Assembly: GCF_003086695.1 (NCBI RefSeq)
Contig: NZ_CP025999.1
Location: 2,087,680 to 2,151,679, forward strand
Length of the DNA: 64,000 nt
Reading direction: 5' to 3'
Source: Stenotrophomonas sp. SAU14A_NAIMI4_8
Lineage (GTDB): Bacteria > Pseudomonadota > Gammaproteobacteria > Xanthomonadales > Xanthomonadaceae
Notes under the pieces: generated by a model
Told to the model about the DNA's origin: nothing
What the model saw: only the letters and a program-made list of their open reading frames with translations
Databases searched by the model: none
Translations under genes and position numbers: made by a program
Shown: positions 1 to 64,000 of the stretch, piece after piece
Position numbering within the stretch: position 1 is the stretch's first letter
Layout of the letters: every line of letters begins with the position of its first letter

Positions 1-15
1 CCGGCTTCTGTCCCC

Positions 16-42
16 CTATCGGCAAGCTGACGGGGAACTGAA
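16..42 (-). promoter_or_regulatory. possible FliA (sigma-28) promoter for a gene left of the window
   Basis: On the minus strand TTCA, 15 nt, GCCGATAG. The -10 matches the FliA consensus in 7 of 8 positions and the -35 is weaker. It reads out of the left edge just beyond cheW, so the next gene is probably a further chemotaxis gene with its own late promoter. This rests only on the motif and its location. Confidence 0.45.
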
Positions 43-80
43 GGGGACCTTTGTCGAAGTGTGAAAAAAAGTCCGCGTGC

Positions 81-572
81 TCAGGCGGCGGCGTCTTCCA
101 GCAGGGCCGCCTGGCCCATGTCGGCGCTGTCGAGCAGGGTTTCGATGTCCAGCAGGATGAGCATGCGGTCGTCCTGGGTGCCGATGCCGGAAATGAAGCG
201 GGTGTCCACGGCGGCGCCGAATTCCGGGGTCGGGCGGATCTGCTCGGCGGCCAGCGGAATGACGTCGGAGACGCTGTCCACCACGATGCCGACCACGCGG
301 TCTTCCACGTTCAGCACGATCATCACGGTGAAGGCGTCGTAGCGCGCGTTTTCCAGGCGCAGCTTCAGGCGCAGGTCGATGACCGGCACGATGGTGCCGC
401 GCAGGTTGATCACGCCCTTGATGTAATCCGGCGCGTCGGGCACGCGGGTGACCGCGTCGTAGCCGCGGATTTCCTGCACCTTGAGGATGTCAACGCCGTA
501 GTGCTCGGCGCCAAGGGTGAAGCTGAGGAATTCGCCACCGGCGCTGGCGGTGGAGCTGGTCTTGTCGTTCAT
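81..572 (-). CDS. cheW: chemotaxis coupling protein CheW
   Basis: A 163-aa single CheW domain. It couples MCP receptors to the CheA kinase in the membrane-associated array. Family signatures are visible: [21 protein letters not shown] near the N-terminus, then [16 protein letters not shown] and [14 protein letters not shown]. The frame is open 31 codons further upstream, but the start at 572 is chosen because it gives the normal CheW N-terminus, has AGGA about 6 nt upstream, and lies downstream of a FliA promoter. The gene is monocistronic as seen here. A run of seven T follows the stop on the minus strand after a weak CCGC/GCGG stem, a possible terminator. It is a separate gene from the CheW-like domain of the ParP homologue at 9998-11350. 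Confidence 0.95.
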
Positions 573-613
573 CGAGGGTCCTGGTTCGGCCGGTAGTCCC
601 GGTGTCAGCCTCG

Positions 614-640
614 ATATCGGCCCCGCGGCGGGGGACTTTA
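614..640 (-). promoter_or_regulatory. FliA (sigma-28) promoter of cheW
   Basis: TAAA, exactly 15 nt, GCCGATAT on the minus strand, about 42 nt upstream of the cheW ATG. Seven of eight -10 positions match GCCGATAA and the -35 is perfect. Confidence 0.85.
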
Positions 641-655
641 GGTGGGGTTGGGTGC

Positions 656-678
656 ATCCACACATGGCGTGGATCTAC
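656..678 (-). repeat. SMAG-type palindrome (GTAG repeat)
   Basis: A 23-bp element that on the minus strand begins GTAG and folds ATCCACGC/GTGTGGAT around CAT. It has the format of the S. maltophilia GTAG repeats and sits in the cheW-ycgR gap. Confidence 0.8.
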
Positions 679-696
679 CGGGGTGGGTGGCGGGCA

Positions 697-735
697 GGGG
701 TCAGAGCCCTTTCCTGCGGAAAGGGATCCGACCCC
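697..735. repeat. GGGGTCAGA palindromic repeat
   Basis: Imperfect palindrome with outer arms GGGGTCAGA/TCCGACCCC and inner arms CCCTTTCC/GGAAAGGG. Members of the same family occur at 6962, 37454, 38026, 38077 and several times around 60556-60879. It lies just beyond the ycgR stop and could also act as a transcript end, though there is no T-run. Confidence 0.75.
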
Positions 736-747
736 GGGGTGGGCGCC

Positions 748-1521
748 TTAGAGCTCGCCGTTCTGGCGCGCCTTGCGCTGGCGGTCGATGCGGAAGATGT
801 AGCGCTGGATGGCGCTGTCGCCGCCGCGTGGCAGGTCGTCGAAGCGCATGCCGATCCGCTTCACTTCGATGCCGTTGGGCTGGCGCTGCGGCAGCATGTT
901 GCAGACCACCAGGCTGATCGGCAGGTCCGGGCCGTCGGGCATGGACAGGGTGGCGGCGTAGCGCTTCTGCAGGGTGAACAGCGCGCAGTCGCTGGGCACG
1001 GTGATGGCCAGGCCGCCGCCGCTGATATCCACCACGCGCATGGACAGTGCGTCGGCACCGGCTTCACCGGCGGCCAGGCTCAGCTGCGGCGAGTCGGTGA
1101 TGGGGGTTTCCAGGCGGTACAGCTCGCGGCGCTGCAGGTGTACCAGCTCCTCGGGCAGGTGTGCGCGGAAGGCGACGTGACCGTCGTTGTCCACGCGCTC
1201 CAATGCCTGCAGCCGGAACCGCACCAGCACCCGTTCCAGCTGGGCGAAGCACAGCAGATGGTCGGCCTGTTCGGCGGCACGGTTGGACGCCTCCTGCGGA
1301 CTGCCGTCCAGCAGCAGGGTGTCTTCGTCCTCGTCGAGGTCGAGCAGGGCGGTAGGGAAGGAACGATCGCGCCCGTCGATATGGGCGTTGATCAGGGAAC
1401 GCTGGTCGATCAGCGAGCGCAGCAACTGGCGCAGCTGGCGGGGGTTGCGGACCAGGAACCGCTCGTCGGCGGCGTCGGCCGCGTGGGTGTCACTCAATGC
1501 AATGTCGTGGCCGTCGGACAT
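748..1521 (-). CDS. ycgR: flagellar brake protein YcgR (PilZ domain)
   Basis: A 257-aa protein with an N-terminal YcgR-type (PilZN) domain, about residues 20-125, and a C-terminal PilZ domain. The c-di-GMP-binding motifs are intact: RRELYR with R132-xxx-R136, and DISGGG as D165-x-S167-xx-G170. In enterobacteria YcgR binds c-di-GMP and slows the motor by contacting FliG and MotA, so a role in swimming-to-surface control is expected. A FliA-type promoter just upstream fits co-expression with late flagellar genes. The neighbours are an MCP (upstream) and cheW (downstream). A substrate other than c-di-GMP is unlikely. Confidence 0.93.
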
Positions 1522-1576
1522 GGAATCTTGGGTCTGGGGCGGGCGCCAGCGCGTGTTGGCGCGCGGCTTACTGGGG

Positions 1577-1603
1577 GTATCGGCCGCGCGCCGGAAATAT
1601 GTA
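1577..1603 (-). promoter_or_regulatory. probable FliA promoter of ycgR
   Basis: TACA, 15 nt, GCCGATAC on the minus strand. It lies between the stop of the upstream MCP and the ycgR start, with a leader of roughly 50 nt. The -10 is strong and the -35 has one mismatch. Confidence 0.7.
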
Positions 1604-1626
1604 GCCCGTCAAACCCGCTGCCGTGG

Positions 1627-3819
1627 TCAGCCGGGCAGGCGGGACACCGGCCGTGGCCCGCGTTCGACGCTGCGCAGGTGGCGGCTGTTGTCCAGATGGA
1701 AGCGTGCCACCGCCTGCGCCAGCACCGTGGCCTGTTCGCCCATGCCCTGGGTGGCGTGCGCCGAGGCCTCCACCAACGTGGCGTTCTGGCGGGTGTTGGC
1801 ATCCATCTGCGCAATACTCTGGTTGACCTGTTCGATGCCGGCGCTCTGCTCCTGCGAGGCGGCCGAAATCTCGCCCATGATGTCGGTCACCCGCTGCACC
1901 GAGGCGACGATCTCGCCCATGGTGTCGCCGGCGCGCCGTACCAGGGTGGAGCCTTCGTCGACCTTGCCGACCGAATCGTCGATCAGGCCCTTGATCTCCT
2001 TGGCGGCCGCGGCCGAGCGCTGGGCCAGGGTGCGTACCTCGCTGGCCACCACGGCAAAGCCACGGCCCTGTTCGCCGGCACGCGCGGCTTCCACCGCAGC
2101 GTTCAGGGCCAGGATGTTGGTCTGGAAGGCGATGCCATCGATGACCGAGATGATGTCGCCGATCTTTCGTGATGCGGCCTGGATCGCGCCCATGGTGCTG
2201 ATCACCTGGCCCACCACGTCGCCGCCCTGGTGGGCAACAGCGGCGGCGCCGCTGGCCAGCTGGTTGGCCTGGCGTGCGTGCTCGGCATTCTGGCGCACGG
2301 TGGCAGTCAGTTCTTCCATGGTGGCCGCGGTTTCTTCCAGGCTGGCCGCCTGCTGTTCGGTGCGGTCGGCCAGGTGGTCGTTGCCGCGGGCGAGGTCGGC
2401 GGCCGCGCCGGTCAGGCTGCCCGAGGCGGTCTGGATGCTGCCGACGATGGCGGTGAGCTGGGCGATGGTGGTGTTGGCATCGTCGCGGATGCGGGCATAC
2501 ACACCGTGGAAATCGCCCTGCATGTGCGCGGTCAGGTCGCCGCGCGACAGCGCCGCCAGCAGCTGCGAGATCTGCTCGATGCTGTAGGCGTTGGCGTCCA
2601 GCAGGCTGTTCAGGCGCTGCGCCAGCTGCAGGAAGAAGCCGTCCTTGCCCGCCGTGCCCACGCGCTGGCTGAAGTCGCCCTGGGCGGCCGCTTCAACGAT
2701 ACGCCCCAGCTCTTCTTCCACCTGCAGTTCGCTGGTGCGGTCGGCCCATTCCACCACGAAGCCCTGGCGCTGGCCGTCGTCGCCGATGATCGGATTGATG
2801 ATCAGGCGCATGCTGCGGCCGCCGACGCGGATCTGCGCGTGCCAGGTGCCGGTCAGCGTGTCCAGCAGCCGGGCCTGGTGGGCGGGATTGCGATGGAAGA
2901 TGTCGATGCTGCGGCCGATCAGGTCGGTGGCGCTGAACTGCGGCAGGTCGCGGCGCAGGTCCGCTTCGGCTGCGGCCAGCATGTGCTGCAGCGGACGGTT
3001 CACGAACACGATGTTGCGCTCGCGGTCGGCGATCATCACGTGGGTGGTGACATCGTCCAGCGCGGTGCGGATGCGCAGCGATTCGCGCGTGGTCTGCTGC
3101 TCGCTTTCGCGCCGCTGCAGCAGGCGGTCACCGGTCTGCACCAGTGCCGCCGCCAGCGAGTCCGGCGGGAACCGGGCGTTCTGCAGGTGCTCGGGCACCG
3201 GCTGGTCTTCGGCCAGGCCCCGCGCCAGCTGTGCCAGCTGCTGCGGGTCGTGTCCCAGCAGCAGCAATTGACGGCGCATCTGCACAGCCATCAGGCTGAG
3301 CAGGCCGGCTTCAACCACCACGTACAGGGCGTGCAGGGCGAGGGTGCCCAGCCCGCTGCCGGCGGCAAACACCGGGTAGGGCAGGCCTTGCACCTGCAGT
3401 GCGTAGAACAGCACGTGATGGACGGCAATGGCGCCGGCGGCGACCACGATCGGCAACCAGTCGCGGTAGTACAGCAGCAGTGCGATCAGCACGATCACCG
3501 TGAAGTGCGTTTCCAGTTGCCCGTGGGTCTGGTGGATGAGCGTGGCCGACAGCACCATCCAGGCCAGGGCCACGGTGCAGCGGCTGAGCCGGGTGCCGGG
3601 CAGCCAGTAGACCTGCAGCGTGGTGACCAGCAGTGCCGGCAGCGCGACCCCCAGCCACGGCGCCCAGGCGCCACTGCGTACCGCCAGCACCAGCGAGGCC
3701 AGCACCAGGCCGGCGGTGACGACCAGGAACAGGCGGTCGGCGGTGGTGGACAGCGCGCGCAGGAACGGCAGCGATCCGGCGCGGACGGGCGTTGCATGAG
3801 GGGCAGGGGATGCGTGCAT
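1627..3819 (-). CDS. methyl-accepting chemotaxis protein with multi-TM sensor and PAS domain
   Basis: 730 aa. The first ~185 residues are strongly hydrophobic with several predicted TM helices and a His-rich segment ([10 protein letters not shown]), so the sensor is membrane-embedded and not a periplasmic loop. A PAS region follows at about 255-370 ([16 protein letters not shown], then [16 protein letters not shown]), then HAMP-like repeats, then the cytoplasmic signalling hairpin with the highly conserved tip [20 protein letters not shown]. There is no C-terminal CheR/CheB pentapeptide; the protein ends RLPG. The start is 3 nt after the stop of the small anchored protein upstream, so the two are co-transcribed. 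PAS plus multi-TM architecture suggests redox or energy sensing, but the ligand is unknown. Confidence 0.92.
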
Positions 3820-3822
3820 GCA

Positions 3823-4296
3823 CTACTCCTTGAGGCATGGGCATGGGGTGGCGAGGATCACGGCTGCCTGCGGCTGTGCCAGCAGATGGTTCACCAGGCG
3901 CGCGGCCGCAGGGCCGGTGCCGCCGCAGCCAGGGTCGAGCCGGGCGGGGCCGGCATAGACCAGTTGCTGCTGGTGCAGGACCAGCCAATCGAACGGCAGG
4001 GCCAAGGCGCTGGTCTGCAGTGCGCTGCCGGTGGGCAGTACATCGTGTCCATCACAGGGGCAGTGGTCGGGCAGGCGCAGCAGCAAGGGCTGCTGGGCGC
4101 TGGCGGTCAGCACGTCCTGCGGCAGCTGCGCGAGCAGATCGGTGGCATTCCAGCCGCCCGGTTCAGGTGCTGCCGCGCGCGATTGCGTCCACAGCAAGGG
4201 CAGGGTCCAGCCCAGCCACAGTGAAAGCAGCAGCACCCCGGCCAGCGGGCGCCAGTCTCGAACCGGTTTCGCAGGGGCGGTGGGGCGGGCGGACAT
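3823..4296 (-). CDS. small membrane-anchored Cys-rich protein, unknown function
   Basis: 157 aa, one N-terminal TM or uncleaved signal (LAGVLLLSLWLGWTLPLLW) and a periplasmic domain with CPCDGH, DPGCGG and a C-terminal TPCPCLKE. Paired CPC motifs suggest a thioredoxin-like, metal or redox site. It resembles in outline the DUF6436-type proteins, but I cannot confirm that. The frame is open to 4413, but the upstream part crosses a SMAG repeat, so the ATG at 4296 is used; no clear ribosome site is seen. It is tightly coupled to the multi-TM MCP that follows and may modulate its sensing. That link is an inference from the operon. Confidence 0.7.
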   Translation of the reverse strand: MSARPTAPAKPVRDWRPLAGVLLLSLWLGWTLPLLWTQSRAAAPEPGGWNATDLLAQLPQDVLTASAQQPLLLRLPDHCPCDGHDVLPTGSALQTSALALPFDWLVLHQQQLVYAGPARLDPGCGGTGPAAARLVNHLLAQPQAAVILATPCPCLKE

Positions 4297-4324
4297 GGGC
4301 GTGCACGCGTTGGGCCGTAGTTCG

Positions 4325-4351
4325 TTAGCGGCCGGTGCGGCGTGAAGCTGA
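4325..4351 (-). promoter_or_regulatory. weak FliA-type promoter candidate
   Basis: TCAG, 15 nt, GCCGCTAA on the minus strand, upstream of the 157-aa protein and its MCP. The -10 matches 7 of 8, the -35 only partly. Confidence 0.4.
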
Positions 4352-4367
4352 AGGGCGATCGCATCAC

Positions 4368-4455
4368 GGCGCCGGGACGGGCCCGGCGCCTTTTCCACGG
4401 GGAAGCCGAGCATGGCTCGGCTCTACAACACCGGCGCCGGGCAAACCCCGGCGCC
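4368..4455. repeat. SMAG element flanked by two GGCGCCGGG hairpins
   Basis: Two hairpins with identical arms GGCGCCGGG/CCCGGCGCC lie at 4368-4390 and 4433-4455. Between them is a SMAG palindrome, 4404-4426, with GTAG on the minus strand. The group follows the stop of the DWQEF MCP and probably ends its transcript. The only T-run (TTTT at 4391-4394) is on the plus strand. Confidence 0.65.
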
Positions 4456-4460
4456 TGCGC

Positions 4461-6704
4461 TTAGAACTCCTGCCAGTCACCGTCGCCGGCCAGGGCCGGC
4501 TGCGGTGCCGCCTTGCGCGCACGCGGCGCGGCCACGGCCGGTGCGCTGACCGCCTTGCGCGGCGCAGGCACCGGCGGCGCCGCGACACGGACCGGTGCAC
4601 TGGACAGACCCGGGGTGGCAAGGCGGAATCGCGCCACCGCTTCACCCAGCTGCGCGGCCTGGTCTTCCATGGCGCGTGCGGCAGCGGTGGCTTCTTCCAC
4701 CAGTGCGGCGTTCTGCTGGGTGGTTTCGTCCATCTGCACCACAGTCTGGTTGACCTGTTCGATGCCCGCGCTCTGTTCCTGCGACGCGGCGGAGATTTCG
4801 GCCATGATGTCGGTCACGCGCTGCACCGAGGCCACGATCTCGCCCATGGTCGCACCGGCCTGGTGCACCAGCGCCGAACCTTCGTTGACCTTGCCGACCG
4901 AATCATCGATCAGGCCCTTGATCTCCTTGGCCGCTGCAGCCGAGCGCTGTGCCAGGGTACGCACTTCGCTGGCGACCACGGCGAAGCCACGGCCCTGCTC
5001 GCCGGCACGGGCGGCCTCCACCGCAGCGTTCAGCGCCAGGATGTTGGTCTGGAAGGCGATGCCGTCGATCACGCTGATGATCTCGGCGATCTTCTTCGAC
5101 GAGGCTTCGATGGCCGACATGGTGGTGACCACCTGGCCGACCACTTCGCCGCCCTGCGAGGCCACGCCGTGCGCGCCGATGGCCAGTTGGTTGGCCTGGC
5201 GGGCGTGTTCGGCGTTCTGGCGCACGGTGGAGGTCAGCTCCTCCATCGACGCGGCGGTTTCTTCCAGGTTGGCGGCCTGCTGTTCGGTACGGCGCGACAG
5301 ATCGCTGTTGCCCGAGGCGATTTCGCCGGCGGCCAGGGTGATGCTGGAGGTGCTGGCCTGGATCTGGCCGACGATCTGGGTCAGCTGGGCGACGGTGGTG
5401 TTGGCATCGTCGCGCATGCGGGCGAACACGCCGTTGAACTGGCCGTCCATGCGCGCGGTCAGGTCGCCTTCGGCGATGGCCTGCAATAGCGTGGACAGCT
5501 GGCCCAGGTTGCCGTCGGCCACCTGCATCATGGTGTTCAGGTTGTCGATCATGGCGCGGAAGTCGTGCGCGAAACGATCGGCATCGCCGCGCTGGCTGAA
5601 ATCGCCGGCGGCGGCAGCGCTGGCCAACTGCTGGATCTGCGTGTTGATGGCCAGCAGGCTGGACTTGGCCGCATCCATGGCTTCGTGCAGGAAGGCGCGG
5701 GTGCCCGGCAGGCGGCGCGCATCTTCGGTCAGGTTGCCGGCGGCGTACTGGTTCAGCACGTCGATGGCATCGCGGATGGCATCCAGGTGTTCGAAGATGA
5801 CGGTGTTGATGCCGCCGGCCAGCTGGCCGTACACGCCGGGGAAATCTTCCGGAATGCGGTGGCTGATATCCGGGCCGGCATGCATCTGTGCCATCAGCTG
5901 GGTCTGTTCCGAGAAGCGCCGCAGCATGGCGGTCATCTCGCTGGTGGCGGCCAGCATGCGCCCGGCCTCGTCGTTGCTGGTGGCCTGGGTGGTTACGCTC
6001 AGGTCACCGCGCGAAACGGCCTGGATGGCCTGCACGGCCTTGCCCAGCGGACCGGTGACGGCGCGCGAGATCACCACGGCCAAGGCTGCGGCGACCAGCG
6101 ACAGCAGCACGATGCAGCTGATGATGGCGATCAGGCTGTTGCGGTGGGTGGCGTTGGCATCGTCGATCTTGCCCTGCATCTGCGAGCTGAGATAGGCGCT
6201 GAGCGCCTTCATGTCTTCGAAGGCCTTGCGGCGCAGCGGGCGCGACTGCTCGTCGGATACCTGCTGGGCCAGGGCGGCGTCACCGGCGGTGGCGGCGTCA
6301 CGCAGCTTGGTGTTGGCGGCGAAGTAGGCATCCACGTCGGCCTGCACCGGCTGGTACAGCGCGCGTTCCTTCTCGCCCGACGGCAGGGCGGCATAGGCGG
6401 CCAACTGGTCGCGAACGATCTTGGCGGTGTCGGCCATGCGCGTGTTGTACTCGGCTACCTTTTCCGGCTTGTCGAGCATGCTCAGCTGGGCCAGCTCGTA
6501 GGTGCGGAATTCGCCCAGCTGCGAGCGCACTTCGCCCAGGTACTGCACGGACGGAATATCGTTGGTGGCCATCGCGCGCAGCTGCGCGTTGGCCTCGGAC
6601 AGGCGCACCAGGGCGAACACGCCCAGGATGACGGTCATCAGGGTGGTCAGGGTGAACCCCACCGCCAGCTTGCGGGCGATGGGCAGATCGTGGAACCACT
6701 TCAT
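4461..6704 (-). CDS. methyl-accepting chemotaxis protein, 4HB sensor, with C-terminal DWQEF tether
   Basis: 747 aa. TM1 is at about 12-32, a helical periplasmic domain of the four-helix-bundle MCP type is at about 35-190, and TM2 is at about 192-213 ([22 protein letters not shown]). Next come HAMP with further HAMP-like repeats and the signalling hairpin with tip [14 protein letters not shown]. The protein ends in GDWQEF after an Ala/Pro-rich linker; this resembles the NWETF-type pentapeptide that tethers CheR and CheB in enterobacterial Tsr/Tar. It has its own FliA promoter about 110 nt upstream. The signalling domain is nearly identical to that of the neighbouring MCP. The ligand is unknown. 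Confidence 0.94.
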
Positions 6705-6814
6705 GCAGGGTGCTCCGGATGGGCAGGTGCCGGCGCGGGTGCGGCGGCGTAGGGGGTGGTTGCAGGAGGGAACGGTCGTGCCGGTGGGGGTTCGGTGAAA
6801 GCCGTCAAAGCGAG

Positions 6815-6841
6815 ATAGCGGCGCTGCGCGCGGGGACTTTA
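6815..6841 (-). promoter_or_regulatory. FliA promoter of the DWQEF MCP
   Basis: TAAA, exactly 15 nt, GCCGCTAT on the minus strand, giving a leader of about 100 nt before the MCP ATG. Confidence 0.8.
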
Positions 6842-6961
6842 TGGACGGATGTCACATTCGCTGGCGTAGGGATGGGCGCCTGCAGGCCTTGCGGGGTGGG
6901 GGCCTTGGGGTATCTGGATGGTTGCTGGGGAAACTGCAGGGGCGACCGGTGTCACAGTGCG

Positions 6962-6998
6962 GGGGTCAGAGCCCTTTCTGCGAAAGGGATCTGACCCC
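6962..6998. repeat. GGGGTCAGA palindromic repeat
   Basis: Outer arms GGGGTCAGA/TCTGACCCC, inner arms CCCTTT/AAAGGG, same family as the element at 697-735. Confidence 0.75.
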
Positions 6999-7022
6999 GG
7001 GGATCTGGCCCCGCAAACAGAG

Positions 7023-7044
7023 CCGCCGCCCAGGTGGGCGGCGG
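7023..7044 (-). terminator. probable terminator after the STAS-cheY-cheA operon
   Basis: Ten-bp perfect stem CCGCCGCCCA/TGGGCGGCGG with a 2-nt gap, followed on the minus strand by CTCTGTTT. It lies 30 bp past the cheA stop. Confidence 0.5.
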
Positions 7045-7074
7045 TTGGGTGGTGCACGGCGATGTAGGCGGCGG

Positions 7075-9063
7075 TCAGGCGGCCTGCGGCATGCGCAGCG
7101 AGCGCACCAGGCCGCCGATGTCCACGATCAGGGCCACGCGGCCATCGCCGAGGATGGTGGCGCCCGATACACCGCCGATGCGGCGGTAGTTGTTCTCGAT
7201 GTTCTTGACCACCACCTGCTGTTGGCCGACCAGTTCGTCCACTTCCAGCGCGATCTTCTGGCCATCGCCTTCCACCACCACCACCAGCGATTCGCTGTTG
7301 GCGCGGCGGTTGCCGTAGCCGTAGTACTCGGTGAGCGACAGGATGGGCAGATATTCGCCGCGCACGCGCAGCACGCGGCCTTCGCCGGCCATGCTGCGGA
7401 TGTCCTCGGGCTGCGGCTGCAGCGCTTCCAGCACGTAGGCCAGCGGCAGGATCAGTGTTTCGCCGGCCACCGCCACGGTCATGCCGTCCAGGATCGCCAG
7501 GGTCAGCGGCAGGCGGATCAGCGTGCGGGTGCCGCTGCCCAGGCTGCTTTCGATCTGCACTTCGCCACCCAGCGCCTGGATGTTGCGGCGGACCACGTCC
7601 ATGCCCACGCCGCGGCCGGACAGGTCGGTCACTGCATCGGCAGTGGAGAAGCCGGGCTGGAAGATCAGGTCCCAGACCTGCGAATCGGTGGGGTTGTCCG
7701 GCACGCTCAGGCCGCGCTCGTGGGCCTTGGCCAGGATCTTGTCGCGGTTCAGGCCGCGGCCGTCGTCGCTGACTTCGATGACGATGTGGCCACCCTGGTG
7801 CGAAGCGGCCAGGGTGATGGTGCCGGTCTCGTCCTTGCCGGCGCCGCGACGCACGTCGGGCATTTCCAGGCCGTGGTCGATGGAGTTGCGCACCAGGTGG
7901 ACCAGCGGGTCGGCGATCTTTTCGATCAGGCCCTTGTCCAGTTCGGTGCCTTCGCCAATGGTGCGCAGGCGCACCTGCTTGCCCAGGCGGCTGGACAGAT
8001 CGCGCACCAGGCGCGGGAAGCGGCGGAACACCGCGTCCACCGGCAGCATGCGCACGCCGATCACCGCTTCCTGCAGGTCGCGGGTATTGCGTTCAAGCTG
8101 GTCCAGGCCGGCGAAAAGACGTTCGGCATGCACCGGATCAATCGCATGCGATACCTGCTTGAGCATGGCCTGGGTGATGACCAGTTCGCCCACCAGGTTG
8201 ATGAGGGCATCGACCTTGTCCACGCTCACGCGGATCGAGGTCTCTGCTTCGGCAGCGGCCGGCGTGGCTGCAGCGGCAGCTGCAGGTGCGGCTGCAGGTG
8301 CAGCGGCCGCCGTGGCGGCGGGTGCCGGCGGTGCCTGGGTGGCCAGGCTGGGCGGTGCGGCCGGACGGATATCCAGTTCGCAGTCGTCCAGTACCCAGGC
8401 GAAAGTGTCTTCGATCTTGCTGCGCGGCACCTTGCCGACCAGGCCCAGGTCCCAGGCCAGGTGGGCTTCCAGCGGGTCCAGCTGGGCAAAGCCCGGCAGG
8501 CGGTCCATGCGTGCGGCCACCTGCAGCGAGCCCAGGTGTTCCAGCTCGCGGATGATGCGCAGCGGATCGTTGCCGCTCATGAACAGCGACGGCGCCGGGG
8601 TGAAGCCGATCTGCCAGGCCTCGGGGGTGTCATCGACCGGGGCGGCCGCTGCTACCGGGGTGCTGGCCGCAGCCTGCCCGGACAGCACCGCTTCCAGGCG
8701 GGCCTTCACTGCGGCCACCGACGCCGGGTCGGCGGCCTGGCCATGTTCGGCTTCACGCAGCAGTGCGCGCAGCACGTCCACCGAGGACAGCATGGCGTCC
8801 ACTGCGGTGGCTTCCAGGGCCCGCTTGCCGGCACGCAGCTCGTCGAGCAGCGTTTCCAGCACGTGGGTCAGGCCGGCAATGGTGTCAAAGCCGAAGGTGC
8901 CGGCGCCGCCCTTGATGGAATGGGCGGCGCGGAACACCGAATTGATGATTTCCGGATCCTGCTGCCCCGATTCCAGGGCAAGCAGCCCGGCCTCCATGGC
9001 GTCGAGGCCTTCGCGGCTCTCCTCGAAGAAGGTGGCGTGGAAGCGTTGCAGGTCCATGCTCAT
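7075..9063 (-). CDS. cheA: chemotaxis histidine kinase CheA (second copy)
   Basis: 662 aa. An Hpt domain with phospho-accepting His48 (FRAAHSIKGGAG) is followed by a linker and a regulatory stretch with Ala/Pro-rich spacers. Then come the dimerisation domain, the HATPase domain (HLVRNSIDHGLEMP, DDGRGL, GRGVGMDVV) and a C-terminal CheW-like domain. It lacks the paired DEFEALLDQLHGG motif present in the linker of the other CheA (14003-15844). It is co-transcribed with a STAS protein and a CheY, so it probably forms a dedicated signalling branch. A second ATG lies two codons in (9057); either start is possible. Confidence 0.95.
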   Translation of the reverse strand: MSMDLQRFHATFFEESREGLDAMEAGLLALESGQQDPEIINSVFRAAHSIKGGAGTFGFDTIAGLTHVLETLLDELRAGKRALEATAVDAMLSSVDVLRALLREAEHGQAADPASVAAVKARLEAVLSGQAAASTPVAAAAPVDDTPEAWQIGFTPAPSLFMSGNDPLRIIRELEHLGSLQVAARMDRLPGFAQLDPLEAHLAWDLGLVGKVPRSKIEDTFAWVLDDCELDIRPAAPPSLATQAPPAPAATAAAAPAAAPAAAAAATPAAAEAETSIRVSVDKVDALINLVGELVITQAMLKQVSHAIDPVHAERLFAGLDQLERNTRDLQEAVIGVRMLPVDAVFRRFPRLVRDLSSRLGKQVRLRTIGEGTELDKGLIEKIADPLVHLVRNSIDHGLEMPDVRRGAGKDETGTITLAASHQGGHIVIEVSDDGRGLNRDKILAKAHERGLSVPDNPTDSQVWDLIFQPGFSTADAVTDLSGRGVGMDVVRRNIQALGGEVQIESSLGSGTRTLIRLPLTLAILDGMTVAVAGETLILPLAYVLEALQPQPEDIRSMAGEGRVLRVRGEYLPILSLTEYYGYGNRRANSESLVVVVEGDGQKIALEVDELVGQQQVVVKNIENNYRRIGGVSGATILGDGRVALIVDIGGLVRSLRMPQAA

Positions 9064-9116
9064 GGCAGCGGTAATCCGGAAACGTGGGGAAGGGGCGGTT
9101 CAGCAGTGCCGGGCAA

Positions 9117-9482
9117 TCAGCCCAGCACCTTCTGTACGGTGGCGACCAGCTGTTCGGGGTTGAACGGCTTGACCAGCCAGCCGGTGGCGCCGGCGGCCTT
9201 GCCTTCGGACTTCTTGTCCGCAGCCGATTCGGTGGTCAGCATCAGCATCGGGGTGAACTTGTAGTCCGGCAGCTGGCGCAGTTCACGGATCAGGCTGATG
9301 CCATCCATGTTCGGCATGTTGACGTCGGTGACCACCGCGTTGAAGCGCTGGCCCTTGGCGCGGCCCAGGGCCACGGCGCCGTCTTCGGCTTCTTCGACGG
9401 AAAAACCGGCCGAGGTGAGGGCGAAGGAAACCATCTGGCGCATCGACGCCGAATCGTCCACCACCAAGATACGTGCGCTCAT
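9117..9482 (-). CDS. cheY: chemotaxis response regulator CheY (second copy)
   Basis: 121 aa, a single receiver domain. Acidic pocket DD at 9-10, phosphorylated Asp53 (VVTDVNMPNMDG), Thr in MLTTES and Lys in WLVKPFNPEQ are all present. The sequence is of the type found beside CheA kinases. The ATG overlaps the stop of the STAS gene by 4 nt, indicating translational coupling. It differs clearly from the CheY at 16452-16844, which sits next to cheZ and is the better candidate for the motor-binding CheY. This one may act as a phosphate sink or on another target. Confidence 0.92.
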   Translation of the reverse strand: MSARILVVDDSASMRQMVSFALTSAGFSVEEAEDGAVALGRAKGQRFNAVVTDVNMPNMDGISLIRELRQLPDYKFTPMLMLTTESAADKKSEGKAAGATGWLVKPFNPEQLVATVQKVLG

Positions 9483-9787
9483 GCAGCGTTCTCCACAGAT
9501 TTCAGGTTGTCATGGGGTACGTCCAGGCCCAGGGCCTGGGTGACGCCCAACAGGCGGGCGGCGTCACGGAAGGTTGCGGTGCAACCGTGGAAGCCGGTGT
9601 CCAGCCCTGCCTCGCGGCGGGCCTGCACGAAGGCGCACAGCACCTGCACGCTGGCGGTGTGGATGCGGCCGACCTGGCTTGCGTCCAGGGTCAGCTCGCC
9701 TGCTTCCGCCACCAGGGGCGAAAGGCGGTTCTTGAGCTCGGTGCTGCTCTCGATGCCGAGATCATCACCCAGTTCGACAGTGCTCAT
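9479..9787 (-). CDS. STAS-domain protein
   Basis: 102 aa, covering a whole STAS domain as in anti-sigma-factor antagonists (LTLDASQVGRIHTASVQVLCAFV). The Ser at the usual phosphorylation site lies in HTAS and not the classic DSSG, so regulation by phosphorylation is possible but not certain. It is first in the STAS-cheY-cheA operon, behind a FliA promoter. The start at 9787 has GGAG 6 nt upstream; the frame is open 14 codons further, but that would place the start within the promoter region. A comparable STAS gene next to cheA occurs in several gammaproteobacteria. Its role in the array is unknown. Confidence 0.85.
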   Translation of the reverse strand: MSTVELGDDLGIESSTELKNRLSPLVAEAGELTLDASQVGRIHTASVQVLCAFVQARREAGLDTGFHGCTATFRDAARLLGVTQALGLDVPHDNLKSVENAA

Positions 9788-9817
9788 GATTGCTCCGGAC
9801 AAACGGTTCCGAGATCC

Positions 9818-9844
9818 ATAACGGCACACCGGCGGGGTTCTTTA
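9818..9844 (-). promoter_or_regulatory. FliA promoter of the STAS-cheY-cheA operon
   Basis: TAAA, exactly 15 nt, GCCGTTAT on the minus strand; the leader to the STAS ATG is about 25 nt and contains the GGAG ribosome site. Confidence 0.82.
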
Positions 9845-9861
9845 GGATTGTTTCGGGGGGT

Positions 9862-9992
9862 ATCCACGCGTGGCGTGGATCTACCGGGGGCTCGATGTCT
9901 GGGTATCCACGCATGGCGTGGATCTACCGGGGCGATCATGGTGTTGATCGCCCCGGGCAACGCCGGCGTGTAGATCCACGCCATGCGTGGAT
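9862..9992. repeat. cluster of three SMAG palindromes with a central hairpin
   Basis: SMAG copies at 9862-9884 and 9905-9927 (GTAG on the minus strand) and at 9970-9992 (GTAG on the plus strand). All carry ATCCACGC-type arms. Between the last two is a separate hairpin, 9928-9956, with CCGGGGCGATCA/TGATCGCCCCGG arms, probably the transcript end of the parP operon. The cluster begins 5 bp beyond the parP stop. Confidence 0.8.
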
Positions 9993-9997
9993 GGGCT

Positions 9998-11350
9998 TCA
10001 CCCCAACAGACGCGTCGCATCCAGCAGGATCATCGGCCGTTGGCCAATGCGGGCTACGCCGCGGAACAGGTCGTTGGAAATCTGGCAGATGCGCGCGGTG
10101 TCCGGCGGTTCAATCTGCGAATCGGTGAGGTTGGCCACGTCTTCCACGGCCGACACGCGCAGGCCCAGGATCTCGCCGTTTTCTTCCAGCACCACGATGC
10201 GCGTCTGCGCGTCGTCCTCGGCGGTGGTAGTGCCCAGGTGCAGGCCCAGGTCCATCACCGGCACCACCTGGCCGCGCAGGTTCATGATGCCCAGCATGGC
10301 GGCGGCGGTGCCGCGCAGGGGCAGCAGGGGCACGGGAAGCACCACTTCCTGCACCTTCAGCAGCTCCAGCGCGTAGGCCTGCACGCCGCAGCGCAGGCGC
10401 AGCCAGCGCGAGGTACGTTCGCCGGCGCGGCGGGCCTGCGGGTGCGGGCTGCTGGCCGGCTGGTGGGCCTGCGATTGCAGTTCCTGCCAGCTGGACGGGC
10501 GGGCGCCTGCCGGGGCATTCACTGCCACGCGCGGCGGCGGCGCCACAGCGGTGCGGGCGACCGGGGCTGCGACGGGCGCGGCGGGCGGAAGAGCCGGCGC
10601 CACCGTGGCGGGGGCAGGCACGGCCACCGTTTCACCTTCTGCGGCGGCTTCGAAGGCGGCCTGCAGGGCGGGGCTGTCGATGTGGGCCAGGGCGTGGCTG
10701 TTGGCGCTGTCGGTTTCGTAGATCACTTCATCCGGCAGGTCGTCCCAGGTGGGCTCGGGGCCGGTCGGGGCGGCGGCGGGTGCAGGCGCCGCTGCGCTCG
10801 CCGGGCGTGGCCCGGCGCTACCGTCGGTGTCTTCGGTTTCGTAAATGACTTCGGCCGGCAGGTCGTCCCAGGTGGGTTCGCGTTCTGGAGCGGCGAGGGC
10901 CACGGCGTCGAAGGCGGCCTCCAGCGCTGCGCTGTCGCTCTGCGCGGCGGCTGGAACGTCTTCGGTTTCGTAGATCACTTCGGCCGGCAGGTCGTCCCAG
11001 GTCGGTTCAGGGCCGGTCGTTGCGGCGGCGGGTGCAGGCGCCGCTGCGCTCGCCGGGCATGGCCCGGCGCTACCGTCGGTGTTTTCGGTTTCGTAGATCA
11101 CTTCGGCCGGCAGGTCGTCCCAGGTGGGCTCGCGTTCGGGAGCGGCGACGGCGGGTTCGGGCACCGCTGCGCTCGCCGGGCATGGCCCGGCGCTACCGTC
11201 GGTGTCTTGGGTTTCGTAGATCACTTCGGCCGGTAGATCGTCCCACGTGGGCTCGCGTTCGGCGGCCACGGCGACGGCAACCGGCGGCGCCACGATGGCT
11301 TCGCCCAGCAGTTCGTCCAGATAGTCGTCCAGCACGCCGGTGGTGCTCAT
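9998..11350 (-). CDS. parP: ParP-like polar array protein with CheW-type C-terminal domain
   Basis: 450 aa. The C-terminal ~140 residues form a CheW-like domain (GVQAYALELLKVQEVVLP, LGIMNLRGQVVPVMDL). The N-terminal half is an Ala/Pro-rich region with five copies of EPTWDDLPAEVIYET, at about residues 33, 73, 115, 158 and 199. Three of these are followed by DGSAGPCPAS-type segments encoded by embedded SMAG palindromes. Location directly downstream of a ParA-type gene and motCD matches ParP of Vibrio and Pseudomonas, which with ParC places chemotaxis arrays at the flagellated pole and binds the CheA linker. Its ATG overlaps the parC stop by 4 nt. The family assignment is by synteny and domain; the repeat function is unknown. 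Confidence 0.85.
   Translation of the reverse strand: MSTTGVLDDYLDELLGEAIVAPPVAVAVAAEREPTWDDLPAEVIYETQDTDGSAGPCPASAAVPEPAVAAPEREPTWDDLPAEVIYETENTDGSAGPCPASAAAPAPAAATTGPEPTWDDLPAEVIYETEDVPAAAQSDSAALEAAFDAVALAAPEREPTWDDLPAEVIYETEDTDGSAGPRPASAAAPAPAAAPTGPEPTWDDLPDEVIYETDSANSHALAHIDSPALQAAFEAAAEGETVAVPAPATVAPALPPAAPVAAPVARTAVAPPPRVAVNAPAGARPSSWQELQSQAHQPASSPHPQARRAGERTSRWLRLRCGVQAYALELLKVQEVVLPVPLLPLRGTAAAMLGIMNLRGQVVPVMDLGLHLGTTTAEDDAQTRIVVLEENGEILGLRVSAVEDVANLTDSQIEPPDTARICQISNDLFRGVARIGQRPMILLDATRLLG
10799..10821 (-). repeat. SMAG palindrome inside parP (copy 3)
   Basis: 23 bp, GTAG then GCCGGG/CCCGGC arms on the minus strand, in frame within the repeat region. It encodes a DGSAGPRPAS segment; one base differs from the other two copies. 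Confidence 0.85.
11051..11073 (-). repeat. SMAG palindrome inside parP (copy 2)
   Basis: The same 23-bp element in the same reading frame, encoding DGSAGPCPAS after the second EPTWDDLPAEVIYET motif. Confidence 0.85.
11174..11196 (-). repeat. SMAG palindrome inside parP (copy 1)
   Basis: The same element after the first EPTWDDLPAEVIYET motif. All three copies share the flank ACCGACG before GTAG, which argues for duplication of one captured element. Confidence 0.85.
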
Positions 11351-12129
11351 GCCGCCTGCTCCAGTGCGCGCTCGTCTTCGCCCAGGATCCAGTTCAGGGC
11401 GCGGCGGTACGCGGCCAGGCCACGGCCGGGGTAGTCTTCGCCCGCGCTGGGCAGGGTCAGGCCGGCGGCGTTGCTGATGCGGGTGTCCAGCGGGATGGCG
11501 TCTTCCCAGACGCGGCCGATGTGGCGGTCCTGCATGCTGCGCAGCGATTCGTTGCCCGCGCGGGTGCGGCGGTCGAACAGGGTCGGCAGGATCGAGATCG
11601 GCAGCGGGCGGCGGCGCGAGCGCTCGACCATTTCACCGGTGCGCACCATGCCGTCCAGGCCGTGCAGCGCCAGCGGTTCGGCCTGGGTGGGAATGATCAG
11701 GCGATCGGCCGCGGCCAGTGCGTTGATCATCAGCAGGCCCAGGGTGGGCGCGCAGTCCAGCAGGATGTAATCGTGCTGGCCCTGGTGGCGGGCCAGGGCG
11801 TTCTGCAGGGCCAGGCCCAGGCCGGGCTGGTTGGCGCTGCGGCGTTCCAGCGTGGCCAGCGAGGCCTGCGCGCAGACGTAGTCCAGGCCGTTGATCGGGC
11901 TGGGGTGGCTGAGCGTTGCCAGATCGGCCGGCGGTGCGCCGAACAGTTCCAGTACCCCGGCAGGCGCCGGCTCGACCGGCACGCCGAAGGCGCGGGTGAG
12001 CGAGGCGTGCGGATCCAGATCGATCAGCAGGACCCGGTGGCCGAGTGCGGCCAGGCCGCGACCGAGGGCGAGGGTGGTGGTGGTCTTGCCGACACCGCCC
12101 TTCTGGTTGGCGACTGCCCAGATGCGCAT
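11347..12129 (-). CDS. parC: ParA-family ATPase (ParC-type array positioning)
   Basis: 260 aa. Deviant Walker A NQKGGVGKTTT at about residues 8-18, LLIDLDPH and YILLDCAPTLG. In Vibrio and Pseudomonas the ParA-like protein encoded after motCD (ParC, formerly Soj-like) forms a polar gradient that directs chemotaxis arrays to the old pole. The neighbours motD (5 bp upstream) and parP (4-nt overlap) support that role and argue against chromosome segregation. There is no parB partner. The symbol parC follows the Vibrio name and is unrelated to topoisomerase IV. Confidence 0.88.
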   Translation of the reverse strand: MRIWAVANQKGGVGKTTTTLALGRGLAALGHRVLLIDLDPHASLTRAFGVPVEPAPAGVLELFGAPPADLATLSHPSPINGLDYVCAQASLATLERRSANQPGLGLALQNALARHQGQHDYILLDCAPTLGLLMINALAAADRLIIPTQAEPLALHGLDGMVRTGEMVERSRRRPLPISILPTLFDRRTRAGNESLRSMQDRHIGRVWEDAIPLDTRISNAAGLTLPSAGEDYPGRGLAAYRRALNWILGEDERALEQAA

Positions 12130-12133
12130 CGGA

Positions 12134-13159
12134 TTACTCCTTCATTGCAGGGGGAACGGCGGCGCCGACATGGCTGCCTGCCGACACCGGCGGCAACTGC
12201 ACCGGTGCAAGGGGGGAAGGGGAAGGGGTGCGTGCCGTCGCCGCAGCGGCGGTGCTGGCCGCAGGTGCAGCGGCATCGGTCTGGCCAGTGGCGGCGTTCA
12301 GGCGCTCACCCAGCGGGTCCACCGCGTGGCTGGTGTCAGCCAGGATGATGACCATCACCCGGCGGTTGCGGTTGCGGCCTTGGGCGCTGTCGTTGGCATC
12401 GCGCGGGCGGAACTGGCCGTAGCCGACCATGGCCAGGCGCGAGGGCTGCACGCCCTGGTCGGCGAACAGGTGGACCACGCTGGCGGCGCGACCGGCCGAC
12501 AGTTCCCAATTGGACGGGAAGGTTGCGGTGGCAATCGGAATATTGTCGGTGTGGCCTTCCACGCGCACGCTGTTGGGCACATCGCGCAGCACCTCGGCCA
12601 GGCTGGCCAGGGTCTGCCGCGCATGCACGTCCAGTGCCGCCGAACCGGTGGGGAACAGGATGTCACTGTTGATCTCCACCTCGATCCACAGTTCGGTGCG
12701 GCGCACGCTGATCATGCCGCGGTCGATCAGCGGCGACAGTGCGGCGGTCAGGCGGTCGGCGATGCTGTTGAGCTGGCGCTCGGCACGGGCGATCTGTTCC
12801 TGGTTGTGCACCGACACCGGCATGCGCATCTGCGAGGCCATCGAAGGCAGCAGGGTGGGGTCGTGCGAAGGCGCCGGCGCGGACGGGCCGATCTTGGTGC
12901 CGGACTTGATGACCGAGGGGCTGTCCCAGCCGCCGCCCTGCACCTGCTTGTTGCCCACCTGCACCGGGTTGATGGTGCGCGGAGCGCCGCCGAAGGCATC
13001 GGTCAGCGCATCGGCCATGATGCGGTACTTGCCCTCGTTCACCGAGGAAATGGCGTACATCACGACGAAGAACGCCAGCAGCAACGTCATCAGATCGGCA
13101 TAGGGGATCGCCCATGCTTCATGGTTGGCGTGCTCTTCGTGGTGCTTGCGGCGGGCCAT
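12134..13159 (-). CDS. motD: flagellar stator protein MotD (MotB family)
   Basis: 341 aa, a single TM helix at about 18-42 (AIPYADLMTLLLAFFVVMYA) with the proton-conducting Asp22. Then come a linker and a C-terminal OmpA-like peptidoglycan-binding domain (SVRVEGHTDNIPIA, then NWELSAGRAASVV). The C-terminal tail is Ala/Pro-rich. With MotC it forms the ion-conducting stator, anchored to the cell wall. The start at 13159 gives the usual MotB N-terminus rich in His/Lys/Arg and follows the motC stop by 1 nt; the frame is open 20 codons further upstream inside motC. MotCD is one of two stators in pseudomonads; whether a MotAB exists here cannot be seen. Confidence 0.93.
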   Translation of the reverse strand: MARRKHHEEHANHEAWAIPYADLMTLLLAFFVVMYAISSVNEGKYRIMADALTDAFGGAPRTINPVQVGNKQVQGGGWDSPSVIKSGTKIGPSAPAPSHDPTLLPSMASQMRMPVSVHNQEQIARAERQLNSIADRLTAALSPLIDRGMISVRRTELWIEVEINSDILFPTGSAALDVHARQTLASLAEVLRDVPNSVRVEGHTDNIPIATATFPSNWELSAGRAASVVHLFADQGVQPSRLAMVGYGQFRPRDANDSAQGRNRNRRVMVIILADTSHAVDPLGERLNAATGQTDAAAPAASTAAAATARTPSPSPLAPVQLPPVSAGSHVGAAVPPAMKE

Positions 13160-13160
13160 G

Positions 13161-13901
13161 TCAGTGCAGGAAGCCGGAAAGGTTGGTTTCGATGTTGCGC
13201 GGGTTCTCGCCCTGGGCAATCGAGATCAGGCCTTCGATGACCATTTCGCGGTCGCGCGAGTTGTGGGCGATCACGCCCTTCAGCTTGGCCGCGATCGGCA
13301 GGAACAGCAGGTTGGCCGAGGCGATGCCGTAGATGGTGGCGGTGAACGCGGCGGCGATGCCGTGGCCCAGCTTGCTGGGGTCGGCCAGGTTCTTCATGAC
13401 CGCGATCAGCCCAAGCACGGCACCGATGATGCCCAGCGTGGGCGCATAGATGCCCATGGCTTCGAACACCTTGGCGCCGGCCTGGTCCTGGTGCTCCTGG
13501 CTGCCCAGTTCGATTTCCAGCATGTGCCGGATCGATTCTGGCTCGACGCCGTCCACCAGCAGCTGCAGGCCCTTGCGCAGGAACGGATCGCGCTGTGCTT
13601 CCACCTGCGATTCCAGGCCCAGCAGGCCCTGGCGGCGGGCGATGTTGCTCCATTCCACGATCTGCTGGATCAGTTCGCGACGGTCGCTGTGCGGCGGGCG
13701 CACGACCCAGCGCACGATCTTGAAGGCGTGCTTGAACACGGCCGGCGCGGTGTGCAGCAGGATGGCCGCCACGGTACCGACGATCACGATCACGAAGGCA
13801 GCCGGCGACCACAGCGAGGCCAGGCCGGCGCCCTTCAGGATGCTGCCGCCGACCAGTGAGGCCAGGGCAAGGAAAAGTCCAATGAGGCTGAGTCTATCCA
13901 T
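13161..13901 (-). CDS. motC: flagellar stator protein MotC (MotA family)
   Basis: 246 aa, four TM helices: two near the N-terminus (SLIGLFLALASLVGG, FVIVIVGTVAAILL) and two after the cytoplasmic loop (IYAPTLGIIGAVLGLIAVM, ATIYGIASANLLFLPIA). The cytoplasmic loop carries the charged residues that contact FliG. The ATG at 13901 is chosen because it begins the MotA-type MDRLSLIG N-terminus. No Shine-Dalgarno sequence precedes it, and a strong FliA promoter ends only 7 nt upstream, so the mRNA is probably leaderless. First gene of motC-motD-parC-parP. Confidence 0.93.
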   Translation of the reverse strand: MDRLSLIGLFLALASLVGGSILKGAGLASLWSPAAFVIVIVGTVAAILLHTAPAVFKHAFKIVRWVVRPPHSDRRELIQQIVEWSNIARRQGLLGLESQVEAQRDPFLRKGLQLLVDGVEPESIRHMLEIELGSQEHQDQAGAKVFEAMGIYAPTLGIIGAVLGLIAVMKNLADPSKLGHGIAAAFTATIYGIASANLLFLPIAAKLKGVIAHNSRDREMVIEGLISIAQGENPRNIETNLSGFLH

Positions 13902-13908
13902 GGGTCCG

Positions 13909-13935
13909 GTATCGGCGTGTGTGAATGGGACTTGA
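13909..13935 (-). promoter_or_regulatory. FliA promoter of motC-motD-parC-parP
   Basis: TCAA, exactly 15 nt, GCCGATAC on the minus strand. Only 7 nt separate the -10 from the motC ATG. Confidence 0.85.
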
Positions 13936-14002
13936 GACACCGGTGGCGCGTGTACAGACGGTAGTCACAGTTTTCGGGGTGCCGGGCAGCGCCCGGCCGG
14001 GT

Positions 14003-15844
14003 TCATCTCAGCCCGTCCACGTCCAGGATCAGGGCCATGCGGCCATCGCCGATCAGCGTTGCCCCGGCGTAGCCGCGCAGGCCGCGCAGCGCCTTCGGCA
14101 GCGGCTTGATCACCACTTCCTCGCGGCCGCGCACCTGGTCCACCACCAGCCCGAAACGGGCCTCGCCGGCCTGCAGCACCACGATGGTCAGTAGGCTGGA
14201 GGCGGCCGGGGTGACATCCAGCCACTGCCGCAGGTCGATCAGTGGCAGGGTGTGCGAGCGGCGGTCGAGCACGGCGCGGCCATCGAACCAGCCCAGCGAG
14301 GTGCGCGGTGCATGCAGCACTTCCATCACGCGGGCCAGGGGCAGGGCGTAGACATCCTCGCCGGCCTGCACCAGCAGGGTCGGCAGGATGGCCAGGGTGA
14401 GCGGCACGCGGATCAGGAAGCGGCTGCCACGACCCAGTTCGGACTGGATCTGGATCTGCCCGCTCAGTTCGCGGATGCGCGACTGCACCACGTCCATGCC
14501 CACGCCGCGGCCGGAAATATCGGTGACCTGCTGCTTGGTGGAGAACCCGGGCAGGAACACCAGGTGCAGGCATTCCTCGCTGCTCAGGCGGGCGGCGGCT
14601 TCCGGGTCGATCAGGCCCTTCTCGCGCGCCTTGGCGCGCAGCTTTTCCGGGTCGATGCCGGCGCCGTCGTCCTGCACTTCAATGCTGACGTAGTCGCCTT
14701 CCTGCTGTGCCGACAGGCGCACATGGCCCATGCGCGGCTTGCCCTGTGCTTCGCGCAGGTCCGGCATTTCCACGCCATGGTCGATGGCGTTGCGCACCAG
14801 GTGCACCAGCGGATCGGCCAGCGCTTCCACCAGGTTGCGGTCCAGCTCGGTTTCGGCGCCGATCAGTTCCAGATCGACTTCCTTCTTCAGCGAACGGGCC
14901 ACATCGCGGGCCACCTTCGGGAAGCGCGAGAACACCTTGCCGACCGGCTGCATGCGGGTGCGCATGACCGCCGACTGCAGGCGCGCGGTGGCGATATCCA
15001 GGGTGGACACGGCACGGTCCAGCTCTTCATCGCGCAGGCGGGTGCGCAGCGTCTTCAGGCGGTTTCGTGACAGCACCAGTTCGCCGATAAGGTTGACGAT
15101 GGCGTCCAGGCGCTTGGTGTCCACGCGCACGGTGTGTTCGGCCTCGGCCAGCGGCTTGGCCGCGGCGGGCTTGGCCGGCGCAGCGGCAGGGGTCGCCGTC
15201 GGGCGCGTCGCCGGCGTGGGGGCCGGCGCTGCAGCCACCGGCTTGCTGCCGGGTGCGGCGCCGCCATGCAGCTGGTCCAGCAACGCTTCGAATTCGTCTT
15301 CGCTGATCAGGCCATCGTCGGCCTTCTTCGCCGGGGCCACGGCCGTGGGCGCGCCGCCGCCGTGCAACTGGTCCAGCAGCGCTTCGAACTCATCGTCGGT
15401 GATCAGGTCGCTGCCGCCGGCAGCCGGTGCCGCGGCCGCGCTGGCACTGGTCGCGGGTGCGGCGCCGCCATGCACGTCGAACTGGGCGATCAGTTCCGGC
15501 GGTGCGTAACCCGGCTCGGTGCCGGATGAAACGGCGTCGAGCATGGACTGCAGGTAATCCAGCGACTGCTGCGCCGCGTCGAAGTGGTGCGATTGCAGCA
15601 CGGCCTGGCCGGCACGGGCCGAACCCAGTGCTTCTTCGGCGGCGTGGCACAGCTCGACCATGGCGGTGATGCCGAGGAAGCCGGCGCCGCCCTTCAGCGT
15701 GTGGTAGCCGCGGAACACGGCATTGAGCTGTTCGCTGTCCTGCGGTGCCTGTTCCAGCGACACCAGCTGTTCGCCCAGGCGATCGAGGATCTCCTGTGCT
15801 TCGATGATGAAATCGGCAGTGATGTCGTCGGCAACCGCGCTCAT
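14003..15844 (-). CDS. cheA: chemotaxis histidine kinase CheA (flagellar)
   Basis: 613 aa. Hpt domain with His48 (FRGYHTLKGGAG), a long linker, a dimerisation helix pair, HATPase (LVHLVRNAIDHGVEMP, DDGAGIDPE, GRGVGMDVV) and a CheW-like C-terminus. The linker at about residues 140-200 carries two copies of DEFEALLDQLHGG separated by an Ala/Pro stretch. In vibrios a linker domain of CheA (LID) is the docking site for ParP, and a ParP homologue is encoded just downstream, so this is the probable docking motif. The start follows the cheZ stop by 2 nt. This is the CheA of the fliA-cheY-cheZ unit and the likely controller of the motor. Confidence 0.95.
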   Translation of the reverse strand: MSAVADDITADFIIEAQEILDRLGEQLVSLEQAPQDSEQLNAVFRGYHTLKGGAGFLGITAMVELCHAAEEALGSARAGQAVLQSHHFDAAQQSLDYLQSMLDAVSSGTEPGYAPPELIAQFDVHGGAAPATSASAAAAPAAGGSDLITDDEFEALLDQLHGGGAPTAVAPAKKADDGLISEDEFEALLDQLHGGAAPGSKPVAAAPAPTPATRPTATPAAAPAKPAAAKPLAEAEHTVRVDTKRLDAIVNLIGELVLSRNRLKTLRTRLRDEELDRAVSTLDIATARLQSAVMRTRMQPVGKVFSRFPKVARDVARSLKKEVDLELIGAETELDRNLVEALADPLVHLVRNAIDHGVEMPDLREAQGKPRMGHVRLSAQQEGDYVSIEVQDDGAGIDPEKLRAKAREKGLIDPEAAARLSSEECLHLVFLPGFSTKQQVTDISGRGVGMDVVQSRIRELSGQIQIQSELGRGSRFLIRVPLTLAILPTLLVQAGEDVYALPLARVMEVLHAPRTSLGWFDGRAVLDRRSHTLPLIDLRQWLDVTPAASSLLTIVVLQAGEARFGLVVDQVRGREEVVIKPLPKALRGLRGYAGATLIGDGRMALILDVDGLR

Positions 15845-15846
15845 GC

Positions 15847-16452
15847 TTACAGCCCCAGGTCCGACAACAGATCGTCGGCGTCGTTCTGCGAGACCGCGTG
15901 GCGGTCCAGTCCCTTCAGTGCCGGCCCGGCCAGTTCCGGGTCGGTGCGATGCTGTTCCGGCGGCAGGCCGAGCGCGCCGAAGCCTTCGTGCACGCGGCGG
16001 ACGATGCCGACCACGCGACGGATGATCTGCCCGGTCAGGTCCTGGTAGCTCTGGGTCAGGGCGATCTCGGTCAGGTTGTGGCGGATGCGCTCCAGCTGCA
16101 CGTCCTGGCCCGGCTGCAGGCCATCGGCGCGCAGCTGTTCGGTCAGGGCGCGGCATTCTTCGGCCAGGTCCAGGGTACGGTGGGTGGCCTGTTCGGTCAT
16201 GGCCACCACGTGGTCCAGGCGCGCGCAGGCGTCGTCCAGCTCGCCGGCTTCGTCGGGCACGGTCGGCAGCTCGCCCAGGGCCTGGCCCAGTTCGCGGGCC
16301 AGCCGCGAAAGGCCGCTCATCATCGGCTGGGTGCGCGCGGCCACCAGACTGTCGATGCGCTGGCGCCAGGCGCTCTCGTCGCCCGCTTCCAGTGCATCCA
16401 GTGCTTCCTGCAGGCGCAGGGCCAGGGCGCTCTTGTCGACCGTGGTATCCAT
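15847..16452 (-). CDS. cheZ: protein phosphatase CheZ
   Basis: 201 aa, mostly helical. The catalytic motif is SYQDLTGQIIRRVV with Asp138 and Gln142, equivalent to E. coli Asp143/Gln147, which accelerate CheY-P dephosphorylation. The C-terminal peptide NDADDLLSDLGL matches the CheY-binding tail. The ATG overlaps the cheY stop by 1 nt. It is part of the flhF-flhG-fliA-cheY-cheZ-cheA unit. Confidence 0.94.
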   Translation of the reverse strand: MDTTVDKSALALRLQEALDALEAGDESAWRQRIDSLVAARTQPMMSGLSRLARELGQALGELPTVPDEAGELDDACARLDHVVAMTEQATHRTLDLAEECRALTEQLRADGLQPGQDVQLERIRHNLTEIALTQSYQDLTGQIIRRVVGIVRRVHEGFGALGLPPEQHRTDPELAGPALKGLDRHAVSQNDADDLLSDLGL

Positions 16453-16844
16453 CAGGCGCTGGCCGCCAGGCGTTCGAAGATCTTGCCCAGCTTCTCTTCC
16501 AGCGTCTGCGCGGTGAACGGCTTGATGATGTAGCCGTTCACCCCGTTCTGTGCCGCTTCGATGATCTGCTCGCGCTTGGCTTCGGCGGTGACCATCAGTA
16601 CCGGCAGGGTCTTCAGCTTGGCGTCGGCGCGGATGGCCTTGAGCAGTTCGATGCCGGTCATGACGGGCATGTTCCAGTCGGTCACCACGAAATCGAAGGG
16701 CTGGCTCTGCAGCAGTGACAACGCAGCATGCCCGTCCTCGGCTTCGGCGGTATTGGTGAAGCCCAGATCGCCCAGCAGGTTCTTGACGATGCGACGCATG
16801 GTCGAAAAGTCGTCAACGATCAGGATGCGCATGTTCTTGTTCAA
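16452..16844 (-). CDS. cheY: chemotaxis response regulator CheY (motor)
   Basis: 130 aa, a single receiver with Asp11-Asp12, phospho-Asp56 ([12 protein letters not shown]), Thr in MVTAEA, Tyr/Ile switch region (NGYIIKPF) and the conserved Lys. The DWNMP context and adjacency to cheZ identify it as the CheY that binds FliM and reverses the motor. The spacing from fliA is only about 20 bp. Confidence 0.96.
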
Positions 16845-16863
16845 AGCAGAGTTCCTTTGTTGT

Positions 16864-17607
16864 TCAATTCTCGAGGCCGGCGTCGGCCGCCTCGAAGACT
16901 TTCAGTCGGCCACGCAGGCGCAGCACTGCCTGGCCATGGATCTGGCAGACCCGCGATTCGCTCACGCCGAGCACCGCGCCGATCTCTTTCAGGTTCAGTT
17001 CCTGCTCGTAGTAGAGCGAGAGCACCAGCTGTTCGCGTTCGGGCAGGTGGCCGATGGCCTTGCCCAGTTCGCGCCCGAATTCGCCGCGCTCCAGCACCTG
17101 CTGCGGGGTGGGGCCGCCCTGGGCGATGGTGTCCAGCTCGCCCTGGTCTTCGATGCGCGATTCCAGGCTCAGCACCTGGCCGCGCGAGGCGTCTTCCATC
17201 AGGCGCAGGTAGTCGGGCAGTGGCATTTCCATGGCCGCGGCCACTTCGGTGGCGCTGGCGGCACGGCCGCTGCTCTGTTCCAGGCGCCGGATGGTGGCGG
17301 CGGCATCGCGGGCGCGGCGGTGCACCGAGCGCGGTACCCAGTCGCCGCGGCGGATCTCGTCGATCATCGAGCCGCGGATGCGGATCGAGGCATAGGTTTC
17401 AAACGAAGCGCCCTGGTCGGCGTCGTAGCTACGCGAGGCCTCGATCAAGCCCATCATGCCGGCCTGGATCAGGTCGTCCACTTCCACGCTGGCCGGCAGG
17501 CGCGCGGCCAGGTGGTGGGCGATGCGCCGCACCAGGTCCGAGTGCTGCACGATCACGTCGGTGGCCGAGGCGCGCTGCACCTCTTTGTACTGGGCTGCGC
17601 CTTTCAT
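16864..17607 (-). CDS. fliA: flagellar sigma factor FliA (sigma-28)
   Basis: 247 aa with sigma regions 2 ([42 protein letters not shown]), 3 and 4 ([21 protein letters not shown]). It directs late flagellar transcription; the matching promoters are seen at nine or more sites in this window. FlgM, its anti-sigma factor, is encoded at 62847-63152. The start overlaps the flhG stop by 4 nt. The full length equals the usual ~240 aa. Confidence 0.96.
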
Positions 17608-18491
17608 GCGGTCACCCCGCGCTGCTTCAGGATGCGTTCCAGGAAGAATTCAACGCCGCCGCGCGGCTCGGTCGGGGCCTGCCAGCGCGCGGTGCGGCGG
17701 GCGATCTCGGTGATCGCCAGCGCGGCCGGACTGGACGGGTAGGCCTTCACCACCGGCTGCTGGCGCTGCACCGACAGGCGCAGCCAGTCATCCTGCGGCA
17801 CGCAGCCCAGGTAGTTCAGCGAGACATCGGCCAGGAACTTCTCGCAGACGCGGGTCAGCTTTTCATACAGCACGCGGCCTTCGTTGGGGTCGCGCACCAT
17901 GTTGGCCACCACCTGGATGCGGTCCACGCCACGTTCGCGCGACAGCACCTTGATCAGCGCGTAGGCGTCGGTGATCGAGGCCGGCTCATCGCAGACCACC
18001 ACCACGGTGTCCTGCGCGGCCTGGCAGAAGGTCAGCACGCCGTCGTTGATGCCGGCGGCGGTGTCCACCACCATGATGTCGAGCTCGCGTTCCAGTTCGG
18101 AGAACACGTTGACCAGGCCCACGTGCTCTGCCGGGGCCAGTTCGGCCATGTGCCGGCGGCCCGACGCGGCCGGCACCACCAGCACGCCGTTGGGGCCTTC
18201 GATGATCACATCGTCCAGCGAGCAGCGGCCGGCCACCAGGTCGGCCAGGGTGAAGGTCGGGTTCAGGCCCAGGATCACGTCGATGTTGGCCAGGCCCAGG
18301 TCGGCGTCCAGCAACAGGGTGCGCTTGCCCATGCCCGCCAGCGCCACGGCCAGATTGGCCGACACGTTGGTCTTGCCCACGCCGCCCTTGCCGCCGGTCA
18401 CCGCAATGGTGCGCACAGGGCCCAGCGGCTCGCTGCGGGTGGCCGTCAGCGGGAAGGTGGTGGTCAGCTTGGCGTACTCACGCGACGGCAT
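17604..18491 (-). CDS. flhG: flagellar number regulator FlhG (FleN), MinD-like ATPase
   Basis: 295 aa, deviant Walker A GGKGGVGKTN at residues 33-42, LLLDADLGLANID and MVVDTAAGI. In polar flagellates FlhG/FleN limits the number of flagella and antagonises FlhF and FleQ. There is no DQAxxLR-type FleQ-interaction tail obvious at the N-terminus. It overlaps flhF by 14 nt and fliA by 4 nt. Confidence 0.94.
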   Translation of the reverse strand: MPSREYAKLTTTFPLTATRSEPLGPVRTIAVTGGKGGVGKTNVSANLAVALAGMGKRTLLLDADLGLANIDVILGLNPTFTLADLVAGRCSLDDVIIEGPNGVLVVPAASGRRHMAELAPAEHVGLVNVFSELERELDIMVVDTAAGINDGVLTFCQAAQDTVVVVCDEPASITDAYALIKVLSRERGVDRIQVVANMVRDPNEGRVLYEKLTRVCEKFLADVSLNYLGCVPQDDWLRLSVQRQQPVVKAYPSSPAALAITEIARRTARWQAPTEPRGGVEFFLERILKQRGVTA

Positions 18492-20130
18492 GGTTCAACT
18501 CCGGGTTGCAGGGCATATCGGCCGCTCGGCGCAAATCTTCAAGGCGAAGTACAAGATTGGCTGCAGATGCACGGTGCAGGTCGTCCGGCACGTCCTGGCC
18601 GTCGGTCACCCAGGTGATCGGCAGCTGGTGGTCCACGGCCACCGACAGGGCGTTGCCGAAGCGGCCGGTCTCGTCCAGCTTGCTCAGCACCAGGCCCTGC
18701 AGGTTGGCCGCGCCGAAGCGGCGGACCACCTCGTCCATGTCGCCGAAGCTGGTGTTGGCCGGCAGCACCAGCAGGGTGCGCACCTGGCGGGCGGCGCGCA
18801 GCCACTGCAGCTGGGCGGCCAGCGCGCGGTCGCGCGGGCCCAGGCCGGCGGTGTCGATCAGCACCAGCTTGTAGTCCTTCAGGCGTTCCAGCAGCTGGTC
18901 CAGGTCGGTGCCGCTGTTGGCTTCGTGCACCGCGATGCCGAGCTGGCGGCCGTAGCCGTACAGCTGTTCACGGGCACCCACGCGCAGGGTGTCGGTGGTG
19001 ACCAGGGCCACATCGCGGGCGGCGTGGCTTTCGGCGAAGCGCGAGGCCAGCTTGGCGATGGTGGTGGTCTTGCCGGCGCCGGTGGGGCCGACCAGGGCGA
19101 TCACACCGCCTTCTTCCAGCGGATCGACCGGGGCGATCGGCAGCTTGCGCGAGATCAGCCCCAGCATCAGGCCGCGGCCGCGGTGGGCCTCGGTTTCCGC
19201 CGGAATCTGCATGGCCACATCGCGGGCCAGGCCGGCATCGAAGCCGTACTCGTCCATCAGGTCCAGCGCCGCACCGCGCACTGCGTTGCCACGCAGGCGT
19301 TCGTCGGTGAAGCGGTTCATCTCGCGCTCGATCACCTGGCGCATGCCGGCCACTTCCTGGCGCAGCTGGCGGATCTCGGCGTCATCCTGGGCCACCACGG
19401 TCACCACCGGCGCCGGCATCAGCTGCGGGGCGGGCTCGGGCTGCGGCGTGGCTTCGGCTAGTACCGGGATCGGCTGCTCGGCGGTCACCGCCGGCTCGGC
19501 GGCGATCACGGCGGCCGTCGGCGCCTCGGCCGTCATCGGCAGCGGCGGCGGCAGGGCGGCAGTGTCCTGCGGCTCGTCGTGCGGCGGATCGATCAGGAAG
19601 CGGGCGCGGTTGATCGGGGCCGACGCGGCGGCCTCAGCGGCAGGTGCCGGCGGGGCGACGATGGCCTGGGCGAACGGGGCGAAGATCTGTTCCGGCAGTG
19701 CCGGTTCGTTGACGCTGGCGCGGGCCAGGGTGTCGGCGAAGCCGGTGCTGCCGCGGGTCGGCACGATCTCGTCGGCGCTGTCCAGGGTGCGGCCGGTGGC
19801 ACCGACGGCGGCGCGGGCCAGGGCGGCCACGGCCGAGGTGGTGGCCGCGATCGGTTCCGGCGCCGGGGTGGCGCTGCGGCGGCGGGTGACCGCGGCGATG
19901 ACGGCATCGGCGGCGGTGCGCGGCTTCGGTGCCGGCGGCGGCGCGACATCGCGGCGCGAGGCATCCAGTGCGCGCTGCACCACGCCTTCGTCGTAATGGG
20001 CGGCGGCCACGATTTCGATGCCTTCTTCGATCCGGCGGTTGGACAGGATCACGGCATCGGGCCCGTGTTCCTTGCGCACCAGGTTCATGGCCGAGCGCAT
20101 GTCGGCGGCGACGAAGCGTTTGATTTTCAT
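18478..20130 (-). CDS. flhF: flagellar placement GTPase FlhF
   Basis: 550 aa, an SRP-type GTPase. N-terminal basic B domain (MKIKRFVAADMRSAMNLVRKEHG start region), a long Ala/Pro-rich linker to about residue 260, then the NG domain. P-loop GPTGAGKTTT is at about 347-356, DTAGLGPRD follows, and the base-recognition motif SKLDETG is present. It recruits the first flagellar components to the pole. The ATG at 20130 gives the family N-terminus but has no clear Shine-Dalgarno. A GTG at 20196 with AAGGGG upstream would add 22 residues; I prefer the ATG by homology. No sigma-54 or FliA site was recognised in the 145-bp gap upstream. Confidence 0.94.
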   Translation of the reverse strand: MKIKRFVAADMRSAMNLVRKEHGPDAVILSNRRIEEGIEIVAAAHYDEGVVQRALDASRRDVAPPPAPKPRTAADAVIAAVTRRRSATPAPEPIAATTSAVAALARAAVGATGRTLDSADEIVPTRGSTGFADTLARASVNEPALPEQIFAPFAQAIVAPPAPAAEAAASAPINRARFLIDPPHDEPQDTAALPPPLPMTAEAPTAAVIAAEPAVTAEQPIPVLAEATPQPEPAPQLMPAPVVTVVAQDDAEIRQLRQEVAGMRQVIEREMNRFTDERLRGNAVRGAALDLMDEYGFDAGLARDVAMQIPAETEAHRGRGLMLGLISRKLPIAPVDPLEEGGVIALVGPTGAGKTTTIAKLASRFAESHAARDVALVTTDTLRVGAREQLYGYGRQLGIAVHEANSGTDLDQLLERLKDYKLVLIDTAGLGPRDRALAAQLQWLRAARQVRTLLVLPANTSFGDMDEVVRRFGAANLQGLVLSKLDETGRFGNALSVAVDHQLPITWVTDGQDVPDDLHRASAANLVLRLEDLRRAADMPCNPELNHAVA

Positions 20131-20275
20131 GCTGTGATCACGGGTCGAAGACGGCGGATTGGCGGTCGGAGAACGCGGGTGGTCGGTGGTCTGCACGGTT
20201 CGGGTTCCCCTTGGAATCTGTCGGTTGCTGCAATTGAAGAGTGGTGTCTGTTTTCTGGCGCTGCGGTGGGCGGCG

Positions 20276-22381
20276 TCAGCTGATCGTTCCGACCAGCTTC
20301 AGGCGCTTGTCCTCCGGCACCTCGCTGTAGGCCAGGACCGACAGCGACGGAACGCTGTGGCGGACCAGGCGGGCCAGCGCGGCGCGCACCGGGCCTGGTA
20401 CCAGCACAACCGCGGGCTCGTTGCGGGCTTCCTGCTTGCTGACACATTCGGCCAGGCTCTGGTGCAGTCGCTCAGCGAGTCCGGGTTCCAGCGCGGCGCC
20501 GTTGCCCTGCGTGGACTCCTGCAAGACACGTTCCAATTGCGGGTTGAGGGTGAACACCGGCAGCTCCGCCGACATTCCGGCGATCTCCTGCACGATGAAG
20601 CGGCCCAGCGCGTTGCGCACGGCAGCGGTGAGGGTGGCCGGGTCCTGGCTGGACGGGGCGTGCTCGACCAGCGCTTCGGCGATTTTGCGCAGCTGGCGGA
20701 TCGGAATGCGTTCGACCAGCAGGTTCTGCAGCACGCGCACCACCGCCGACAGCGGCAGCGCCTTGGGCGTCAGATCTTCGACGAGCTTGGGCGCGCTCTT
20801 GCCCAGGTTGGCCAGCAGGTGCTGCACTTCTTCGTGGCCCAGCAGTTCCGGCGCGTGTTCGCGGATCAGGTGCGACAGGTGGGTGGCAACCACGGTGGCC
20901 GGGTCGACCACGGTGTAGCCCAGGGTTTCGGCCTGTGCGCGCTGGTGCGGCTGGATCCAGGTGGCATCCAGGCCGAAGGCGGGGTCCTTGCCGGCAATGC
21001 CGTCCAGCGGGCCCAGCGCGCTGCCCGGGTCCAGCGCCAGTTCGCGGTCGGGATGGATTTCGGCGGTGGCCACCGGCACGCCGTGCACCAGCACGCGGTA
21101 GGCGTTGGCGGCCAGTTCCAGGTTGTCGCGGATATGCACCGAGGGAATCAGGAAGCCGACGTCCTGGGTCAGCTTGCGGCGCACGCCCTTGATGCGCGCC
21201 ATCAGCTCGCCGCCCTGGTTGCTGTCCACCAGCGGAATCAGCCGGTAGCCCACTTCCAGACCCAGCGGGTCGACCGGGCGCAGTTCGTCCCAGCTCAGTT
21301 CGGCGGTCGGTGCCGGCGCGGCGGGGCGGCCCAGAGCATTCACCGGGCCGTTCTCGCCGGCCTTGGCGGCGGCATCGTCGGCCGGCAGCTGGGTCTTGCG
21401 GTACAGCTTCCAGGCGATGAAGCCCAGGATCGCGGCCAGCGTCAGGAAAGCGACGTTGGGCATGCCCGGTACCAGGCCGACCAGGCCGATGATGCCGGCG
21501 GTGATGGCCAGCGCGCGGTACTGGCCGAACACCTGGCCGGTCATGGCCTGGGCCATGTCCTGCGAACGCGAGGCGCGGGTGACCAGCATGGCCACGGCGC
21601 TGGACACCAGCAGGGCCGGCAGCTGCGCCACCAGGCCGTCACCGATGGACAGCAGGGTGTAGGTGGCCGCCGCTTCACCGAACGGCATGCCATGCTGCAG
21701 CACGCCCACGGCCAGGCCGCCCAGCATGTTGATGAACAGGATCAGGATGCCGGCGATCGCATCGCCGCGGATGAACTTGCTGGCGCCGTCCATTGCACCG
21801 TAGAAGTCGGCTTCCTCGCGCACTTCCTCGCGGCGGGCCTTGGCTTCTTCACGCGTCAGCAAACCGGCGTTCAGATCGGCGTCGATGGCCATCTGCTTGC
21901 CGGGCATGGCATCCAGGATGAAGCGGGCGGTCACTTCCGAAACACGGCCGGCGCCCTTGGTGATGACCACGAAGTTGATGATGGTCAGGATCGCGAAGAC
22001 CACGATGCCGACCGCGTAGTTGCCGCCGATCACGAACTCGCCGAAGGCGGCGATCACCTTGCCGGCTGCTTCGTGGCCGTTCTGGCCGTTGAGCAGGATC
22101 ACGCGGGTGGAGGCCACGTTCAGCGCCAGGCGCAGCATGGTGGTGACCAGCAGCACGATGGGGAAGATGGTGAAATCCAGCGGGCGCTTCACGTAGACCA
22201 CCGCCAGCAGCACCATCAACGAGATGGCGATGTTGAAGGTGAACAGCGCATCCAGCACCGGGGCGGCCAGCGGCACCACCACCATGGCCAGCAGGGCCAG
22301 CACGATCAGCGGCGCGCCAAGACCCTGGCGGATCATGTCGAGCACGCGGCGGCTGTTGAAACCAGAGGTCTGGGCGTTCAT
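20276..22381 (-). CDS. flhA: flagellar export gate protein FlhA
   Basis: 701 aa. The N-terminal half has about eight TM helices and the FHIPEP-family signature (KRPLDFTIFPIVLLVTTMLRLALNVAST). The C-terminal cytoplasmic half, about 330-701, forms the ring that docks chaperone-substrate complexes. It is part of the type III flagellar secretion gate with FlhB, FliP, FliQ and FliR. The ATG overlaps the flhB stop by 4 nt. Confidence 0.97.
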   Translation of the reverse strand: MNAQTSGFNSRRVLDMIRQGLGAPLIVLALLAMVVVPLAAPVLDALFTFNIAISLMVLLAVVYVKRPLDFTIFPIVLLVTTMLRLALNVASTRVILLNGQNGHEAAGKVIAAFGEFVIGGNYAVGIVVFAILTIINFVVITKGAGRVSEVTARFILDAMPGKQMAIDADLNAGLLTREEAKARREEVREEADFYGAMDGASKFIRGDAIAGILILFINMLGGLAVGVLQHGMPFGEAAATYTLLSIGDGLVAQLPALLVSSAVAMLVTRASRSQDMAQAMTGQVFGQYRALAITAGIIGLVGLVPGMPNVAFLTLAAILGFIAWKLYRKTQLPADDAAAKAGENGPVNALGRPAAPAPTAELSWDELRPVDPLGLEVGYRLIPLVDSNQGGELMARIKGVRRKLTQDVGFLIPSVHIRDNLELAANAYRVLVHGVPVATAEIHPDRELALDPGSALGPLDGIAGKDPAFGLDATWIQPHQRAQAETLGYTVVDPATVVATHLSHLIREHAPELLGHEEVQHLLANLGKSAPKLVEDLTPKALPLSAVVRVLQNLLVERIPIRQLRKIAEALVEHAPSSQDPATLTAAVRNALGRFIVQEIAGMSAELPVFTLNPQLERVLQESTQGNGAALEPGLAERLHQSLAECVSKQEARNEPAVVLVPGPVRAALARLVRHSVPSLSVLAYSEVPEDKRLKLVGTIS

Positions 22382-23508
22382 GGGCGGCCTCCAGTGCCGA
22401 ATTCATCCACATCGATGTGGGGAGTGGACGGCATCGGGCCGGTCCGCCAGCCGCGCAGCTGGTAGACGTAGGACAGCACCTGGGCGACGGCTGAATACAG
22501 TCTCACGGGAATTTCCTTGCCGAGTTGACCCTCCCGATACAAGGCGCGTGCCAAAGGCGGGGCCGAGACGATGGCCACCTTGTTGCCGTCGGCCACTTCA
22601 CGGATGCGCAGGGCGGTTTCGTCCACGCCCAGGGCGACCACGGTGGGGGCACTCATACGGCTGCCTTCGTACTTCAGGGCCACGGCGTAGTGGGTGGGGT
22701 TGACCACCACCACGTCGGCGGTGGGTACCGCTTCCATCATGCGGCGGTTGGCCATCTGCTGCTGCAGCTGGCGGATGCGCCCCTTCACTTCGGGGCTGCC
22801 TTCGCTTTCCTTCATTTCCCGGCGCAGCTCTTCACGGGTCATCTTCAGCTTGCGCATCCAGTTCCAGCGCTGGTAAGGCGCATCGATGGCGCCCAGCAGC
22901 AGCATGGCGCCGGCGGTGGCCAGCAGCAGCTTCAGGGTGAAGGCCAGGCCATGGCCGATGGCCGATTCCAGCGGCTGGTGCAGCAGGCCGCGCAGGGCAT
23001 CGAAGCTGCTGGCAAACACCAGCGCGGCCGCGGCGCCGACAAAGCCCACGCGCAGCAGCGACTTGGTGAACTCGGCCACGGCCTCGGCACCCCACATGCG
23101 CTTCAGGCCGGCGATGGGGCTGAGCCGCTTGGGGTCGGGCATCAGTGATTTGTTCGACCAGCGCAGCCCGCCCATCACCAGCGGCGACAGGAAGCTGGCC
23201 AGGAAGCAGACCACCAGCAGCGGCCAGCAGGCCATCATCAGGCGCAGGAACAGCCAGCCGAAGTGGCCGAACAGGGCCTGCGGGTTCTGCCACAGGGCCG
23301 GCTCGGGGCTGAGCGCGGCGCGCATCCAGGCATGGCCGCCGGCGGCAATGGAGCTGCTGGTGGCCATGATGGCGATGACCGCCGCGCCGAACACTGCCAC
23401 GGTGGCCAGCTCGCGCGAACGCGGGATGTTGCCCTGTTCACGGGCGTCACGCAGGCGTTTTTCTGTTGGCTGTTCGGTTTTTTCGCCTGCGTCTTCGTTC
23501 TCGGACAT
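22378..23508 (-). CDS. flhB: flagellar export switch protein FlhB
   Basis: 376 aa, four TM helices and a cytoplasmic C-domain with the autocleavage site NPTH at about residues 269-272 (VVVVNPTHYAVAL). Cleavage between N and P switches export from hook to filament substrates, in concert with FliK. The N-terminal motif EKTEQPTEKRLRDAREQG is typical. The region upstream is a cluster of SMAG repeats and no flagellar promoter was recognised there. Confidence 0.96.
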   Translation of the reverse strand: MSENEDAGEKTEQPTEKRLRDAREQGNIPRSRELATVAVFGAAVIAIMATSSSIAAGGHAWMRAALSPEPALWQNPQALFGHFGWLFLRLMMACWPLLVVCFLASFLSPLVMGGLRWSNKSLMPDPKRLSPIAGLKRMWGAEAVAEFTKSLLRVGFVGAAAALVFASSFDALRGLLHQPLESAIGHGLAFTLKLLLATAGAMLLLGAIDAPYQRWNWMRKLKMTREELRREMKESEGSPEVKGRIRQLQQQMANRRMMEAVPTADVVVVNPTHYAVALKYEGSRMSAPTVVALGVDETALRIREVADGNKVAIVSAPPLARALYREGQLGKEIPVRLYSAVAQVLSYVYQLRGWRTGPMPSTPHIDVDEFGTGGRP

Positions 23509-23781
23509 CGCGGTGCACTACGGCGGGGAGTGCCGGGGTGCGTGCAAGAACTGTTCCGTGACGGTAGAGCAGTGCCAACCAAGGTTGGCACCCACCAGGA
23601 TGGGGGCGGTTGGCACCCACCAGAGCAGGGGCGGTAGCGCCGGGCCATGCCCGGCGGATGGCACCCACCGGAAGATGGCGGTAGCGCCGGGCCGTGCCCG
23701 GCGGGGTGAGAAGTGCCAACCAAGGTTGGCACCTACCAGAGCAGGGTGGTAGCTCCGGGCCATGCCCGGCGGGCGGGCGCG
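23509..23781. repeat. cluster of five SMAG-type palindromes
   Basis: 273 bp between flhB and the MHYT gene is nearly filled with palindromes. They lie at 23572-23595 (GTGCCAACC/GGTTGGCAC, degenerate end), 23634-23656 and 23681-23703 (GTAGCGCCGGG type, plus), 23713-23736 (GTAG on minus, GTGCCAACC arms) and 23749-23771 (GTAGCTCCGGG type, plus). Two arm families alternate. Confidence 0.8.
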
Positions 23782-25899
23782 TCAGCGCGGCGGTGGGTTG
23801 GCCAGTTCCACCCGCGGCCGCGGCAGGTCGTGCAGCTGCATGAAGCGGGCCGGGTCCACCGGCCGGCCCAGCAGGTAGCCCTGCAGGTAGTCACAGCCCA
23901 GCCGTTCCAGATAGGCGCGCTGCGGGGCGGTTTCCACGCCCTCGGCCACAATGTCCATGTCCAGCGCGTGGCCCAGCGCCACGATGGCCGACACGATCAC
24001 CACGTCTTCCGGGCTGTGTTCCAGATCGCGCACGAAGGCGTGGTCGATCTTGATTTCGGTGGCCGGCAGGCGCTTGAGGTACAGCAGGCTGGAATAGCCG
24101 GTGCCGAAATCGTCGATGGAAATGCCCACGCCCAGCGCCGACAGGCTCTGCAGCAGGCGCAGGCTGGTGTCGGTATCGCGCATCACCGTGCTTTCGGTGA
24201 TTTCCAGCACCAGGTGGCGCGGGGTGATGGCGTAGCGTTCGATCACGTCCTCCACATCGCGCAGCAGGTGCGGCGAACTGAACTGCACCGGCGACAGGTT
24301 CACCGACATCGACCAGCCGTCATGGCCGGCATCGTGCCAGCGGCGCAACTGCTGGCAGGCCTGTTCCAGCGCCCAGCGACCGATATCGTGGATGGCACCG
24401 CTGCGCTCGGCCAGGCGAATGAAGCGGTCCGGCGGGATCAGGCCCTGTTCGGGATGGCGCCAGCGGATCAGTGCCTCGGCGCCGGCCACGGCCTGCGAGG
24501 CCACGCGGATCTTCGGCTGGTAGTGCAGGAACAACTGGTCGGTACCGATCGCCCGGCGCAGGTCGGCCAGCAGGCGGAACTGCTGTTCGGCGCTGTCGTT
24601 CATCCAGTCGGAGAACAGCACGAAGGCGTTGCGGCCCGATTCCTTGGCCTGGTACATCGCCGCATCGGCAAAGGCCATCAACTGGCGTTCGCTGGCGGCG
24701 TGGTCGGGACAGATGGCAACGCCGATGCTGGCGGTCACCTGCAGTTCGTTGTCGGGCAGCAGCGGGCCGCCGCCCACCGCTTCCAGGATGCGCCGGGCCA
24801 AGGTCGGCAGGTCCTCGTCATGTTCGATGCGCACCACCAGCACGAACTCGTCACCGCCCAGTCGCGCCAGCATGTCGTTGGGCCGCAGCAGCTGGCGGGT
24901 GCGCTCGGCCACGGCCACCAGCAGGGCATCGCCGGCCTGGTGGCCATAGGCATCGTTCACCTGCTTGAAGCCGTCCAGATCCATGAACATCACCGCGAAG
25001 CGGCTGCCGCGCTGTTCGGCCTCGGCCAGCGCCTGCACGATCCGGCGCTGCAGCAGCAGGCGGTTGGGCAGGCGGGTAAGCGGGTCGTGCAGGGCGGCCT
25101 GGGTCAGTTCCTGCTGGGCGTCGGTGAGCGAGGTGCTGAGCAGCGAATTGCGCAGCCGCAGCAGCTGCGCCTCCACCCGCTGTTCCAGCCAGGACACCAC
25201 CAGCACCACCGCCAGGATGGCCACGGTGAGCACCACCACCATCACCGCCAGCCAGGTGCTGCGCAGGCCGTCGCCGACGGCGGCACCACACACGCTGCCT
25301 TCGGGGAAGCGGGCGGCGGCCATGCCGGTGTAATGCATGCCCACGATGGCCAAGCCCAGCAGGCCGGCGGCGGTCAGCCGATCAACATTGCGGGTGTTCT
25401 GCGCGCGAAGCCGGAAGGCCACGTACAGCGCGGTCCACGATGCGGCCACGGCCACCAGCAGCGACAGCGCCAGCCACACCGGCTGGTAGTCGATGCCCGG
25501 TTGCATGCGCAGGGCGGCCATGCCCACGTAATGCATGCTGGCAATGCCGCTGCCCATCAGCACTGCGCCGCCGGCCAGGCGGCCATGCGGCAGGGTGTGC
25601 AATGACACCAGCCACAGCGCGAACACCGACGAGGCGATGGCCAGCGCCAGCGAGACCAGGGTGATGGGCAGGTCGTAGCCCAGCGGAATGGGCAGGTCGA
25701 AGGCCAGCATGCCGATGAAGTGCATGGACCAGATGCCCAGCCCCATCGCGAACCCGCCGCCCAGCCGCCACCACCAGGTGGCACCGCGGCCAGGTGCAGT
25801 CACCGTGCGCCCGGCCATCGCCAGGGCGGTATACGAAGCCATGACGGCAACCAGCAGCGAGGTGGCCACCAGCCATGGGTTATACGTGCCTACCAGCAT
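23782..25899 (-). CDS. MHYT sensor with GGDEF and EAL domains (c-di-GMP turnover)
   Basis: 705 aa. The N-terminal ~250 residues have seven TM helices with three MHYT-family motifs (MHFIGM at 59-64, then MHYVGM and MHYTGM), thought to bind copper and sense a gas such as O2, CO or NO. The GGDEF domain has an intact LGGDEF at about 347-352 and the EAL domain an intact EALIRW at about 474, with DDFGTGYSS. Both activities are possible on motif grounds. It sits between flhB and fliR and may set c-di-GMP levels read by YcgR, the PilZ-like protein and FleQ in this cluster. GGGAG lies 8 nt before the ATG. No flagellar promoter was found. Confidence 0.92.
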   Translation of the reverse strand: MLVGTYNPWLVATSLLVAVMASYTALAMAGRTVTAPGRGATWWWRLGGGFAMGLGIWSMHFIGMLAFDLPIPLGYDLPITLVSLALAIASSVFALWLVSLHTLPHGRLAGGAVLMGSGIASMHYVGMAALRMQPGIDYQPVWLALSLLVAVAASWTALYVAFRLRAQNTRNVDRLTAAGLLGLAIVGMHYTGMAAARFPEGSVCGAAVGDGLRSTWLAVMVVVLTVAILAVVLVVSWLEQRVEAQLLRLRNSLLSTSLTDAQQELTQAALHDPLTRLPNRLLLQRRIVQALAEAEQRGSRFAVMFMDLDGFKQVNDAYGHQAGDALLVAVAERTRQLLRPNDMLARLGGDEFVLVVRIEHDEDLPTLARRILEAVGGGPLLPDNELQVTASIGVAICPDHAASERQLMAFADAAMYQAKESGRNAFVLFSDWMNDSAEQQFRLLADLRRAIGTDQLFLHYQPKIRVASQAVAGAEALIRWRHPEQGLIPPDRFIRLAERSGAIHDIGRWALEQACQQLRRWHDAGHDGWSMSVNLSPVQFSSPHLLRDVEDVIERYAITPRHLVLEITESTVMRDTDTSLRLLQSLSALGVGISIDDFGTGYSSLLYLKRLPATEIKIDHAFVRDLEHSPEDVVIVSAIVALGHALDMDIVAEGVETAPQRAYLERLGCDYLQGYLLGRPVDPARFMQLHDLPRPRVELANPPPR

Positions 25900-26015
25900 T
25901 CGTCAGTCTCCCGGACCTGCCTGTCAACGGAAAAACTACGGTGGGGCAAGGCTACGGCAAGCGGCCGTGCAGAACGCGGGCCGCGTGCGGCGTCCCCCTG
26001 GTCGCCGCGCATTCA

Positions 26016-26031
26016 CTGTAACGCGTTACAG
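26016..26031. promoter_or_regulatory. perfect 16-bp palindrome, possible operator
   Basis: CTGTAACGCGTTACAG, a perfect palindrome about 117 bp upstream of the MHYT-GGDEF-EAL ATG and 37 bp past the fliR stop. It has the form of a dimeric repressor site; the regulator is unknown. Confidence 0.45.
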
Positions 26032-26067
26032 GGGGGGCAGGGCAATCAACAAGATGTGATGAAGTTC

Positions 26068-26859
26068 TCATTGAGTGACCGCGCCAGCAGCCTCGAACGC
26101 GGCATCGAACATGCGTTGCACCGGCGGGCCCATTTCACCGGCCAGCAGGGCCAGCAGGAACAGGCCCAGCAGCAGCGACACCGGCAGGCCCAGCTGGATC
26201 GGGTTCAGCGCGGGCGCGGCACGGGCCAGCACACCAAAGGCCAGGTTGACCGCCAGCATGGCCACCACCAGCGGAATGGCCAGGGTAAGGCCGCCGCGCA
26301 GCACGGTCAGCAGGAAGGTGGGGGCGATGCTGAAGAAGGCATGCGGGTCGGGCAGCGGCGCGCCGATGGGCAGCGCGCGGTAGCTGTCCACCACCAGCGA
26401 GATCAGCGCCAGGTGCCCGTTGGCGGTGAAGAACAGCAGGCCGAACAGCAGGTAGAACCACTGCCCGATCACGCCCGAGGTGCCGCCACGCAGCGGGTCG
26501 CTCATCTGCGCGAAGGCCAAGCCGGTGCCCTGCGCGACCAGTTCGCCCGCCAGCGCGCCGGCTTCGAAGATCAGCCGCAGCAGGAAGCCGATGGACACAC
26601 CGATGGCCAGCTCGCGGGCAATGGTAAGTACAGTGGCGGCGTCGAAGCCGGTCCAGTCTGGTACCGGCGGCAGCAGCGGGGCCAGCGCGATGGACAGCGT
26701 GGCCGCCAGCATCACCCGCACGCGGGCCGGCACCGCGCGGGTACCGACCATGGGCATGGCCATGGCCACCGCGCCGAAACGCAGCAGTGTCCACAGCACG
26801 GTGCCGATCATGCCGAAGGCCTGCAGGCCGTCGGCGGCCATCTGGGTGGCGGCGTCCAT
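26068..26859 (-). CDS. fliR: flagellar export gate protein FliR
   Basis: 263 aa, about six TM segments, SctT/FliR family (MGTRAVPARVRVMLAATLSIA, GGTSGVIGQWFYLL). Forms the export gate core with FliP and FliQ. Last gene of the fliLMNOPQR run and 13 bp downstream of fliQ. Confidence 0.96.
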   Translation of the reverse strand: MDAATQMAADGLQAFGMIGTVLWTLLRFGAVAMAMPMVGTRAVPARVRVMLAATLSIALAPLLPPVPDWTGFDAATVLTIARELAIGVSIGFLLRLIFEAGALAGELVAQGTGLAFAQMSDPLRGGTSGVIGQWFYLLFGLLFFTANGHLALISLVVDSYRALPIGAPLPDPHAFFSIAPTFLLTVLRGGLTLAIPLVVAMLAVNLAFGVLARAAPALNPIQLGLPVSLLLGLFLLALLAGEMGPPVQRMFDAAFEAAGAVTQ

Positions 26860-26872
26860 GGCGGCGCGGTTC

Positions 26873-27142
26873 CTAGCCGATCAGGTGTGGAATGCGCTGG
26901 AACAGCAGCGTGGTGAACTCGACCAGGTGGCCGATCAGCAGGCTGCCGAGCGCAAACAACACAGCGGTGAGTGCCGCAGCCTTGGCGACGAAGGCAATGG
27001 TGGGTTCGTTCAACTGGGTCGCGGCCTGCACCACGCCCACCACCACGCCAACCACCAGCACGGTCAGCAGCAGCGGGCCGGCTACCCACAGTACGGTAAT
27101 CAGGCCGCCACGCAGCTCAGTCAGGGCAAGTTCGGGAGACAT
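26873..27142 (-). CDS. fliQ: flagellar export gate protein FliQ
   Basis: 89 aa, two TM helices, the normal length of the family, starting MSPELALTELRGGL. The frame is open 28 codons further upstream, but that part is translated SMAG repeat and would not belong to FliQ. The gap to fliP (80 bp) is unusually wide for this operon because two SMAG elements lie in it. Confidence 0.95.
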   Translation of the reverse strand: MSPELALTELRGGLITVLWVAGPLLLTVLVVGVVVGVVQAATQLNEPTIAFVAKAAALTAVLFALGSLLIGHLVEFTTLLFQRIPHLIG

Positions 27143-27155
27143 CGTTGTTCCATTG

Positions 27156-27209
27156 GTAGCGCCGGGCCATGCCCGGCGACGCTTCTGTAGAGTCGAGCCA
27201 CGCTCGACT
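27156..27209 (+). repeat. two SMAG palindromes between fliP and fliQ
   Basis: 27156-27178 (GTAGCGCCGGG type) and 27187-27209 (GTAGAGTCGAG type), both with GTAG on the plus strand. They break an otherwise tight operon. Confidence 0.85.
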
Positions 27210-27222
27210 GCTGTTGCTGCAA

Positions 27223-27999
27223 TCAAGCCGGATTGAAGCTGGCCGCCAACGTACCCACGGTCAGCACCCAGCCATCGACCAGCACGAACAGCAGGATCTT
27301 GAACGGCGCCGACACCAGCATCGGCGACAGCATCATCATGCCCATCGACATCAGCACGCTGGCCACCACCAGATCGATGATCACGAACGGAATGAAGATC
27401 AGGAAGCCGATCTCGAAGGCGGTCTTCAGTTCGCTGGTGACGAACGAGGCGACCAGCACCGGGAACGGAATCGCATCGGGGCTGGCATAGGTGCCGTGAC
27501 CGGCAATGCCGGCGAAGGTCATCAGGTCGGTTTCGCGGATCTGCGCCAGCATGAAGGCCCGCAGCGGCTGGGTGGTCAGCGTCCAGGCGGTCTGGAAGTC
27601 GATATCACCGTTCAGGTACGGCGCCATGCCGGTGCTCCACGCCTTGTCCCAGGTGGGCAGCATGATCATCGCGGTCAGGAACAGGGCCAGGCCCAGCAGC
27701 ACCTGGTTGGACGGCGTCTGCCCGGTGCCCAGCGCCTGGCGCAGCAGGCCCAGCACGATGATAATGCGGGTGAACGATGTCAGCACGAGCAGCATCGACG
27801 GGATCAGGGTGATCGCCGTCATCAGCAGCAGGGTCTGCAGCGGCAGGCTGACCGGCGCGCCGCCGATCTTGCCCACGTTTACATCGGGCAGCGACGGCGG
27901 TGCGCCCGGCGCGGCGAACGCCAGCGCGGGCAGCAGGCACAGGGCGATCAGGATCAGCCACGGCATCAGGGTGGCGAAGCGGGAACGGGTCACGCGCAT
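27223..27999 (-). CDS. fliP: flagellar export gate protein FliP
   Basis: 258 aa. Cleavable signal peptide of about 29 residues (LILIALCLLPALAFA), then four TM helices with family motifs (TSFTRIIIVLGLLRQALGT, FVTSELKTAFEIGFLIFIPF). Core of the export gate. It starts 1 nt after the fliO stop. Confidence 0.97.
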   Translation of the reverse strand: MRVTRSRFATLMPWLILIALCLLPALAFAAPGAPPSLPDVNVGKIGGAPVSLPLQTLLLMTAITLIPSMLLVLTSFTRIIIVLGLLRQALGTGQTPSNQVLLGLALFLTAMIMLPTWDKAWSTGMAPYLNGDIDFQTAWTLTTQPLRAFMLAQIRETDLMTFAGIAGHGTYASPDAIPFPVLVASFVTSELKTAFEIGFLIFIPFVIIDLVVASVLMSMGMMMLSPMLVSAPFKILLFVLVDGWVLTVGTLAASFNPA

Positions 28000-28000
28000 G

Positions 28001-28408
28001 TCAGGGGTCCTTGCGCAGCCGCTGTTGCAGCAGCTGGGCGAAATTCGGCAGGTTCTTCAGGTCCGGCACGCGCACCGGCGCCGGCGGCGGCAGGGGCTCG
28101 GACAGGGTGTGCAGGGTGTTGATGCTGCCGGCGGTGACGCCCAGCAGCAGCTGCTGGCCGTTCACTTCCACCACCACCACGCGTTCCTTGGCGCCCACGG
28201 TCAGGCTGGCCACCAGCTTCATGCCTTCGGCTGGGCGGAAGCCGCTGCCGGGCAGGCGCTTGAGCAGCCAGCCCAGACCGATCACCAGGGCCAGCACGGC
28301 CAGCAGGGCCAGCACCGCACCGAACAGACTCGGTGCGGTGGCGGCATGCTGGCCGATCTGCGGCGTTGCCTTCGCAGCGGCCTGTGCGGTGGCGAGCAGC
28401 AGGCTCAA
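28001..28408 (-). CDS. fliO: flagellar assembly protein FliO
   Basis: 135 aa, one TM helix at about 28-50 (LFGAVLALLAVLALVIGLGWLL) and a short cytoplasmic FliO domain (KLVASLTVGAKERVVVVEVNGQQLLLGVT). Assists FliP complex assembly. The start is a TTG that overlaps the fliN stop as TTGA; no ATG or GTG is available near the correct N-terminus. Confidence 0.9.
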   Translation of the reverse strand: MSLLLATAQAAAKATPQIGQHAATAPSLFGAVLALLAVLALVIGLGWLLKRLPGSGFRPAEGMKLVASLTVGAKERVVVVEVNGQQLLLGVTAGSINTLHTLSEPLPPPAPVRVPDLKNLPNFAQLLQQRLRKDP

Positions 28409-28740
28409 CGCAGTCTCCGGATCCGCTCGCTCGGGCTGACCACGTCGGTCAGGCGCACGCCGAAGCGGTCGTTGATCACCACCACTTCGCCGTGGGCGAT
28501 CAGGGTGCCGTTGACGAACACGTCCAGCGATTCGCCGGCGCCGCGTTCCAGTTCCACCACCGAGCCCTGGTTGAGCTGCAGCAGGTTGCGGATCGGCAGG
28601 CGGGCGCGGCCGACTTCCAGCGACAGCGTCACCGGCACGTCCAGGATCACGTCCAGGTTCAGGTCCGGACCCTGGGTTTCATCGGCCTGCAGGCTGCCGA
28701 ACTGGGCCGGGGTCGGTTCGAGGGCGTCGATATCGTTCAT
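28405..28740 (-). CDS. fliN: flagellar motor switch protein FliN
   Basis: 111 aa with the SpoA/FliN domain (LDVILDVPVTLSLEVGRARLPI, LNQGSVVELERGAGESLDVFVNG). Forms the lower C-ring with FliM. Short N-terminal extension relative to E. coli. The ATG overlaps the fliM stop by 4 nt. Confidence 0.96.
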   Translation of the reverse strand: MNDIDALEPTPAQFGSLQADETQGPDLNLDVILDVPVTLSLEVGRARLPIRNLLQLNQGSVVELERGAGESLDVFVNGTLIAHGEVVVINDRFGVRLTDVVSPSERIRRLR

Positions 28741-29741
28741 TGCGGGTCTTCCTGGATGACGGGTACGCGCGGGCGGGTCCCCGGCGGATGGGTAGCGGTG
28801 ACTTTCACGGCGTTCATGCCGTTGGCGATGCCGAATTCGCCGGTGAACACGGGAATGTTCTCAACGCACAGCGGCACCTGGGTGTTCAGCTCGATCGGCA
28901 GGATGTCGCCTACCTTCAGCTGGGTCAGGTCGCGCAGGGTCATGCGCTTGCTGGCCAGCACGCTGGACAGGGTGACTTCGGCGATGTTGAGCTGTTCGCG
29001 CAGCATCACGCCCCAGCTGGCATCGCGGTCGTTGCGATCGCTCTGGATGCCGGCGTCCAGCAGTTCGCGGATCGGTTCCAGCATCGAGTACGGCAGGGTG
29101 ACGTGGATATCGCCGCCACCGCCGTCCAGTTCCACGTGCAGGCGGCACACCACCACGTATTCGCGCGGGGTGACGATGTTGGCGAAGTGCGGGTTGATTT
29201 CCGAATTGATGTATTCGAAATCCACTTCCATCACCGGCGCCCAGGCTTCGCGCAGATCGGCGAAGGTCTGCTTCAGCAGCAGGTGGATCACCCGCATTTC
29301 GGTGGCGGTGAATTCGCGGCCTTCGATGCGGGTGGGGTAGCGCCCGTCGCCGCCGAAGAAGTTGTCGACGATGGCGAACACCAGGGTCGGCTCGAACACG
29401 ATCAGGCCGGTGCCACGCAGCGGCTTGAAGCGGATCAGGTTCAGGTTGGTCGGCACATACAGCGAATGCATGTAGTCGTTGAACTTGATCAGCTCGATGC
29501 CGCGCACGGACAGTTCGGCCGAGCGGCGGATCAGGTTGAACAGACCGATCCGCCACAGGCGGGCGAAACGCTCGTGCACCATTTCCAGCGTGGGCATGCG
29601 ACCGCGGATGATGCGGTCCTGGCTGGCGAAGTCGTACGAACGTGCTTCGCCGGACGGCGGCTCCGGATCGGTTTCGACCGCGCCGCTGTCCACGCCATGC
29701 AGCAGGGCATCGATCTCATCCTGGGACAGCAGGTCATTCAT
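28737..29741 (-). CDS. fliM: flagellar motor switch protein FliM
   Basis: 334 aa. N-terminal CheY-P-binding peptide LLSQDEIDALLHG, a middle domain (YVPTNLNLIRFKPLRGTGL) and a C-terminal SpoA-like domain that pairs with FliN. Component of the C-ring that switches rotation. It starts 10 bp after the fliL stop. Confidence 0.97.
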   Translation of the reverse strand: MNDLLSQDEIDALLHGVDSGAVETDPEPPSGEARSYDFASQDRIIRGRMPTLEMVHERFARLWRIGLFNLIRRSAELSVRGIELIKFNDYMHSLYVPTNLNLIRFKPLRGTGLIVFEPTLVFAIVDNFFGGDGRYPTRIEGREFTATEMRVIHLLLKQTFADLREAWAPVMEVDFEYINSEINPHFANIVTPREYVVVCRLHVELDGGGGDIHVTLPYSMLEPIRELLDAGIQSDRNDRDASWGVMLREQLNIAEVTLSSVLASKRMTLRDLTQLKVGDILPIELNTQVPLCVENIPVFTGEFGIANGMNAVKVTATHPPGTRPRVPVIQEDPQ

Positions 29742-29751
29742 CGGTAGGCCC

Positions 29752-30267
29752 TTACTGGGTCACGAAGCTGGTGAACAGCAGATCGTCGGCGCCGTTGCTG
29801 CCGGTCTCGGCCTTCAGCACTTTCTGCACGGCGGCCAGCGCTTCGCCCTGCAGCTTCTGCTTGCCGGCCACGTCGGCAATCTGCTCGGGGCTGACCTGCG
29901 AGAACAGCATCAGCAGGTTGGCGCGCAGTGCCGGCGCATGGGTCTTGATCGCCTCCAGCGCGGCGGCGTCGCGGGTCATCAGCTGCACTTCCACCTGCAG
30001 GTAGCGCGGGCCGTCGATCGGACCGTTCAGATTGACCACGAAGGCCGGTTCCAGCGCGAAGTACTGGGCCGGGGCCGGGGTGGCGCCCTTCTTCGGGGCT
30101 TCGGCGGTGGCCGGTTCGTGCTTGCTCTGGGTGAAGAACCAGACGCCGGCGCCGGCGGCACCTGCGGCCAGGACGGCCACCAGGGCGGTGATGAGCAGAG
30201 GACTGCGCGGCTTGGCGCTCTTGTCCTTGTCGGCGGTCTTCTTGGTTTTGTCAGCGGCTGCGGCCAC
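29752..30267 (-). CDS. fliL: flagellar basal body protein FliL
   Basis: 171 aa, a Lys-rich cytoplasmic N-terminus, one TM helix at about 25-46 (LLITALVAVLAAGAAGAGVWFF) and a periplasmic FliL domain (YLQVEVQLMTRDAAALEAI). Encircles and stabilises stators. The start is GTG with GAGGAG 9 nt upstream. First gene of fliLMNOPQR behind a sigma-54 promoter. Confidence 0.94.
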   Translation of the reverse strand: MAAAADKTKKTADKDKSAKPRSPLLITALVAVLAAGAAGAGVWFFTQSKHEPATAEAPKKGATPAPAQYFALEPAFVVNLNGPIDGPRYLQVEVQLMTRDAAALEAIKTHAPALRANLLMLFSQVSPEQIADVAGKQKLQGEALAAVQKVLKAETGSNGADDLLFTSFVTQ

Positions 30268-30303
30268 GGGGTGAAGCTCCTCAGGGGTTGCTTCACAGGG
30301 CTA

Positions 30304-30319
30304 TGCAAGGGGTGTGCCG
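30304..30319 (-). promoter_or_regulatory. sigma-54 promoter of fliLMNOPQR
   Basis: CGGCAC, 5 nt, TTGCA on the minus strand, 37 nt upstream of the fliL GTG. One mismatch to TGGCAC-N5-TTGCA. Confidence 0.85.
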
Positions 30320-30368
30320 CAAGGGTGGGGAAGGGGGGCGACGGAATTCCGTCGGCGCCCCGGTTCCG

Positions 30369-30393
30369 GTAGTGGCCAACCTTGGTTGGCCAC
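30369..30393 (+). repeat. SMAG-type palindrome between fliK and fliL
   Basis: GTAG then GTGGCCAACC/GGTTGGCCAC arms; it ends 3 bp from the fliK stop codon. Confidence 0.75.
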
Positions 30394-30396
30394 CGG

Positions 30397-31581
30397 TTAC
30401 GCGTAGGCGTCCAGCAATCCGCGCTGGCGGATCAGCTGCGCCGCCGACACCGTGGTGTCGCCCAGCGACGGTTCTCCGTCACCGATCCGGCCACTGCCGC
30501 TGCCGGTGTTCTGGCCCGACGTTCCGCCGTCGCCGCTGTGGTGGTGGCCCACATCGGCATGGGCCAGCTGGAAGCCCTGTTCGCCCAGCAGTTCGCGCAG
30601 GCGCGGCAGGCTGCTTTCCAGCGCCTGGCGCACATCCACGTGCGGGCTGCTGAAGCTGGCATGCACCTTGTCACCGTTCATGTGCAGGCGCACGTCCACC
30701 GGGCCCAGGTCTTCCGGGTTCAGGGTGATGTGGGCGTGGCCGATCTTCTGGTCCGCCAGCCAACCGACGCGTGCACCGATGGCCTGGTCGAAACCATCGT
30801 CGCCCAACACCGGGGTAGGGGTAGGTTCGCCGTTGAACACCGGCGTGCTGGCCAGCGCGGCCTTCAGGTCCTGCAGGGCGGCGGGCAGGGCCACCTGCAA
30901 CGGTGCGGTCACGTTGCGATCGCTGCCGAACAGGCTGTCCGCATCGTCCGCGCCATCCAGCGCGGTCTGTGCAAGCACGGTGCCGGGCAGCGGCAGTTCG
31001 ATGGCTTCGCCATCGGCATCCGGTGCCGCGGTCGCGGCGGCGACGCCAGGGGCCGCAGGCGCGGTGGCCGGCGTAGCGGTGGTGGCCGCGGCGGGCAGTG
31101 TGGCAAGCGCCGCGGGCGCGGCGCTGGGCAGGGCCTCGGCATCGGCGCCGGTGGCGGTGGGCAAGGCAGGCACGCTGGGATCGGCGACCGGCGGCACCAT
31201 CAGCGCCAACCCGGCCAGACCCAGCGGCGGCCAGGGCGCGTCATCGCTGTCGGTCGCTGCGTCCTTGTCGGTGGCCGGCGCAGTGGTGTCAGTGGTGCTG
31301 GCGGCCACCTCGGTGGTTGCCGCGTCGGGGTCGGTGGCATCGGCGGAACTGGCCGGCGGCGTGCGCGCATCCGGGTTGCCCGCGTCGGCGTTGCCCGCCT
31401 TGTTCGCCGGCTTCGACGGGGTGCTGGCGGTCTTGGCCGCAGGCGCATTGCCGCCGCCCTGCAGCATCTGGTCGAAACCGTTGCCGCTGCTGCCGTCGCT
31501 GCGGCTGCTGCGTGCGCTGCTGCCGGTGGAACCGGTGGTGCCGGCGGCGGTGCTGTTGCCGGTCAACAGGGAAGGCATCAC
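30397..31581 (-). CDS. fliK: flagellar hook-length control protein FliK
   Basis: 394 aa. A long low-complexity N-terminal part rich in Ala, Thr, Asp and Ser, typical of the molecular ruler. The C-terminal Flg_hook domain (IGHAHITLNPEDLGPVDVRL, then ESSLPRLRELLGEQG) contacts FlhB to switch substrate class. The ATG overlaps the fliJ stop by 4 nt. Confidence 0.92.
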   Translation of the reverse strand: MMPSLLTGNSTAAGTTGSTGSSARSSRSDGSSGNGFDQMLQGGGNAPAAKTASTPSKPANKAGNADAGNPDARTPPASSADATDPDAATTEVAASTTDTTAPATDKDAATDSDDAPWPPLGLAGLALMVPPVADPSVPALPTATGADAEALPSAAPAALATLPAAATTATPATAPAAPGVAAATAAPDADGEAIELPLPGTVLAQTALDGADDADSLFGSDRNVTAPLQVALPAALQDLKAALASTPVFNGEPTPTPVLGDDGFDQAIGARVGWLADQKIGHAHITLNPEDLGPVDVRLHMNGDKVHASFSSPHVDVRQALESSLPRLRELLGEQGFQLAHADVGHHHSGDGGTSGQNTGSGSGRIGDGEPSLGDTTVSAAQLIRQRGLLDAYA

Positions 31582-32060
31582 GCGCGGCCTCCCTGCGGGT
31601 CGCTGTCCGGGTCTGCGGCCTGCGCCAGGCGCGCGCGGCGTGCGCCGATGTCATCCATCTCGCGCTGGTCGCGGCGGTCGGTCACCACCTTTTCCTGTGC
31701 GCGGTAGCTGGCGGCCAGCTGTTCCAGCACGGCCTTGTCCCGGCTGGCCAGGATCAGGCGCGCGCGTTCGGCTTCGACCTTTTCGCGGTTGCCGTTCACG
31801 GTCTGCTGCTGCTGTTCCACCGCGCTGTCCAGGCGGTCCAGGAAGGCACGGCGGTTGAGCAGCTGCGCCGGACTGGTGGCAGCCATCTGTGCGTTGGCCA
31901 TCTGTTGCGAGGCATATTCCTCGGCATAGCGGCGCAGTTCATCCAGCCGCGACAGATGGGTATCCAGCACGCGCTGGCGCTCGGCCAGGTCGCGGGCCAC
32001 CGCGTCTTCGTGTTCCTGCGCCCGCTTCAGCAGCGGGTCGATGCGCTTGGACTGTGTCAT
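31578..32060 (-). CDS. fliJ: flagellar export protein FliJ
   Basis: 160 aa, almost wholly charged coiled coil (LDELRRYAEEYASQQMANAQ; EKVEAERARLILASRDKAVLE). Central stalk of the FliI ATPase that links it to FlhA and escorts chaperones. It starts 3 nt after the fliI stop. Confidence 0.93.
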   Translation of the reverse strand: MTQSKRIDPLLKRAQEHEDAVARDLAERQRVLDTHLSRLDELRRYAEEYASQQMANAQMAATSPAQLLNRRAFLDRLDSAVEQQQQTVNGNREKVEAERARLILASRDKAVLEQLAASYRAQEKVVTDRRDQREMDDIGARRARLAQAADPDSDPQGGRA

Positions 32061-32063
32061 GGC

Positions 32064-33446
32064 TTAGTTCTCTTGTTCCACCAGGCGCTGCAGCGCGGCC
32101 TGGCTGTGCGGAAGATCGGCGGCCTTGGCCACGTCCTGGCCGAGGAATTCCATGATTTCCGGCCAGCGTTCCAGTGCTTCGTCGGTCGCAGCATCGTTGC
32201 CGCGCTGGTAGGCGCCAATGGCGATCAGGTCGCGGTTGGCCGAGTAGGCCGACACCAGCCGCTTCAGCTTGCGGATGCGCAGGCGCCACGGCTCGTCGGC
32301 GATTTCCGTGACCACGCGGCTGACCGACGATTCCACGTCGATGGCCGGGTACAGGCCACTGTCGGCCACCCGGCGCGAGAGCAGGATGTGGCCGTCCAGG
32401 ATCGCGCGTGCCGCATCGGCAATCGGATCCTGCGGGTCATCGCCTTCGGTCAGCACGGTGTAGAACGCGGTGATCGAGCCGCGCCCCTTGGCGCCGTTGC
32501 CGGCACGTTCCACCAGCGCCGGCAGCTTGGCGAACACCGACGGCGGGTAGCCGCGGGTGGTCGGCGGTTCACCCACCGACAGGCCGATCTCGCGCTGGGC
32601 CTGGGCGAAGCGGGTGAGCGAATCCATCAGCAGCAGCACGTTCAAGCCCTGGTCGCGGAACCATTCGGCAATGGCGGTGGCGCGGTAGGCGCCGTGCAGG
32701 CGCGCCAGCGGCGGCCGGTCGGCGGGGCTGGCCACCACCACCGCGCGGCGCAGGCCTTCTTCGCCCAGGGTGGTTTCAACGAAATCGCGCACTTCGCGGC
32801 CACGTTCACCGATCAGCCCGACCACGATCACGTCGGCGGCGGTGTAGCGGGTCATCATGCCCAGCAGCGTTGATTTACCGACACCGGAGCCGGCGAACAG
32901 GCCCACGCGCTGGCCACGGCCGATCGGCAGCAGCGCATTGATCGCGCGCACGCCCACGTCCAGCGGCTGGGTGATGGGTTCGCGCGCCAGCGGGTTGATC
33001 GACACGCCGGCCATGCCGACATGGCCTTCGGCACGGATCGGGCCCTTGCCATCCAGCGGCACGCCGTCGCTGTCGATCACCCTGCCCAGCAGGCCTTCGC
33101 CCACTTCCACGCCGCCACGGCGGGCCGAGGGCACCACCCGTGCGTTGGGCAGCAGGCCGTGCAGTTCCGCGCTGGGCATCAGGTAGGTGCGTTCGCCGGC
33201 GAAGCCGACCACTTCGGCATCCACCCAGCCACCATCGACCACTTCCACTTTGCAGCTGGCGCCCAGCGGCGCTTCGCAGCCCACCGCTTCCAGGGTCAGG
33301 CCCACCGCGCGGCGCAGCACGCCCTCACGGATCAGGCCGCGGCCGTGTGCGGTGTCCACGCGCAGGCTGTCCAGACGGCCGGCCAGGCGCAGGTTGCGGG
33401 CCACGGTCCAATCCGCCGGCGGCGGCAGATGCGGTTCGGTGTTCAT
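32064..33446 (-). CDS. fliI: flagellum-specific ATPase FliI
   Basis: 460 aa, F1-type ATPase. Walker A FAGSGVGKST, Walker B region LLLMDSLTRFAQAQREIGLS and the family segment GEPPTTRGYPPSVFAKLPALVERAG. Energises export with FliH and FliJ. The ATG overlaps the fliH stop by 4 nt. Confidence 0.97.
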   Translation of the reverse strand: MNTEPHLPPPADWTVARNLRLAGRLDSLRVDTAHGRGLIREGVLRRAVGLTLEAVGCEAPLGASCKVEVVDGGWVDAEVVGFAGERTYLMPSAELHGLLPNARVVPSARRGGVEVGEGLLGRVIDSDGVPLDGKGPIRAEGHVGMAGVSINPLAREPITQPLDVGVRAINALLPIGRGQRVGLFAGSGVGKSTLLGMMTRYTAADVIVVGLIGERGREVRDFVETTLGEEGLRRAVVVASPADRPPLARLHGAYRATAIAEWFRDQGLNVLLLMDSLTRFAQAQREIGLSVGEPPTTRGYPPSVFAKLPALVERAGNGAKGRGSITAFYTVLTEGDDPQDPIADAARAILDGHILLSRRVADSGLYPAIDVESSVSRVVTEIADEPWRLRIRKLKRLVSAYSANRDLIAIGAYQRGNDAATDEALERWPEIMEFLGQDVAKAADLPHSQAALQRLVEQEN

Positions 33447-34084
33447 GCATTGGCTCCGGTCTGGCGGATCACCGCATCCAGGGCGCCGCGCAGGCGTGCT
33501 TCCAGGGTGCCATCCACGCGCACCGCTTCGGCGTGCACGCGCAGGTCGCCGCGGCTCAGGCTGGTGTCGGGCACCAGCCGCTGCTGCGGTGACAGGTTCA
33601 ACAGCGGCGACAGCGCGGCGATGTCGTCGGGGTGCAGGCGCACTTCCACCTCGCGGGTAGCGCCGCCCACTGCATCCACGGCTTCGCCCACCAGCTGCGC
33701 CAGCAGCGCGGGGTCGGCCTCGTAGGCCCGGCCGACCAGGGCGCCGGCAATGCGCACGGCCAGCTCGCCCAGCGCGCCGACCACTTCATTTTCCAGGCGC
33801 ACCAGCGGGCGGCTGAAGTTGTCCAGGATGCCTTCGATCTGCGCGACAAGACGGCGCACCTCGGCCTGGCCTTGGCCATAGCCATCGCTGTGGCCCTGGG
33901 CAAAGCCTTCCTTCTCCGCGCTGTCCTGGATCGCCTGGATCTCTTCCAGCGTGGGCAGCTGCAGTACCGGCTCGGGCTCGTGCTCCGGGTCGGGTTCGGT
34001 CAGTTCGAACACATCCTGCGGCTCCAGCTCGGGTTCGGGCTGGGCCAGCAGGTCCGGGGCGAGCCAGCGCACGACATTGCTCAC
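33443..34084 (-). CDS. fliH: flagellar assembly protein FliH
   Basis: 213 aa, a Glu/Pro-rich N-terminal segment (PEPELEPQDVFELTEPDPEH) followed by a long helical region and the V-ATPase-E-like C-domain. Negative regulator and stator of FliI. The start is GTG overlapping the fliG stop as GTGA. The acidic N-terminus is longer than in enterics but common in pseudomonads. Confidence 0.93.
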   Translation of the reverse strand: MSNVVRWLAPDLLAQPEPELEPQDVFELTEPDPEHEPEPVLQLPTLEEIQAIQDSAEKEGFAQGHSDGYGQGQAEVRRLVAQIEGILDNFSRPLVRLENEVVGALGELAVRIAGALVGRAYEADPALLAQLVGEAVDAVGGATREVEVRLHPDDIAALSPLLNLSPQQRLVPDTSLSRGDLRVHAEAVRVDGTLEARLRGALDAVIRQTGANA

Positions 34085-35082
34085 AGCATGGCCTCCGCGC
34101 TGCCACCGATGGTGACCGTGCCTTCATCGGCCATGCGCTTGACGATGGCCAGGATCTCGCGCTGCGCGCCTTCCACGTCGGACAGGCGCACCGGGCCGCG
34201 TGCTTCCATGTCTTCCAGCAGGATTTCGGCGGCACGCTGGGACATGTTGCGGGTGATCTTGTCGCGCACCTTGATGTCGGCACCACGCAGGGCCAGGCCC
34301 AGGCGCTCGCCGCTCACTTCGCGCAGCACCAGCTGCATTTCGCGATCGTCCAGATCCACCAGATCGTCGAACACGAACATCAGGTCCTGGATGCGGCCGC
34401 TGAGCGGCGCGTCGATGCGCGCGATCTCGCCCAGGATCGCCTGGTCCTGGCCGCTGTCCATGAAGTTGAGGATGTTGGCCGCGCACTGCACGCCGCCGAT
34501 GTTGGACGACTTCAGGTTCTGGTTGCCGGCGAACTGGCGCTCCATGATCTCGTTCAGTTCGTTCAGCGCGTTGGGCGGAATGCCGTCCAGGGTGGCGATG
34601 CGCAGCAGCACGTCCACCCGGGTACGTTCGGGCAGCAGCTTCAGTGCATCGGCGGCCTGGTCGGTTTCCAGGTGGGCCATCACGATGGCGATGATCTGCG
34701 GGTGCTCATTGCGCACCAGATCGGCCACCGCGCGCGGGTCCATCCACTTCAGCGCGTCCAGGCCGGTGGTGTTGCGGCCCAGCAGGATGCGGTCGATCAG
34801 GTTGCCGGCCTTCTCGCTGCCCAGCGCCTGCACCAGCATGTTGCGGATGTAGTCGTCCGAACCCACGCCCAGCGAGGTCTTCGAGCCCAGTTCCTGGCTG
34901 AACTGGTCCATCACCCGTTCCACCTGCTCGCGGGTGATGTCGGTCATCGTGGCCATGGCGATGCCGATCTTCTGCACTTCCTTGGGTTCCATGTGGCGCA
35001 GCACTTCGGCCGCATCCAGTTCACCCAGGGACAGCAGCAGTACCGCAGCGCGCTGCACGCCGGTCAGTTGTGCCTCAGTCAT
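34081..35082 (-). CDS. fliG: flagellar motor switch protein FliG
   Basis: 333 aa with the three FliG domains: an N-domain that binds FliF (QRAAVLLLSLGELDAAEVLRH), a middle domain with EHPQIIAIVMAHL, and a C-domain whose charged helix (DLVDLDDREMQLVLREV) engages stators. Also the contact surface for YcgR in other bacteria. It overlaps fliF by 8 nt. Confidence 0.97.
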   Translation of the reverse strand: MTEAQLTGVQRAAVLLLSLGELDAAEVLRHMEPKEVQKIGIAMATMTDITREQVERVMDQFSQELGSKTSLGVGSDDYIRNMLVQALGSEKAGNLIDRILLGRNTTGLDALKWMDPRAVADLVRNEHPQIIAIVMAHLETDQAADALKLLPERTRVDVLLRIATLDGIPPNALNELNEIMERQFAGNQNLKSSNIGGVQCAANILNFMDSGQDQAILGEIARIDAPLSGRIQDLMFVFDDLVDLDDREMQLVLREVSGERLGLALRGADIKVRDKITRNMSQRAAEILLEDMEARGPVRLSDVEGAQREILAIVKRMADEGTVTIGGSAEAML

Positions 35083-36721
35083 TGGCCACCCAGCCCTTGA
35101 CCACCTGGGCCACGCGCTTGGAGTCGGTCTTTACGGCTTCACGGGCCATCCGCAGTCGTTCCTCATATGAATCCACCGGCAGGGCCAGTGCTTCGGCCCC
35201 GCCCAGGCTGACCCGGTCGGCGCCCAGCGCCGGCAGCGGGGTGCCATCGTCATCCACCAGCTGCACGTCCGCGCTGTGCGGTTCCAGTGCAGCGTCGTCG
35301 TCCTTCTTGGTCTGCCCGGTGATGGCGCGCAGGGCAGGGCGCAGCACACCGAACAGCAGCGCCAGCACCACGATGGCACCCAGCAGCATGCGGCCGGCAT
35401 CGTGTACCCACGGCAGTTCCCACCAGGCGGGGCCTTCCACCGGGGTGGTATCGCGCACGAACGGCGCGTTCATCACCGACACGGTATCGCCGCGTTCTGC
35501 ATTGAAGCCCACGGCCTGCTTCACCAGCGCTTCCACGCGGGTCAGTTCGGCGGCCGACAGCGGCTGCGGGGCGACCTTGCCGTTGGCACCAGCGCGCGGC
35601 ACGTTGTCCACCAGCACCGCCACCGACACGCGCTTGATGCGGCCGGCCGGCTGGCGGGTGTGCTGCAGCGTGCGGTCCAGCTCGTAGTTGCGGGTGGCGT
35701 TCTTGCTGCTTTCGGTCGGGGTCTGCGCGGTCGGCGGTGCGGCCGGCTGGCCCGGCGGGCTGTTGCTGGTCGCGCCCGGCACGCCCTGCGGGCCCGGCGT
35801 GGTGCTGGTGTTCTCGCTCATCTGCTCGCTGCGCAGCTTCTGCGGTTCACCGTTGTAGAGTTCGCGCGCCTCCTCGGTCACCGAGAAGTCCATGTCCACG
35901 CTCACTTCCGGATTCACCCGGCCCGGACCGGTCATCGGTTCCAGCAGTTCGCGGATGCGCTGATTGAACGAGGTTTCCTGGCGGCGCACCTGTTCGAACT
36001 GCGCGGCGTTGACGGCCGCTTCGCTGTTGGGGTCGCTCACGCTCAGCATGCGGCCGCTCTGGTCGACCACGGTCACCCGTTCCGGGGCCAGGTCGGGAAT
36101 GCTGGCGGCCACCATGTGGACGATGGCATCGACCTGGCTGCGTTCCAGCTGCTGGCCGCCACGCAGTTCCAAGGTGACCGAGGCGCTGGCCACGTCACGC
36201 TGGCGGGTGAAGGCGCTGGGCTTGGGAATGGCCAGGTGCACGCGCGAATCGCGCACCGGGCGCAGGGTGTTGATGGTGCGCGACAGCTCGGTTTCCATCG
36301 CGTGCTGGTAGCGCGCGCTTTCCACGAACTGGCTGACGCCGAAGCCCGGGTCGCGCTCCATCAGTTCAAAGCCCAGCTTGCCGCTGTCGGTCAGGCCGGA
36401 ACCGGCCAGCTTCAGGCGCGCATCGTGCAGGTTCTTTTCCGGCACGGTGATGCCACCGGTGGCCGGGTCCAGTTCGAACGGAATCTGTGCGGCGCGCAGC
36501 AGGTCGGTGGCTTCGGCGGTGGCCTTCTGGTCCAGGCCGGTATACAGCGGCACCATGCCCGGCTTCTGTGCCCAGAAGAACACGGCAAGGCCTGCCGCCA
36601 CCGCCACGGCGATCATCGCCATCAGACCCAGGCGGCGGGTGATCTGCAGACTTTGCAGCCGATCGAACCACTGCCCGGCCTTTTCGGCGTTCAGGGATTC
36701 CTTGGAGAGCGTCAGTGCCAT
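35075..36721 (-). CDS. fliF: flagellar MS-ring protein FliF
   Basis: 548 aa, TM1 at about 33-51 and TM2 at about 445-466, with YscJ/FliF periplasmic domains between and a cytoplasmic FliG-binding tail. Signature regions: VPLYTGLDQKATAEATDLL and ARYQHAMETELSRTI. A Gly/Pro/Ser-rich loop around residues 300-345 is variable in the family. It is 12 bp downstream of fliE. Confidence 0.97.
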   Translation of the reverse strand: MALTLSKESLNAEKAGQWFDRLQSLQITRRLGLMAMIAVAVAAGLAVFFWAQKPGMVPLYTGLDQKATAEATDLLRAAQIPFELDPATGGITVPEKNLHDARLKLAGSGLTDSGKLGFELMERDPGFGVSQFVESARYQHAMETELSRTINTLRPVRDSRVHLAIPKPSAFTRQRDVASASVTLELRGGQQLERSQVDAIVHMVAASIPDLAPERVTVVDQSGRMLSVSDPNSEAAVNAAQFEQVRRQETSFNQRIRELLEPMTGPGRVNPEVSVDMDFSVTEEARELYNGEPQKLRSEQMSENTSTTPGPQGVPGATSNSPPGQPAAPPTAQTPTESSKNATRNYELDRTLQHTRQPAGRIKRVSVAVLVDNVPRAGANGKVAPQPLSAAELTRVEALVKQAVGFNAERGDTVSVMNAPFVRDTTPVEGPAWWELPWVHDAGRMLLGAIVVLALLFGVLRPALRAITGQTKKDDDAALEPHSADVQLVDDDGTPLPALGADRVSLGGAEALALPVDSYEERLRMAREAVKTDSKRVAQVVKGWVAND

Positions 36722-36733
36722 GCGGTTGGATCC

Positions 36734-37099
36734 TTACAGCGGCATGTTCATCACGTCCTGGTAGGCCTGGACGAGACGGTTGCGGACTTCCACGGTGGCG
36801 CGGAAGGCGATCTGGGACTGTTGCGAGGCGACCATCACCTTGGCCAGGTCGGCGCTGGGGTCACCCATTTCGAAGGCCTTGGCCAGGGCGCCGGAGGTCT
36901 GCTGGGCGTCGTTCACGCTGGACAGCGCGCCGCGCAGGGTTTCGGTGAAGCTGGGCGGCTGCACCTGCGGGGCATCCAGCACCGCGTTGGGCAGGGCATT
37001 GCTGCGCGGCGCTTCGGCCAGCGGGTTGAGCGCCGGCTGTCCCATCTGGGTCTGATAGGAGCGGATCTGGGAAAGGATCGAAGTGACGGAGTGGGACAT
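36734..37099 (-). CDS. fliE: flagellar hook-basal body protein FliE
   Basis: 121 aa, joining MS ring and rod. C-terminal signature DLAKVMVASQQSQIAFRATV and VRNRLVQAYQDVMNMPL. The ATG at 37099 is used; a TTG two codons upstream is open but has no advantage. First gene of fliEFGHIJK behind a sigma-54 promoter. Confidence 0.95.
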   Translation of the reverse strand: MSHSVTSILSQIRSYQTQMGQPALNPLAEAPRSNALPNAVLDAPQVQPPSFTETLRGALSSVNDAQQTSGALAKAFEMGDPSADLAKVMVASQQSQIAFRATVEVRNRLVQAYQDVMNMPL

Positions 37100-37146
37100 C
37101 TGCAACGGTTCCAGAAACAGGGATGGGGGCTTTCGTCTGGAAGCAG

Positions 37147-37162
37147 TGCAAGCGGCGTGCCG
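37147..37162 (-). promoter_or_regulatory. sigma-54 promoter of fliEFGHIJK
   Basis: CGGCAC, 5 nt, TTGCA on the minus strand, about 48 nt upstream of the fliE ATG. It has the same layout as the fliL, flgB and flgG promoters. Confidence 0.85.
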
Positions 37163-37273
37163 AAACCGGTTTTTGATTCAGAGTGGTGAGGGTGGGGTGG
37201 GTGTATGCGGGGTTGTACCCCGCGCCCTGCCGAATCAACGGCAACGTCAAAAGCCGGTTTATCGAGGGGGCGT

Positions 37274-37365
37274 GGTGGGTCCGGTTGCGGGGGACGCCGC
37301 AAGTACGTCCATGTAGGCTCGGTCGCCGCATCCATGCGGCTCACGCCCCCGCAACCGGACCCACC
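37274..37365. repeat. long inverted repeat, 20-bp perfect arms and 52-nt loop
   Basis: Arms 37274-37293 and 37346-37365 (GGTGGGTCCGG...) are perfectly complementary. The loop itself holds GCCGCATCCATGCGGC. Not a SMAG or GGGGTCAGA element. No ORF of interest lies in it. Confidence 0.75.
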
Positions 37366-37413
37366 CCGCCTTCGACAGTTCTCTGCGATCTGTCGGGAGG
37401 GCATCGTGCTCTG

Positions 37414-37437
37414 GTAGGTGTCGACCTTGGTCGACAC
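37414..37437 (+). repeat. SMAG-type palindrome
   Basis: GTAG then GTGTCGACC/GGTCGACAC arms. Confidence 0.75.
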
Positions 37438-37453
37438 AGTAGAGCGCTGGGAT

Positions 37454-37492
37454 GGGGTCAGATCCCGTTGCAACGCAACGGGCTCTGACCCC
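37454..37492. repeat. GGGGTCAGA palindromic repeat
   Basis: Outer arms GGGGTCAGA/TCTGACCCC, inner arms CCCGTTGC/GCAACGGG; it lies 38 bp past the stop of the small secreted protein. Confidence 0.75.
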
Positions 37493-37529
37493 GGTCGTGG
37501 TGTCATTTAACCGGCGTCGGTTTTCTGGC

Positions 37530-37946
37530 CTAAGGCTGCAGGGTCCAGCGGCCGGAATTCTGGCGCTGCCGGGGCGTGATGGGACCGTCGTGCTGGGTGT
37601 AGATGAAACGGCCCTGGTGCTGGGTCAGGCAGGTCAGTAGCAAGGTGTAGCGGGCTGGGCCATCGGGGTGGGCTTCGACCATGTGGATTTCCGCGGCATG
37701 CGGGGCCAGGCGCTGGTAGCGGTAGGTGCCGCCGATGCGGATATCGGTGCCCAGTACATCGAGCGTGTAAGCGCTCGTGCCGAAGCTGACCTGCACCACG
37801 CGTCCGGCGTTGGGATTGTCCGGCGCATACAGTGGATCGCTGAGGTTGGTGAACTGGCGCTGGTCCAGTGTCGCGGGCAAGGTGCAATCGGCGGCGGTGG
37901 CCAGGGTCGGGCAGAGCAGGGCGATGAGCAGTGCTGGGCGATGCAT
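37530..37946 (-). CDS. small secreted protein, unknown function
   Basis: 138 aa with a signal peptide (MHRPALLIALLCPTLATA, likely cut before ADC at about 18/19). The mature part has two Cys and alternating beta-like segments; no family was recognised. The ATG at 37946 has GGAGG 7 nt upstream, so translation is credible; the longer frame to 37976 is not supported. Located between fleQ and fliE and flanked by repeats. Nothing in it suggests a flagellar role. Confidence 0.75.
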   Translation of the reverse strand: MHRPALLIALLCPTLATAADCTLPATLDQRQFTNLSDPLYAPDNPNAGRVVQVSFGTSAYTLDVLGTDIRIGGTYRYQRLAPHAAEIHMVEAHPDGPARYTLLLTCLTQHQGRFIYTQHDGPITPRQRQNSGRWTLQP

Positions 37947-38025
37947 GGTAGGACCTCCGTAGGGTGTCCCTACCATGGTCCGCAGCGCGATTCCGATGTC
38001 TTTAGGAAAACGTGCAAATGCAAAA

Positions 38026-38113
38026 GGGTCGGATCCCTTTCCCGTGGAAAGGGCTCCGACCCCTCTGGAATCGCGCGGGGTCAGAGCCCTCCCTTCGGGA
38101 GGGATCTGACCCC
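38026..38113. repeat. two GGGGTCAGA palindromes; fleQ terminator candidate
   Basis: Elements at 38026-38063 and 38077-38113 with arms GGGTCGGA/TCCGACCC and GGGGTCAGA/TCTGACCCC. On the minus strand the first is followed by TTTTGC, so it could end the rpoN2-vemR-fleQ transcript. Confidence 0.65.
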
Positions 38114-38121
38114 TATGGCGG

Positions 38122-39626
<1,505 letters not shown>

Positions 39627-39630
<4 letters not shown>

Positions 39631-40004
39631 GATCTATCCTCCCTGAGGCCTTCCAGGATCGGCATGACTTCCTGGATATAGGACAGCTTGCTGACGAAGT
39701 TGTCGGCGCCGGCGCGCAACGCGTGTTCGCGGTGCTCGACGTCGTCGAAGTGGCTGGCAATCACGATGTACGGGGCATCATCCTGCGATTTGATCAGGCG
39801 GGTGGCCTGCAGGCCGCCCATTTCCGGCATGGCCAGATCCATCAGCACCACCTGCGGGCGCAGGCTTTCCGAGCGCTCGATCGCTTCCAGGCCGTTGCCG
39901 GCGCTGCCAACGATCTGCAGCCAGTCGATCTTGCGGAAATGACGCATGGCGGCGTTGATGAAACCTTCGTGGTCATCGACCAGCAGCACTGTGAGCTTGT
40001 TCAT
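39627..40004 (-). CDS. vemR: single-domain response regulator VemR
   Basis: 125 aa, an atypical CheY-like receiver with phospho-Asp56 ([13 protein letters not shown]). Its place between rpoN2 and fleQ matches VemR of Xanthomonas, which affects motility, exopolysaccharide and virulence through FleQ. The ATG at 40004 is preferred because AAGGA lies 8 nt upstream; an ATG at 40013 overlaps that site. Confidence 0.9.
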
Positions 40005-40018
40005 GTCCAACATCCTTT

Positions 40019-41428
40019 TCAGCCCACCCGGGCCAGCTGGGGTTGCCTGGCGCTGATCCGGCGCCGTTCGCGGGCCGGAGCGATATCCAGTTGTTCGCGG
40101 TATTTTGCGACGGTTCGGCGGGCAATGTTCACCCCCTGTCGCGACAGCAGGCCGGCGATGGCCTCGTCGGCCAGCGGGCGACCGGCCGGTTCGGCGTCGA
40201 TCAGGCGGCGCACCATGGCTTTCACGGCCTGCCCGGACACGCTGGCGCCTTCCAGGCGCACGGCGAAGAAGTGCTTCAGTTCGAAGGTGCCGCGCGGGGT
40301 CTGCAGGTACTTGCCGGTGGTGATGCGCGAAACGGTGGATTCGTGCATGCCGATCTCTTCAGCCACTTCCTTCAGGGTCAGCGGTGCCATGGCTTCATCG
40401 CCACGTACCAGGAAGGCAGCCTGGCGTTCGACGATCACCCGCGCGGTGCGCAGCAGGGTGTCGTAGCGCATGGACAGGCCGCGGCTGAACCAGCGGGCTT
40501 CCTGCAGCATTTCGCGCAGGGCAGGGGCAGCATCGGCGGTGTCGGCCAGGGCCTGTTCGTACTGGCTGTTGATCGACACGCGGCGGCTGGTGGCCGGGTT
40601 CAACGCCACCTTCCACTGCTCGTCGGCATGCCAGGCCACCACGTCCGGCACCACGGCCACGTTGCTGTCGGTCTGCAGGCTGTCGCCCGGGCGCGGCTGC
40701 AGCGACAGGATCAGGCGCACCGCTTCGCGCACGTCGTCCACTTCGGCATCGTGCTGGCGGGCCAGGGCCAGGTAGTCGTGGGCCGCCAGGGCGTCGAGCG
40801 CGCCTTCCAGGATACGCCCGGCCAAGTGACGGCCCGGCACCAGGCCCTGCAGGCTGTACAGCTGGGCCAGCAGGCATTCGCGCAGGTCCTGCGCGGCCAT
40901 GCCGGCCGGTTCGCCGTGCAGCAGCTGCTGGCGGATCGCTTCCACGCCTGCGGCGTCGACATCGAACTGGGCGCTGGCCAGCAGGTGCAGCTGGGCCAGC
41001 GGCGCCTGCAGGTAGCCGGCTTCATCGCAGTGTTCCAGCCAGAACGCGGCGATGGCCAGGCCACGGTCGTCCATATCCAGCGCCAGGCGCTGCAGCACGC
41101 GCAACTGCGGATCGCTGGATTCGCCGGCGGCAATGCGCGCCATGCGGTCATCATCGCCGTCCTGCCAACTGGTGCCGGCCACGTCCCACATGGACGATTC
41201 GGGCAGCTCGTCGAACGCCGCCGTTTCCAGGGTGGTGGCGGTGGCATCGCTGGCGTCGGCAACGGGCGCCTCGGCTTCTTCGATCTCCAGCAGCGGATTG
41301 GAATCGAGCAGGCGCTGGATTTCCTGTTCCAGGTGCAGGCCATCGAGCTGCAGCAGGCGGATCGACTGCAGCAGCTGCGGCGTCAGGTGTAGTTGTTGGC
41401 CCAGCTGGGTCGAGAGTGCAGCCTTCAT
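40019..41428 (-). CDS. rpoN2: RNA polymerase sigma-54 factor RpoN2
   Basis: 469 aa. N-terminal Gln/Leu-rich activator-interaction region (LGQQLHLTPQLLQSIRLLQL), core-binding region, and C-terminal DNA-binding domain with the RpoN box ARRTVAKYRE at 436-445. It is clustered with fleQ and vemR, as is the flagellar RpoN2 of Xanthomonas. The general rpoN1 would be elsewhere. Six -24/-12 sites in this window are its expected targets. Confidence 0.95.
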   Translation of the reverse strand: MKAALSTQLGQQLHLTPQLLQSIRLLQLDGLHLEQEIQRLLDSNPLLEIEEAEAPVADASDATATTLETAAFDELPESSMWDVAGTSWQDGDDDRMARIAAGESSDPQLRVLQRLALDMDDRGLAIAAFWLEHCDEAGYLQAPLAQLHLLASAQFDVDAAGVEAIRQQLLHGEPAGMAAQDLRECLLAQLYSLQGLVPGRHLAGRILEGALDALAAHDYLALARQHDAEVDDVREAVRLILSLQPRPGDSLQTDSNVAVVPDVVAWHADEQWKVALNPATSRRVSINSQYEQALADTADAAPALREMLQEARWFSRGLSMRYDTLLRTARVIVERQAAFLVRGDEAMAPLTLKEVAEEIGMHESTVSRITTGKYLQTPRGTFELKHFFAVRLEGASVSGQAVKAMVRRLIDAEPAGRPLADEAIAGLLSRQGVNIARRTVAKYREQLDIAPARERRRISARQPQLARVG

Positions 41429-41540
41429 CGTGGTTCCCCGGCGCCGCTCCCCGGCGCCTTGTGGAACACATCTTGCTTTTGATCCGGCAGGTCCGGAATC
41501 GGGGGGTTCCTGAGGCGCTTGGTTGAGTTCCCGACACGCT

Positions 41541-41557
41541 GTAGGGGAAATCCCTAC
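41541..41557. promoter_or_regulatory. palindrome upstream of rpoN2, possible operator
   Basis: GTAGGG, 5 nt, CCCTAC. A dyad of this size fits a dimeric regulator such as the NarL-type protein encoded just upstream. Speculative. Confidence 0.35.
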
Positions 41558-41702
41558 GAAAGCGCGGGAAGTTGACGATGGCCGCGGCTAAATCGTTGAT
41601 TGCTGGTGCGCAAAGCCGGGCAAAGGTGGGTCGGGCTGTACGGAAACCTGTCAGGGTCTGTCGGGGTGACGGGAAGTCGTCGCCAATGCAGGGTCCGGGT
41701 CG

Positions 41703-41725
41703 GTAGGGTCGACCGTTGGTCGACC
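41703..41725 (+). repeat. SMAG-type palindrome
   Basis: GTAG then GGTCGACC/GGTCGACC arms, close to the stop of the NarL-type regulator. Confidence 0.7.
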
Positions 41726-41757
41726 AACGCGCAAGGCGCGGGGTTTCCGGCGGACGA

Positions 41758-42396
41758 TCATTCCAGCTCGTGCTGGTGGCGGGCGGCCAGCAGCAGCAGA
41801 TCGTTGGCGCGGCGGCAGCCCAGCGATTCCATCATGCGCGCGCGATGGGTCTCCACCGTCTTCACGCTGATGCCCAGGTCGGCGGCGATTTCCTTGTTGC
41901 TTTCGCCCTTGCCGATCTGGCGCAGGATCTCGCGCTGGCGCGGCGACAGCGCGGCAATGCCGGTGGGCTTTTCGCGGCCCAGCATGGGCGCCAGCATCTT
42001 GGCCGAGATCTGCGGGCTCAGGAACACCTGGCCGGCATGGGCGGCGCGCAGGGCCAGTTCCAGTTCCTGCGGCGCGGCATCCTTCACCACGAACCCCACC
42101 GCGCCACGGTCCAGTGCATCGCGCACATGGGCGGCATCGTCATGCATGGTCATCATTACCACCCGGGTGCCGGGTGCGCGCAGGCGGATGTCGCTCAGCG
42201 CTTCCAGGCCGGTGCGACCGGGCAGGGAAAGGTCCATCAGTACCACGTCCGGTGCATGCTGCAGGGCCAGTTGCAGCGCCTGTTCGGCGTTGCTGGCTTC
42301 GGCCACCAGCTGCACGTCGGCAAACCCCTGCAGCAGCCGCGCCAGGCCGGCGCGAACCAGGGTGTGATCGTCGACGATGAGAACTCGCACAGGCAC
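41758..42396 (-). CDS. NarL/FixJ-type response regulator
   Basis: 212 aa. Receiver with phospho-Asp55 (VVLMDLSLPGRTG) and a LuxR-type HTH (LSPRQREILRQIGKGESNKEIAADLGISVKTVETH). No sensor kinase is adjacent. It lies between rpoN2 and the PilZ-like gene and may regulate rpoN2 or the fliS group. 85 bp separate it from the PilZ-like stop. Confidence 0.9.
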   Translation of the reverse strand: MPVRVLIVDDHTLVRAGLARLLQGFADVQLVAEASNAEQALQLALQHAPDVVLMDLSLPGRTGLEALSDIRLRAPGTRVVMMTMHDDAAHVRDALDRGAVGFVVKDAAPQELELALRAAHAGQVFLSPQISAKMLAPMLGREKPTGIAALSPRQREILRQIGKGESNKEIAADLGISVKTVETHRARMMESLGCRRANDLLLLAARHQHELE

Positions 42397-42481
42397 GCAG
42401 CAGGTCCGTGAGGGGAGTCCACCTTAACTTAGCTGAACGGGCCCGCCAAGGCCCGTCGGCCACGCACTACCGTGACAGCGT

Positions 42482-43060
42482 TCAGCGCGCCCGGCGCGCT
42501 TCGGCAACCTGTCGACGGTGTAGACGGAAAAGGTGGCGTTCCATGGCCATCTCCAGGCCATCGCCCAGGCGGCTGAAGCGCAGCCAGAGGAAATGCCCGC
42601 CACTGCCATCGGCGGCTTCGGCCACCACCTCCACCGGCAGGTCGATATGGTCGGGCAGCCAGTCGCTGGGTTGCAGCCGCACCAGCCCGGCCTGGCCGGG
42701 GTTGGCGCCACTGCGCGGGCCCAATTGCAGGCGGATGCCGCGGCGCGACCAGCGTACCGGGCGCAGGGGCAGGTCGTGGCCCTGCTGGCGCACCAGCCGG
42801 CCCAGCAGCACCATGGTCAGGTCCAGCTTGGCTTCCAGGCGCTGCAGTTGCAGGGTGGCCTCGCTGCGCTCCTCGTGCTCATCCACCCTGCTGTCTTCCA
42901 CCAGGGCCAGGCTGCGCAGCAGGGCTTCGGCATTGCCGGTACGGCCCAGCGCGCTGCCGGCCTGGAATTCGGCAGGCAGGGCCAGTTCGCAGCTGAGCGT
43001 TTCGTCGAACAGCTCGCTTTCGGCCGGGTGGTGCAGCGAGGTGGTCGGCAGCAGGGTCAT
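42482..43060 (-). CDS. atypical PilZ-like protein in the fliS operon
   Basis: 192 aa. The C-terminal ~100 residues resemble a degenerate PilZ fold (VRWSRRGIRLQLG, VEVVAEAADGSGGHFLWLRFSRL). The canonical RxxxR and D/NxSxxG motifs are not intact, so c-di-GMP binding is doubtful. The central segment (EERSEATLQLQRLEAKLDLTM region) is helical. It overlaps the FliT-like gene by 4 nt. Xanthomonas has PilZ proteins in its flagellar region, which supports the call. A different function remains possible. Confidence 0.65.
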   Translation of the reverse strand: MTLLPTTSLHHPAESELFDETLSCELALPAEFQAGSALGRTGNAEALLRSLALVEDSRVDEHEERSEATLQLQRLEAKLDLTMVLLGRLVRQQGHDLPLRPVRWSRRGIRLQLGPRSGANPGQAGLVRLQPSDWLPDHIDLPVEVVAEAADGSGGHFLWLRFSRLGDGLEMAMERHLFRLHRRQVAEARRAR

Positions 43061-43350
43061 GCCAGCGATTCTGCCTGCAGGTATGCATGGGCAGCGCGAA
43101 GGGATCGCTGGCCATCCTGCAGTTGTACCGCCACTGCATCGCGGCGCTGGCGCAGAAGGCCCAGAAGACTCTGCTGGCGTTCCAGCAGTGCCGACAGCGG
43201 GGCGTGGTCGGCACCGGTCAGCGGCTGGCTGAGCAGGGCGTGCAGGGTGCCATCGTGGCCGTCCAGCAGGCTGTCGGCCTGCTCGAAGGCATCTTCGTTC
43301 AATGCCTTTTCAAAGGCGTCCAGCTGCGCGTGCAGATCGCTCAGGCTCAC
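43057..43350 (-). CDS. FliT-like flagellar chaperone (putative)
   Basis: 97 aa, all-helical, starting VSLSDLHAQLDAFEKAL. The start is a GTG that overlaps the fliS stop as GTGA. Size, helical make-up and position after fliS match FliT, the chaperone of FliD. Sequence conservation in this family is poor, so the call rests mainly on context. Confidence 0.6.
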   Translation of the reverse strand: MSLSDLHAQLDAFEKALNEDAFEQADSLLDGHDGTLHALLSQPLTGADHAPLSALLERQQSLLGLLRQRRDAVAVQLQDGQRSLRAAHAYLQAESLA

Positions 43351-43763
43351 GGCGCCACCGCCGCCGGACGGCGCTGTTCCTGCGGAATCGCGTTCCACGC
43401 CCCGTCGATCTCGCTCAACAGCTGCAGCGATTCATCAAGGGCGACCCGATCATTGTGCAGGTTCGCTTCGGTCAGCCGCTGCAGCACGTAGTCGTACAGG
43501 GACGACAGGTTGCCGGCAATCTCGCCGCCGGCTTCATGGTCGAGCGAACCATTCAGGTGGCCGACGATCGCACAGGCCTCGCCGATCGCCTTGCCCTTGC
43601 CGGCCTGGTCGCCGCGTTCAAGGCTGGCCATCGCACGACGCACGCGTTCCAGCGCACCGGCCAGCAGCAGTGCCACCAGCTTGTGCGGATCGGCATCGGC
43701 GACCGCACTGGTCACACCCACCTGGCGATACTGTTCGGCGTATTGACGGCTGGAACCGTACAT
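43347..43763 (-). CDS. fliS: flagellin chaperone FliS
   Basis: 138 aa, FliS family, starting YGSSRQYAEQYRQVGV, then ADPHKLVALLLAGALERVRRA. Binds the C-terminus of flagellin and prevents early polymerisation. GGGAG lies 8 nt before the ATG. First gene of fliS, FliT-like, PilZ-like. Confidence 0.95.
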   Translation of the reverse strand: MYGSSRQYAEQYRQVGVTSAVADADPHKLVALLLAGALERVRRAMASLERGDQAGKGKAIGEACAIVGHLNGSLDHEAGGEIAGNLSSLYDYVLQRLTEANLHNDRVALDESLQLLSEIDGAWNAIPQEQRRPAAVAP

Positions 43764-43892
43764 TCGTGATTCTCCCTTGCGCTGTGCGCCGCCGACGGAT
43801 CGTCAGGATCCGTGCCGGCGGCACTGCGGTGATTGCTGATGCTTCTGTTATCGGTGCGTACGGGGCCAAACTTGAGCCGCGTTCGCCTGCAA

Positions 43893-45308
43893 TCAGCCGC
43901 TCAGCTGGGCCAACTGCTGCGACAGGGCGCTGCTGCTCTGCTGCAGCTTGCCCATCAGGGTGTCCAGCGCCAGGAACTGCTTTTTGTAGCGCTCGGCGAC
44001 GCCTTCCATGCGGGTGTCCAGGTCGGCGCGGCGCTTGTCGATGTCGGTCAGCGTCTTGTTCAGGCTGTTGGTGCGCGAAACGAAGGCGCCTTCCTTGCCG
44101 ACCGTGGTGCTGACATAGCCGTCGACCATCGTATAGAGCTTGCCGGCGCCGCCGGTGTCGCCGGTAATCGCCTGGCGGATCTTTTCCGGCTGGTTGGCCA
44201 ATGCCGCGGCAAACTTGGTGGTGTCCAGCACCAGGCTGCCGTCGGCATTGGGGTAGCCGCGCGTCTGCAGGCCCAGCGTCTTCGGGTCCAGGCCTTCGGC
44301 TGACAGATCCTTCAGGATGCTGCTCATCTGGGCGCGCAGCTGGCTCATGGCGCCACGCATCTGCGCATCGCCGGTCAGCGACGCGGCTTCCTTGGTCTTG
44401 GCGTCGTAGGCGGTTTCGGTGTTGATGGCCGCCAACGCCGCGTTGTAGGCAGTCACGAACTCCTGCATCACCTTGGTGGCGGCAGTCGTATCGGTGCTGA
44501 TCGTGACCGTGCTTTCACCCTTCATCTTCAGGTTCAGGGTCAGGCCGGGCACCGCGTCAGCCACCGTGTTGCTGGCACTGACAACTTCCACGCCGTCGAT
44601 GGTCAGCTTGGCGTCCTTCGCAGCGGTGTTCTCTTTCAGGCTGCCGACCAGCGAGGTCAGGCCCGGATCACTACCCGCATATTCAAGCTTGATGGCGTTG
44701 GCAGCGCCGGTCTTCTCCTGGGCGATGGACAGGTACTGGTTGTCGCCCGAGCTGATCAGCGTTGCCTGCACGCCTTCCTTGCGGCCGGCGGCATCGATCT
44801 TGTTGCGGACCGTGGTAAGCGTGTCGCCTTCCTCGACCTCGACGTTCATGGTCTTGGCCTTGTCACCCACGCCAACGGTCAGCGTCAAGGTTCCGGCGGC
44901 AAAGGTCTGGGTCTTCGGCACCGAGGTATCGGCAATCAGCTTGTGCGCGGTGGCCAGTTCCAGCACGTTCACCTTGTGCGTGCCATTCGACGCGGCGGCC
45001 TTGGTCGTGCCTACGTCATACAGCGCCACCGTTGCCGTCAGGATCTCGTCGGCGTTGTTGGTGCCGCCCTTGCTGGCGGTCACGGTGCGGGTGTCGAAGG
45101 CGGTGGACGCCTTCAATGCGGTCAATGCGGTCTTCAGCTTGTCGAAGGCCGAGGTGATGGTGCCCACCGACGAAAGCTGCAGCTTTGCCTTGGACTGCTG
45201 AAGGTTCAGCGCATTGTCTGCGGGCTTGCGGTCGGCTGCCACCAACTGGCTGACCATGCCGGAAATATCCAGGCCCGAGCCAATGCCACCGTATCCAAAG
45301 TCTGCCAC
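43893..45308 (-). CDS. fliD: flagellar filament cap protein FliD
   Basis: 471 aa. N-terminal FliD domain (GYGGIGSGLDISGMVSQLVAADRKP), central variable domains and a C-terminal coiled-coil segment (DLDTRMEGVAERYKKQFLALD). Caps the filament and promotes flagellin folding. The start is GTG at 45308, with AGGAG 7 nt upstream. The longer frame to 45335 also starts GTG but has no such site. It has its own FliA promoter. Confidence 0.95.
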   Translation of the reverse strand: MADFGYGGIGSGLDISGMVSQLVAADRKPADNALNLQQSKAKLQLSSVGTITSAFDKLKTALTALKASTAFDTRTVTASKGGTNNADEILTATVALYDVGTTKAAASNGTHKVNVLELATAHKLIADTSVPKTQTFAAGTLTLTVGVGDKAKTMNVEVEEGDTLTTVRNKIDAAGRKEGVQATLISSGDNQYLSIAQEKTGAANAIKLEYAGSDPGLTSLVGSLKENTAAKDAKLTIDGVEVVSASNTVADAVPGLTLNLKMKGESTVTISTDTTAATKVMQEFVTAYNAALAAINTETAYDAKTKEAASLTGDAQMRGAMSQLRAQMSSILKDLSAEGLDPKTLGLQTRGYPNADGSLVLDTTKFAAALANQPEKIRQAITGDTGGAGKLYTMVDGYVSTTVGKEGAFVSRTNSLNKTLTDIDKRRADLDTRMEGVAERYKKQFLALDTLMGKLQQSSSALSQQLAQLSG

Positions 45309-45365
45309 GTCGTTTCTCCTGGTAGCCGGGTCCACGCGCTGTGCGGTGGGCCGTTGTCAACGAAA

Positions 45366-45392
45366 ATAGCGGCCTGCGCCGCCGGGTCTTGA
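45366..45392 (-). promoter_or_regulatory. FliA promoter of fliD
   Basis: TCAA, exactly 15 nt, GCCGCTAT on the minus strand, about 57 nt before the fliD GTG. Confidence 0.8.
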
Positions 45393-45438
45393 GGACTTCG
45401 TTGATGCATGTCCTGTGCCACTGCCCACAAGGCGGTTC

Positions 45439-45454
45439 TGGCACGCCGGTTGCA
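45439..45454 (+). promoter_or_regulatory. orphan sigma-54 promoter, plus strand
   Basis: TGGCAC, GCCGG, TTGCA, preceded by C and with G after TGGCAC. It fits YTGGCACG-N4-TTGCW at every position, better than the fliE and fliL sites. It points away from fliD and toward the 3' end of the first flagellin; no plus-strand gene lies downstream. Confidence 0.75.
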
Positions 45455-45507
45455 GGAGGGTAGGAGCAGGGTGCGGGTAGGTTCACCGCGGGCTGCCGGG
45501 AGTCTGC

Positions 45508-45536
45508 AAAAAGCCCTCCCCCAAGGTAGGGGAGGG
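45508..45536 (-). terminator. rho-independent terminator after the flagellin genes
   Basis: On the minus strand CCCTCCCC/GGGGGAGGG followed by TTTTT. It lies about 210 nt past the first flagellin stop and just before the fliD promoter. Confidence 0.75.
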
Positions 45537-45698
45537 ATCAGGCTACTGACAATCGGGGGGAGACGAAGCCACCCGGTACGTACAGTCAAGAGTACAGCGC
45601 TGAAAGAGAGGTCCGCAGGGGCGGGCGATGCCAAGCCGGTTCGGGGTGTACCCGGGCCGGGCATGGCCGGCATCTGCGATGGCCTTGTCCTTCTGGTT

Positions 45699-45732
45699 GC
45701 CGCTACCGTCGGTGTGATCCGACGGTAGCGGC
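45699..45732 (+). terminator. strong hairpin, probable plus-strand terminator
   Basis: 14-bp perfect stem GCCGCTACCGTCGG with a 6-nt loop. It is followed on the plus strand by GCCTTCTT and on the minus strand by no T-run. It lies 17 bp past the first flagellin stop and may also protect that mRNA's 3' end. Confidence 0.55.
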
Positions 45733-45748
45733 GCCTTCTTGCCGTGGA

Positions 45749-46921
45749 TCAGCGCAGCAGGCTGAGCACGCCCTGCGGTACCTGGTTGGCCTGGGCCAGC
45801 ATGGCCGTACCGGCCTGCTGCAGGATCTGGGTACGGGTCAGTTCGGCGGTTTCCTTGGCGAAGTCGGTGTCCTTGATGCGGCTACGCGAAGCCGACAGGT
45901 TTTCCGACGAGGTCTGCAGGTTGGCCACGACCGAGGTGAAGCGGTTCTGGATCGCGCCGAGGTCGGCACGGGTGCTGTTGATCGCACTCAGGGCCTTGTC
46001 AACGATTTCCATCGACTGCTGCGCACCCTTCACGGTGGACACGTCGATCTTGTCGGCGAACTGCTTGGTCGCAGCGGCACCGGCGGTGAAGCCCGCAACG
46101 GTCGAAGAGAAGGCGGTTGCCACACCAGCGTCATTGACGCTGTCCTTGACCGAGGTCAGGGTCACTTCACCGGCCGCGTCGGTTTCGGCGTAGACGCCGG
46201 TTTCACCGATCTTGGCGTTGATGTGCGCGGCCAGTGCCTTGCCGGCGGCGGCTTCGTTGGCCGCAGCCAGGCCGACGCTCTTCACGTCCAGCTTGTCGAA
46301 GTTGACGACGGTGCCCTTGCTGTCGGTGATGGTGAAGGCAGCAATGGCGACGTCGGTGTTGTCAGCGCCGGTCACGGCATCGATGGTGGCGGTGGCGAAC
46401 TGCGCGCCGCCCAGGGCGTTGGCCTTGGCATCGATGGTCTTGTCGATGGCGATGGCCTGGCCTGCATTTGCACCGACCTGGAACAGCTGGCTGGAGAACG
46501 AACCGTCCAGCAGCTTGGTGCCGTTGAAGTCCGACTGCTTGGCGACGCGGTCGATTTCCGAAACCAGCTGGGTCACTTCGGCCTGCAGCGCCTTGCGATC
46601 GCTGGCGGAGTTGGTGGCGTTGGCGGCCTGCACCGACAGCTCGCGGACTCGCTGCAGGTTGTTGCCGATTTCGGTCAGCGAACCTTCGGCGACCTGGGCC
46701 AGCGAGATGCCGTCGTTGGCATTGCGGATGGCCACGTCGGTACCGCGGATCTGGGTGCCGAAACGCTCGGAGATGGCCAGACCGGCGGCGTCGTCCTTGG
46801 CGCTGTTGATACGCGAGCCCGAGGACAGGCGCTGGATCGTGGTGGCCAGGGAGGCGCCGCTGGTGCTCAGGTTGCGCTGAGCATTCAGGGACATGGTGTT
46901 GGTGTTGATGACTTGTGCCAT
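45749..46921 (-). CDS. fliC: flagellin (copy nearest fliD)
   Basis: 390 aa. Conserved flagellin N-terminus (MAQVINTNTMSLNAQRNLST) and C-terminus (TDFAKETAELTRTQILQQAG) with a short variable centre at about 175-290. The first ~175 residues match the middle flagellin with a single difference (Ala/Ser in TNSxSD). AAGGA precedes the start. A 27-bp hairpin lies in the gap upstream and no promoter was seen there, so it may depend on readthrough from the first flagellin of the array. Confidence 0.96.
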   Translation of the reverse strand: MAQVINTNTMSLNAQRNLSTSGASLATTIQRLSSGSRINSAKDDAAGLAISERFGTQIRGTDVAIRNANDGISLAQVAEGSLTEIGNNLQRVRELSVQAANATNSASDRKALQAEVTQLVSEIDRVAKQSDFNGTKLLDGSFSSQLFQVGANAGQAIAIDKTIDAKANALGGAQFATATIDAVTGADNTDVAIAAFTITDSKGTVVNFDKLDVKSVGLAAANEAAAGKALAAHINAKIGETGVYAETDAAGEVTLTSVKDSVNDAGVATAFSSTVAGFTAGAAATKQFADKIDVSTVKGAQQSMEIVDKALSAINSTRADLGAIQNRFTSVVANLQTSSENLSASRSRIKDTDFAKETAELTRTQILQQAGTAMLAQANQVPQGVLSLLR

Positions 46922-46968
46922 GGTGCTTTTTCCTTTGGCGGAGGTGGAGCGTGATTCAGTTTCAGAAT

Positions 46969-46995
46969 CCGGGCGCCGGCTCAGCCAGCGCCCGG
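46969..46995. other. hairpin between flagellin genes 2 and 1
   Basis: Arms CCGGGCGC/GCGCCCGG with an inner GGCT/AGCC pair. It sits midway in the 93-bp gap. No T-run, so attenuation, processing or mRNA protection are all possible. Confidence 0.55.
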
Positions 46996-47014
46996 AGATG
47001 GATCAAGGTGCGTA

Positions 47015-48211
47015 TCAGCGCAGCAGGCTGAGCACGCCCTGCGGCACCTGGTTGGCCTGGGCCAGCATGGCCGTACCGGCCTGCTGCAGGATCTGGGTGC
47101 GGGTCAGCTCGGCGGTTTCCTTGGCGAAGTCGGTGTCCTTGATGCGGCTACGCGACGCCGACAGGTTTTCCGACGAGGTCTGCAGGTTGGCCACGACCGA
47201 GGTGAAGCGGTTCTGGATGGCGCCGAGGTCAGCGCGGGTGCTGTTGATCGCACCCAGGGCCTTGTCGACCACTTCCATCGCCTGCTGTGCACCCTTCACG
47301 GTGGACACGTCGATCTTGTCGGCAAACTGCTTGGCGGCCACGGCCGGGGCAGTCTGGCCAGCGGTGAAGGTGCCACCGGTGACGGCCACGGCGAAGCCCT
47401 TGAAGGCGCCGTCCTTGTCCACACTGTCCTTGACCGAGGTCAGGTCCACGCCGGTGCCGGCGGTGTTGACTTCGGCATAGACGCCGGTTTCGCCGATCTT
47501 GGCGTTGATCGCCGCCGACAGGGCGGTAGCTGCAGCCTTCTGGGTGCCAGCGGCGGTGCCGGTGGCTTCGACCTTCAGGTCGGCGAAGGTGACAGCGTTG
47601 CCCTTGCTGTCGGTGATCGACAGGCCGGTGATGTTGGCAGCGGTGGTGCCGTCAGCCGGGACGGTGACAGCCAGGGCGCCGGTGGCGAACTGCGCGCCGC
47701 CCAGGGCATTGGCCTTGGCATCGATGGTCTTGTCGATGGCGATGGCCTGGCCCGCATTGGCGCCGACCTGGAACAGCTGGCTGGAGAATGAACCGTCCAG
47801 CAGCTTGGTGCCGTTGAAGTCCGACTGCTTGGCGACGCGGTCGATTTCCGAAACCAGCTGGGTCACTTCGGCCTGCAGTGCCTTGCGGTCGCTGGAGGAG
47901 TTGGTGGCGTTGGCGGCCTGCACCGACAGCTCGCGGACACGCTGCAGGTTGTTGCCGATTTCGGTCAGCGAACCTTCGGCGACCTGGGCCAGCGAAATGC
48001 CGTCGTTGGCGTTGCGGATGGCCACGTCGGTGCCGCGGATCTGAGTGCCAAAGCGCTCGGAGATCGCCAGACCGGCGGCGTCATCCTTGGCGCTGTTGAT
48101 GCGCGAACCGGAGGACAGGCGCTGGATGGTGGTGGCCAGCGAGGCGCCGCTGGTGCTCAGGTTACGCTGAGCATTCAACGACATCGTGTTGGTGTTGATG
48201 ACTTGTGCCAT
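47015..48211 (-). CDS. fliC: flagellin (middle copy)
   Basis: 398 aa, the same N- and C-terminal D0/D1 regions as the copy at 45749, with a different central segment (ALAVTVPADGTTAANITGLS region). The near identity of the ends and divergence of the centre suggest gene conversion between the two copies. It starts 72 bp downstream of the third flagellin's stop, with a GC-rich hairpin between. No promoter was recognised. Confidence 0.96.
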   Translation of the reverse strand: MAQVINTNTMSLNAQRNLSTSGASLATTIQRLSSGSRINSAKDDAAGLAISERFGTQIRGTDVAIRNANDGISLAQVAEGSLTEIGNNLQRVRELSVQAANATNSSSDRKALQAEVTQLVSEIDRVAKQSDFNGTKLLDGSFSSQLFQVGANAGQAIAIDKTIDAKANALGGAQFATGALAVTVPADGTTAANITGLSITDSKGNAVTFADLKVEATGTAAGTQKAAATALSAAINAKIGETGVYAEVNTAGTGVDLTSVKDSVDKDGAFKGFAVAVTGGTFTAGQTAPAVAAKQFADKIDVSTVKGAQQAMEVVDKALGAINSTRADLGAIQNRFTSVVANLQTSSENLSASRSRIKDTDFAKETAELTRTQILQQAGTAMLAQANQVPQGVLSLLR

Positions 48212-48252
48212 GAGGAGAGGTCCTTGAGCGGTTGCACGTGAGTTGGGTTAGA

Positions 48253-48276
48253 CGCCCCCGACGTGCTTCGGGGGCG
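48253..48276. other. hairpin between flagellin genes 3 and 2
   Basis: Nine-bp perfect arms CGCCCCCGA/TCGGGGGCG with a 6-nt loop, no T-run. A possible attenuator of the downstream flagellins. Confidence 0.55.
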
Positions 48277-48283
48277 GCTCATG

Positions 48284-49504
48284 TCAGCGCTGCAACAGGC
48301 TGAGCACGTTCTGGGGTACCTGGTTGGCCTGGGCCAGCATCGCCGTGCCGGCCTGCTGCAGGATCTGCGTGCGGGTCAGTTCAGCGGTTTCCTTGGCGAA
48401 GTCGGTATCGCGGATGCGGCTGCGCGAAGCGGACAGGTTCTCCGAGGAGGTCTGCAGATTGGCCACCACCGAGGTGAAGCGGTTCTGGATGGCGCCGAGG
48501 TCGGCGCGTACGCTGTTCACCGACTCCAGTGCCTTGTCGACGATGGACAGGGCCTTCTGCGCGCCCTCGGCGCTGCTGACGTCCAGGTCCTTGACGAAGG
48601 TGCTGGTGACGCCGGTCAGGGTGCCGCCGTTGGTGCTGGACTGGGTCAGGCCGACGTTGGCCAGATCGGTCGGGACCGCACCGGTGACCGTGGAAGCGGG
48701 GCCCGCGGTACCCAGGGTGAAGGTCTGGCCATCCTTGACCGAGCTGAGGCTGATCACCCCGGCGTCGACCTTGGCCAGCACGCCGGTTTCGCCGATCTTG
48801 TTGTTGATCGCGGCGGCGGTGGCGGCGCTGATCGATTCACCGGCCTTGACCGAGATATCGCCGATGTTGACCGTGGTGGCGCTGCCGCCCGGCGGGGTGA
48901 CGATGACCTGCAGCTGCGAGTAGGTGGTGTCCGCAGCAGCCTTGTCGGTGGCCAGCGCGGTGCCAACGAAGGCGTTTGCGAAGTTGACCGCGCCCAGCGC
49001 ATCGGCCTTGGCGTTGACCACGCTGTTGATCGCGATCGCCTGGCCGGCATTGGCGCCCACCTGGAACAGCTGGCTGGTGAAGCTGCCGTCCAGCAGCTTG
49101 GTGCCGTTGAAGTCGCTCTGCTTGGCAACGCGGTCCACTTCCGAAACCAGCTGGGTCACTTCGGCCTGCAGCGCCTTGCGGTCGCTGGCCGAGTTGGTGG
49201 CGTTGGAGGCCTGCACGGCCAGTTCGCGGATACGCTGCAGGTTGTTGCCGACTTCGCTCAGCGAACCTTCGGCGACCTGGGCCAGCGAGATGCCGTCGTT
49301 GGCGTTGCGGATGGCCACGTCCAGGCCGCGGATCTGGGTGCCGAAGCGCTCCGAGATCGCCAGGCCGGCGGCGTCGTCCTTCGCGCTGTTGATGCGCGAA
49401 CCAGACGACAGGCGCTGGATGGTGGTGGCCAGCGAGTTGCCGCTGGTGCTCAGGTTGCGCTGAGCGTTGAGCGACATCGTATTGGTGTTGATTACCTGTG
49501 CCAT
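48284..49504 (-). CDS. fliC: flagellin (first transcribed copy)
   Basis: 406 aa, the most divergent of the three (NSLATTI, IRGLDVAIRN, LSEVGNNLQRIRELAVQ, C-terminal QNVLSLLQR). Flagellins with distinct sequences in one filament are usual in polar flagellates. The start at 49504 has AGGAG 8 nt upstream and lies behind a FliA promoter; the frame is open further upstream but through the promoter. First of the flagellin array. Confidence 0.96.
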   Translation of the reverse strand: MAQVINTNTMSLNAQRNLSTSGNSLATTIQRLSSGSRINSAKDDAAGLAISERFGTQIRGLDVAIRNANDGISLAQVAEGSLSEVGNNLQRIRELAVQASNATNSASDRKALQAEVTQLVSEVDRVAKQSDFNGTKLLDGSFTSQLFQVGANAGQAIAINSVVNAKADALGAVNFANAFVGTALATDKAAADTTYSQLQVIVTPPGGSATTVNIGDISVKAGESISAATAAAINNKIGETGVLAKVDAGVISLSSVKDGQTFTLGTAGPASTVTGAVPTDLANVGLTQSSTNGGTLTGVTSTFVKDLDVSSAEGAQKALSIVDKALESVNSVRADLGAIQNRFTSVVANLQTSSENLSASRSRIRDTDFAKETAELTRTQILQQAGTAMLAQANQVPQNVLSLLQR

Positions 49505-49599
49505 GGGGTCGTCTCCTCTTATATGGAACCCGTTGGTGAATGAAACGAAGCGCCGCCTGTTTCTTTTGTTTGGCTGTGTGCTTCGCCGTTGCCAAATGA

Positions 49600-49626
49600 A
49601 TAACGGCGCTTTGTCAACAACCTTTA
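49600..49626 (-). promoter_or_regulatory. FliA promoter of the flagellin array
   Basis: TAAA, exactly 15 nt, GCCGTTAT on the minus strand, giving a leader of about 88 nt. Confidence 0.85.
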
Positions 49627-49796
49627 GGCGGGAATTTCGTCGGGGCCGTAATTCGTCGCGTGGGGCTGCTTTTTCCGGGGTTTGGCCTGCCCTGGTCCAG
49701 GGCGGGGCGGGCCCCGGAAAGGGCGGTCGGGGTGGTTCCGAACGGCGCCAGTGGAGGTATCGGCGCTGGTGCGCGAAGCTGAACGGCGATGTGTTT

Positions 49797-49819
49797 CGCC
49801 GGGCGTGGCCCGGCGCTGC
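49797..49819 (-). repeat. degenerate SMAG palindrome
   Basis: GCAG in place of GTAG, then GCCGGG/CCCGGC arms. Confidence 0.6.
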
Positions 49820-49840
49820 CGCGCACCGGTAACGCAAACG

Positions 49841-49872
49841 AAAAAGGCCGCGATGCTGGGCATCGCGGCCTT
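49841..49872 (-). terminator. rho-independent terminator of the flgG-flgL operon
   Basis: On the minus strand AAGGCCGCGATGC/GCATCGCGGCCTT followed by TTTTT, 38 bp after the flgL stop. Confidence 0.85.
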
Positions 49873-49909
49873 CCGGGGTTCAGCGGTGAGGGGGCCAGGC
49901 CCCGTCGGC

Positions 49910-51112
49910 TCAGCCGAGCTTGTTGAACAGCGACATCTGCTGCATCTGTGCGAACAGGGTCTGCGCGGCCTGCAGCGCAGTATTCTCGAGCTGGTACTGG
50001 CTCAGCGCGTCGGCGTAGTCCAGGTCGCGCATCTGCGACAGGGTGGTCTTCAGGGTTACACCATTGGATTCACGCATGTCCGCAGCGTTGTCCAGCGCTT
50101 TCAGCTGTGCGCCGCCGGAGGCGCGGGCGTCGATCATCCGCTCGGCGGCCCGGGCGACATCGCGCAGGCTGCTCTGCAGCGCGTTCTGCTGTACGGCCAG
50201 GGTCTGCGGCGTACCCGTGTCGGCTTCCAGCGCGCCGATCAACGAATCCAGCGTGCCGAAGATGTCGCGGCTGCTGGATGGGGTGACCGAGAAGCTGTCA
50301 CCGGCGGCAGGTTTGCCATCGATGTGCAGGCGCACACCGTTGACCACCAGATCATCGCCGGACTTCATCGTGCCATTGCCCACCAACGTGCCGCCTGCAT
50401 CCAGCACCTCGTAGGTGTCGGCAGCGGTGAAGCGCACGCTGAAGGCCTGTCCGTTCCAGTTGTCAGTGCCATCACGGGTGATGTTGGTCAGCACGCCGGT
50501 ACCGGTGTTGCCAGCGGCCGGGCCACCATCGACGAAGCCGTCGCCGGTGGGGATACGCAGGAAGACCTCGCTGCCAGGCAGTGCGTCACGCACGTAAGTA
50601 TCCGGGCCGACTTCCACCTGGCGTTGGGTCTGGTCGCCGCTGTAGACAACGCTGCCCCCCACCTGCGAGAACGGCGGGTTGCTGTCGTTGGTACCGCCGA
50701 ACAGGTAGCGGCCGGTGCCATCGCTCGAGTTGGCCAGTGACAGCAGGTTGTCCCGGATCGCCTTGATTTCGGTCACCATGGACTGCTTGTCGGCCGGGGC
50801 CAGCGCCGGATTGTTGGCGTAGATGGTCAGCTCGTTGATGCGGCCCATCATGTCGCCCACCTGGGCCAGAGTGTTTTCCTGCACGCCCAGTCGATTCTGT
50901 ACGTTGCCGGCGTTGAGCTTCATGCGCTCCAGCGCCGCCAGGGTGCGATCCAGCCCCACGGCGGCGCCGGCGTTCACCGGGTCGTCCTTGGCGGTGACAA
51001 TCTTGCTGCCGGTGGCGATCTGCTGTTCCAGGTGGCTCAGTTTTGCCTGCTTGGACATCATCAGCGACACGGACTGGCTGAACATCATGCCGGTGGAAAT
51101 ACGGTTGTTCAT
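49910..51112 (-). CDS. flgL: hook-filament junction protein FlgL
   Basis: 400 aa, flagellin-like ends (RISTGMMFSQSVSLMMSKQAKLSHLEQQIATGSKI at the start region; SQYQLENTALQAAQTLFAQMQ at the end). Last gene of flgGHIJKL. The ATG overlaps the flgK stop by 1 nt. Confidence 0.95.
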   Translation of the reverse strand: MNNRISTGMMFSQSVSLMMSKQAKLSHLEQQIATGSKIVTAKDDPVNAGAAVGLDRTLAALERMKLNAGNVQNRLGVQENTLAQVGDMMGRINELTIYANNPALAPADKQSMVTEIKAIRDNLLSLANSSDGTGRYLFGGTNDSNPPFSQVGGSVVYSGDQTQRQVEVGPDTYVRDALPGSEVFLRIPTGDGFVDGGPAAGNTGTGVLTNITRDGTDNWNGQAFSVRFTAADTYEVLDAGGTLVGNGTMKSGDDLVVNGVRLHIDGKPAAGDSFSVTPSSSRDIFGTLDSLIGALEADTGTPQTLAVQQNALQSSLRDVARAAERMIDARASGGAQLKALDNAADMRESNGVTLKTTLSQMRDLDYADALSQYQLENTALQAAQTLFAQMQQMSLFNKLG

Positions 51113-52989
51113 CAGCGCACCGCCTGCAGGATGGTCTGGAACATGTTGTCGGCGGTGGAGATCAGCTGTGAAGCCGCCTGGTAGGCCTGTTGCAGGCGAA
51201 GCATGTCAGCGGCTTCTTCGTCCAGGTTGACGCCGGAGATGGAATCGCGTGCCGACTGCGCCTGGTCGGTGATGACCTGCTGGGCACTGAGCGAGTATTC
51301 GGCCGAACGCGCGGCGGCGCCCACCTGGGTGGTCAGCCCGCCCAATGCACCGTTGAGGGTGACCGTGCCGCCGTTGAATGCCTTGGCATCCTCCACCTTG
51401 GACAAGGCGATCGCGTTGCTGTTGTCCGATGAGCCGGCAGGGGTGGGGGTGATGTTGAAGGTGTCGCCGGTCTTGGGCGCACCATCCAGCACGAAGCTCC
51501 ATCCATTGGCGCTGATGGTCTGGCCAGGGGTGTAGGTCTGCGGCGCGCCGCCATCGATGGTGTAGGTGGTGGCCGAGGTAAACACGATGGCTGCCGGATT
51601 GCGCAGATTGGCATTGCTGGCGTCGGTCACGGTCACGCCGCTGAGCTTTCCGGTGCCCGTGTTGGCCAGCGCAGCCGCGCCCTTGATCGCGGCCGCCGCG
51701 GCAATGCGCGAGGCATCGGTGATTGCCACGCTCAGGCTGCCGGCCACGCCTGCGGTGGGCTGCAGCAGGAAGCGATCGTTGGTGGCCGGGGTTCCGCCCA
51801 CCACCAGTTCCACACCGCTGATCACCAGCGGATCGGCAGCGGTGCCGGTGCCGGTCATGGGAATGGTGGCGCCGGTATCGGCGCGGCTGGCCTGCCACTG
51901 GGTACCGTCGTACTTCAGCACGATGTTCTGGGCGTCCAGCTTGGACAGGTCACCGTAGCTGGCGCTGATGCTCGCGGTGCCGGTGTTGGCGGTATTGCCG
52001 GTGACCCGCGGGGCACCCAGATTGAAGAAGTCACCGCCCATCTGGCCATACAGATCCACGCCGTTGCGGTGGCTGCTGTTGAACGTCTCGGCCAGGCCGA
52101 CGGCCATCTTGCCCAGTTCGGCCTGCGCCGGGGTCAGTACGGTGTCGCGGAACTCCATCAGACCACCGATCTGGCCACCGACGGCCTTCGGGTCCAGGGT
52201 GATGGTGCCACTCTGGGTCTGCAGGGCAAGCTGCAGCCGCTCGGGCTGGTACGGATCGGCGACGGTGGTCACCTTCGACGCCGTCGTGCCCACCACCAGG
52301 GCGTTGCCGCCGGCGGTATAGACGTTCATGAAACCACCGTCCTGGATGACGGCGGTGCCACCGGTGTAGCCCACCAGCTGCGCGACCAGCTGGTCGCGGC
52401 GGTCCAGCAGGTCCGGCGAGGCGCCGGCGATGTTGGTGCCGATGGCGCCGTTGATCTGCGCGATCTCCGATGCCAGGCGGTTGACCTCGGTGGCGCCGCC
52501 GATCAGGCCGTTGTTGACCTCGCCATTGAGATTGTTCAGGTGGGTGTTGAGCTGCTGGAAGCGGTTGGCCAGTGCGTTGGCGCTGTCGAGCATGTTCTGC
52601 CGGTCGGCGGTGCCGGCGGCGTTGGACGACAGGCCGCTGACGGTGTCGAAGAAGTTCGACCACATGCCCGACACGTTGGTGGCGGTGTCCGAGAACAGCG
52701 CATCGACGCGGTCGGCCATGGTGGAAAGCTGCTGCAGCCGCGCCAGCTCGCCGCTGCTGTCGAGCAGGCGCGAGATCGCCAGCTGGTCGGCGGCGCGTCG
52801 GATGTCGACGATGCGGGTACCGTTGCCAACCTCGCCATACCCGAAGTTCTGCGGGGTGGCGGTTGCAAAGTCGACCTTCTGCCGGCTGTAACCGGGCGTG
52901 TTGATGTTGGCGACGTTGTGGCTGGTCGTCGCCAGGGCACGCTGGAAGGCGAGCAGGGCGTTGGTACCGGTGGAAAGGACGCTGGACAT
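51112..52989 (-). CDS. flgK: hook-associated protein FlgK
   Basis: 625 aa. N-terminal flagellar rod motif (SHNVANINTPGYSRQKV) and C-terminal helix (RLQQAYQASQLISTA region), with a long central domain. Joins hook and filament with FlgL. The start is taken at the ATG 52989 (MSSVLSTGTNALLAF); the frame is open 4 codons further. Confidence 0.95.
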   Translation of the reverse strand: MSSVLSTGTNALLAFQRALATTSHNVANINTPGYSRQKVDFATATPQNFGYGEVGNGTRIVDIRRAADQLAISRLLDSSGELARLQQLSTMADRVDALFSDTATNVSGMWSNFFDTVSGLSSNAAGTADRQNMLDSANALANRFQQLNTHLNNLNGEVNNGLIGGATEVNRLASEIAQINGAIGTNIAGASPDLLDRRDQLVAQLVGYTGGTAVIQDGGFMNVYTAGGNALVVGTTASKVTTVADPYQPERLQLALQTQSGTITLDPKAVGGQIGGLMEFRDTVLTPAQAELGKMAVGLAETFNSSHRNGVDLYGQMGGDFFNLGAPRVTGNTANTGTASISASYGDLSKLDAQNIVLKYDGTQWQASRADTGATIPMTGTGTAADPLVISGVELVVGGTPATNDRFLLQPTAGVAGSLSVAITDASRIAAAAAIKGAAALANTGTGKLSGVTVTDASNANLRNPAAIVFTSATTYTIDGGAPQTYTPGQTISANGWSFVLDGAPKTGDTFNITPTPAGSSDNSNAIALSKVEDAKAFNGGTVTLNGALGGLTTQVGAAARSAEYSLSAQQVITDQAQSARDSISGVNLDEEAADMLRLQQAYQAASQLISTADNMFQTILQAVR

Positions 52990-52997
52990 GGGGTTCC

Positions 52998-54194
52998 TCA
53001 ACGGCGGGTGATACCCAGCGCCGCGGTTGCGGTGCTGGCGAAGGTCTGGCCAAGGCGGGCGCCGGCATCGGTCACCGCGGCAACCGCGCGTTCGATGGTC
53101 TGGCCACCGGCAATGGCGGCGATCTTGGCGGCGTAGCTCGGGTCGGTTGCGTAGCCGGCACGCTGCAGGCCACGGGCGAAGCCCTGCACATCGGTGCCGG
53201 CCTGCAGGGCCTGCTGGTAGCGCGGGCTGGTCTTCAGCAGGCGCACGTAATCGGCGAAGCTTTCCGCCGGTGAGCTGTAGGCGCGGAAGCTGGCGGTTTC
53301 GTTACGGCGCACGCCATCCACGTATTCGTGGGTGCCGGCCACCGCGCTCTGGCCTTTCCAGCCGGTGGCCTTGATGCCGAACAGATTGTGCGAGGTGCTG
53401 CCGTCGGCATGCTTGATCTGGCGCTTGCCCCAGCCGGTTTCCAGCGCGGCCTGGGCCACCAGGGCGCGGGCATCCACGCCCAGTTCCTTGGCCGCGTTCT
53501 GTGCATGCGGCCAGATGCTGGCCACGAAGCCTTCCGGCGTGTGTGCGCCCAGCTGGGCCACCGCGGTACGGCTGGCAAGTGCGTCGGCGGCGGTGCCGGT
53601 ACTGCCACGGTTGCTGGCTGTGGGCGCCCACTGGTCGCTGGCGGCGGCCCAATCGGCACCACCAATGTTGCTGGCGTACGGATCCTCGGTGCCCAGCGCA
53701 CGGTGCGCGCTGCTGCTTTCGCGGCCGGCAATCAGGTCCAGCGCCTGTTCCATCGGTGCCACCGACGCTTGCGCGCCGTCCTGCACGCCTGCGGACATCT
53801 GCTGCAGGATGCGCAGTGCGTTGCTGGCGTCTTCCAGCGGCAGCGACGGCGCCTGCGCCGGCGCGTTCAACTGGTAAGCACGGCTGGCCTTGGCCGGGTC
53901 CACGCGGGTGTCCAGCGCCGGGGCATCGCCCTGGTTGCCAGACAACTGGCGGGCGATGGTTTCGTGCAGGCCCAGGCCCTTGCCGCGGGTCAGGGTCTCG
54001 GCAATCTTCTGGTCGTACATGTCCCGGAAGACCTTGTTTTCACCCGGGAACAGCGAATCGCCGAAGCTGGCATCGCGCATGCTCTTCACCAGCATCTGCG
54101 CGAACTGGCCTTCCAGCTGGCGTGCGACCTTGTCGATCTTGGCCGGATCGTTCTGCTGCGTCGGGTGCAGCTCAAGGGCGGGGGTGATACGCAT
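52998..54194 (-). CDS. flgJ: rod-capping muramidase FlgJ
   Basis: 398 aa, two domains. The N-terminal rod-binding part (DKVARQLEGQFAQMLVKSMRD, KVFRDMYDQKIAETLTRGKG) is followed by a linker and a C-terminal glucosaminidase domain (LVAQAALETGWGKRQ, HNLFGIKATGWKG, FADYVRLLKTSPRYQQAL). The Glu in ALETGWG is the likely catalytic residue. Opens the peptidoglycan for rod assembly. Next to the flgI stop. Confidence 0.95.
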   Translation of the reverse strand: MRITPALELHPTQQNDPAKIDKVARQLEGQFAQMLVKSMRDASFGDSLFPGENKVFRDMYDQKIAETLTRGKGLGLHETIARQLSGNQGDAPALDTRVDPAKASRAYQLNAPAQAPSLPLEDASNALRILQQMSAGVQDGAQASVAPMEQALDLIAGRESSSAHRALGTEDPYASNIGGADWAAASDQWAPTASNRGSTGTAADALASRTAVAQLGAHTPEGFVASIWPHAQNAAKELGVDARALVAQAALETGWGKRQIKHADGSTSHNLFGIKATGWKGQSAVAGTHEYVDGVRRNETASFRAYSSPAESFADYVRLLKTSPRYQQALQAGTDVQGFARGLQRAGYATDPSYAAKIAAIAGGQTIERAVAAVTDAGARLGQTFASTATAALGITRR

Positions 54195-54195
54195 G

Positions 54196-55332
54196 TCAGA
54201 TCACCTCAAGCTCGGCGCTCAGCGCACCGGCCTGTTTCAGGGCTTCCAGGATCGCGATCAGGTCGCCCGGCGCGGCACCGACCGCATTCACCGCGTGCAC
54301 GATCTCGTCCAGGCTGGTGCCACCGCTGAACTTGAACATGCGGCTGCCATCGTTGGTGGCGGTAATGGTCGATTGCGGGGTCACTACGGTCTGGCCACCG
54401 GCCAACGCGTTGGGCTGGCTGACGTTGGCGTTTTCCTGGATGGTGACGGTGAGCGAGCCATGCGAGATCGCCGCCGGGCCCACGCGCACCTGCTGGCCGA
54501 TCACCACGGTGCCGGTGCGCGAATTGACCACCACCTTGGCCGGCGCGCTGCCCGGGGTCAGTTCCAGGTTTTCAATGCGGGCCAGCAGACCGATGCGGGC
54601 ACCGGGGTCGGTGGGCGCACGCACGGCCACGGTCACGCCATCCACCGCACGCGCGGCGCCCTCACCGAAGGCATTGTTCAGCGCACCGACCATGCGCGAG
54701 ACGGTGGTGAAATCGTTGTTGTGCAGGTTCAGGGTGATCTCGCCATTGGCGCCGAACACATCGGGCAGGGCACGTTCAACGGTGGCGCCGCCGGGAATGC
54801 GGCCCACGCTGGGCACGTTCACCGACACGCGCGAACCATCCTTGCCCTGCGCACCGAAGCCGCCCACGATCAGGTTGCCCTGGGCGATGGCATAGATCTG
54901 GCCGTCGGCACCGCGCAGCGGTGCCATCAGCAGCGAGCCGCCGCGCAGCGATACGGCGTTGCCGATGGAAGACACGGTGATGTCGATCGGCTGGCCGGGC
55001 TTGGCGAACGGCGGCAGCTCGGCGTGGATGGCCACGGCGGCGACGTTCTTCAACTGCGGGTTCACGTTGGCCGGCACGTTCACGCCCAGCTCGCCCAGCA
55101 GGTTCTTCAGGCTCTGCACGGTGAACGGCGCCTGGCTGGTGCGGTCGCCGCTGCCATCCAGACCCACCACCAGGCCATAGCCAACCAGCGCGTTGCCGCG
55201 CACGCCGCCCACCTGGGCCAGGTCCTTGATGCGCTCGGCACTGGCGGGGGCCGCCACGGCCAGCAGCAGGAAGAATGCTCCGTAGAGCGACGCCATGCGT
55301 CGCTGCCAGGAAGAAGATGAGAAGAGTTTCAT
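54196..55332 (-). CDS. flgI: flagellar P-ring protein FlgI
   Basis: 378 aa with a signal peptide ([17 protein letters not shown], cut before ERIKDLAQ at about 32). Typical motifs: [27 protein letters not shown] and [20 protein letters not shown]. An internal ATG 12 codons in would also give a normal signal peptide. Confidence 0.96.
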
Positions 55333-55340
55333 GACAGTAC

Positions 55341-56033
55341 TCAGAACGGCGCCAGCGCCGAATTGAAGAAGCGGCTCAGCCAGCCCATGGCGTTGGACTG
55401 CGCCACGGCACCACGGCCGCCGTAGACGATGCGGGCCTCGGCCACGCGGCTGGAAGGCACCGTGTTGTCCTGGTTGATGTCGCCGGGGCGCACGATGCCC
55501 TGCACCTGCACTAGTTCGTCGCCCTGGTTCAGGCGCAGGTTCTTCTGCCCCTGCACCACCAGGTTGCCGTTGGGCAGGCGTTGCACCACCGTGACGGTCA
55601 CGCTGCCTTGCAGGCGGTTGCTCTGCGCGCTGTTGCCCTTGCCGGTGAACTCGCGCTCGCCATTGGCGCTGGCGCTCAGGATGTCCTTGCCGCCCAGGGT
55701 GACCGGTGCGCCGAACAGCGAAGGCGAGCCGATGGTCAGGCCCGATTCCTTGCTGGTGGCGGTGTTGGCACTGGTCTGCGCGGTGGTGTTTTCCAGCAGG
55801 GTAATGGTCAGCAGATCACCCACATCGCGGGCGCGGCGGTCGGCATACAGGTTCAGCGTCGGGCCGGCGGCATAGATGGCGCCGGCGGTGGGCGCGGCCT
55901 GCATCGGCACGATCGGCTGCACCGGGGCCATGGCGGGGTAGGGGCGCACGTCGCCGGCAATCACGCAGCCGCCCAGCAGGGCGGTTACGGCGCAGCACAG
56001 CGCGGTGCGGGCGAGGGTAGAGAAGGGCGACAT
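55341..56033 (-). CDS. flgH: flagellar L-ring lipoprotein FlgH
   Basis: 230 aa, a lipoprotein signal with lipobox LGGC (Cys23). FlgH domain: [21 protein letters not shown] and [32 protein letters not shown]. Outer-membrane L ring. Confidence 0.96.
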
Positions 56034-56055
56034 GGCGGTATCCCGGTGGTTGCGG

Positions 56056-56841
56056 TCAGACGTTCTGGTTCAGGTAGCCGAGCATGGCGTCGGTGGTGGA
56101 AATGGCCTTGGCGTTCATTTCGTAGGCGCGCTGGGTTTCGATCATCGACACCAGCTCTTCCACCACGTTCACGTTGCTGCCTTCCAGCGCACCCTGCACC
56201 ACGGTGCCCAGACCGTTCAGGCCGGGGTTGCCGTTCTGTGCGGGGCCCGATGCCGTGGTTTCCAGGAACAGGTTTTCGCCGCGGGCCTGCAGGCCGGCCG
56301 GGTTCACGAAATCGGTCAGGGTCAGCGCGCCCACTTCCACCGATGCAGCGTCGTCGGCCATCTTCACGCTGATGGTCCCGTCGCTGCCGATGGTGACCGA
56401 CTGCGCGCCTTCGGGAATCTGGATGCCCGGCTGCACCGGGTATCCAGTGTTGGTCACCAGCTCGCTGTCCTGGTTGATCTTGAACGAGCCATCACGGGTG
56501 TACGCGGAACTACCGTCGGGCAGCTGCACTTCGAAGAAGCCACGGCCGTTGACCATCACGTCCAGCGCGCGGCCGGTCTGCTGCTGGCTGCCCTGTTCGA
56601 AGTTCTTCGAGGTAGCCACCACGCGCACGCCGGTACCCAGCTGCAGGCCGGTCGGCAGCTGCGTCTGTGCCGAACTGGCGCCGCCGGGCTGGCGCACCTG
56701 TTGGTACAGCAGGTCTTCGAAGCTGGCGCGGTCCTGCTTGAAACCGGTGGTGTTGGTATTGGCGAGGTTGTTGGAAACCACCGACATGCGCGTCTGCTGC
56801 GCATCCAGTCCGGTTTTTGCGATCCACAATGCCTGGTTCAT
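56056..56841 (-). CDS. flgG: distal rod protein FlgG
   Basis: 261 aa, rod/hook family: [40 protein letters not shown], and C-terminal [26 protein letters not shown]. First gene of flgGHIJKL behind a sigma-54 promoter. Confidence 0.97.
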
Positions 56842-56897
56842 CTTCGGAATCCTGTCTGGCTGAAGCGGGCCGCGCGGTGCGGCCGTTGGTGAAGGGT

Positions 56898-56913
56898 GTG
56901 CAAGCGGTGTGCC
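56898..56913 (-). promoter_or_regulatory. sigma-54 promoter of flgGHIJKL
   Basis: TGGCAC, 5 nt, TTGCA on the minus strand, a perfect match at the core, about 57 nt before the flgG ATG. Confidence 0.88.
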
Positions 56914-56944
56914 AACGCCGGCCCATGCCGGCGCCGGAATTCCG

Positions 56945-57694
56945 TCAGCCGCCCAGGCGCAGCAGGCTGTTGGCGCTGCGCGCGTTGTCGTCGCCGTGCT
57001 TGATCACCTGCACCTGCATTTCGTACTGGCGCTGCAGCTGGATCATCTGCACCAAGGCACCGGCGGCATCCACGTTGCTGCCCTCCAGCTGGCCGCTGTG
57101 CACGGTGGCGCCCTGCGCCTGGGCGAAGGGCTGTTGCGGGTCGGTGTTGCGGAACAGGCCATCCAGGCCACGCTCCAGCCGTTCGTCCGGCGCCTGCACG
57201 ATCTTGATGCGGCCGATCATTGCCATGGTCTGCGGGCCTTCGCCCTGCGGAATGATCGAGATCGTGCCGTCGTTGCCCACTTCCATCGCCTGGTAGGGCG
57301 GAATGGCGATGGGATTGTTGTTGTCATCCAGCACCGCACGGCCGCTGGACGTCACCAGCTGGCCGTTGGGGGTGACCGACAGCGCGGCACCCCGGGTATA
57401 GGCTTCGCTGCCATCGGTGGCCTGCACAGCCAGCCAGGTGCCGGTCTGCAACGACAGGTCCAGCGGCTTGCCGGTGATGTGCTGCGCGCCGGCGCTGCGG
57501 TTGAAGCCGGCGTCGACGTGCAGCGCATCCACCCGCGAGGCGTAGCCCTGCCCACGGATCGGGAAGGCTTCGGTGTTGGCCAGCGCTTCCTTGAAGCCGG
57601 GGGTGTCCGAGTTGGCGAGGTTGTGGCTGAGCGTACCCTGCGCCTGCAGGGAGGCGCGGGCACCGGTCATCGCCACGTAAAGGGCTTTATCCAT
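56945..57694 (-). CDS. flgF: proximal rod protein FlgF
   Basis: 249 aa, rod family: [39 protein letters not shown], and C-terminal [24 protein letters not shown]. Last of flgBCDEF. Confidence 0.96.
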
Positions 57695-57726
57695 GCGGGG
57701 AGTTCCGTGACAGGGTCAGCAGGTCA

Positions 57727-58950
57727 TCAACGGATGTTGATGACGGTCTGGGTGATCTGGTCCTGCGTGGTGATCATCTGCGCGTTGGCCTGGAAGTTGC
57801 GCTGCGCCACGATCATGTTCACCAGCTGCTCGGTCAGGTCCACGGTGGACGATTCCAGCGCGCCGGCCTGGATCTTGCCCATGTTCGAGGTGTCCGGAGG
57901 GCTGGTGCGCGGGGTGCCCGAATCAAAGGTCTCCACCCACAGGTTGTTGCCCTTCTGCTCCAGGCCCTGGGTATTGTTGAAGGTGGTCAGTGCCACCTGG
58001 CCCAGTGCCTTGTCATCGCCATTGGAATAGCGGGCGAACACCACGCCGGTTTCCGACACGGTGACCTCGTTGAGCTTGCCGGCCGCGTAGCCATCCTGCT
58101 GGGTGTTGCGCAGGGCGAACTTCTCGCCGTACTGGGTCGAACCGGACACGTCCAGCGTCATGTTCAGCGCGCCAGCGCCGGTCGGCGGGGTGAAGGTGCC
58201 CAGGCTGATCTGGCCATTGGTGGGCGACGTCAACTTGCCGGCGTTGTCGAAGGTCAGGTCGGTCGGCGTCCCTGCCGCCACGCCATCGACGTAGTTGTGC
58301 ACGCGCCACTGGTTCACACCGGCCAGCTTTTCGAAGTAGGACACCTGGGTGTGGCTGACGCCCAGCGAGTCATACACGGTAATGCCGCCGCTGGAATGGT
58401 TGTAGCTGTTGGAGTCGGTGGGGTCGAACGGGTTCACCGTCGGCACTTTGGCGTTGGCCGGCAGGGTGAAGCCCACCTTTACTTCGCTGGTCTGCTTGGG
58501 CGGGCTGTCGGTGGTCAGCAGCTGCAGATCCACCAGGCGGCCGGCATCGAAGTTGGTGCCATCGGCGTTCGGCGCGAACACCTGCAGGCGCGCGCCCTGC
58601 GGGTTGACGACATAGCCGGCCGGATCGGTCTGGAAGTTGCCGGCGCGCGAATAGACCCGCGCACCATTCATGTTCATGGTGAAGAAGCCTTCGCCGGAAA
58701 TCGCCATGTCCAGGCCGCGACCGGTCTGTTCGTTGTTGCCCTGGATGAACTGCTGGGCGACATTGGAGACGCGCACGCCCGAACCCACCTGGTTCTTGGC
58801 CAGGCCATAGCTGGTGGCCGAGAATAGATCGGCGAACTCGGCGCGCGATTCCTTGAAGCCGGTGGTGTTGGCGTTGGCGACGTTGTTGGCGGTGACGCTC
58901 AGGTCGGAGTTGGCGGCATTGATGCCGGACAGCGAAATGTTGAAGCCCAT
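57727..58950 (-). CDS. flgE: flagellar hook protein FlgE
   Basis: 407 aa. GFNISLSGINAANSDLSVTA start region, NNVANANTTGFKESRAEFAD, central hook domain, and C-terminal ESSTVDLTEQLVNMIVAQRN. The hook subunit measured by FliK. Confidence 0.96.
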   Translation of the reverse strand: MGFNISLSGINAANSDLSVTANNVANANTTGFKESRAEFADLFSATSYGLAKNQVGSGVRVSNVAQQFIQGNNEQTGRGLDMAISGEGFFTMNMNGARVYSRAGNFQTDPAGYVVNPQGARLQVFAPNADGTNFDAGRLVDLQLLTTDSPPKQTSEVKVGFTLPANAKVPTVNPFDPTDSNSYNHSSGGITVYDSLGVSHTQVSYFEKLAGVNQWRVHNYVDGVAAGTPTDLTFDNAGKLTSPTNGQISLGTFTPPTGAGALNMTLDVSGSTQYGEKFALRNTQQDGYAAGKLNEVTVSETGVVFARYSNGDDKALGQVALTTFNNTQGLEQKGNNLWVETFDSGTPRTSPPDTSNMGKIQAGALESSTVDLTEQLVNMIVAQRNFQANAQMITTQDQITQTVINIR

Positions 58951-58982
58951 GGGATGCTCCTGGTAGATGCGGGGTGTGCGGC

Positions 58983-59666
58983 TCAGCTGACGCGGAGCAC
59001 GTAGTCGATCGGGGCCGTGCCCAGGCCCTTGAGGTTCAGGTACAGGCCGTCAGAGCCGACGGTCACGCTTTCAACCGGCGCCTGCACATAGGTGGACAGC
59101 TTGGTGCTGGTGCCGGCGGTGTCGACGTGGTTGGCGACGATGGAATACTTGCCCGGCGCCATGCGGTTGCCGTTGGCATCCTTGCCGTCCCACTGGAATG
59201 CGACTTCACCGGCGGCCTTGGCTTCCACGCTGATCGAGGTCACCTTGGCGCCGTTGGCGTCGGTCACGTCGACAGTGACGATGCCAGCGGCAGGTGCAGC
59301 GACGGTGCCGCTCACATCACCTTCCTCTTCCAGCACCAGCTTCTCGGAAGGCACCAGCACTTCGTGGCCAACCAGCGCGGCGCCACGCAGCACCTGGTCG
59401 CTGGCCATGGACGCCTGGAAGCCCTGCACGGTGGTGTTCAGATCGGTGATGCCCTGCACAGTGGACATCTGCGCCATCTGCGCGACCATCTGCGTGTTGT
59501 CCATCGGCTTCAGCGGGTCCTGGTGCTGCAGCTGTTCGGTCATCAGGCGCAGGAAATCGGCCTGGTCCAGGGTGTTCTTTTTCTTGGTGTTGGTGCTGTT
59601 GGGGGCGTTCAGGCCAAGGGCGGCGTAGACGTCCTGGTTGGTCTGGTTGTTGACGGCGGTGGTCAT
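58983..59666 (-). CDS. flgD: hook-cap protein FlgD
   Basis: 227 aa. The N-terminal part has LDQADFLRLMTEQLQHQDPLKPMDN, the FlgD signature, then a tudor-like/FnIII pair (VDVTDANGAKVTSISVEAKAAGEVAFQWDGKDANGNRM region). Scaffold for hook polymerisation. Confidence 0.96.
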   Translation of the reverse strand: MTTAVNNQTNQDVYAALGLNAPNSTNTKKKNTLDQADFLRLMTEQLQHQDPLKPMDNTQMVAQMAQMSTVQGITDLNTTVQGFQASMASDQVLRGAALVGHEVLVPSEKLVLEEEGDVSGTVAAPAAGIVTVDVTDANGAKVTSISVEAKAAGEVAFQWDGKDANGNRMAPGKYSIVANHVDTAGTSTKLSTYVQAPVESVTVGSDGLYLNLKGLGTAPIDYVLRVS

Positions 59667-59689
59667 GGCGGTATCCGGTACAGCGGGCC

Positions 59690-60097
59690 TCAGCGGCCCA
59701 TGGTCAGGGTGGCCAGGGCCAGTTCCTTGGCGGTGGTCAGCATTTCCACGCCGGCCTGGTAATTGCGCGAGGTCGAGATCAGGTTGACCATCTGCGCCAC
59801 CGGGTCCACGTCGGGCTGGTAGATGTAGCCTTCGGCGTCGGCCAGCGGGTGGCCAGGCTCGTAGCGCTTGATCGGCGCTGCTTCGCTCTGGCTGATTTCC
59901 TTCACCTTCACCGAGGTGACATTCGGATCGGTCTTGCTGGTGACGGCCTGGAAGATCGGCTCCAGCGGCTTGTACACCGCGTCGGCCGAGCCGGCGATGC
60001 TGTCTGCGTTGGACAGGTTGGAGGCGATGGTGCTCATGCGCACCGACTGCGCCTGCAGCGCGGAACCGGCGATATCGAAGATCGGCAGATTGCTCAT
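59690..60097 (-). CDS. flgC: proximal rod protein FlgC
   Basis: 135 aa. PIFDIAGSALQAQSVRMSTI, ASNLSNADSIAG, and C-terminal VDPVAQMVNLISTSRNYQAG. Confidence 0.96.
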   Translation of the reverse strand: MSNLPIFDIAGSALQAQSVRMSTIASNLSNADSIAGSADAVYKPLEPIFQAVTSKTDPNVTSVKVKEISQSEAAPIKRYEPGHPLADAEGYIYQPDVDPVAQMVNLISTSRNYQAGVEMLTTAKELALATLTMGR

Positions 60098-60100
60098 GGC

Positions 60101-60496
60101 TTATTGCCCCGTGATCGCGGTCAGCATGGAACGCACCTTGCTTTCGACGAAGCTGAGCGAGGCGCGGTATTCCAGGGCAGCACGGCCATAGGCGGCGCGC
60201 TCTGCATCGGGGTCGACGGTGTTGCCGTCCAGGCTGGGCTGCACCCCTTCACGGGCCACCTGGAACGGGTTCAGGCCACTACTGATTTCGTAGTGCTGCT
60301 CGTTGGTGGTGGTCATCAGACCGTTGGCATCCAGGCCCTGGGCGTGGCGCAGGGCGGCATCGAAGTCCAGGTCCTGGGCCTTGTAGCCGGGGGTGTCGGC
60401 GTTGCCGAGGTTGCTGGCGATCAGCTTCATGCGCTGTTCGCGCAACGGCATGGCCTGGGCGTGGACGCCCAGGTAATCGGTAATCAGGTTGCGCAC
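60101..60496 (-). CDS. flgB: proximal rod protein FlgB
   Basis: 131 aa. LREQRMKLIASNLGNADTPG and the C-terminal rod helix (AALEYRASLSFVESKVRSML). The start is GTG at 60496 with GGGAG 6 nt upstream. First gene of flgBCDEF behind a sigma-54 promoter. Confidence 0.95.
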   Translation of the reverse strand: MRNLITDYLGVHAQAMPLREQRMKLIASNLGNADTPGYKAQDLDFDAALRHAQGLDANGLMTTTNEQHYEISSGLNPFQVAREGVQPSLDGNTVDPDAERAAYGRAALEYRASLSFVESKVRSMLTAITGQ

Positions 60497-60529
60497 GATG
60501 CACTCCCACAGGAACGTTGCCCGGGAAGC

Positions 60530-60545
60530 TGCAAGCGGTGTGCCA
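60530..60545 (-). promoter_or_regulatory. sigma-54 promoter of flgBCDEF
   Basis: TGGCAC, 5 nt, TTGCA on the minus strand, perfect at the core, 34 nt before the flgB GTG. Confidence 0.88.
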
Positions 60546-60555
60546 AAAGCGCGCT

Positions 60556-60586
60556 GGGGTCAGAGCCCCTGCGGGGATCCGATCCC
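60556..60586. repeat. GGGGTCAGA palindromic repeat next to the flgB promoter
   Basis: Arms GGGGTCAGAGCCCC/GGGGATCCGATCCC, imperfect. Confidence 0.7.
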
Positions 60587-60608
60587 AACAGGGCAGGGGA
60601 AGCGCGAC

Positions 60609-60978
60609 GGGGTCAGATCCCCGCAGGGGCTCTGACCCCATTGGGACAGGGGAGGCGTGAAGGGGTCAGAGCCCCTGCGGGGATCCGACCCCGCGTGGCG
60701 GCCTTACGCCGCCATGGCCACCTTGCGCAGGCGGTCCAGCACGAAGTCCGCCAGTTCGTGCGGCGAATACTTGGCCACGAAGGCATTGGCGTGAAGGGGT
60801 CAGATCCCCGCAGGGGCTCTGACCCCATTGGGACAGGGGAGGCGTGAAGGGGTCAGAGCCCCTGCGGGGATCCGACCCCGCGTGGCGGCCTTACGCCGCC
60901 ATGGCCACCTTGCGCAGGCGGTCCAGCACGAAGTCCGCCAGTTCGTGCGGCGAATACTTGGCCACGAAGGCATTGGCG
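60609..60978. repeat. exact tandem duplication, 183-bp units, includes the cheV 3' end
   Basis: Unit 1 is 60609-60791 and unit 2 is 60796-60978, offset 187 bp, identical as far as I compared. Each unit contains two inverted GGGGTCAGA palindromes and the last ~88 bp of cheV including its stop. Unit 2 overlaps the functional cheV end, so unit 1 is a spare 3' fragment. Confidence 0.9.
60703..60791 (-). pseudogene. duplicated cheV 3' fragment
   Basis: Encodes the same ~28 C-terminal residues of CheV (FVAKYSPHELADFVLDRLRK) with stop, without any start. It arose with the tandem duplication; no function expected. Confidence 0.8.
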
Positions 60979-61835
60979 CCCACGCGTTCGACCATCGCAT
61001 TGTTGAATACGCCCGACAGGGAGGTGTGCAGCAGCACATACAGCCCGGACAGCCCGGCGTGGCGCCGGATTTCTGTCGTCAGCGTATAGCCGTCCATGGC
61101 CGGCATTTCGATATCGGAAATGACCATGGCGTAGCGTTCGGCCGGGTTTTCGCCCGAAGCGTGGATCTGCAGCAGGTGGTCCAGCGCCTGCTTGCCGTCG
61201 GACAGCAGGGTGGCGCCTACGCCCAACTGGTCCAGCACGCTGCGGATCTGCTGGCGGGCCACCCGCGAGTCGTCCACCACCAGCACCTGCAGCTGCGGCG
61301 CGTCGGCAGGCATGGCCATGGCCGGGTCCAGCACGGCTTCACCGCGCACCTGGGCAATGTCGGCCAGCACGCTTTCCACGTCGATCACCTGGATCAGCTC
61401 GCCCTGGAAGCGGGTCACCGCGGTCAGGTAGCTCGATTCGGCGCCCAGCTCCGGCGGTGGGTGGATGTCCTCCACCGCGATGTTCACGATGCGTTCCACC
61501 CCGCTCACCAGGAAGCCCTGGATGGAGCGGTTGAACTCGGTCACCACCAGGTAGCCCGGCGCGGTGTCCGCATCCGGTTCACGCTCGGGGTGGCCGATGG
61601 CCAGGCCCAGGTCCAGTACCGGCACCGAGCGGCCGCGCACGTCGGCCACGCCGGCGAACTGGCCGGGCAGGCCGGGCACCTGGAACAGCTCGGGCCGGCG
61701 CAGCACTTCCTGCACCTTGAAGACATTGACGCCAAAAAGCTGACGTCCGCCGAGACGGAACAGCAGCAGCGCCAGGCGATTGTGGCCGGCCAGTCGGGTC
61801 CGCTGGTCGATCCGGTTGAGCAGGTCATGGGACAT
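60891..61835 (-). CDS. cheV: chemotaxis coupling/response protein CheV
   Basis: 314 aa. CheW-like domain at 1-160 (LLLFRLGGRQLFGVNVFKVQEV, VADVRGRSVPVLDL) followed by a receiver domain with VLVVDDSRVAR and phospho-Asp in VISDIEMPAMDG. Couples receptors to CheA and buffers phosphoryl groups. The start at 61835 is the usual MSHDLLNRI. A FliA promoter ends 7 nt before it and there is no ribosome site, so the mRNA is probably leaderless; the longer frame to 61976 begins upstream of that promoter. Confidence 0.95.
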   Translation of the reverse strand: MSHDLLNRIDQRTRLAGHNRLALLLFRLGGRQLFGVNVFKVQEVLRRPELFQVPGLPGQFAGVADVRGRSVPVLDLGLAIGHPEREPDADTAPGYLVVTEFNRSIQGFLVSGVERIVNIAVEDIHPPPELGAESSYLTAVTRFQGELIQVIDVESVLADIAQVRGEAVLDPAMAMPADAPQLQVLVVDDSRVARQQIRSVLDQLGVGATLLSDGKQALDHLLQIHASGENPAERYAMVISDIEMPAMDGYTLTTEIRRHAGLSGLYVLLHTSLSGVFNNAMVERVGANAFVAKYSPHELADFVLDRLRKVAMAA

Positions 61836-61842
61836 GGCTGCT

Positions 61843-61870
61843 GTATCGGCGTGGTGCCCGCCGAACTTGA
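61843..61870 (-). promoter_or_regulatory. probable FliA promoter of cheV
   Basis: TCAA, 16 nt, GCCGATAC on the minus strand. The spacing is one longer than ideal; the -10 is as strong as that of motC. Confidence 0.7.
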
Positions 61871-61899
61871 GGGTCATGTGATGCCGACACCCCGCGGTC

Positions 61900-62050
61900 G
61901 TAGCGTCGAGCTTGCTCGACTTCCGCCTCTTGTAGAGTCGAGCCATGCTCGACTGATGTGCCGTGCAGTCGAGCACGGCTCGACTCTACAGAAGGACGTC
62001 GAGCAAGCTCGACGCTACAAAAGCCGGACGTCGAGCACGCTCGACGCTGC
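61900..62050. repeat. array of five SMAG palindromes between cheV and flgA
   Basis: 61900-61920 and 61932-61954 have GTAG on the plus strand. 61967-61989 and 61998-62018 have GTAG on the minus strand. 62030-62050 has GCAG, degenerate. All share GTCGAGC/GCTCGAC-type arms. The flgA promoter begins 11 bp beyond the last. Confidence 0.85.
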
Positions 62051-62060
62051 AGAGGTGGGC

Positions 62061-62076
62061 TGGCACAGCGCTTGCA
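62061..62076 (+). promoter_or_regulatory. sigma-54 promoter of flgA
   Basis: TGGCAC, 5 nt, TTGCA on the plus strand, perfect core, about 38 nt before the flgA ATG. Confidence 0.88.
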
Positions 62077-62114
62077 TCCTTCCGGGCCAGGTCCCAGCGA
62101 ACCCAGGAGGCGCC

Positions 62115-62771
62115 ATGTGCCGGATGACATTACTAGTAGCCGCCGCGCTCGCGATGGCCGCGCCGTGGGCGCAGGCCGCGCAGTGGCAGCCGGTGGCCAG
62201 CATTCGTGCCGCAGCGCTGTCCACCCTGGCGGCCGGCAGCGAAGGCGAGGCCATCGTGGCCGATGCGCTGCGCCTGCCGCAGTGTGGCAAGCCGCTGGCG
62301 GTGCAGCCCACCGCCAACACCACTGTCGAGGTCAGTTGCCCCGATGCGGGCGGCTGGCGCCTGTTCGTGCCGGTGAAGGTACGGCACAACCAGACCGTGC
62401 TGGTGCTGACCCGTGGCATCGCCACTGGAGAAACCATCAGCGCGGCCGATATCAGCACTGCCCAGCGTGACGCCGCCCGTATTGCCGGCGCCGTGCTGGC
62501 CGACCCGGCCGCGGCGGTGGGGCGCATTGCGCGCCGTCCGCTGGCGGCCGGCAGCCTGTTGTCGGGCAATGATCTTCTGGCACAGCGTCTCATCAAGCGC
62601 GGAGACAATGTGGCCTTGGTCGCCCGCACCGGCGCCGTGGAAGTACGTATTGCCGGCCGCGCCCTGGGCGATGCCGGGCACAACGACCGCGTTTCGGTCG
62701 AAAACCTGTCCACCCGCCGCATCGTGCAGGGCGTGGTGGATGCGGCCGGTGACGTAATCGTGGCGCGTTGA
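62115..62771 (+). CDS. flgA: P-ring assembly chaperone FlgA
   Basis: 218 aa with a signal peptide (cut after AQA at about 21) and a SAF/FlgA domain (VLTRGIATGETISAADIST, RRPLAAGSLLSGNDLL, VALVARTGAVEVRIAGRALGDAG). AGGAGG lies 4 nt before the ATG, which fixes the start. The frame is open far upstream through SMAG repeats but that part is not real. Periplasmic chaperone for FlgI. Confidence 0.95.
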   Translation: MCRMTLLVAAALAMAAPWAQAAQWQPVASIRAAALSTLAAGSEGEAIVADALRLPQCGKPLAVQPTANTTVEVSCPDAGGWRLFVPVKVRHNQTVLVLTRGIATGETISAADISTAQRDAARIAGAVLADPAAAVGRIARRPLAAGSLLSGNDLLAQRLIKRGDNVALVARTGAVEVRIAGRALGDAGHNDRVSVENLSTRRIVQGVVDAAGDVIVAR

Positions 62772-62789
62772 AAAAGTTTGGAAAATCCC

Positions 62790-62816
62790 TAAAGATCACG
62801 GCCCAGCGGCCGTTAT
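62790..62816 (+). promoter_or_regulatory. FliA promoter of flgMN
   Basis: TAAA, exactly 15 nt, GCCGTTAT on the plus strand, about 30 nt before the flgM ATG. Puts the anti-sigma factor under its own target. Confidence 0.85.
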
Positions 62817-62846
62817 CCCTTGTGTACGGCAACTCCAGGACACCCC

Positions 62847-63152
62847 ATGAGCCAGAAAATCGACGGCAATCTGCAGATCCCGCAGGCCCTGCGCGGCGTG
62901 ACGACCCCGGCCATCAAGCCCGGCGTCAGCAGCGATTCGGCTGCCCGCCCGGTGGAAGCAGCTGACAGCCTGCGCCTGACCGGCGAAGCCACCAACCTGC
63001 AGGCCATCGAACGCGACCTGAGCACCGCCCCGGCGATCGACGCCCAGCGCGTGGCCGCAGTGCGCGAATCGCTGCAGAACGGCACCTACAAGATCAATCC
63101 GGACGCGATTGCTTCGCGCATGCTCGAGCTGGACCAGCAGCTGCAGGGATGA
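62847..63152 (+). CDS. flgM: anti-sigma-28 factor FlgM
   Basis: 101 aa, small and unstructured at the N-terminus. The C-terminal sigma-binding region is RVAAVRESLQNGTYKINPDA. It holds FliA until exported through the finished hook. AGGA lies 7 nt upstream of the ATG. It overlaps flgN by 4 nt. Confidence 0.95.
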   Translation: MSQKIDGNLQIPQALRGVTTPAIKPGVSSDSAARPVEAADSLRLTGEATNLQAIERDLSTAPAIDAQRVAAVRESLQNGTYKINPDAIASRMLELDQQLQG

Positions 63153-63487
63153 GCGCGGCCATGAGCGAGCCGCTGCAGCGCCTTGCCGAGGCCCTGGACG
63201 TTGAACGCCAGGCCTTGGTCGAGCACGACGTGCATGCGTTGATCCGCGCCACCGGGGCCAAGCTGGAAGCGCTGCGTGCGCTGGAAGGCACGCCGCCGGT
63301 CGGGCAGGGCGAACAGCTGCAGGAACTGGCCGAGCGCAACCGCGCCAACGGCGTGCTGCTGTCGCGCCGCCGCCGCGAGGTCAACTGGGCGCTGCGCCAG
63401 CTCGGCCGCACCGAAGACGCCTCGGCTTACGACGCCAAGGGCCAGTCGCACACCGTCACTGCGCGTCGGCCGCTGGCCGTCGCCTGA
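63149..63487 (+). CDS. flgN: flagellar chaperone FlgN
   Basis: 112 aa, helical, FlgN family (LQRLAEALDVERQALVEHDV, RRREVNWALRQLG). Escorts FlgK and FlgL. ATG overlaps the flgM stop; another ATG lies 4 codons in. Confidence 0.9.
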   Translation: MSAAMSEPLQRLAEALDVERQALVEHDVHALIRATGAKLEALRALEGTPPVGQGEQLQELAERNRANGVLLSRRRREVNWALRQLGRTEDASAYDAKGQSHTVTARRPLAVA

Positions 63488-63579
63488 TTCCCCGGCGGCC
63501 ACTGGCCGCCACCGGGCGGGCTGTGACCCGCAGCCGGAGCGCGTATATTGGGCGCCTGTTCGCAAGCCCCCGAGTCGAC

Positions 63580-64000
63580 GTGTCCGCCGCCAACGCCCTG
63601 GTTACCGCCCCCCTTCCTTCCCAGCCCGTGCTGCAGGCCCTGTTGGAACGCCTGCGCGAAGGGCTGTTGCTGTTCACCGCAGACGGGCAGGTGGCATTGG
63701 CCAATCCGGCCGCCCAGCACCTGCTGGGCAACGCCGACAGTGCGGCCGCACCGGCCCAGCGCCTGCGCGAACTGCTGCCGCCTGATGCCCTTGAACAGGC
63801 CCGGCAGCAGGGTGCCTGGAGTGGCAGCCTGCCGCTGGGCGAGGGCGTGGTCATCGCCCATCTGTACCACCATGGCGAGGGCGGCCAGAGCCACTACCTG
63901 GCGCTGTTCCAGCGCATTGAAGGGCAGGAAGACTACGAACGCGAGCTGCAGCAGCGCCATGCCGAACTGCGCCAGGCGTACCTGCGTCTGAACGGCACCC
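63580..64000 (+). CDS. PAS-domain signalling protein, N-terminal part
   Basis: 140 codons before the window ends. GTG start at 63580; a PAS domain is visible (LFTADGQVALANPAAQHLLG), followed by a helical linker (YERELQQRHAELRQAYLRLN). Such a start often precedes GGDEF/EAL or kinase domains, which would lie outside. A TGTGAC / TATATT pair about 40-60 bp upstream may be a sigma-70 promoter. Confidence 0.7.
   Translation, partial: MSAANALVTAPLPSQPVLQALLERLREGLLLFTADGQVALANPAAQHLLGNADSAAAPAQRLRELLPPDALEQARQQGAWSGSLPLGEGVVIAHLYHHGEGGQSHYLALFQRIEGQEDYERELQQRHAELRQAYLRLNGT

Follow-up and report, generated by a model that had tools for sequence, protein, structure and literature searches.

The question raised by this locus is what a perfect sigma-54 promoter is for when it points into the gap between two flagellar genes on the opposite strand and has no gene of its own downstream. 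The features that frame it, in the 64-kb stretch of Stenotrophomonas DNA analysed here (the window), are:

20520, 22538, 56899, 60530 and 62060: sigma-54 sites with one mismatch, upstream of probable flhF, flhA, flgG, flgB and flgA
43893–45308, minus strand: fliD, with a GTG start and AGGAG
45405–45421, minus strand: divergent sigma-54 site of fliD, GTGGCACAGGACATGCA
45438–45454, plus strand: perfect -24/-12 sigma-54 site, CTGGCACGCCGGTTGCA, no gene downstream
45749–46921, minus strand: fliC3 flagellin, last gene of the fliC1C2C3 operon (naming after the accessible part of PMC8998449)

The plus-strand site is the sole match without mismatch to YTGGCACGNNNNTTGCW in the window, which confirms the perfect orphan site reported in a preliminary description of this DNA. 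It had also been said to lie between two minus-strand genes with no plus-strand gene after it, and this is borne out; fliD (GTG at 45308) and fliC3 (stop at 45749), both on the minus strand, flank a gap of 440 bp. As in the sigma-54 class, GG and GC stand ten bases apart within TGGCAC-N5-TTGCW. The 4.48-Mb genome holds 4 perfect matches to YTGGCACGNNNNTTGCW versus 0 for the reversed pattern; of the other three, two lie upstream of glnA and of a TROVE/Ro-type gene (both recognised from their translations) and one upstream of a short ORF. With up to 2 mismatches the window has 14 matches against 9.7 expected, a number reached in 8 of 100 shuffles, and enrichment at this level is not clear. Five of the six one-mismatch sites are those listed above, the gene names being our assignments by recognition; behind the sixth, at 37147, no ORF was found. 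Since the one-mismatch sites mostly precede flagellar genes, YTGGCACGNNNNTTGCW marks plausible promoters in this region, among which the plus-strand site is the orphan.

A search for the gap in 91 Stenotrophomonas genomes gave matches in 72, and 70 of these loci were fetched (G014 and G023 being left out); fliD is present in all 70 and a flagellin C-terminus in 69, L061 being the exception. The fetched loci comprise 52 from genomes that bear the structured element described below (L001–L052) and 18 from element-negative genomes (L053–L070). All 52 element-bearing loci retain the plus site, 40 with 0 and 12 with 1 mismatch, so that aligning relatives, the check on promoter conservation suggested in the preliminary description, speaks for the promoter. 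No site within 2 mismatches is found in the 18 element-negative loci, where the nearest match has 3 (L059), or in any of the 13 Pseudoxanthomonas/Luteimonas loci examined. In an alignment of 50 unique sequences both boxes, together with the GG that follows, carry 1.7–2 bits per column, the spacer 0.4–1.1, most of the flanks 0.25–1.3 and the G-rich start region 1.2–2; TTGCAGG and the G-rich start region are retained as in a working promoter. Five duplicate loci of the 52 were dropped before counts were made; alignment A1 omits L012, which the pattern missed, and L050, and alignment A3 omits L051, which is one base shorter. Judged from these alignments, the plus promoter is under selection.

The divergent minus-strand site of fliD, which the preliminary description overlooked, is present in all 52 element-bearing Stenotrophomonas loci with 1–3 mismatches and in 13/13 Pseudoxanthomonas/Luteimonas loci with 2–3; the 18 element-negative loci also carry it (0–3 mismatches over these and the Pseudoxanthomonas/Luteimonas loci together). 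By eye, and by comparison with the sigma-28 consensus, fliD seems in addition to have a sigma-28-like promoter at 45365–45400 on the minus strand, TCAAGACC..GCCGCTAT, behind its sigma-54 site; TAAAGACC..GCCGCTA was read by eye in other loci. A LuxR-type response regulator, possibly FsnR, was also seen by eye near fliD (41758–42396, minus strand), and FsnR is reported to bind the fliD promoter (PMC9600515, in its accessible part). In S. maltophilia, fliD and fliC1 drop in rpoN and fleQ mutants, and fliC in a fliA mutant (PMC8229486, likewise).

What the plus promoter would drive is outlined by three features:

45465–45740, plus strand: predicted sigma-54 antisense RNA, extrapolated from the promoter
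45465–45497, plus strand: its 5' hairpin, GGCAG..UGCGG / CCGCR..CUGCC in maltophilia-type loci
45699–45732, strand not assigned: 14-bp hairpin immediately beyond the stop codon of fliC3, with the tail GCCTTCTTGCC

The predicted start, at about 45465, is placed by the -12 rule. No plus-strand reading frame is conserved among the aligned relatives, as would be the case for a non-coding RNA. Of the marks of a stand-alone small RNA the transcript would have its own promoter, on grounds of sequence and conservation, but not a conserved terminator on the same strand. The preliminary description had ended an RNA of about 275 nt at the 14-bp hairpin; the hairpin and its tail are there, but the pyrimidine-tailed form passes the pattern in 30/52 related loci (L010 and L013 are near-misses with similar tails). 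It is therefore not a conserved plus-strand terminator, and the end proposed for the 275-nt RNA is putative. Stop-proximal hairpins total 98 G-U versus 24 A-C pairs on the plus strand, but since these totals rest largely on one shared configuration they were not used for strand assignment.

At the other end of the predicted RNA, the variable pair of the 5' hairpin reads U-G 8 times, U-A 5 times and C-G twice on the plus strand in the 15 of 16 unique maltophilia-type sequences that were aligned, and on the minus strand is broken in 8 of the 15; in the window itself the outermost pair of this hairpin is A-C. A strand-neutral stem tally for this hairpin gives 20 G-U versus 4 A-C on the plus strand, although the stem finder used can pick stems other than those folded. 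Covariation does not stand out from shuffles (205/500), so the strand preference is a hint only. In most other loci a hairpin of different sequence folds at the same 5' place. Beyond it the plus RNA would run through the minus-strand terminator and then through a conserved element, the parts of which are:

45508–45536, minus strand: intrinsic terminator behind fliC3, with stem at 45514–45536 and U-tract at 45508–45512
45545–45586, minus strand: P2 helix around P3, ACUG/CAGU here and CUGUC/GGCAG in Pseudoxanthomonas, read by eye from per-sequence folds
45554–45575, minus strand: P3 hairpin of the fliC 3'UTR element, CGGR-N-GG-[AC]UUCGUCUC-CC-YCCG, with covariation

Read on the minus strand, the block of strong conservation downstream of the plus start consists of P2, P3 and then the terminator-like hairpin with its U-tract (45536–45508), a feature that the preliminary description had missed. 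The block lies in the flagellin 3'UTR and ends at a terminator-like hairpin, as would a 3'UTR-derived small RNA of the FliX type. A stretch of 1.9 kb contains 3 terminator-like patterns where shuffled sequence would give 2.1; as the pattern alone is weak, the case for the minus-strand terminator is its conservation in the alignment. Among the 13 unique Pseudoxanthomonas/Luteimonas stems, to which the tally is confined as the pattern caught none of the Stenotrophomonas ones, there are 4 non-Watson-Crick pairs and all are G-U on the minus strand. For P3, 25 unique versions (L144, L150 and L178 dropped as chance matches) give 150/150 paired cells on the minus strand, with a variable pair that is GC in 12, AU in 10 and GU in 3, and 147/150 on the plus strand, where three are broken. 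The covariation score, which relatedness inflates, was reached by 1/500 shuffles for the minus and 0/500 for the plus strand. The loop [AC]UUCGUCUC is invariant in 52/52 Stenotrophomonas loci and in Pseudoxanthomonas/Luteimonas invariant except for its first base, while the stem pair and flanks vary; the versions were collected with a pattern that itself fixes most of the loop.

No Rfam 15 family matches the window at the gathering score, and the gap and six related loci give sub-threshold matches alone; those to HCV_5BSL1, ar7, Rev44, sucA-II, MS2 and anti-hemB fall far below that score and were judged to be chance. A riboswitch was discarded as a reading, no such family having been found.

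The element has a narrow distribution. A model built from Stenotrophomonas only (R1), used with strict filters that can lose weak matches, finds it in 52/91 Stenotrophomonas genomes, at one place in each (G079 has tandem copies), and in 23/297 genomes of the family, or 22 once G233 (E 0.008) is counted as false. A second model (R2) matches 56/398 genomes of the order at E up to 0.1, one of the weak matches being in a Stenotrophomonas genome (G081, E 0.004); 24 matches are strong, with E below 1e-20, and each of them adjoins flagellin and fliD. Six weak matches from outside the three genera were opened (L120–L125) and rejected, since neither flagellin nor fliD was present in the sequence fetched around them; L120–L122 have little in common beyond a hairpin and a U-tract. 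A pattern scan of named genomes returned 49 stretches, in Stenotrophomonas (including one recorded as Pseudomonas hibiscicola), in Pseudoxanthomonas and in Luteimonas cucumeris, together with one contig labelled Bacillus subtilis and three stretches in unrelated organisms. The contig in question, recorded as B. subtilis SK7B5 (JAHREJ010000076.1; L140), carries the element and is probably the same as G072:C76, mislabelled or contaminated.

In 13/13 Pseudoxanthomonas/Luteimonas loci (one of them Luteimonas) the element stands behind a flagellin but the plus promoter is absent. Its presence thus does not depend on that promoter, and from this distribution the element may be the older of the two. 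Copies in Pseudoxanthomonas can stand behind several flagellins, and those behind the other flagellins in L094 and L095 keep the loop without a U-tract.

The strand to which the structure belongs is less clear-cut. P2/P3 folds are more stable on the minus strand in only 6/39 unique sequences, P3 covariation is as strong on the plus as on the minus strand, and the 5' hairpin favours the plus, while 4/4 wobble pairs of the 13 Pseudoxanthomonas/Luteimonas terminators fit the minus. We read this as a pair of overlapping RNAs in Stenotrophomonas and a single RNA in Pseudoxanthomonas/Luteimonas, and on this comparison the minus-strand flagellin 3'UTR has at least as good a claim to the conserved structured part as the plus RNA. 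The most widely conserved structured part is the flagellin 3'UTR, on the minus strand, and the plus RNA is most simply seen as its antisense partner.

A possible role for the 3'UTR is suggested by its loop, which matches the start of the operon's first flagellin gene:

45559–45566, minus strand: UCGUCUCC, made up of seven bases of the P3 loop and the first base of the stem, exactly complementary to the Shine-Dalgarno of fliC1
49509–49516, minus strand: fliC1 Shine-Dalgarno, GGAGACGA, 4 nt before the ATG (49504)
49601–49626, minus strand: sigma-28-like promoter of fliC1, TAAAGGTT..GCCGTTA, assigned by comparison with the consensus

The fliC1C2C3 genes form one operon transcribed from the fliC1 promoter (PMC8998449, in its accessible part). 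On either strand of the 64 kb, GGAGACGA occurs 2 times against 1.5 expected, one copy facing the P3 loop and the other forming the fliC1 Shine-Dalgarno. When the loop was paired with 236 ORF starts of the window (at least 100 codons, many of them not genes), fliC1 gave the best energy, -15.9 kcal/mol, with a runner-up at -15.6; 32 of 1000 shuffled leaders pair with the loop as well as fliC1 does. In the window fold six of the eight loop-side bases have unpaired probabilities of 0.61–1.0 and the last two of 0.18 and 0.02; on the Shine-Dalgarno side the fold leaves GACG open but not the first GGA. As an exposed seed the loop thus has complementarity and conservation, with partial exposure in that fold. 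A cofold of the loop with the fliC1 leader does not predict the contact because it cannot form kissing contacts. For comparison, three element-negative 3'UTRs tested have chance complements of 6–7 nt to their own Shine-Dalgarno. As candidate further targets of the loop, the genome has two places where GGAGACGAA stands just before an ATG.

Loop and Shine-Dalgarno occur together across genomes. A flagellin start behind GGAG is visible to the pattern in 69/91 Stenotrophomonas genomes; GGAGACGA is the reading in 52 of them, a set identical to the 52 element-bearing genomes (the sets were compared by eye). None of the 39 element-negative genomes has GGAGACGA before flagellin, the 17 visible to the pattern reading GGAGAAGTCCC, GGAGCACGGAA and similar. 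In the family sample 83/297 genomes have a visible flagellin start and 22 read GGAGACGA, again exactly the 22 element-bearing ones: 9 Stenotrophomonas, 12 Pseudoxanthomonas and 1 Luteimonas, 13 of them beyond the genus. The flagellin starts invisible to the pattern (22 Stenotrophomonas and 214 family genomes) are uninformative on this point. However, the fliC1 leaders of element-bearing genomes look homologous throughout, so both features may travel together and the co-occurrence may come from inheritance of one operon type; and since loop and Shine-Dalgarno are both invariant, they offer no compensatory change by which to test the pairing. The link to flagellin control proposed in the preliminary description is nevertheless strengthened by this complementarity. 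That description had found a real, conserved promoter and guessed the right pathway, and its overall interpretation is partly supported.

The same leaders (49504–49600 on the minus strand; L185–L198) fold into a long hairpin, which in most Stenotrophomonas reads GCGAAGC / GCUUCGU, and a weak hairpin lies over the fliC1 Shine-Dalgarno.

We propose that the fliC 3'UTR hairpin represses fliC1 translation and that a sigma-54 antisense RNA antagonises the hairpin, a reading to which we give a probability of about 0.4. Two RNAs would overlap head-on between fliD and fliC3. The sigma-28 message of fliC1C2C3 would terminate in the 3'UTR hairpin (P2/P3) and intrinsic terminator, and the P3 loop region would present UCGUCUCC for pairing in the cell with the Shine-Dalgarno GGAGACGA of the same operon's first gene. 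Whether it acts while still joined to the message or as a small RNA derived from the 3'UTR, P3 would repress fliC1 translation, so that the flagellin message would feed back on itself. The plus promoter, seen only in Stenotrophomonas and divergent from the fliD sigma-54 site, would drive a presumably RpoN-dependent non-coding RNA. Being perfectly antisense to P2/P3, this RNA could bind or displace the 3'UTR hairpin; alternatively it could act through RNase III cleavage or transcription collision. The predicted effect in either case is to lift fliC1 repression around the switch to filament synthesis. The plus RNA would also carry a Shine-Dalgarno-like GGGAGACGAAG. A further route, in which a plus-strand loop GAGACGAAG would free the fliC1 leader by pairing with CUUCGUUUC in that leader, was dropped, as the CUUCGUUUC stretch is not conserved in all leaders.

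A more specific version, which we hold only tentatively and with less confidence, is that of a self-targeting operon. Here the 3'UTR loop of the last gene would occupy the Shine-Dalgarno of the first, in cis (with the message looped) or in trans, and Stenotrophomonas would have added the sigma-54 antisense RNA as both hairpin antisense and Shine-Dalgarno mimic; the flagellar hierarchy would thereby time the release of flagellin translation.

Other explanations share much of this evidence. The element could be a mere terminator or stability hairpin, with a Shine-Dalgarno match that is chance inherited in one operon type and a plus promoter giving a minor antisense or interference transcript. 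The 32 in 1000 shuffled leaders, the chance expectation for two GGAGACGA per window and the leaders' overall homology would all suit this, yet the loop is invariant in 52/52 Stenotrophomonas and nearly so in Pseudoxanthomonas/Luteimonas despite change in stem and flanks, it persists without a U-tract behind other Pseudoxanthomonas flagellins (L094, L095), and the element accompanies GGAGACGA exactly in three genera; we consider this explanation unlikely, although it deserves to be kept in view. A touch less probable in our estimation is that the plus RNA is a free-standing, trans-acting small RNA of the sigma-54 class with targets elsewhere, whose overlap with the flagellin 3'UTR is incidental. 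It would have its own conserved promoter and a 5' hairpin that lies outside the minus transcript unit and has a variable pair fitting the plus strand, and P2/P3 folds favour the minus strand in only 6/39. Against it, the conserved body occurs without the promoter in all 13 Pseudoxanthomonas/Luteimonas loci, there is no conserved 3' end, and it is the minus strand that accommodates the wobble pairs seen in P3 and in the 13 Pseudoxanthomonas/Luteimonas terminators.

The remaining two readings make no use of a regulatory RNA. If the plus sigma-54 site were a DNA element of fliD control, bound RpoN holoenzyme could shape the fliD promoter that diverges from it without any functional RNA being made, and the two sites are indeed only 16 bp apart here and co-occur in 52/52 loci; but the 18 element-negative and 13/13 Pseudoxanthomonas/Luteimonas loci have the fliD site without the plus site, and conservation extends to TTGCAGG and the G-rich start region as it would in a working promoter, which makes this improbable. 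A small protein as the product of the plus transcript was likewise rejected and seems very improbable indeed: an 85-codon GTG ORF does lie behind the site in the window, but the same frame from the predicted start closes after 8–46 codons in several relatives, indels are not multiples of three, and no plus-strand frame is conserved among the relatives.

Flagellin is among the costliest proteins of a motile cell, and to our knowledge its post-transcriptional control is known in few bacteria. The proposed circuit of 3'UTR repressor and antisense antagonist has partial likenesses among known systems. FliX of E. coli likewise comes from the 3' end of a flagellin message, the fliC 3'UTR, and its overexpression lowers fliC mRNA (PMC10578931, in its accessible part); FliX, however, pairs inside coding sequences, whereas in the present case the sequence complementary to the loop is the Shine-Dalgarno of the first flagellin gene in the operon, and the model predicts an antisense partner. 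CJnc190/CJnc180 of Campylobacter jejuni target ptmG, and the accessible parts of the report give no tie to a flagellin 3'UTR (PMC8687705); with regard to such a cis-antisense antagonist pair, the plus promoter is found here and the predicted minus RNA would come from the fliC operon. Also in C. jejuni, CJnc230 (FlmE) and CJnc170 (FlmR) are RpoN- and FliA-dependent small RNAs with opposing effects on the filament, as proposed here, but FlmE is processed from flgE mRNA and represses the flgM and Cj1387c mRNAs, and in the accessible text the two are not described as antisense partners (PMC11187230). Within the same bacterial family, sX13 of Xanthomonas likewise sets C-rich hairpin loops against G-rich motifs near translation starts, although it is a separate gene downstream of polA and recognises 4G motifs, not one Shine-Dalgarno (PMC3771888, in its accessible part). 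The proposed circuit would work like the FliX, FlmE and sX13 precedents, as an analogue of them and not as an established member of any. A search of the open-access literature (titles and abstracts among the matches listed, subscription papers lying mostly outside its scope) returned no paper describing this circuit; the combination is novel, while its parts have precedents.

If the proposal is right, a clinically common genus has a complete circuit made up of a sense 3'UTR repressor, a target within the repressor's own operon and an antisense antagonist that fires one step earlier in the flagellar hierarchy. It would also suggest how an RNA element already in place can become a switch once a promoter has arisen on the strand facing it.

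Variation in the number of copies was seen as well. Gaps between flagellin genes in Pseudoxanthomonas (L081, L082, L091 and L136) contain extra copies of P3 with the same loop, those read having no U-tract terminator. In Stenotrophomonas sp. YIM B06876 (L050 / L177) one flagellin is followed by three tandem copies of the element at a spacing of 180 bp; the promoter duplication of L050, an exact repeat flanked by an N in the contig, is probably an assembly artefact, and the three copies of the element are also present in the named record.
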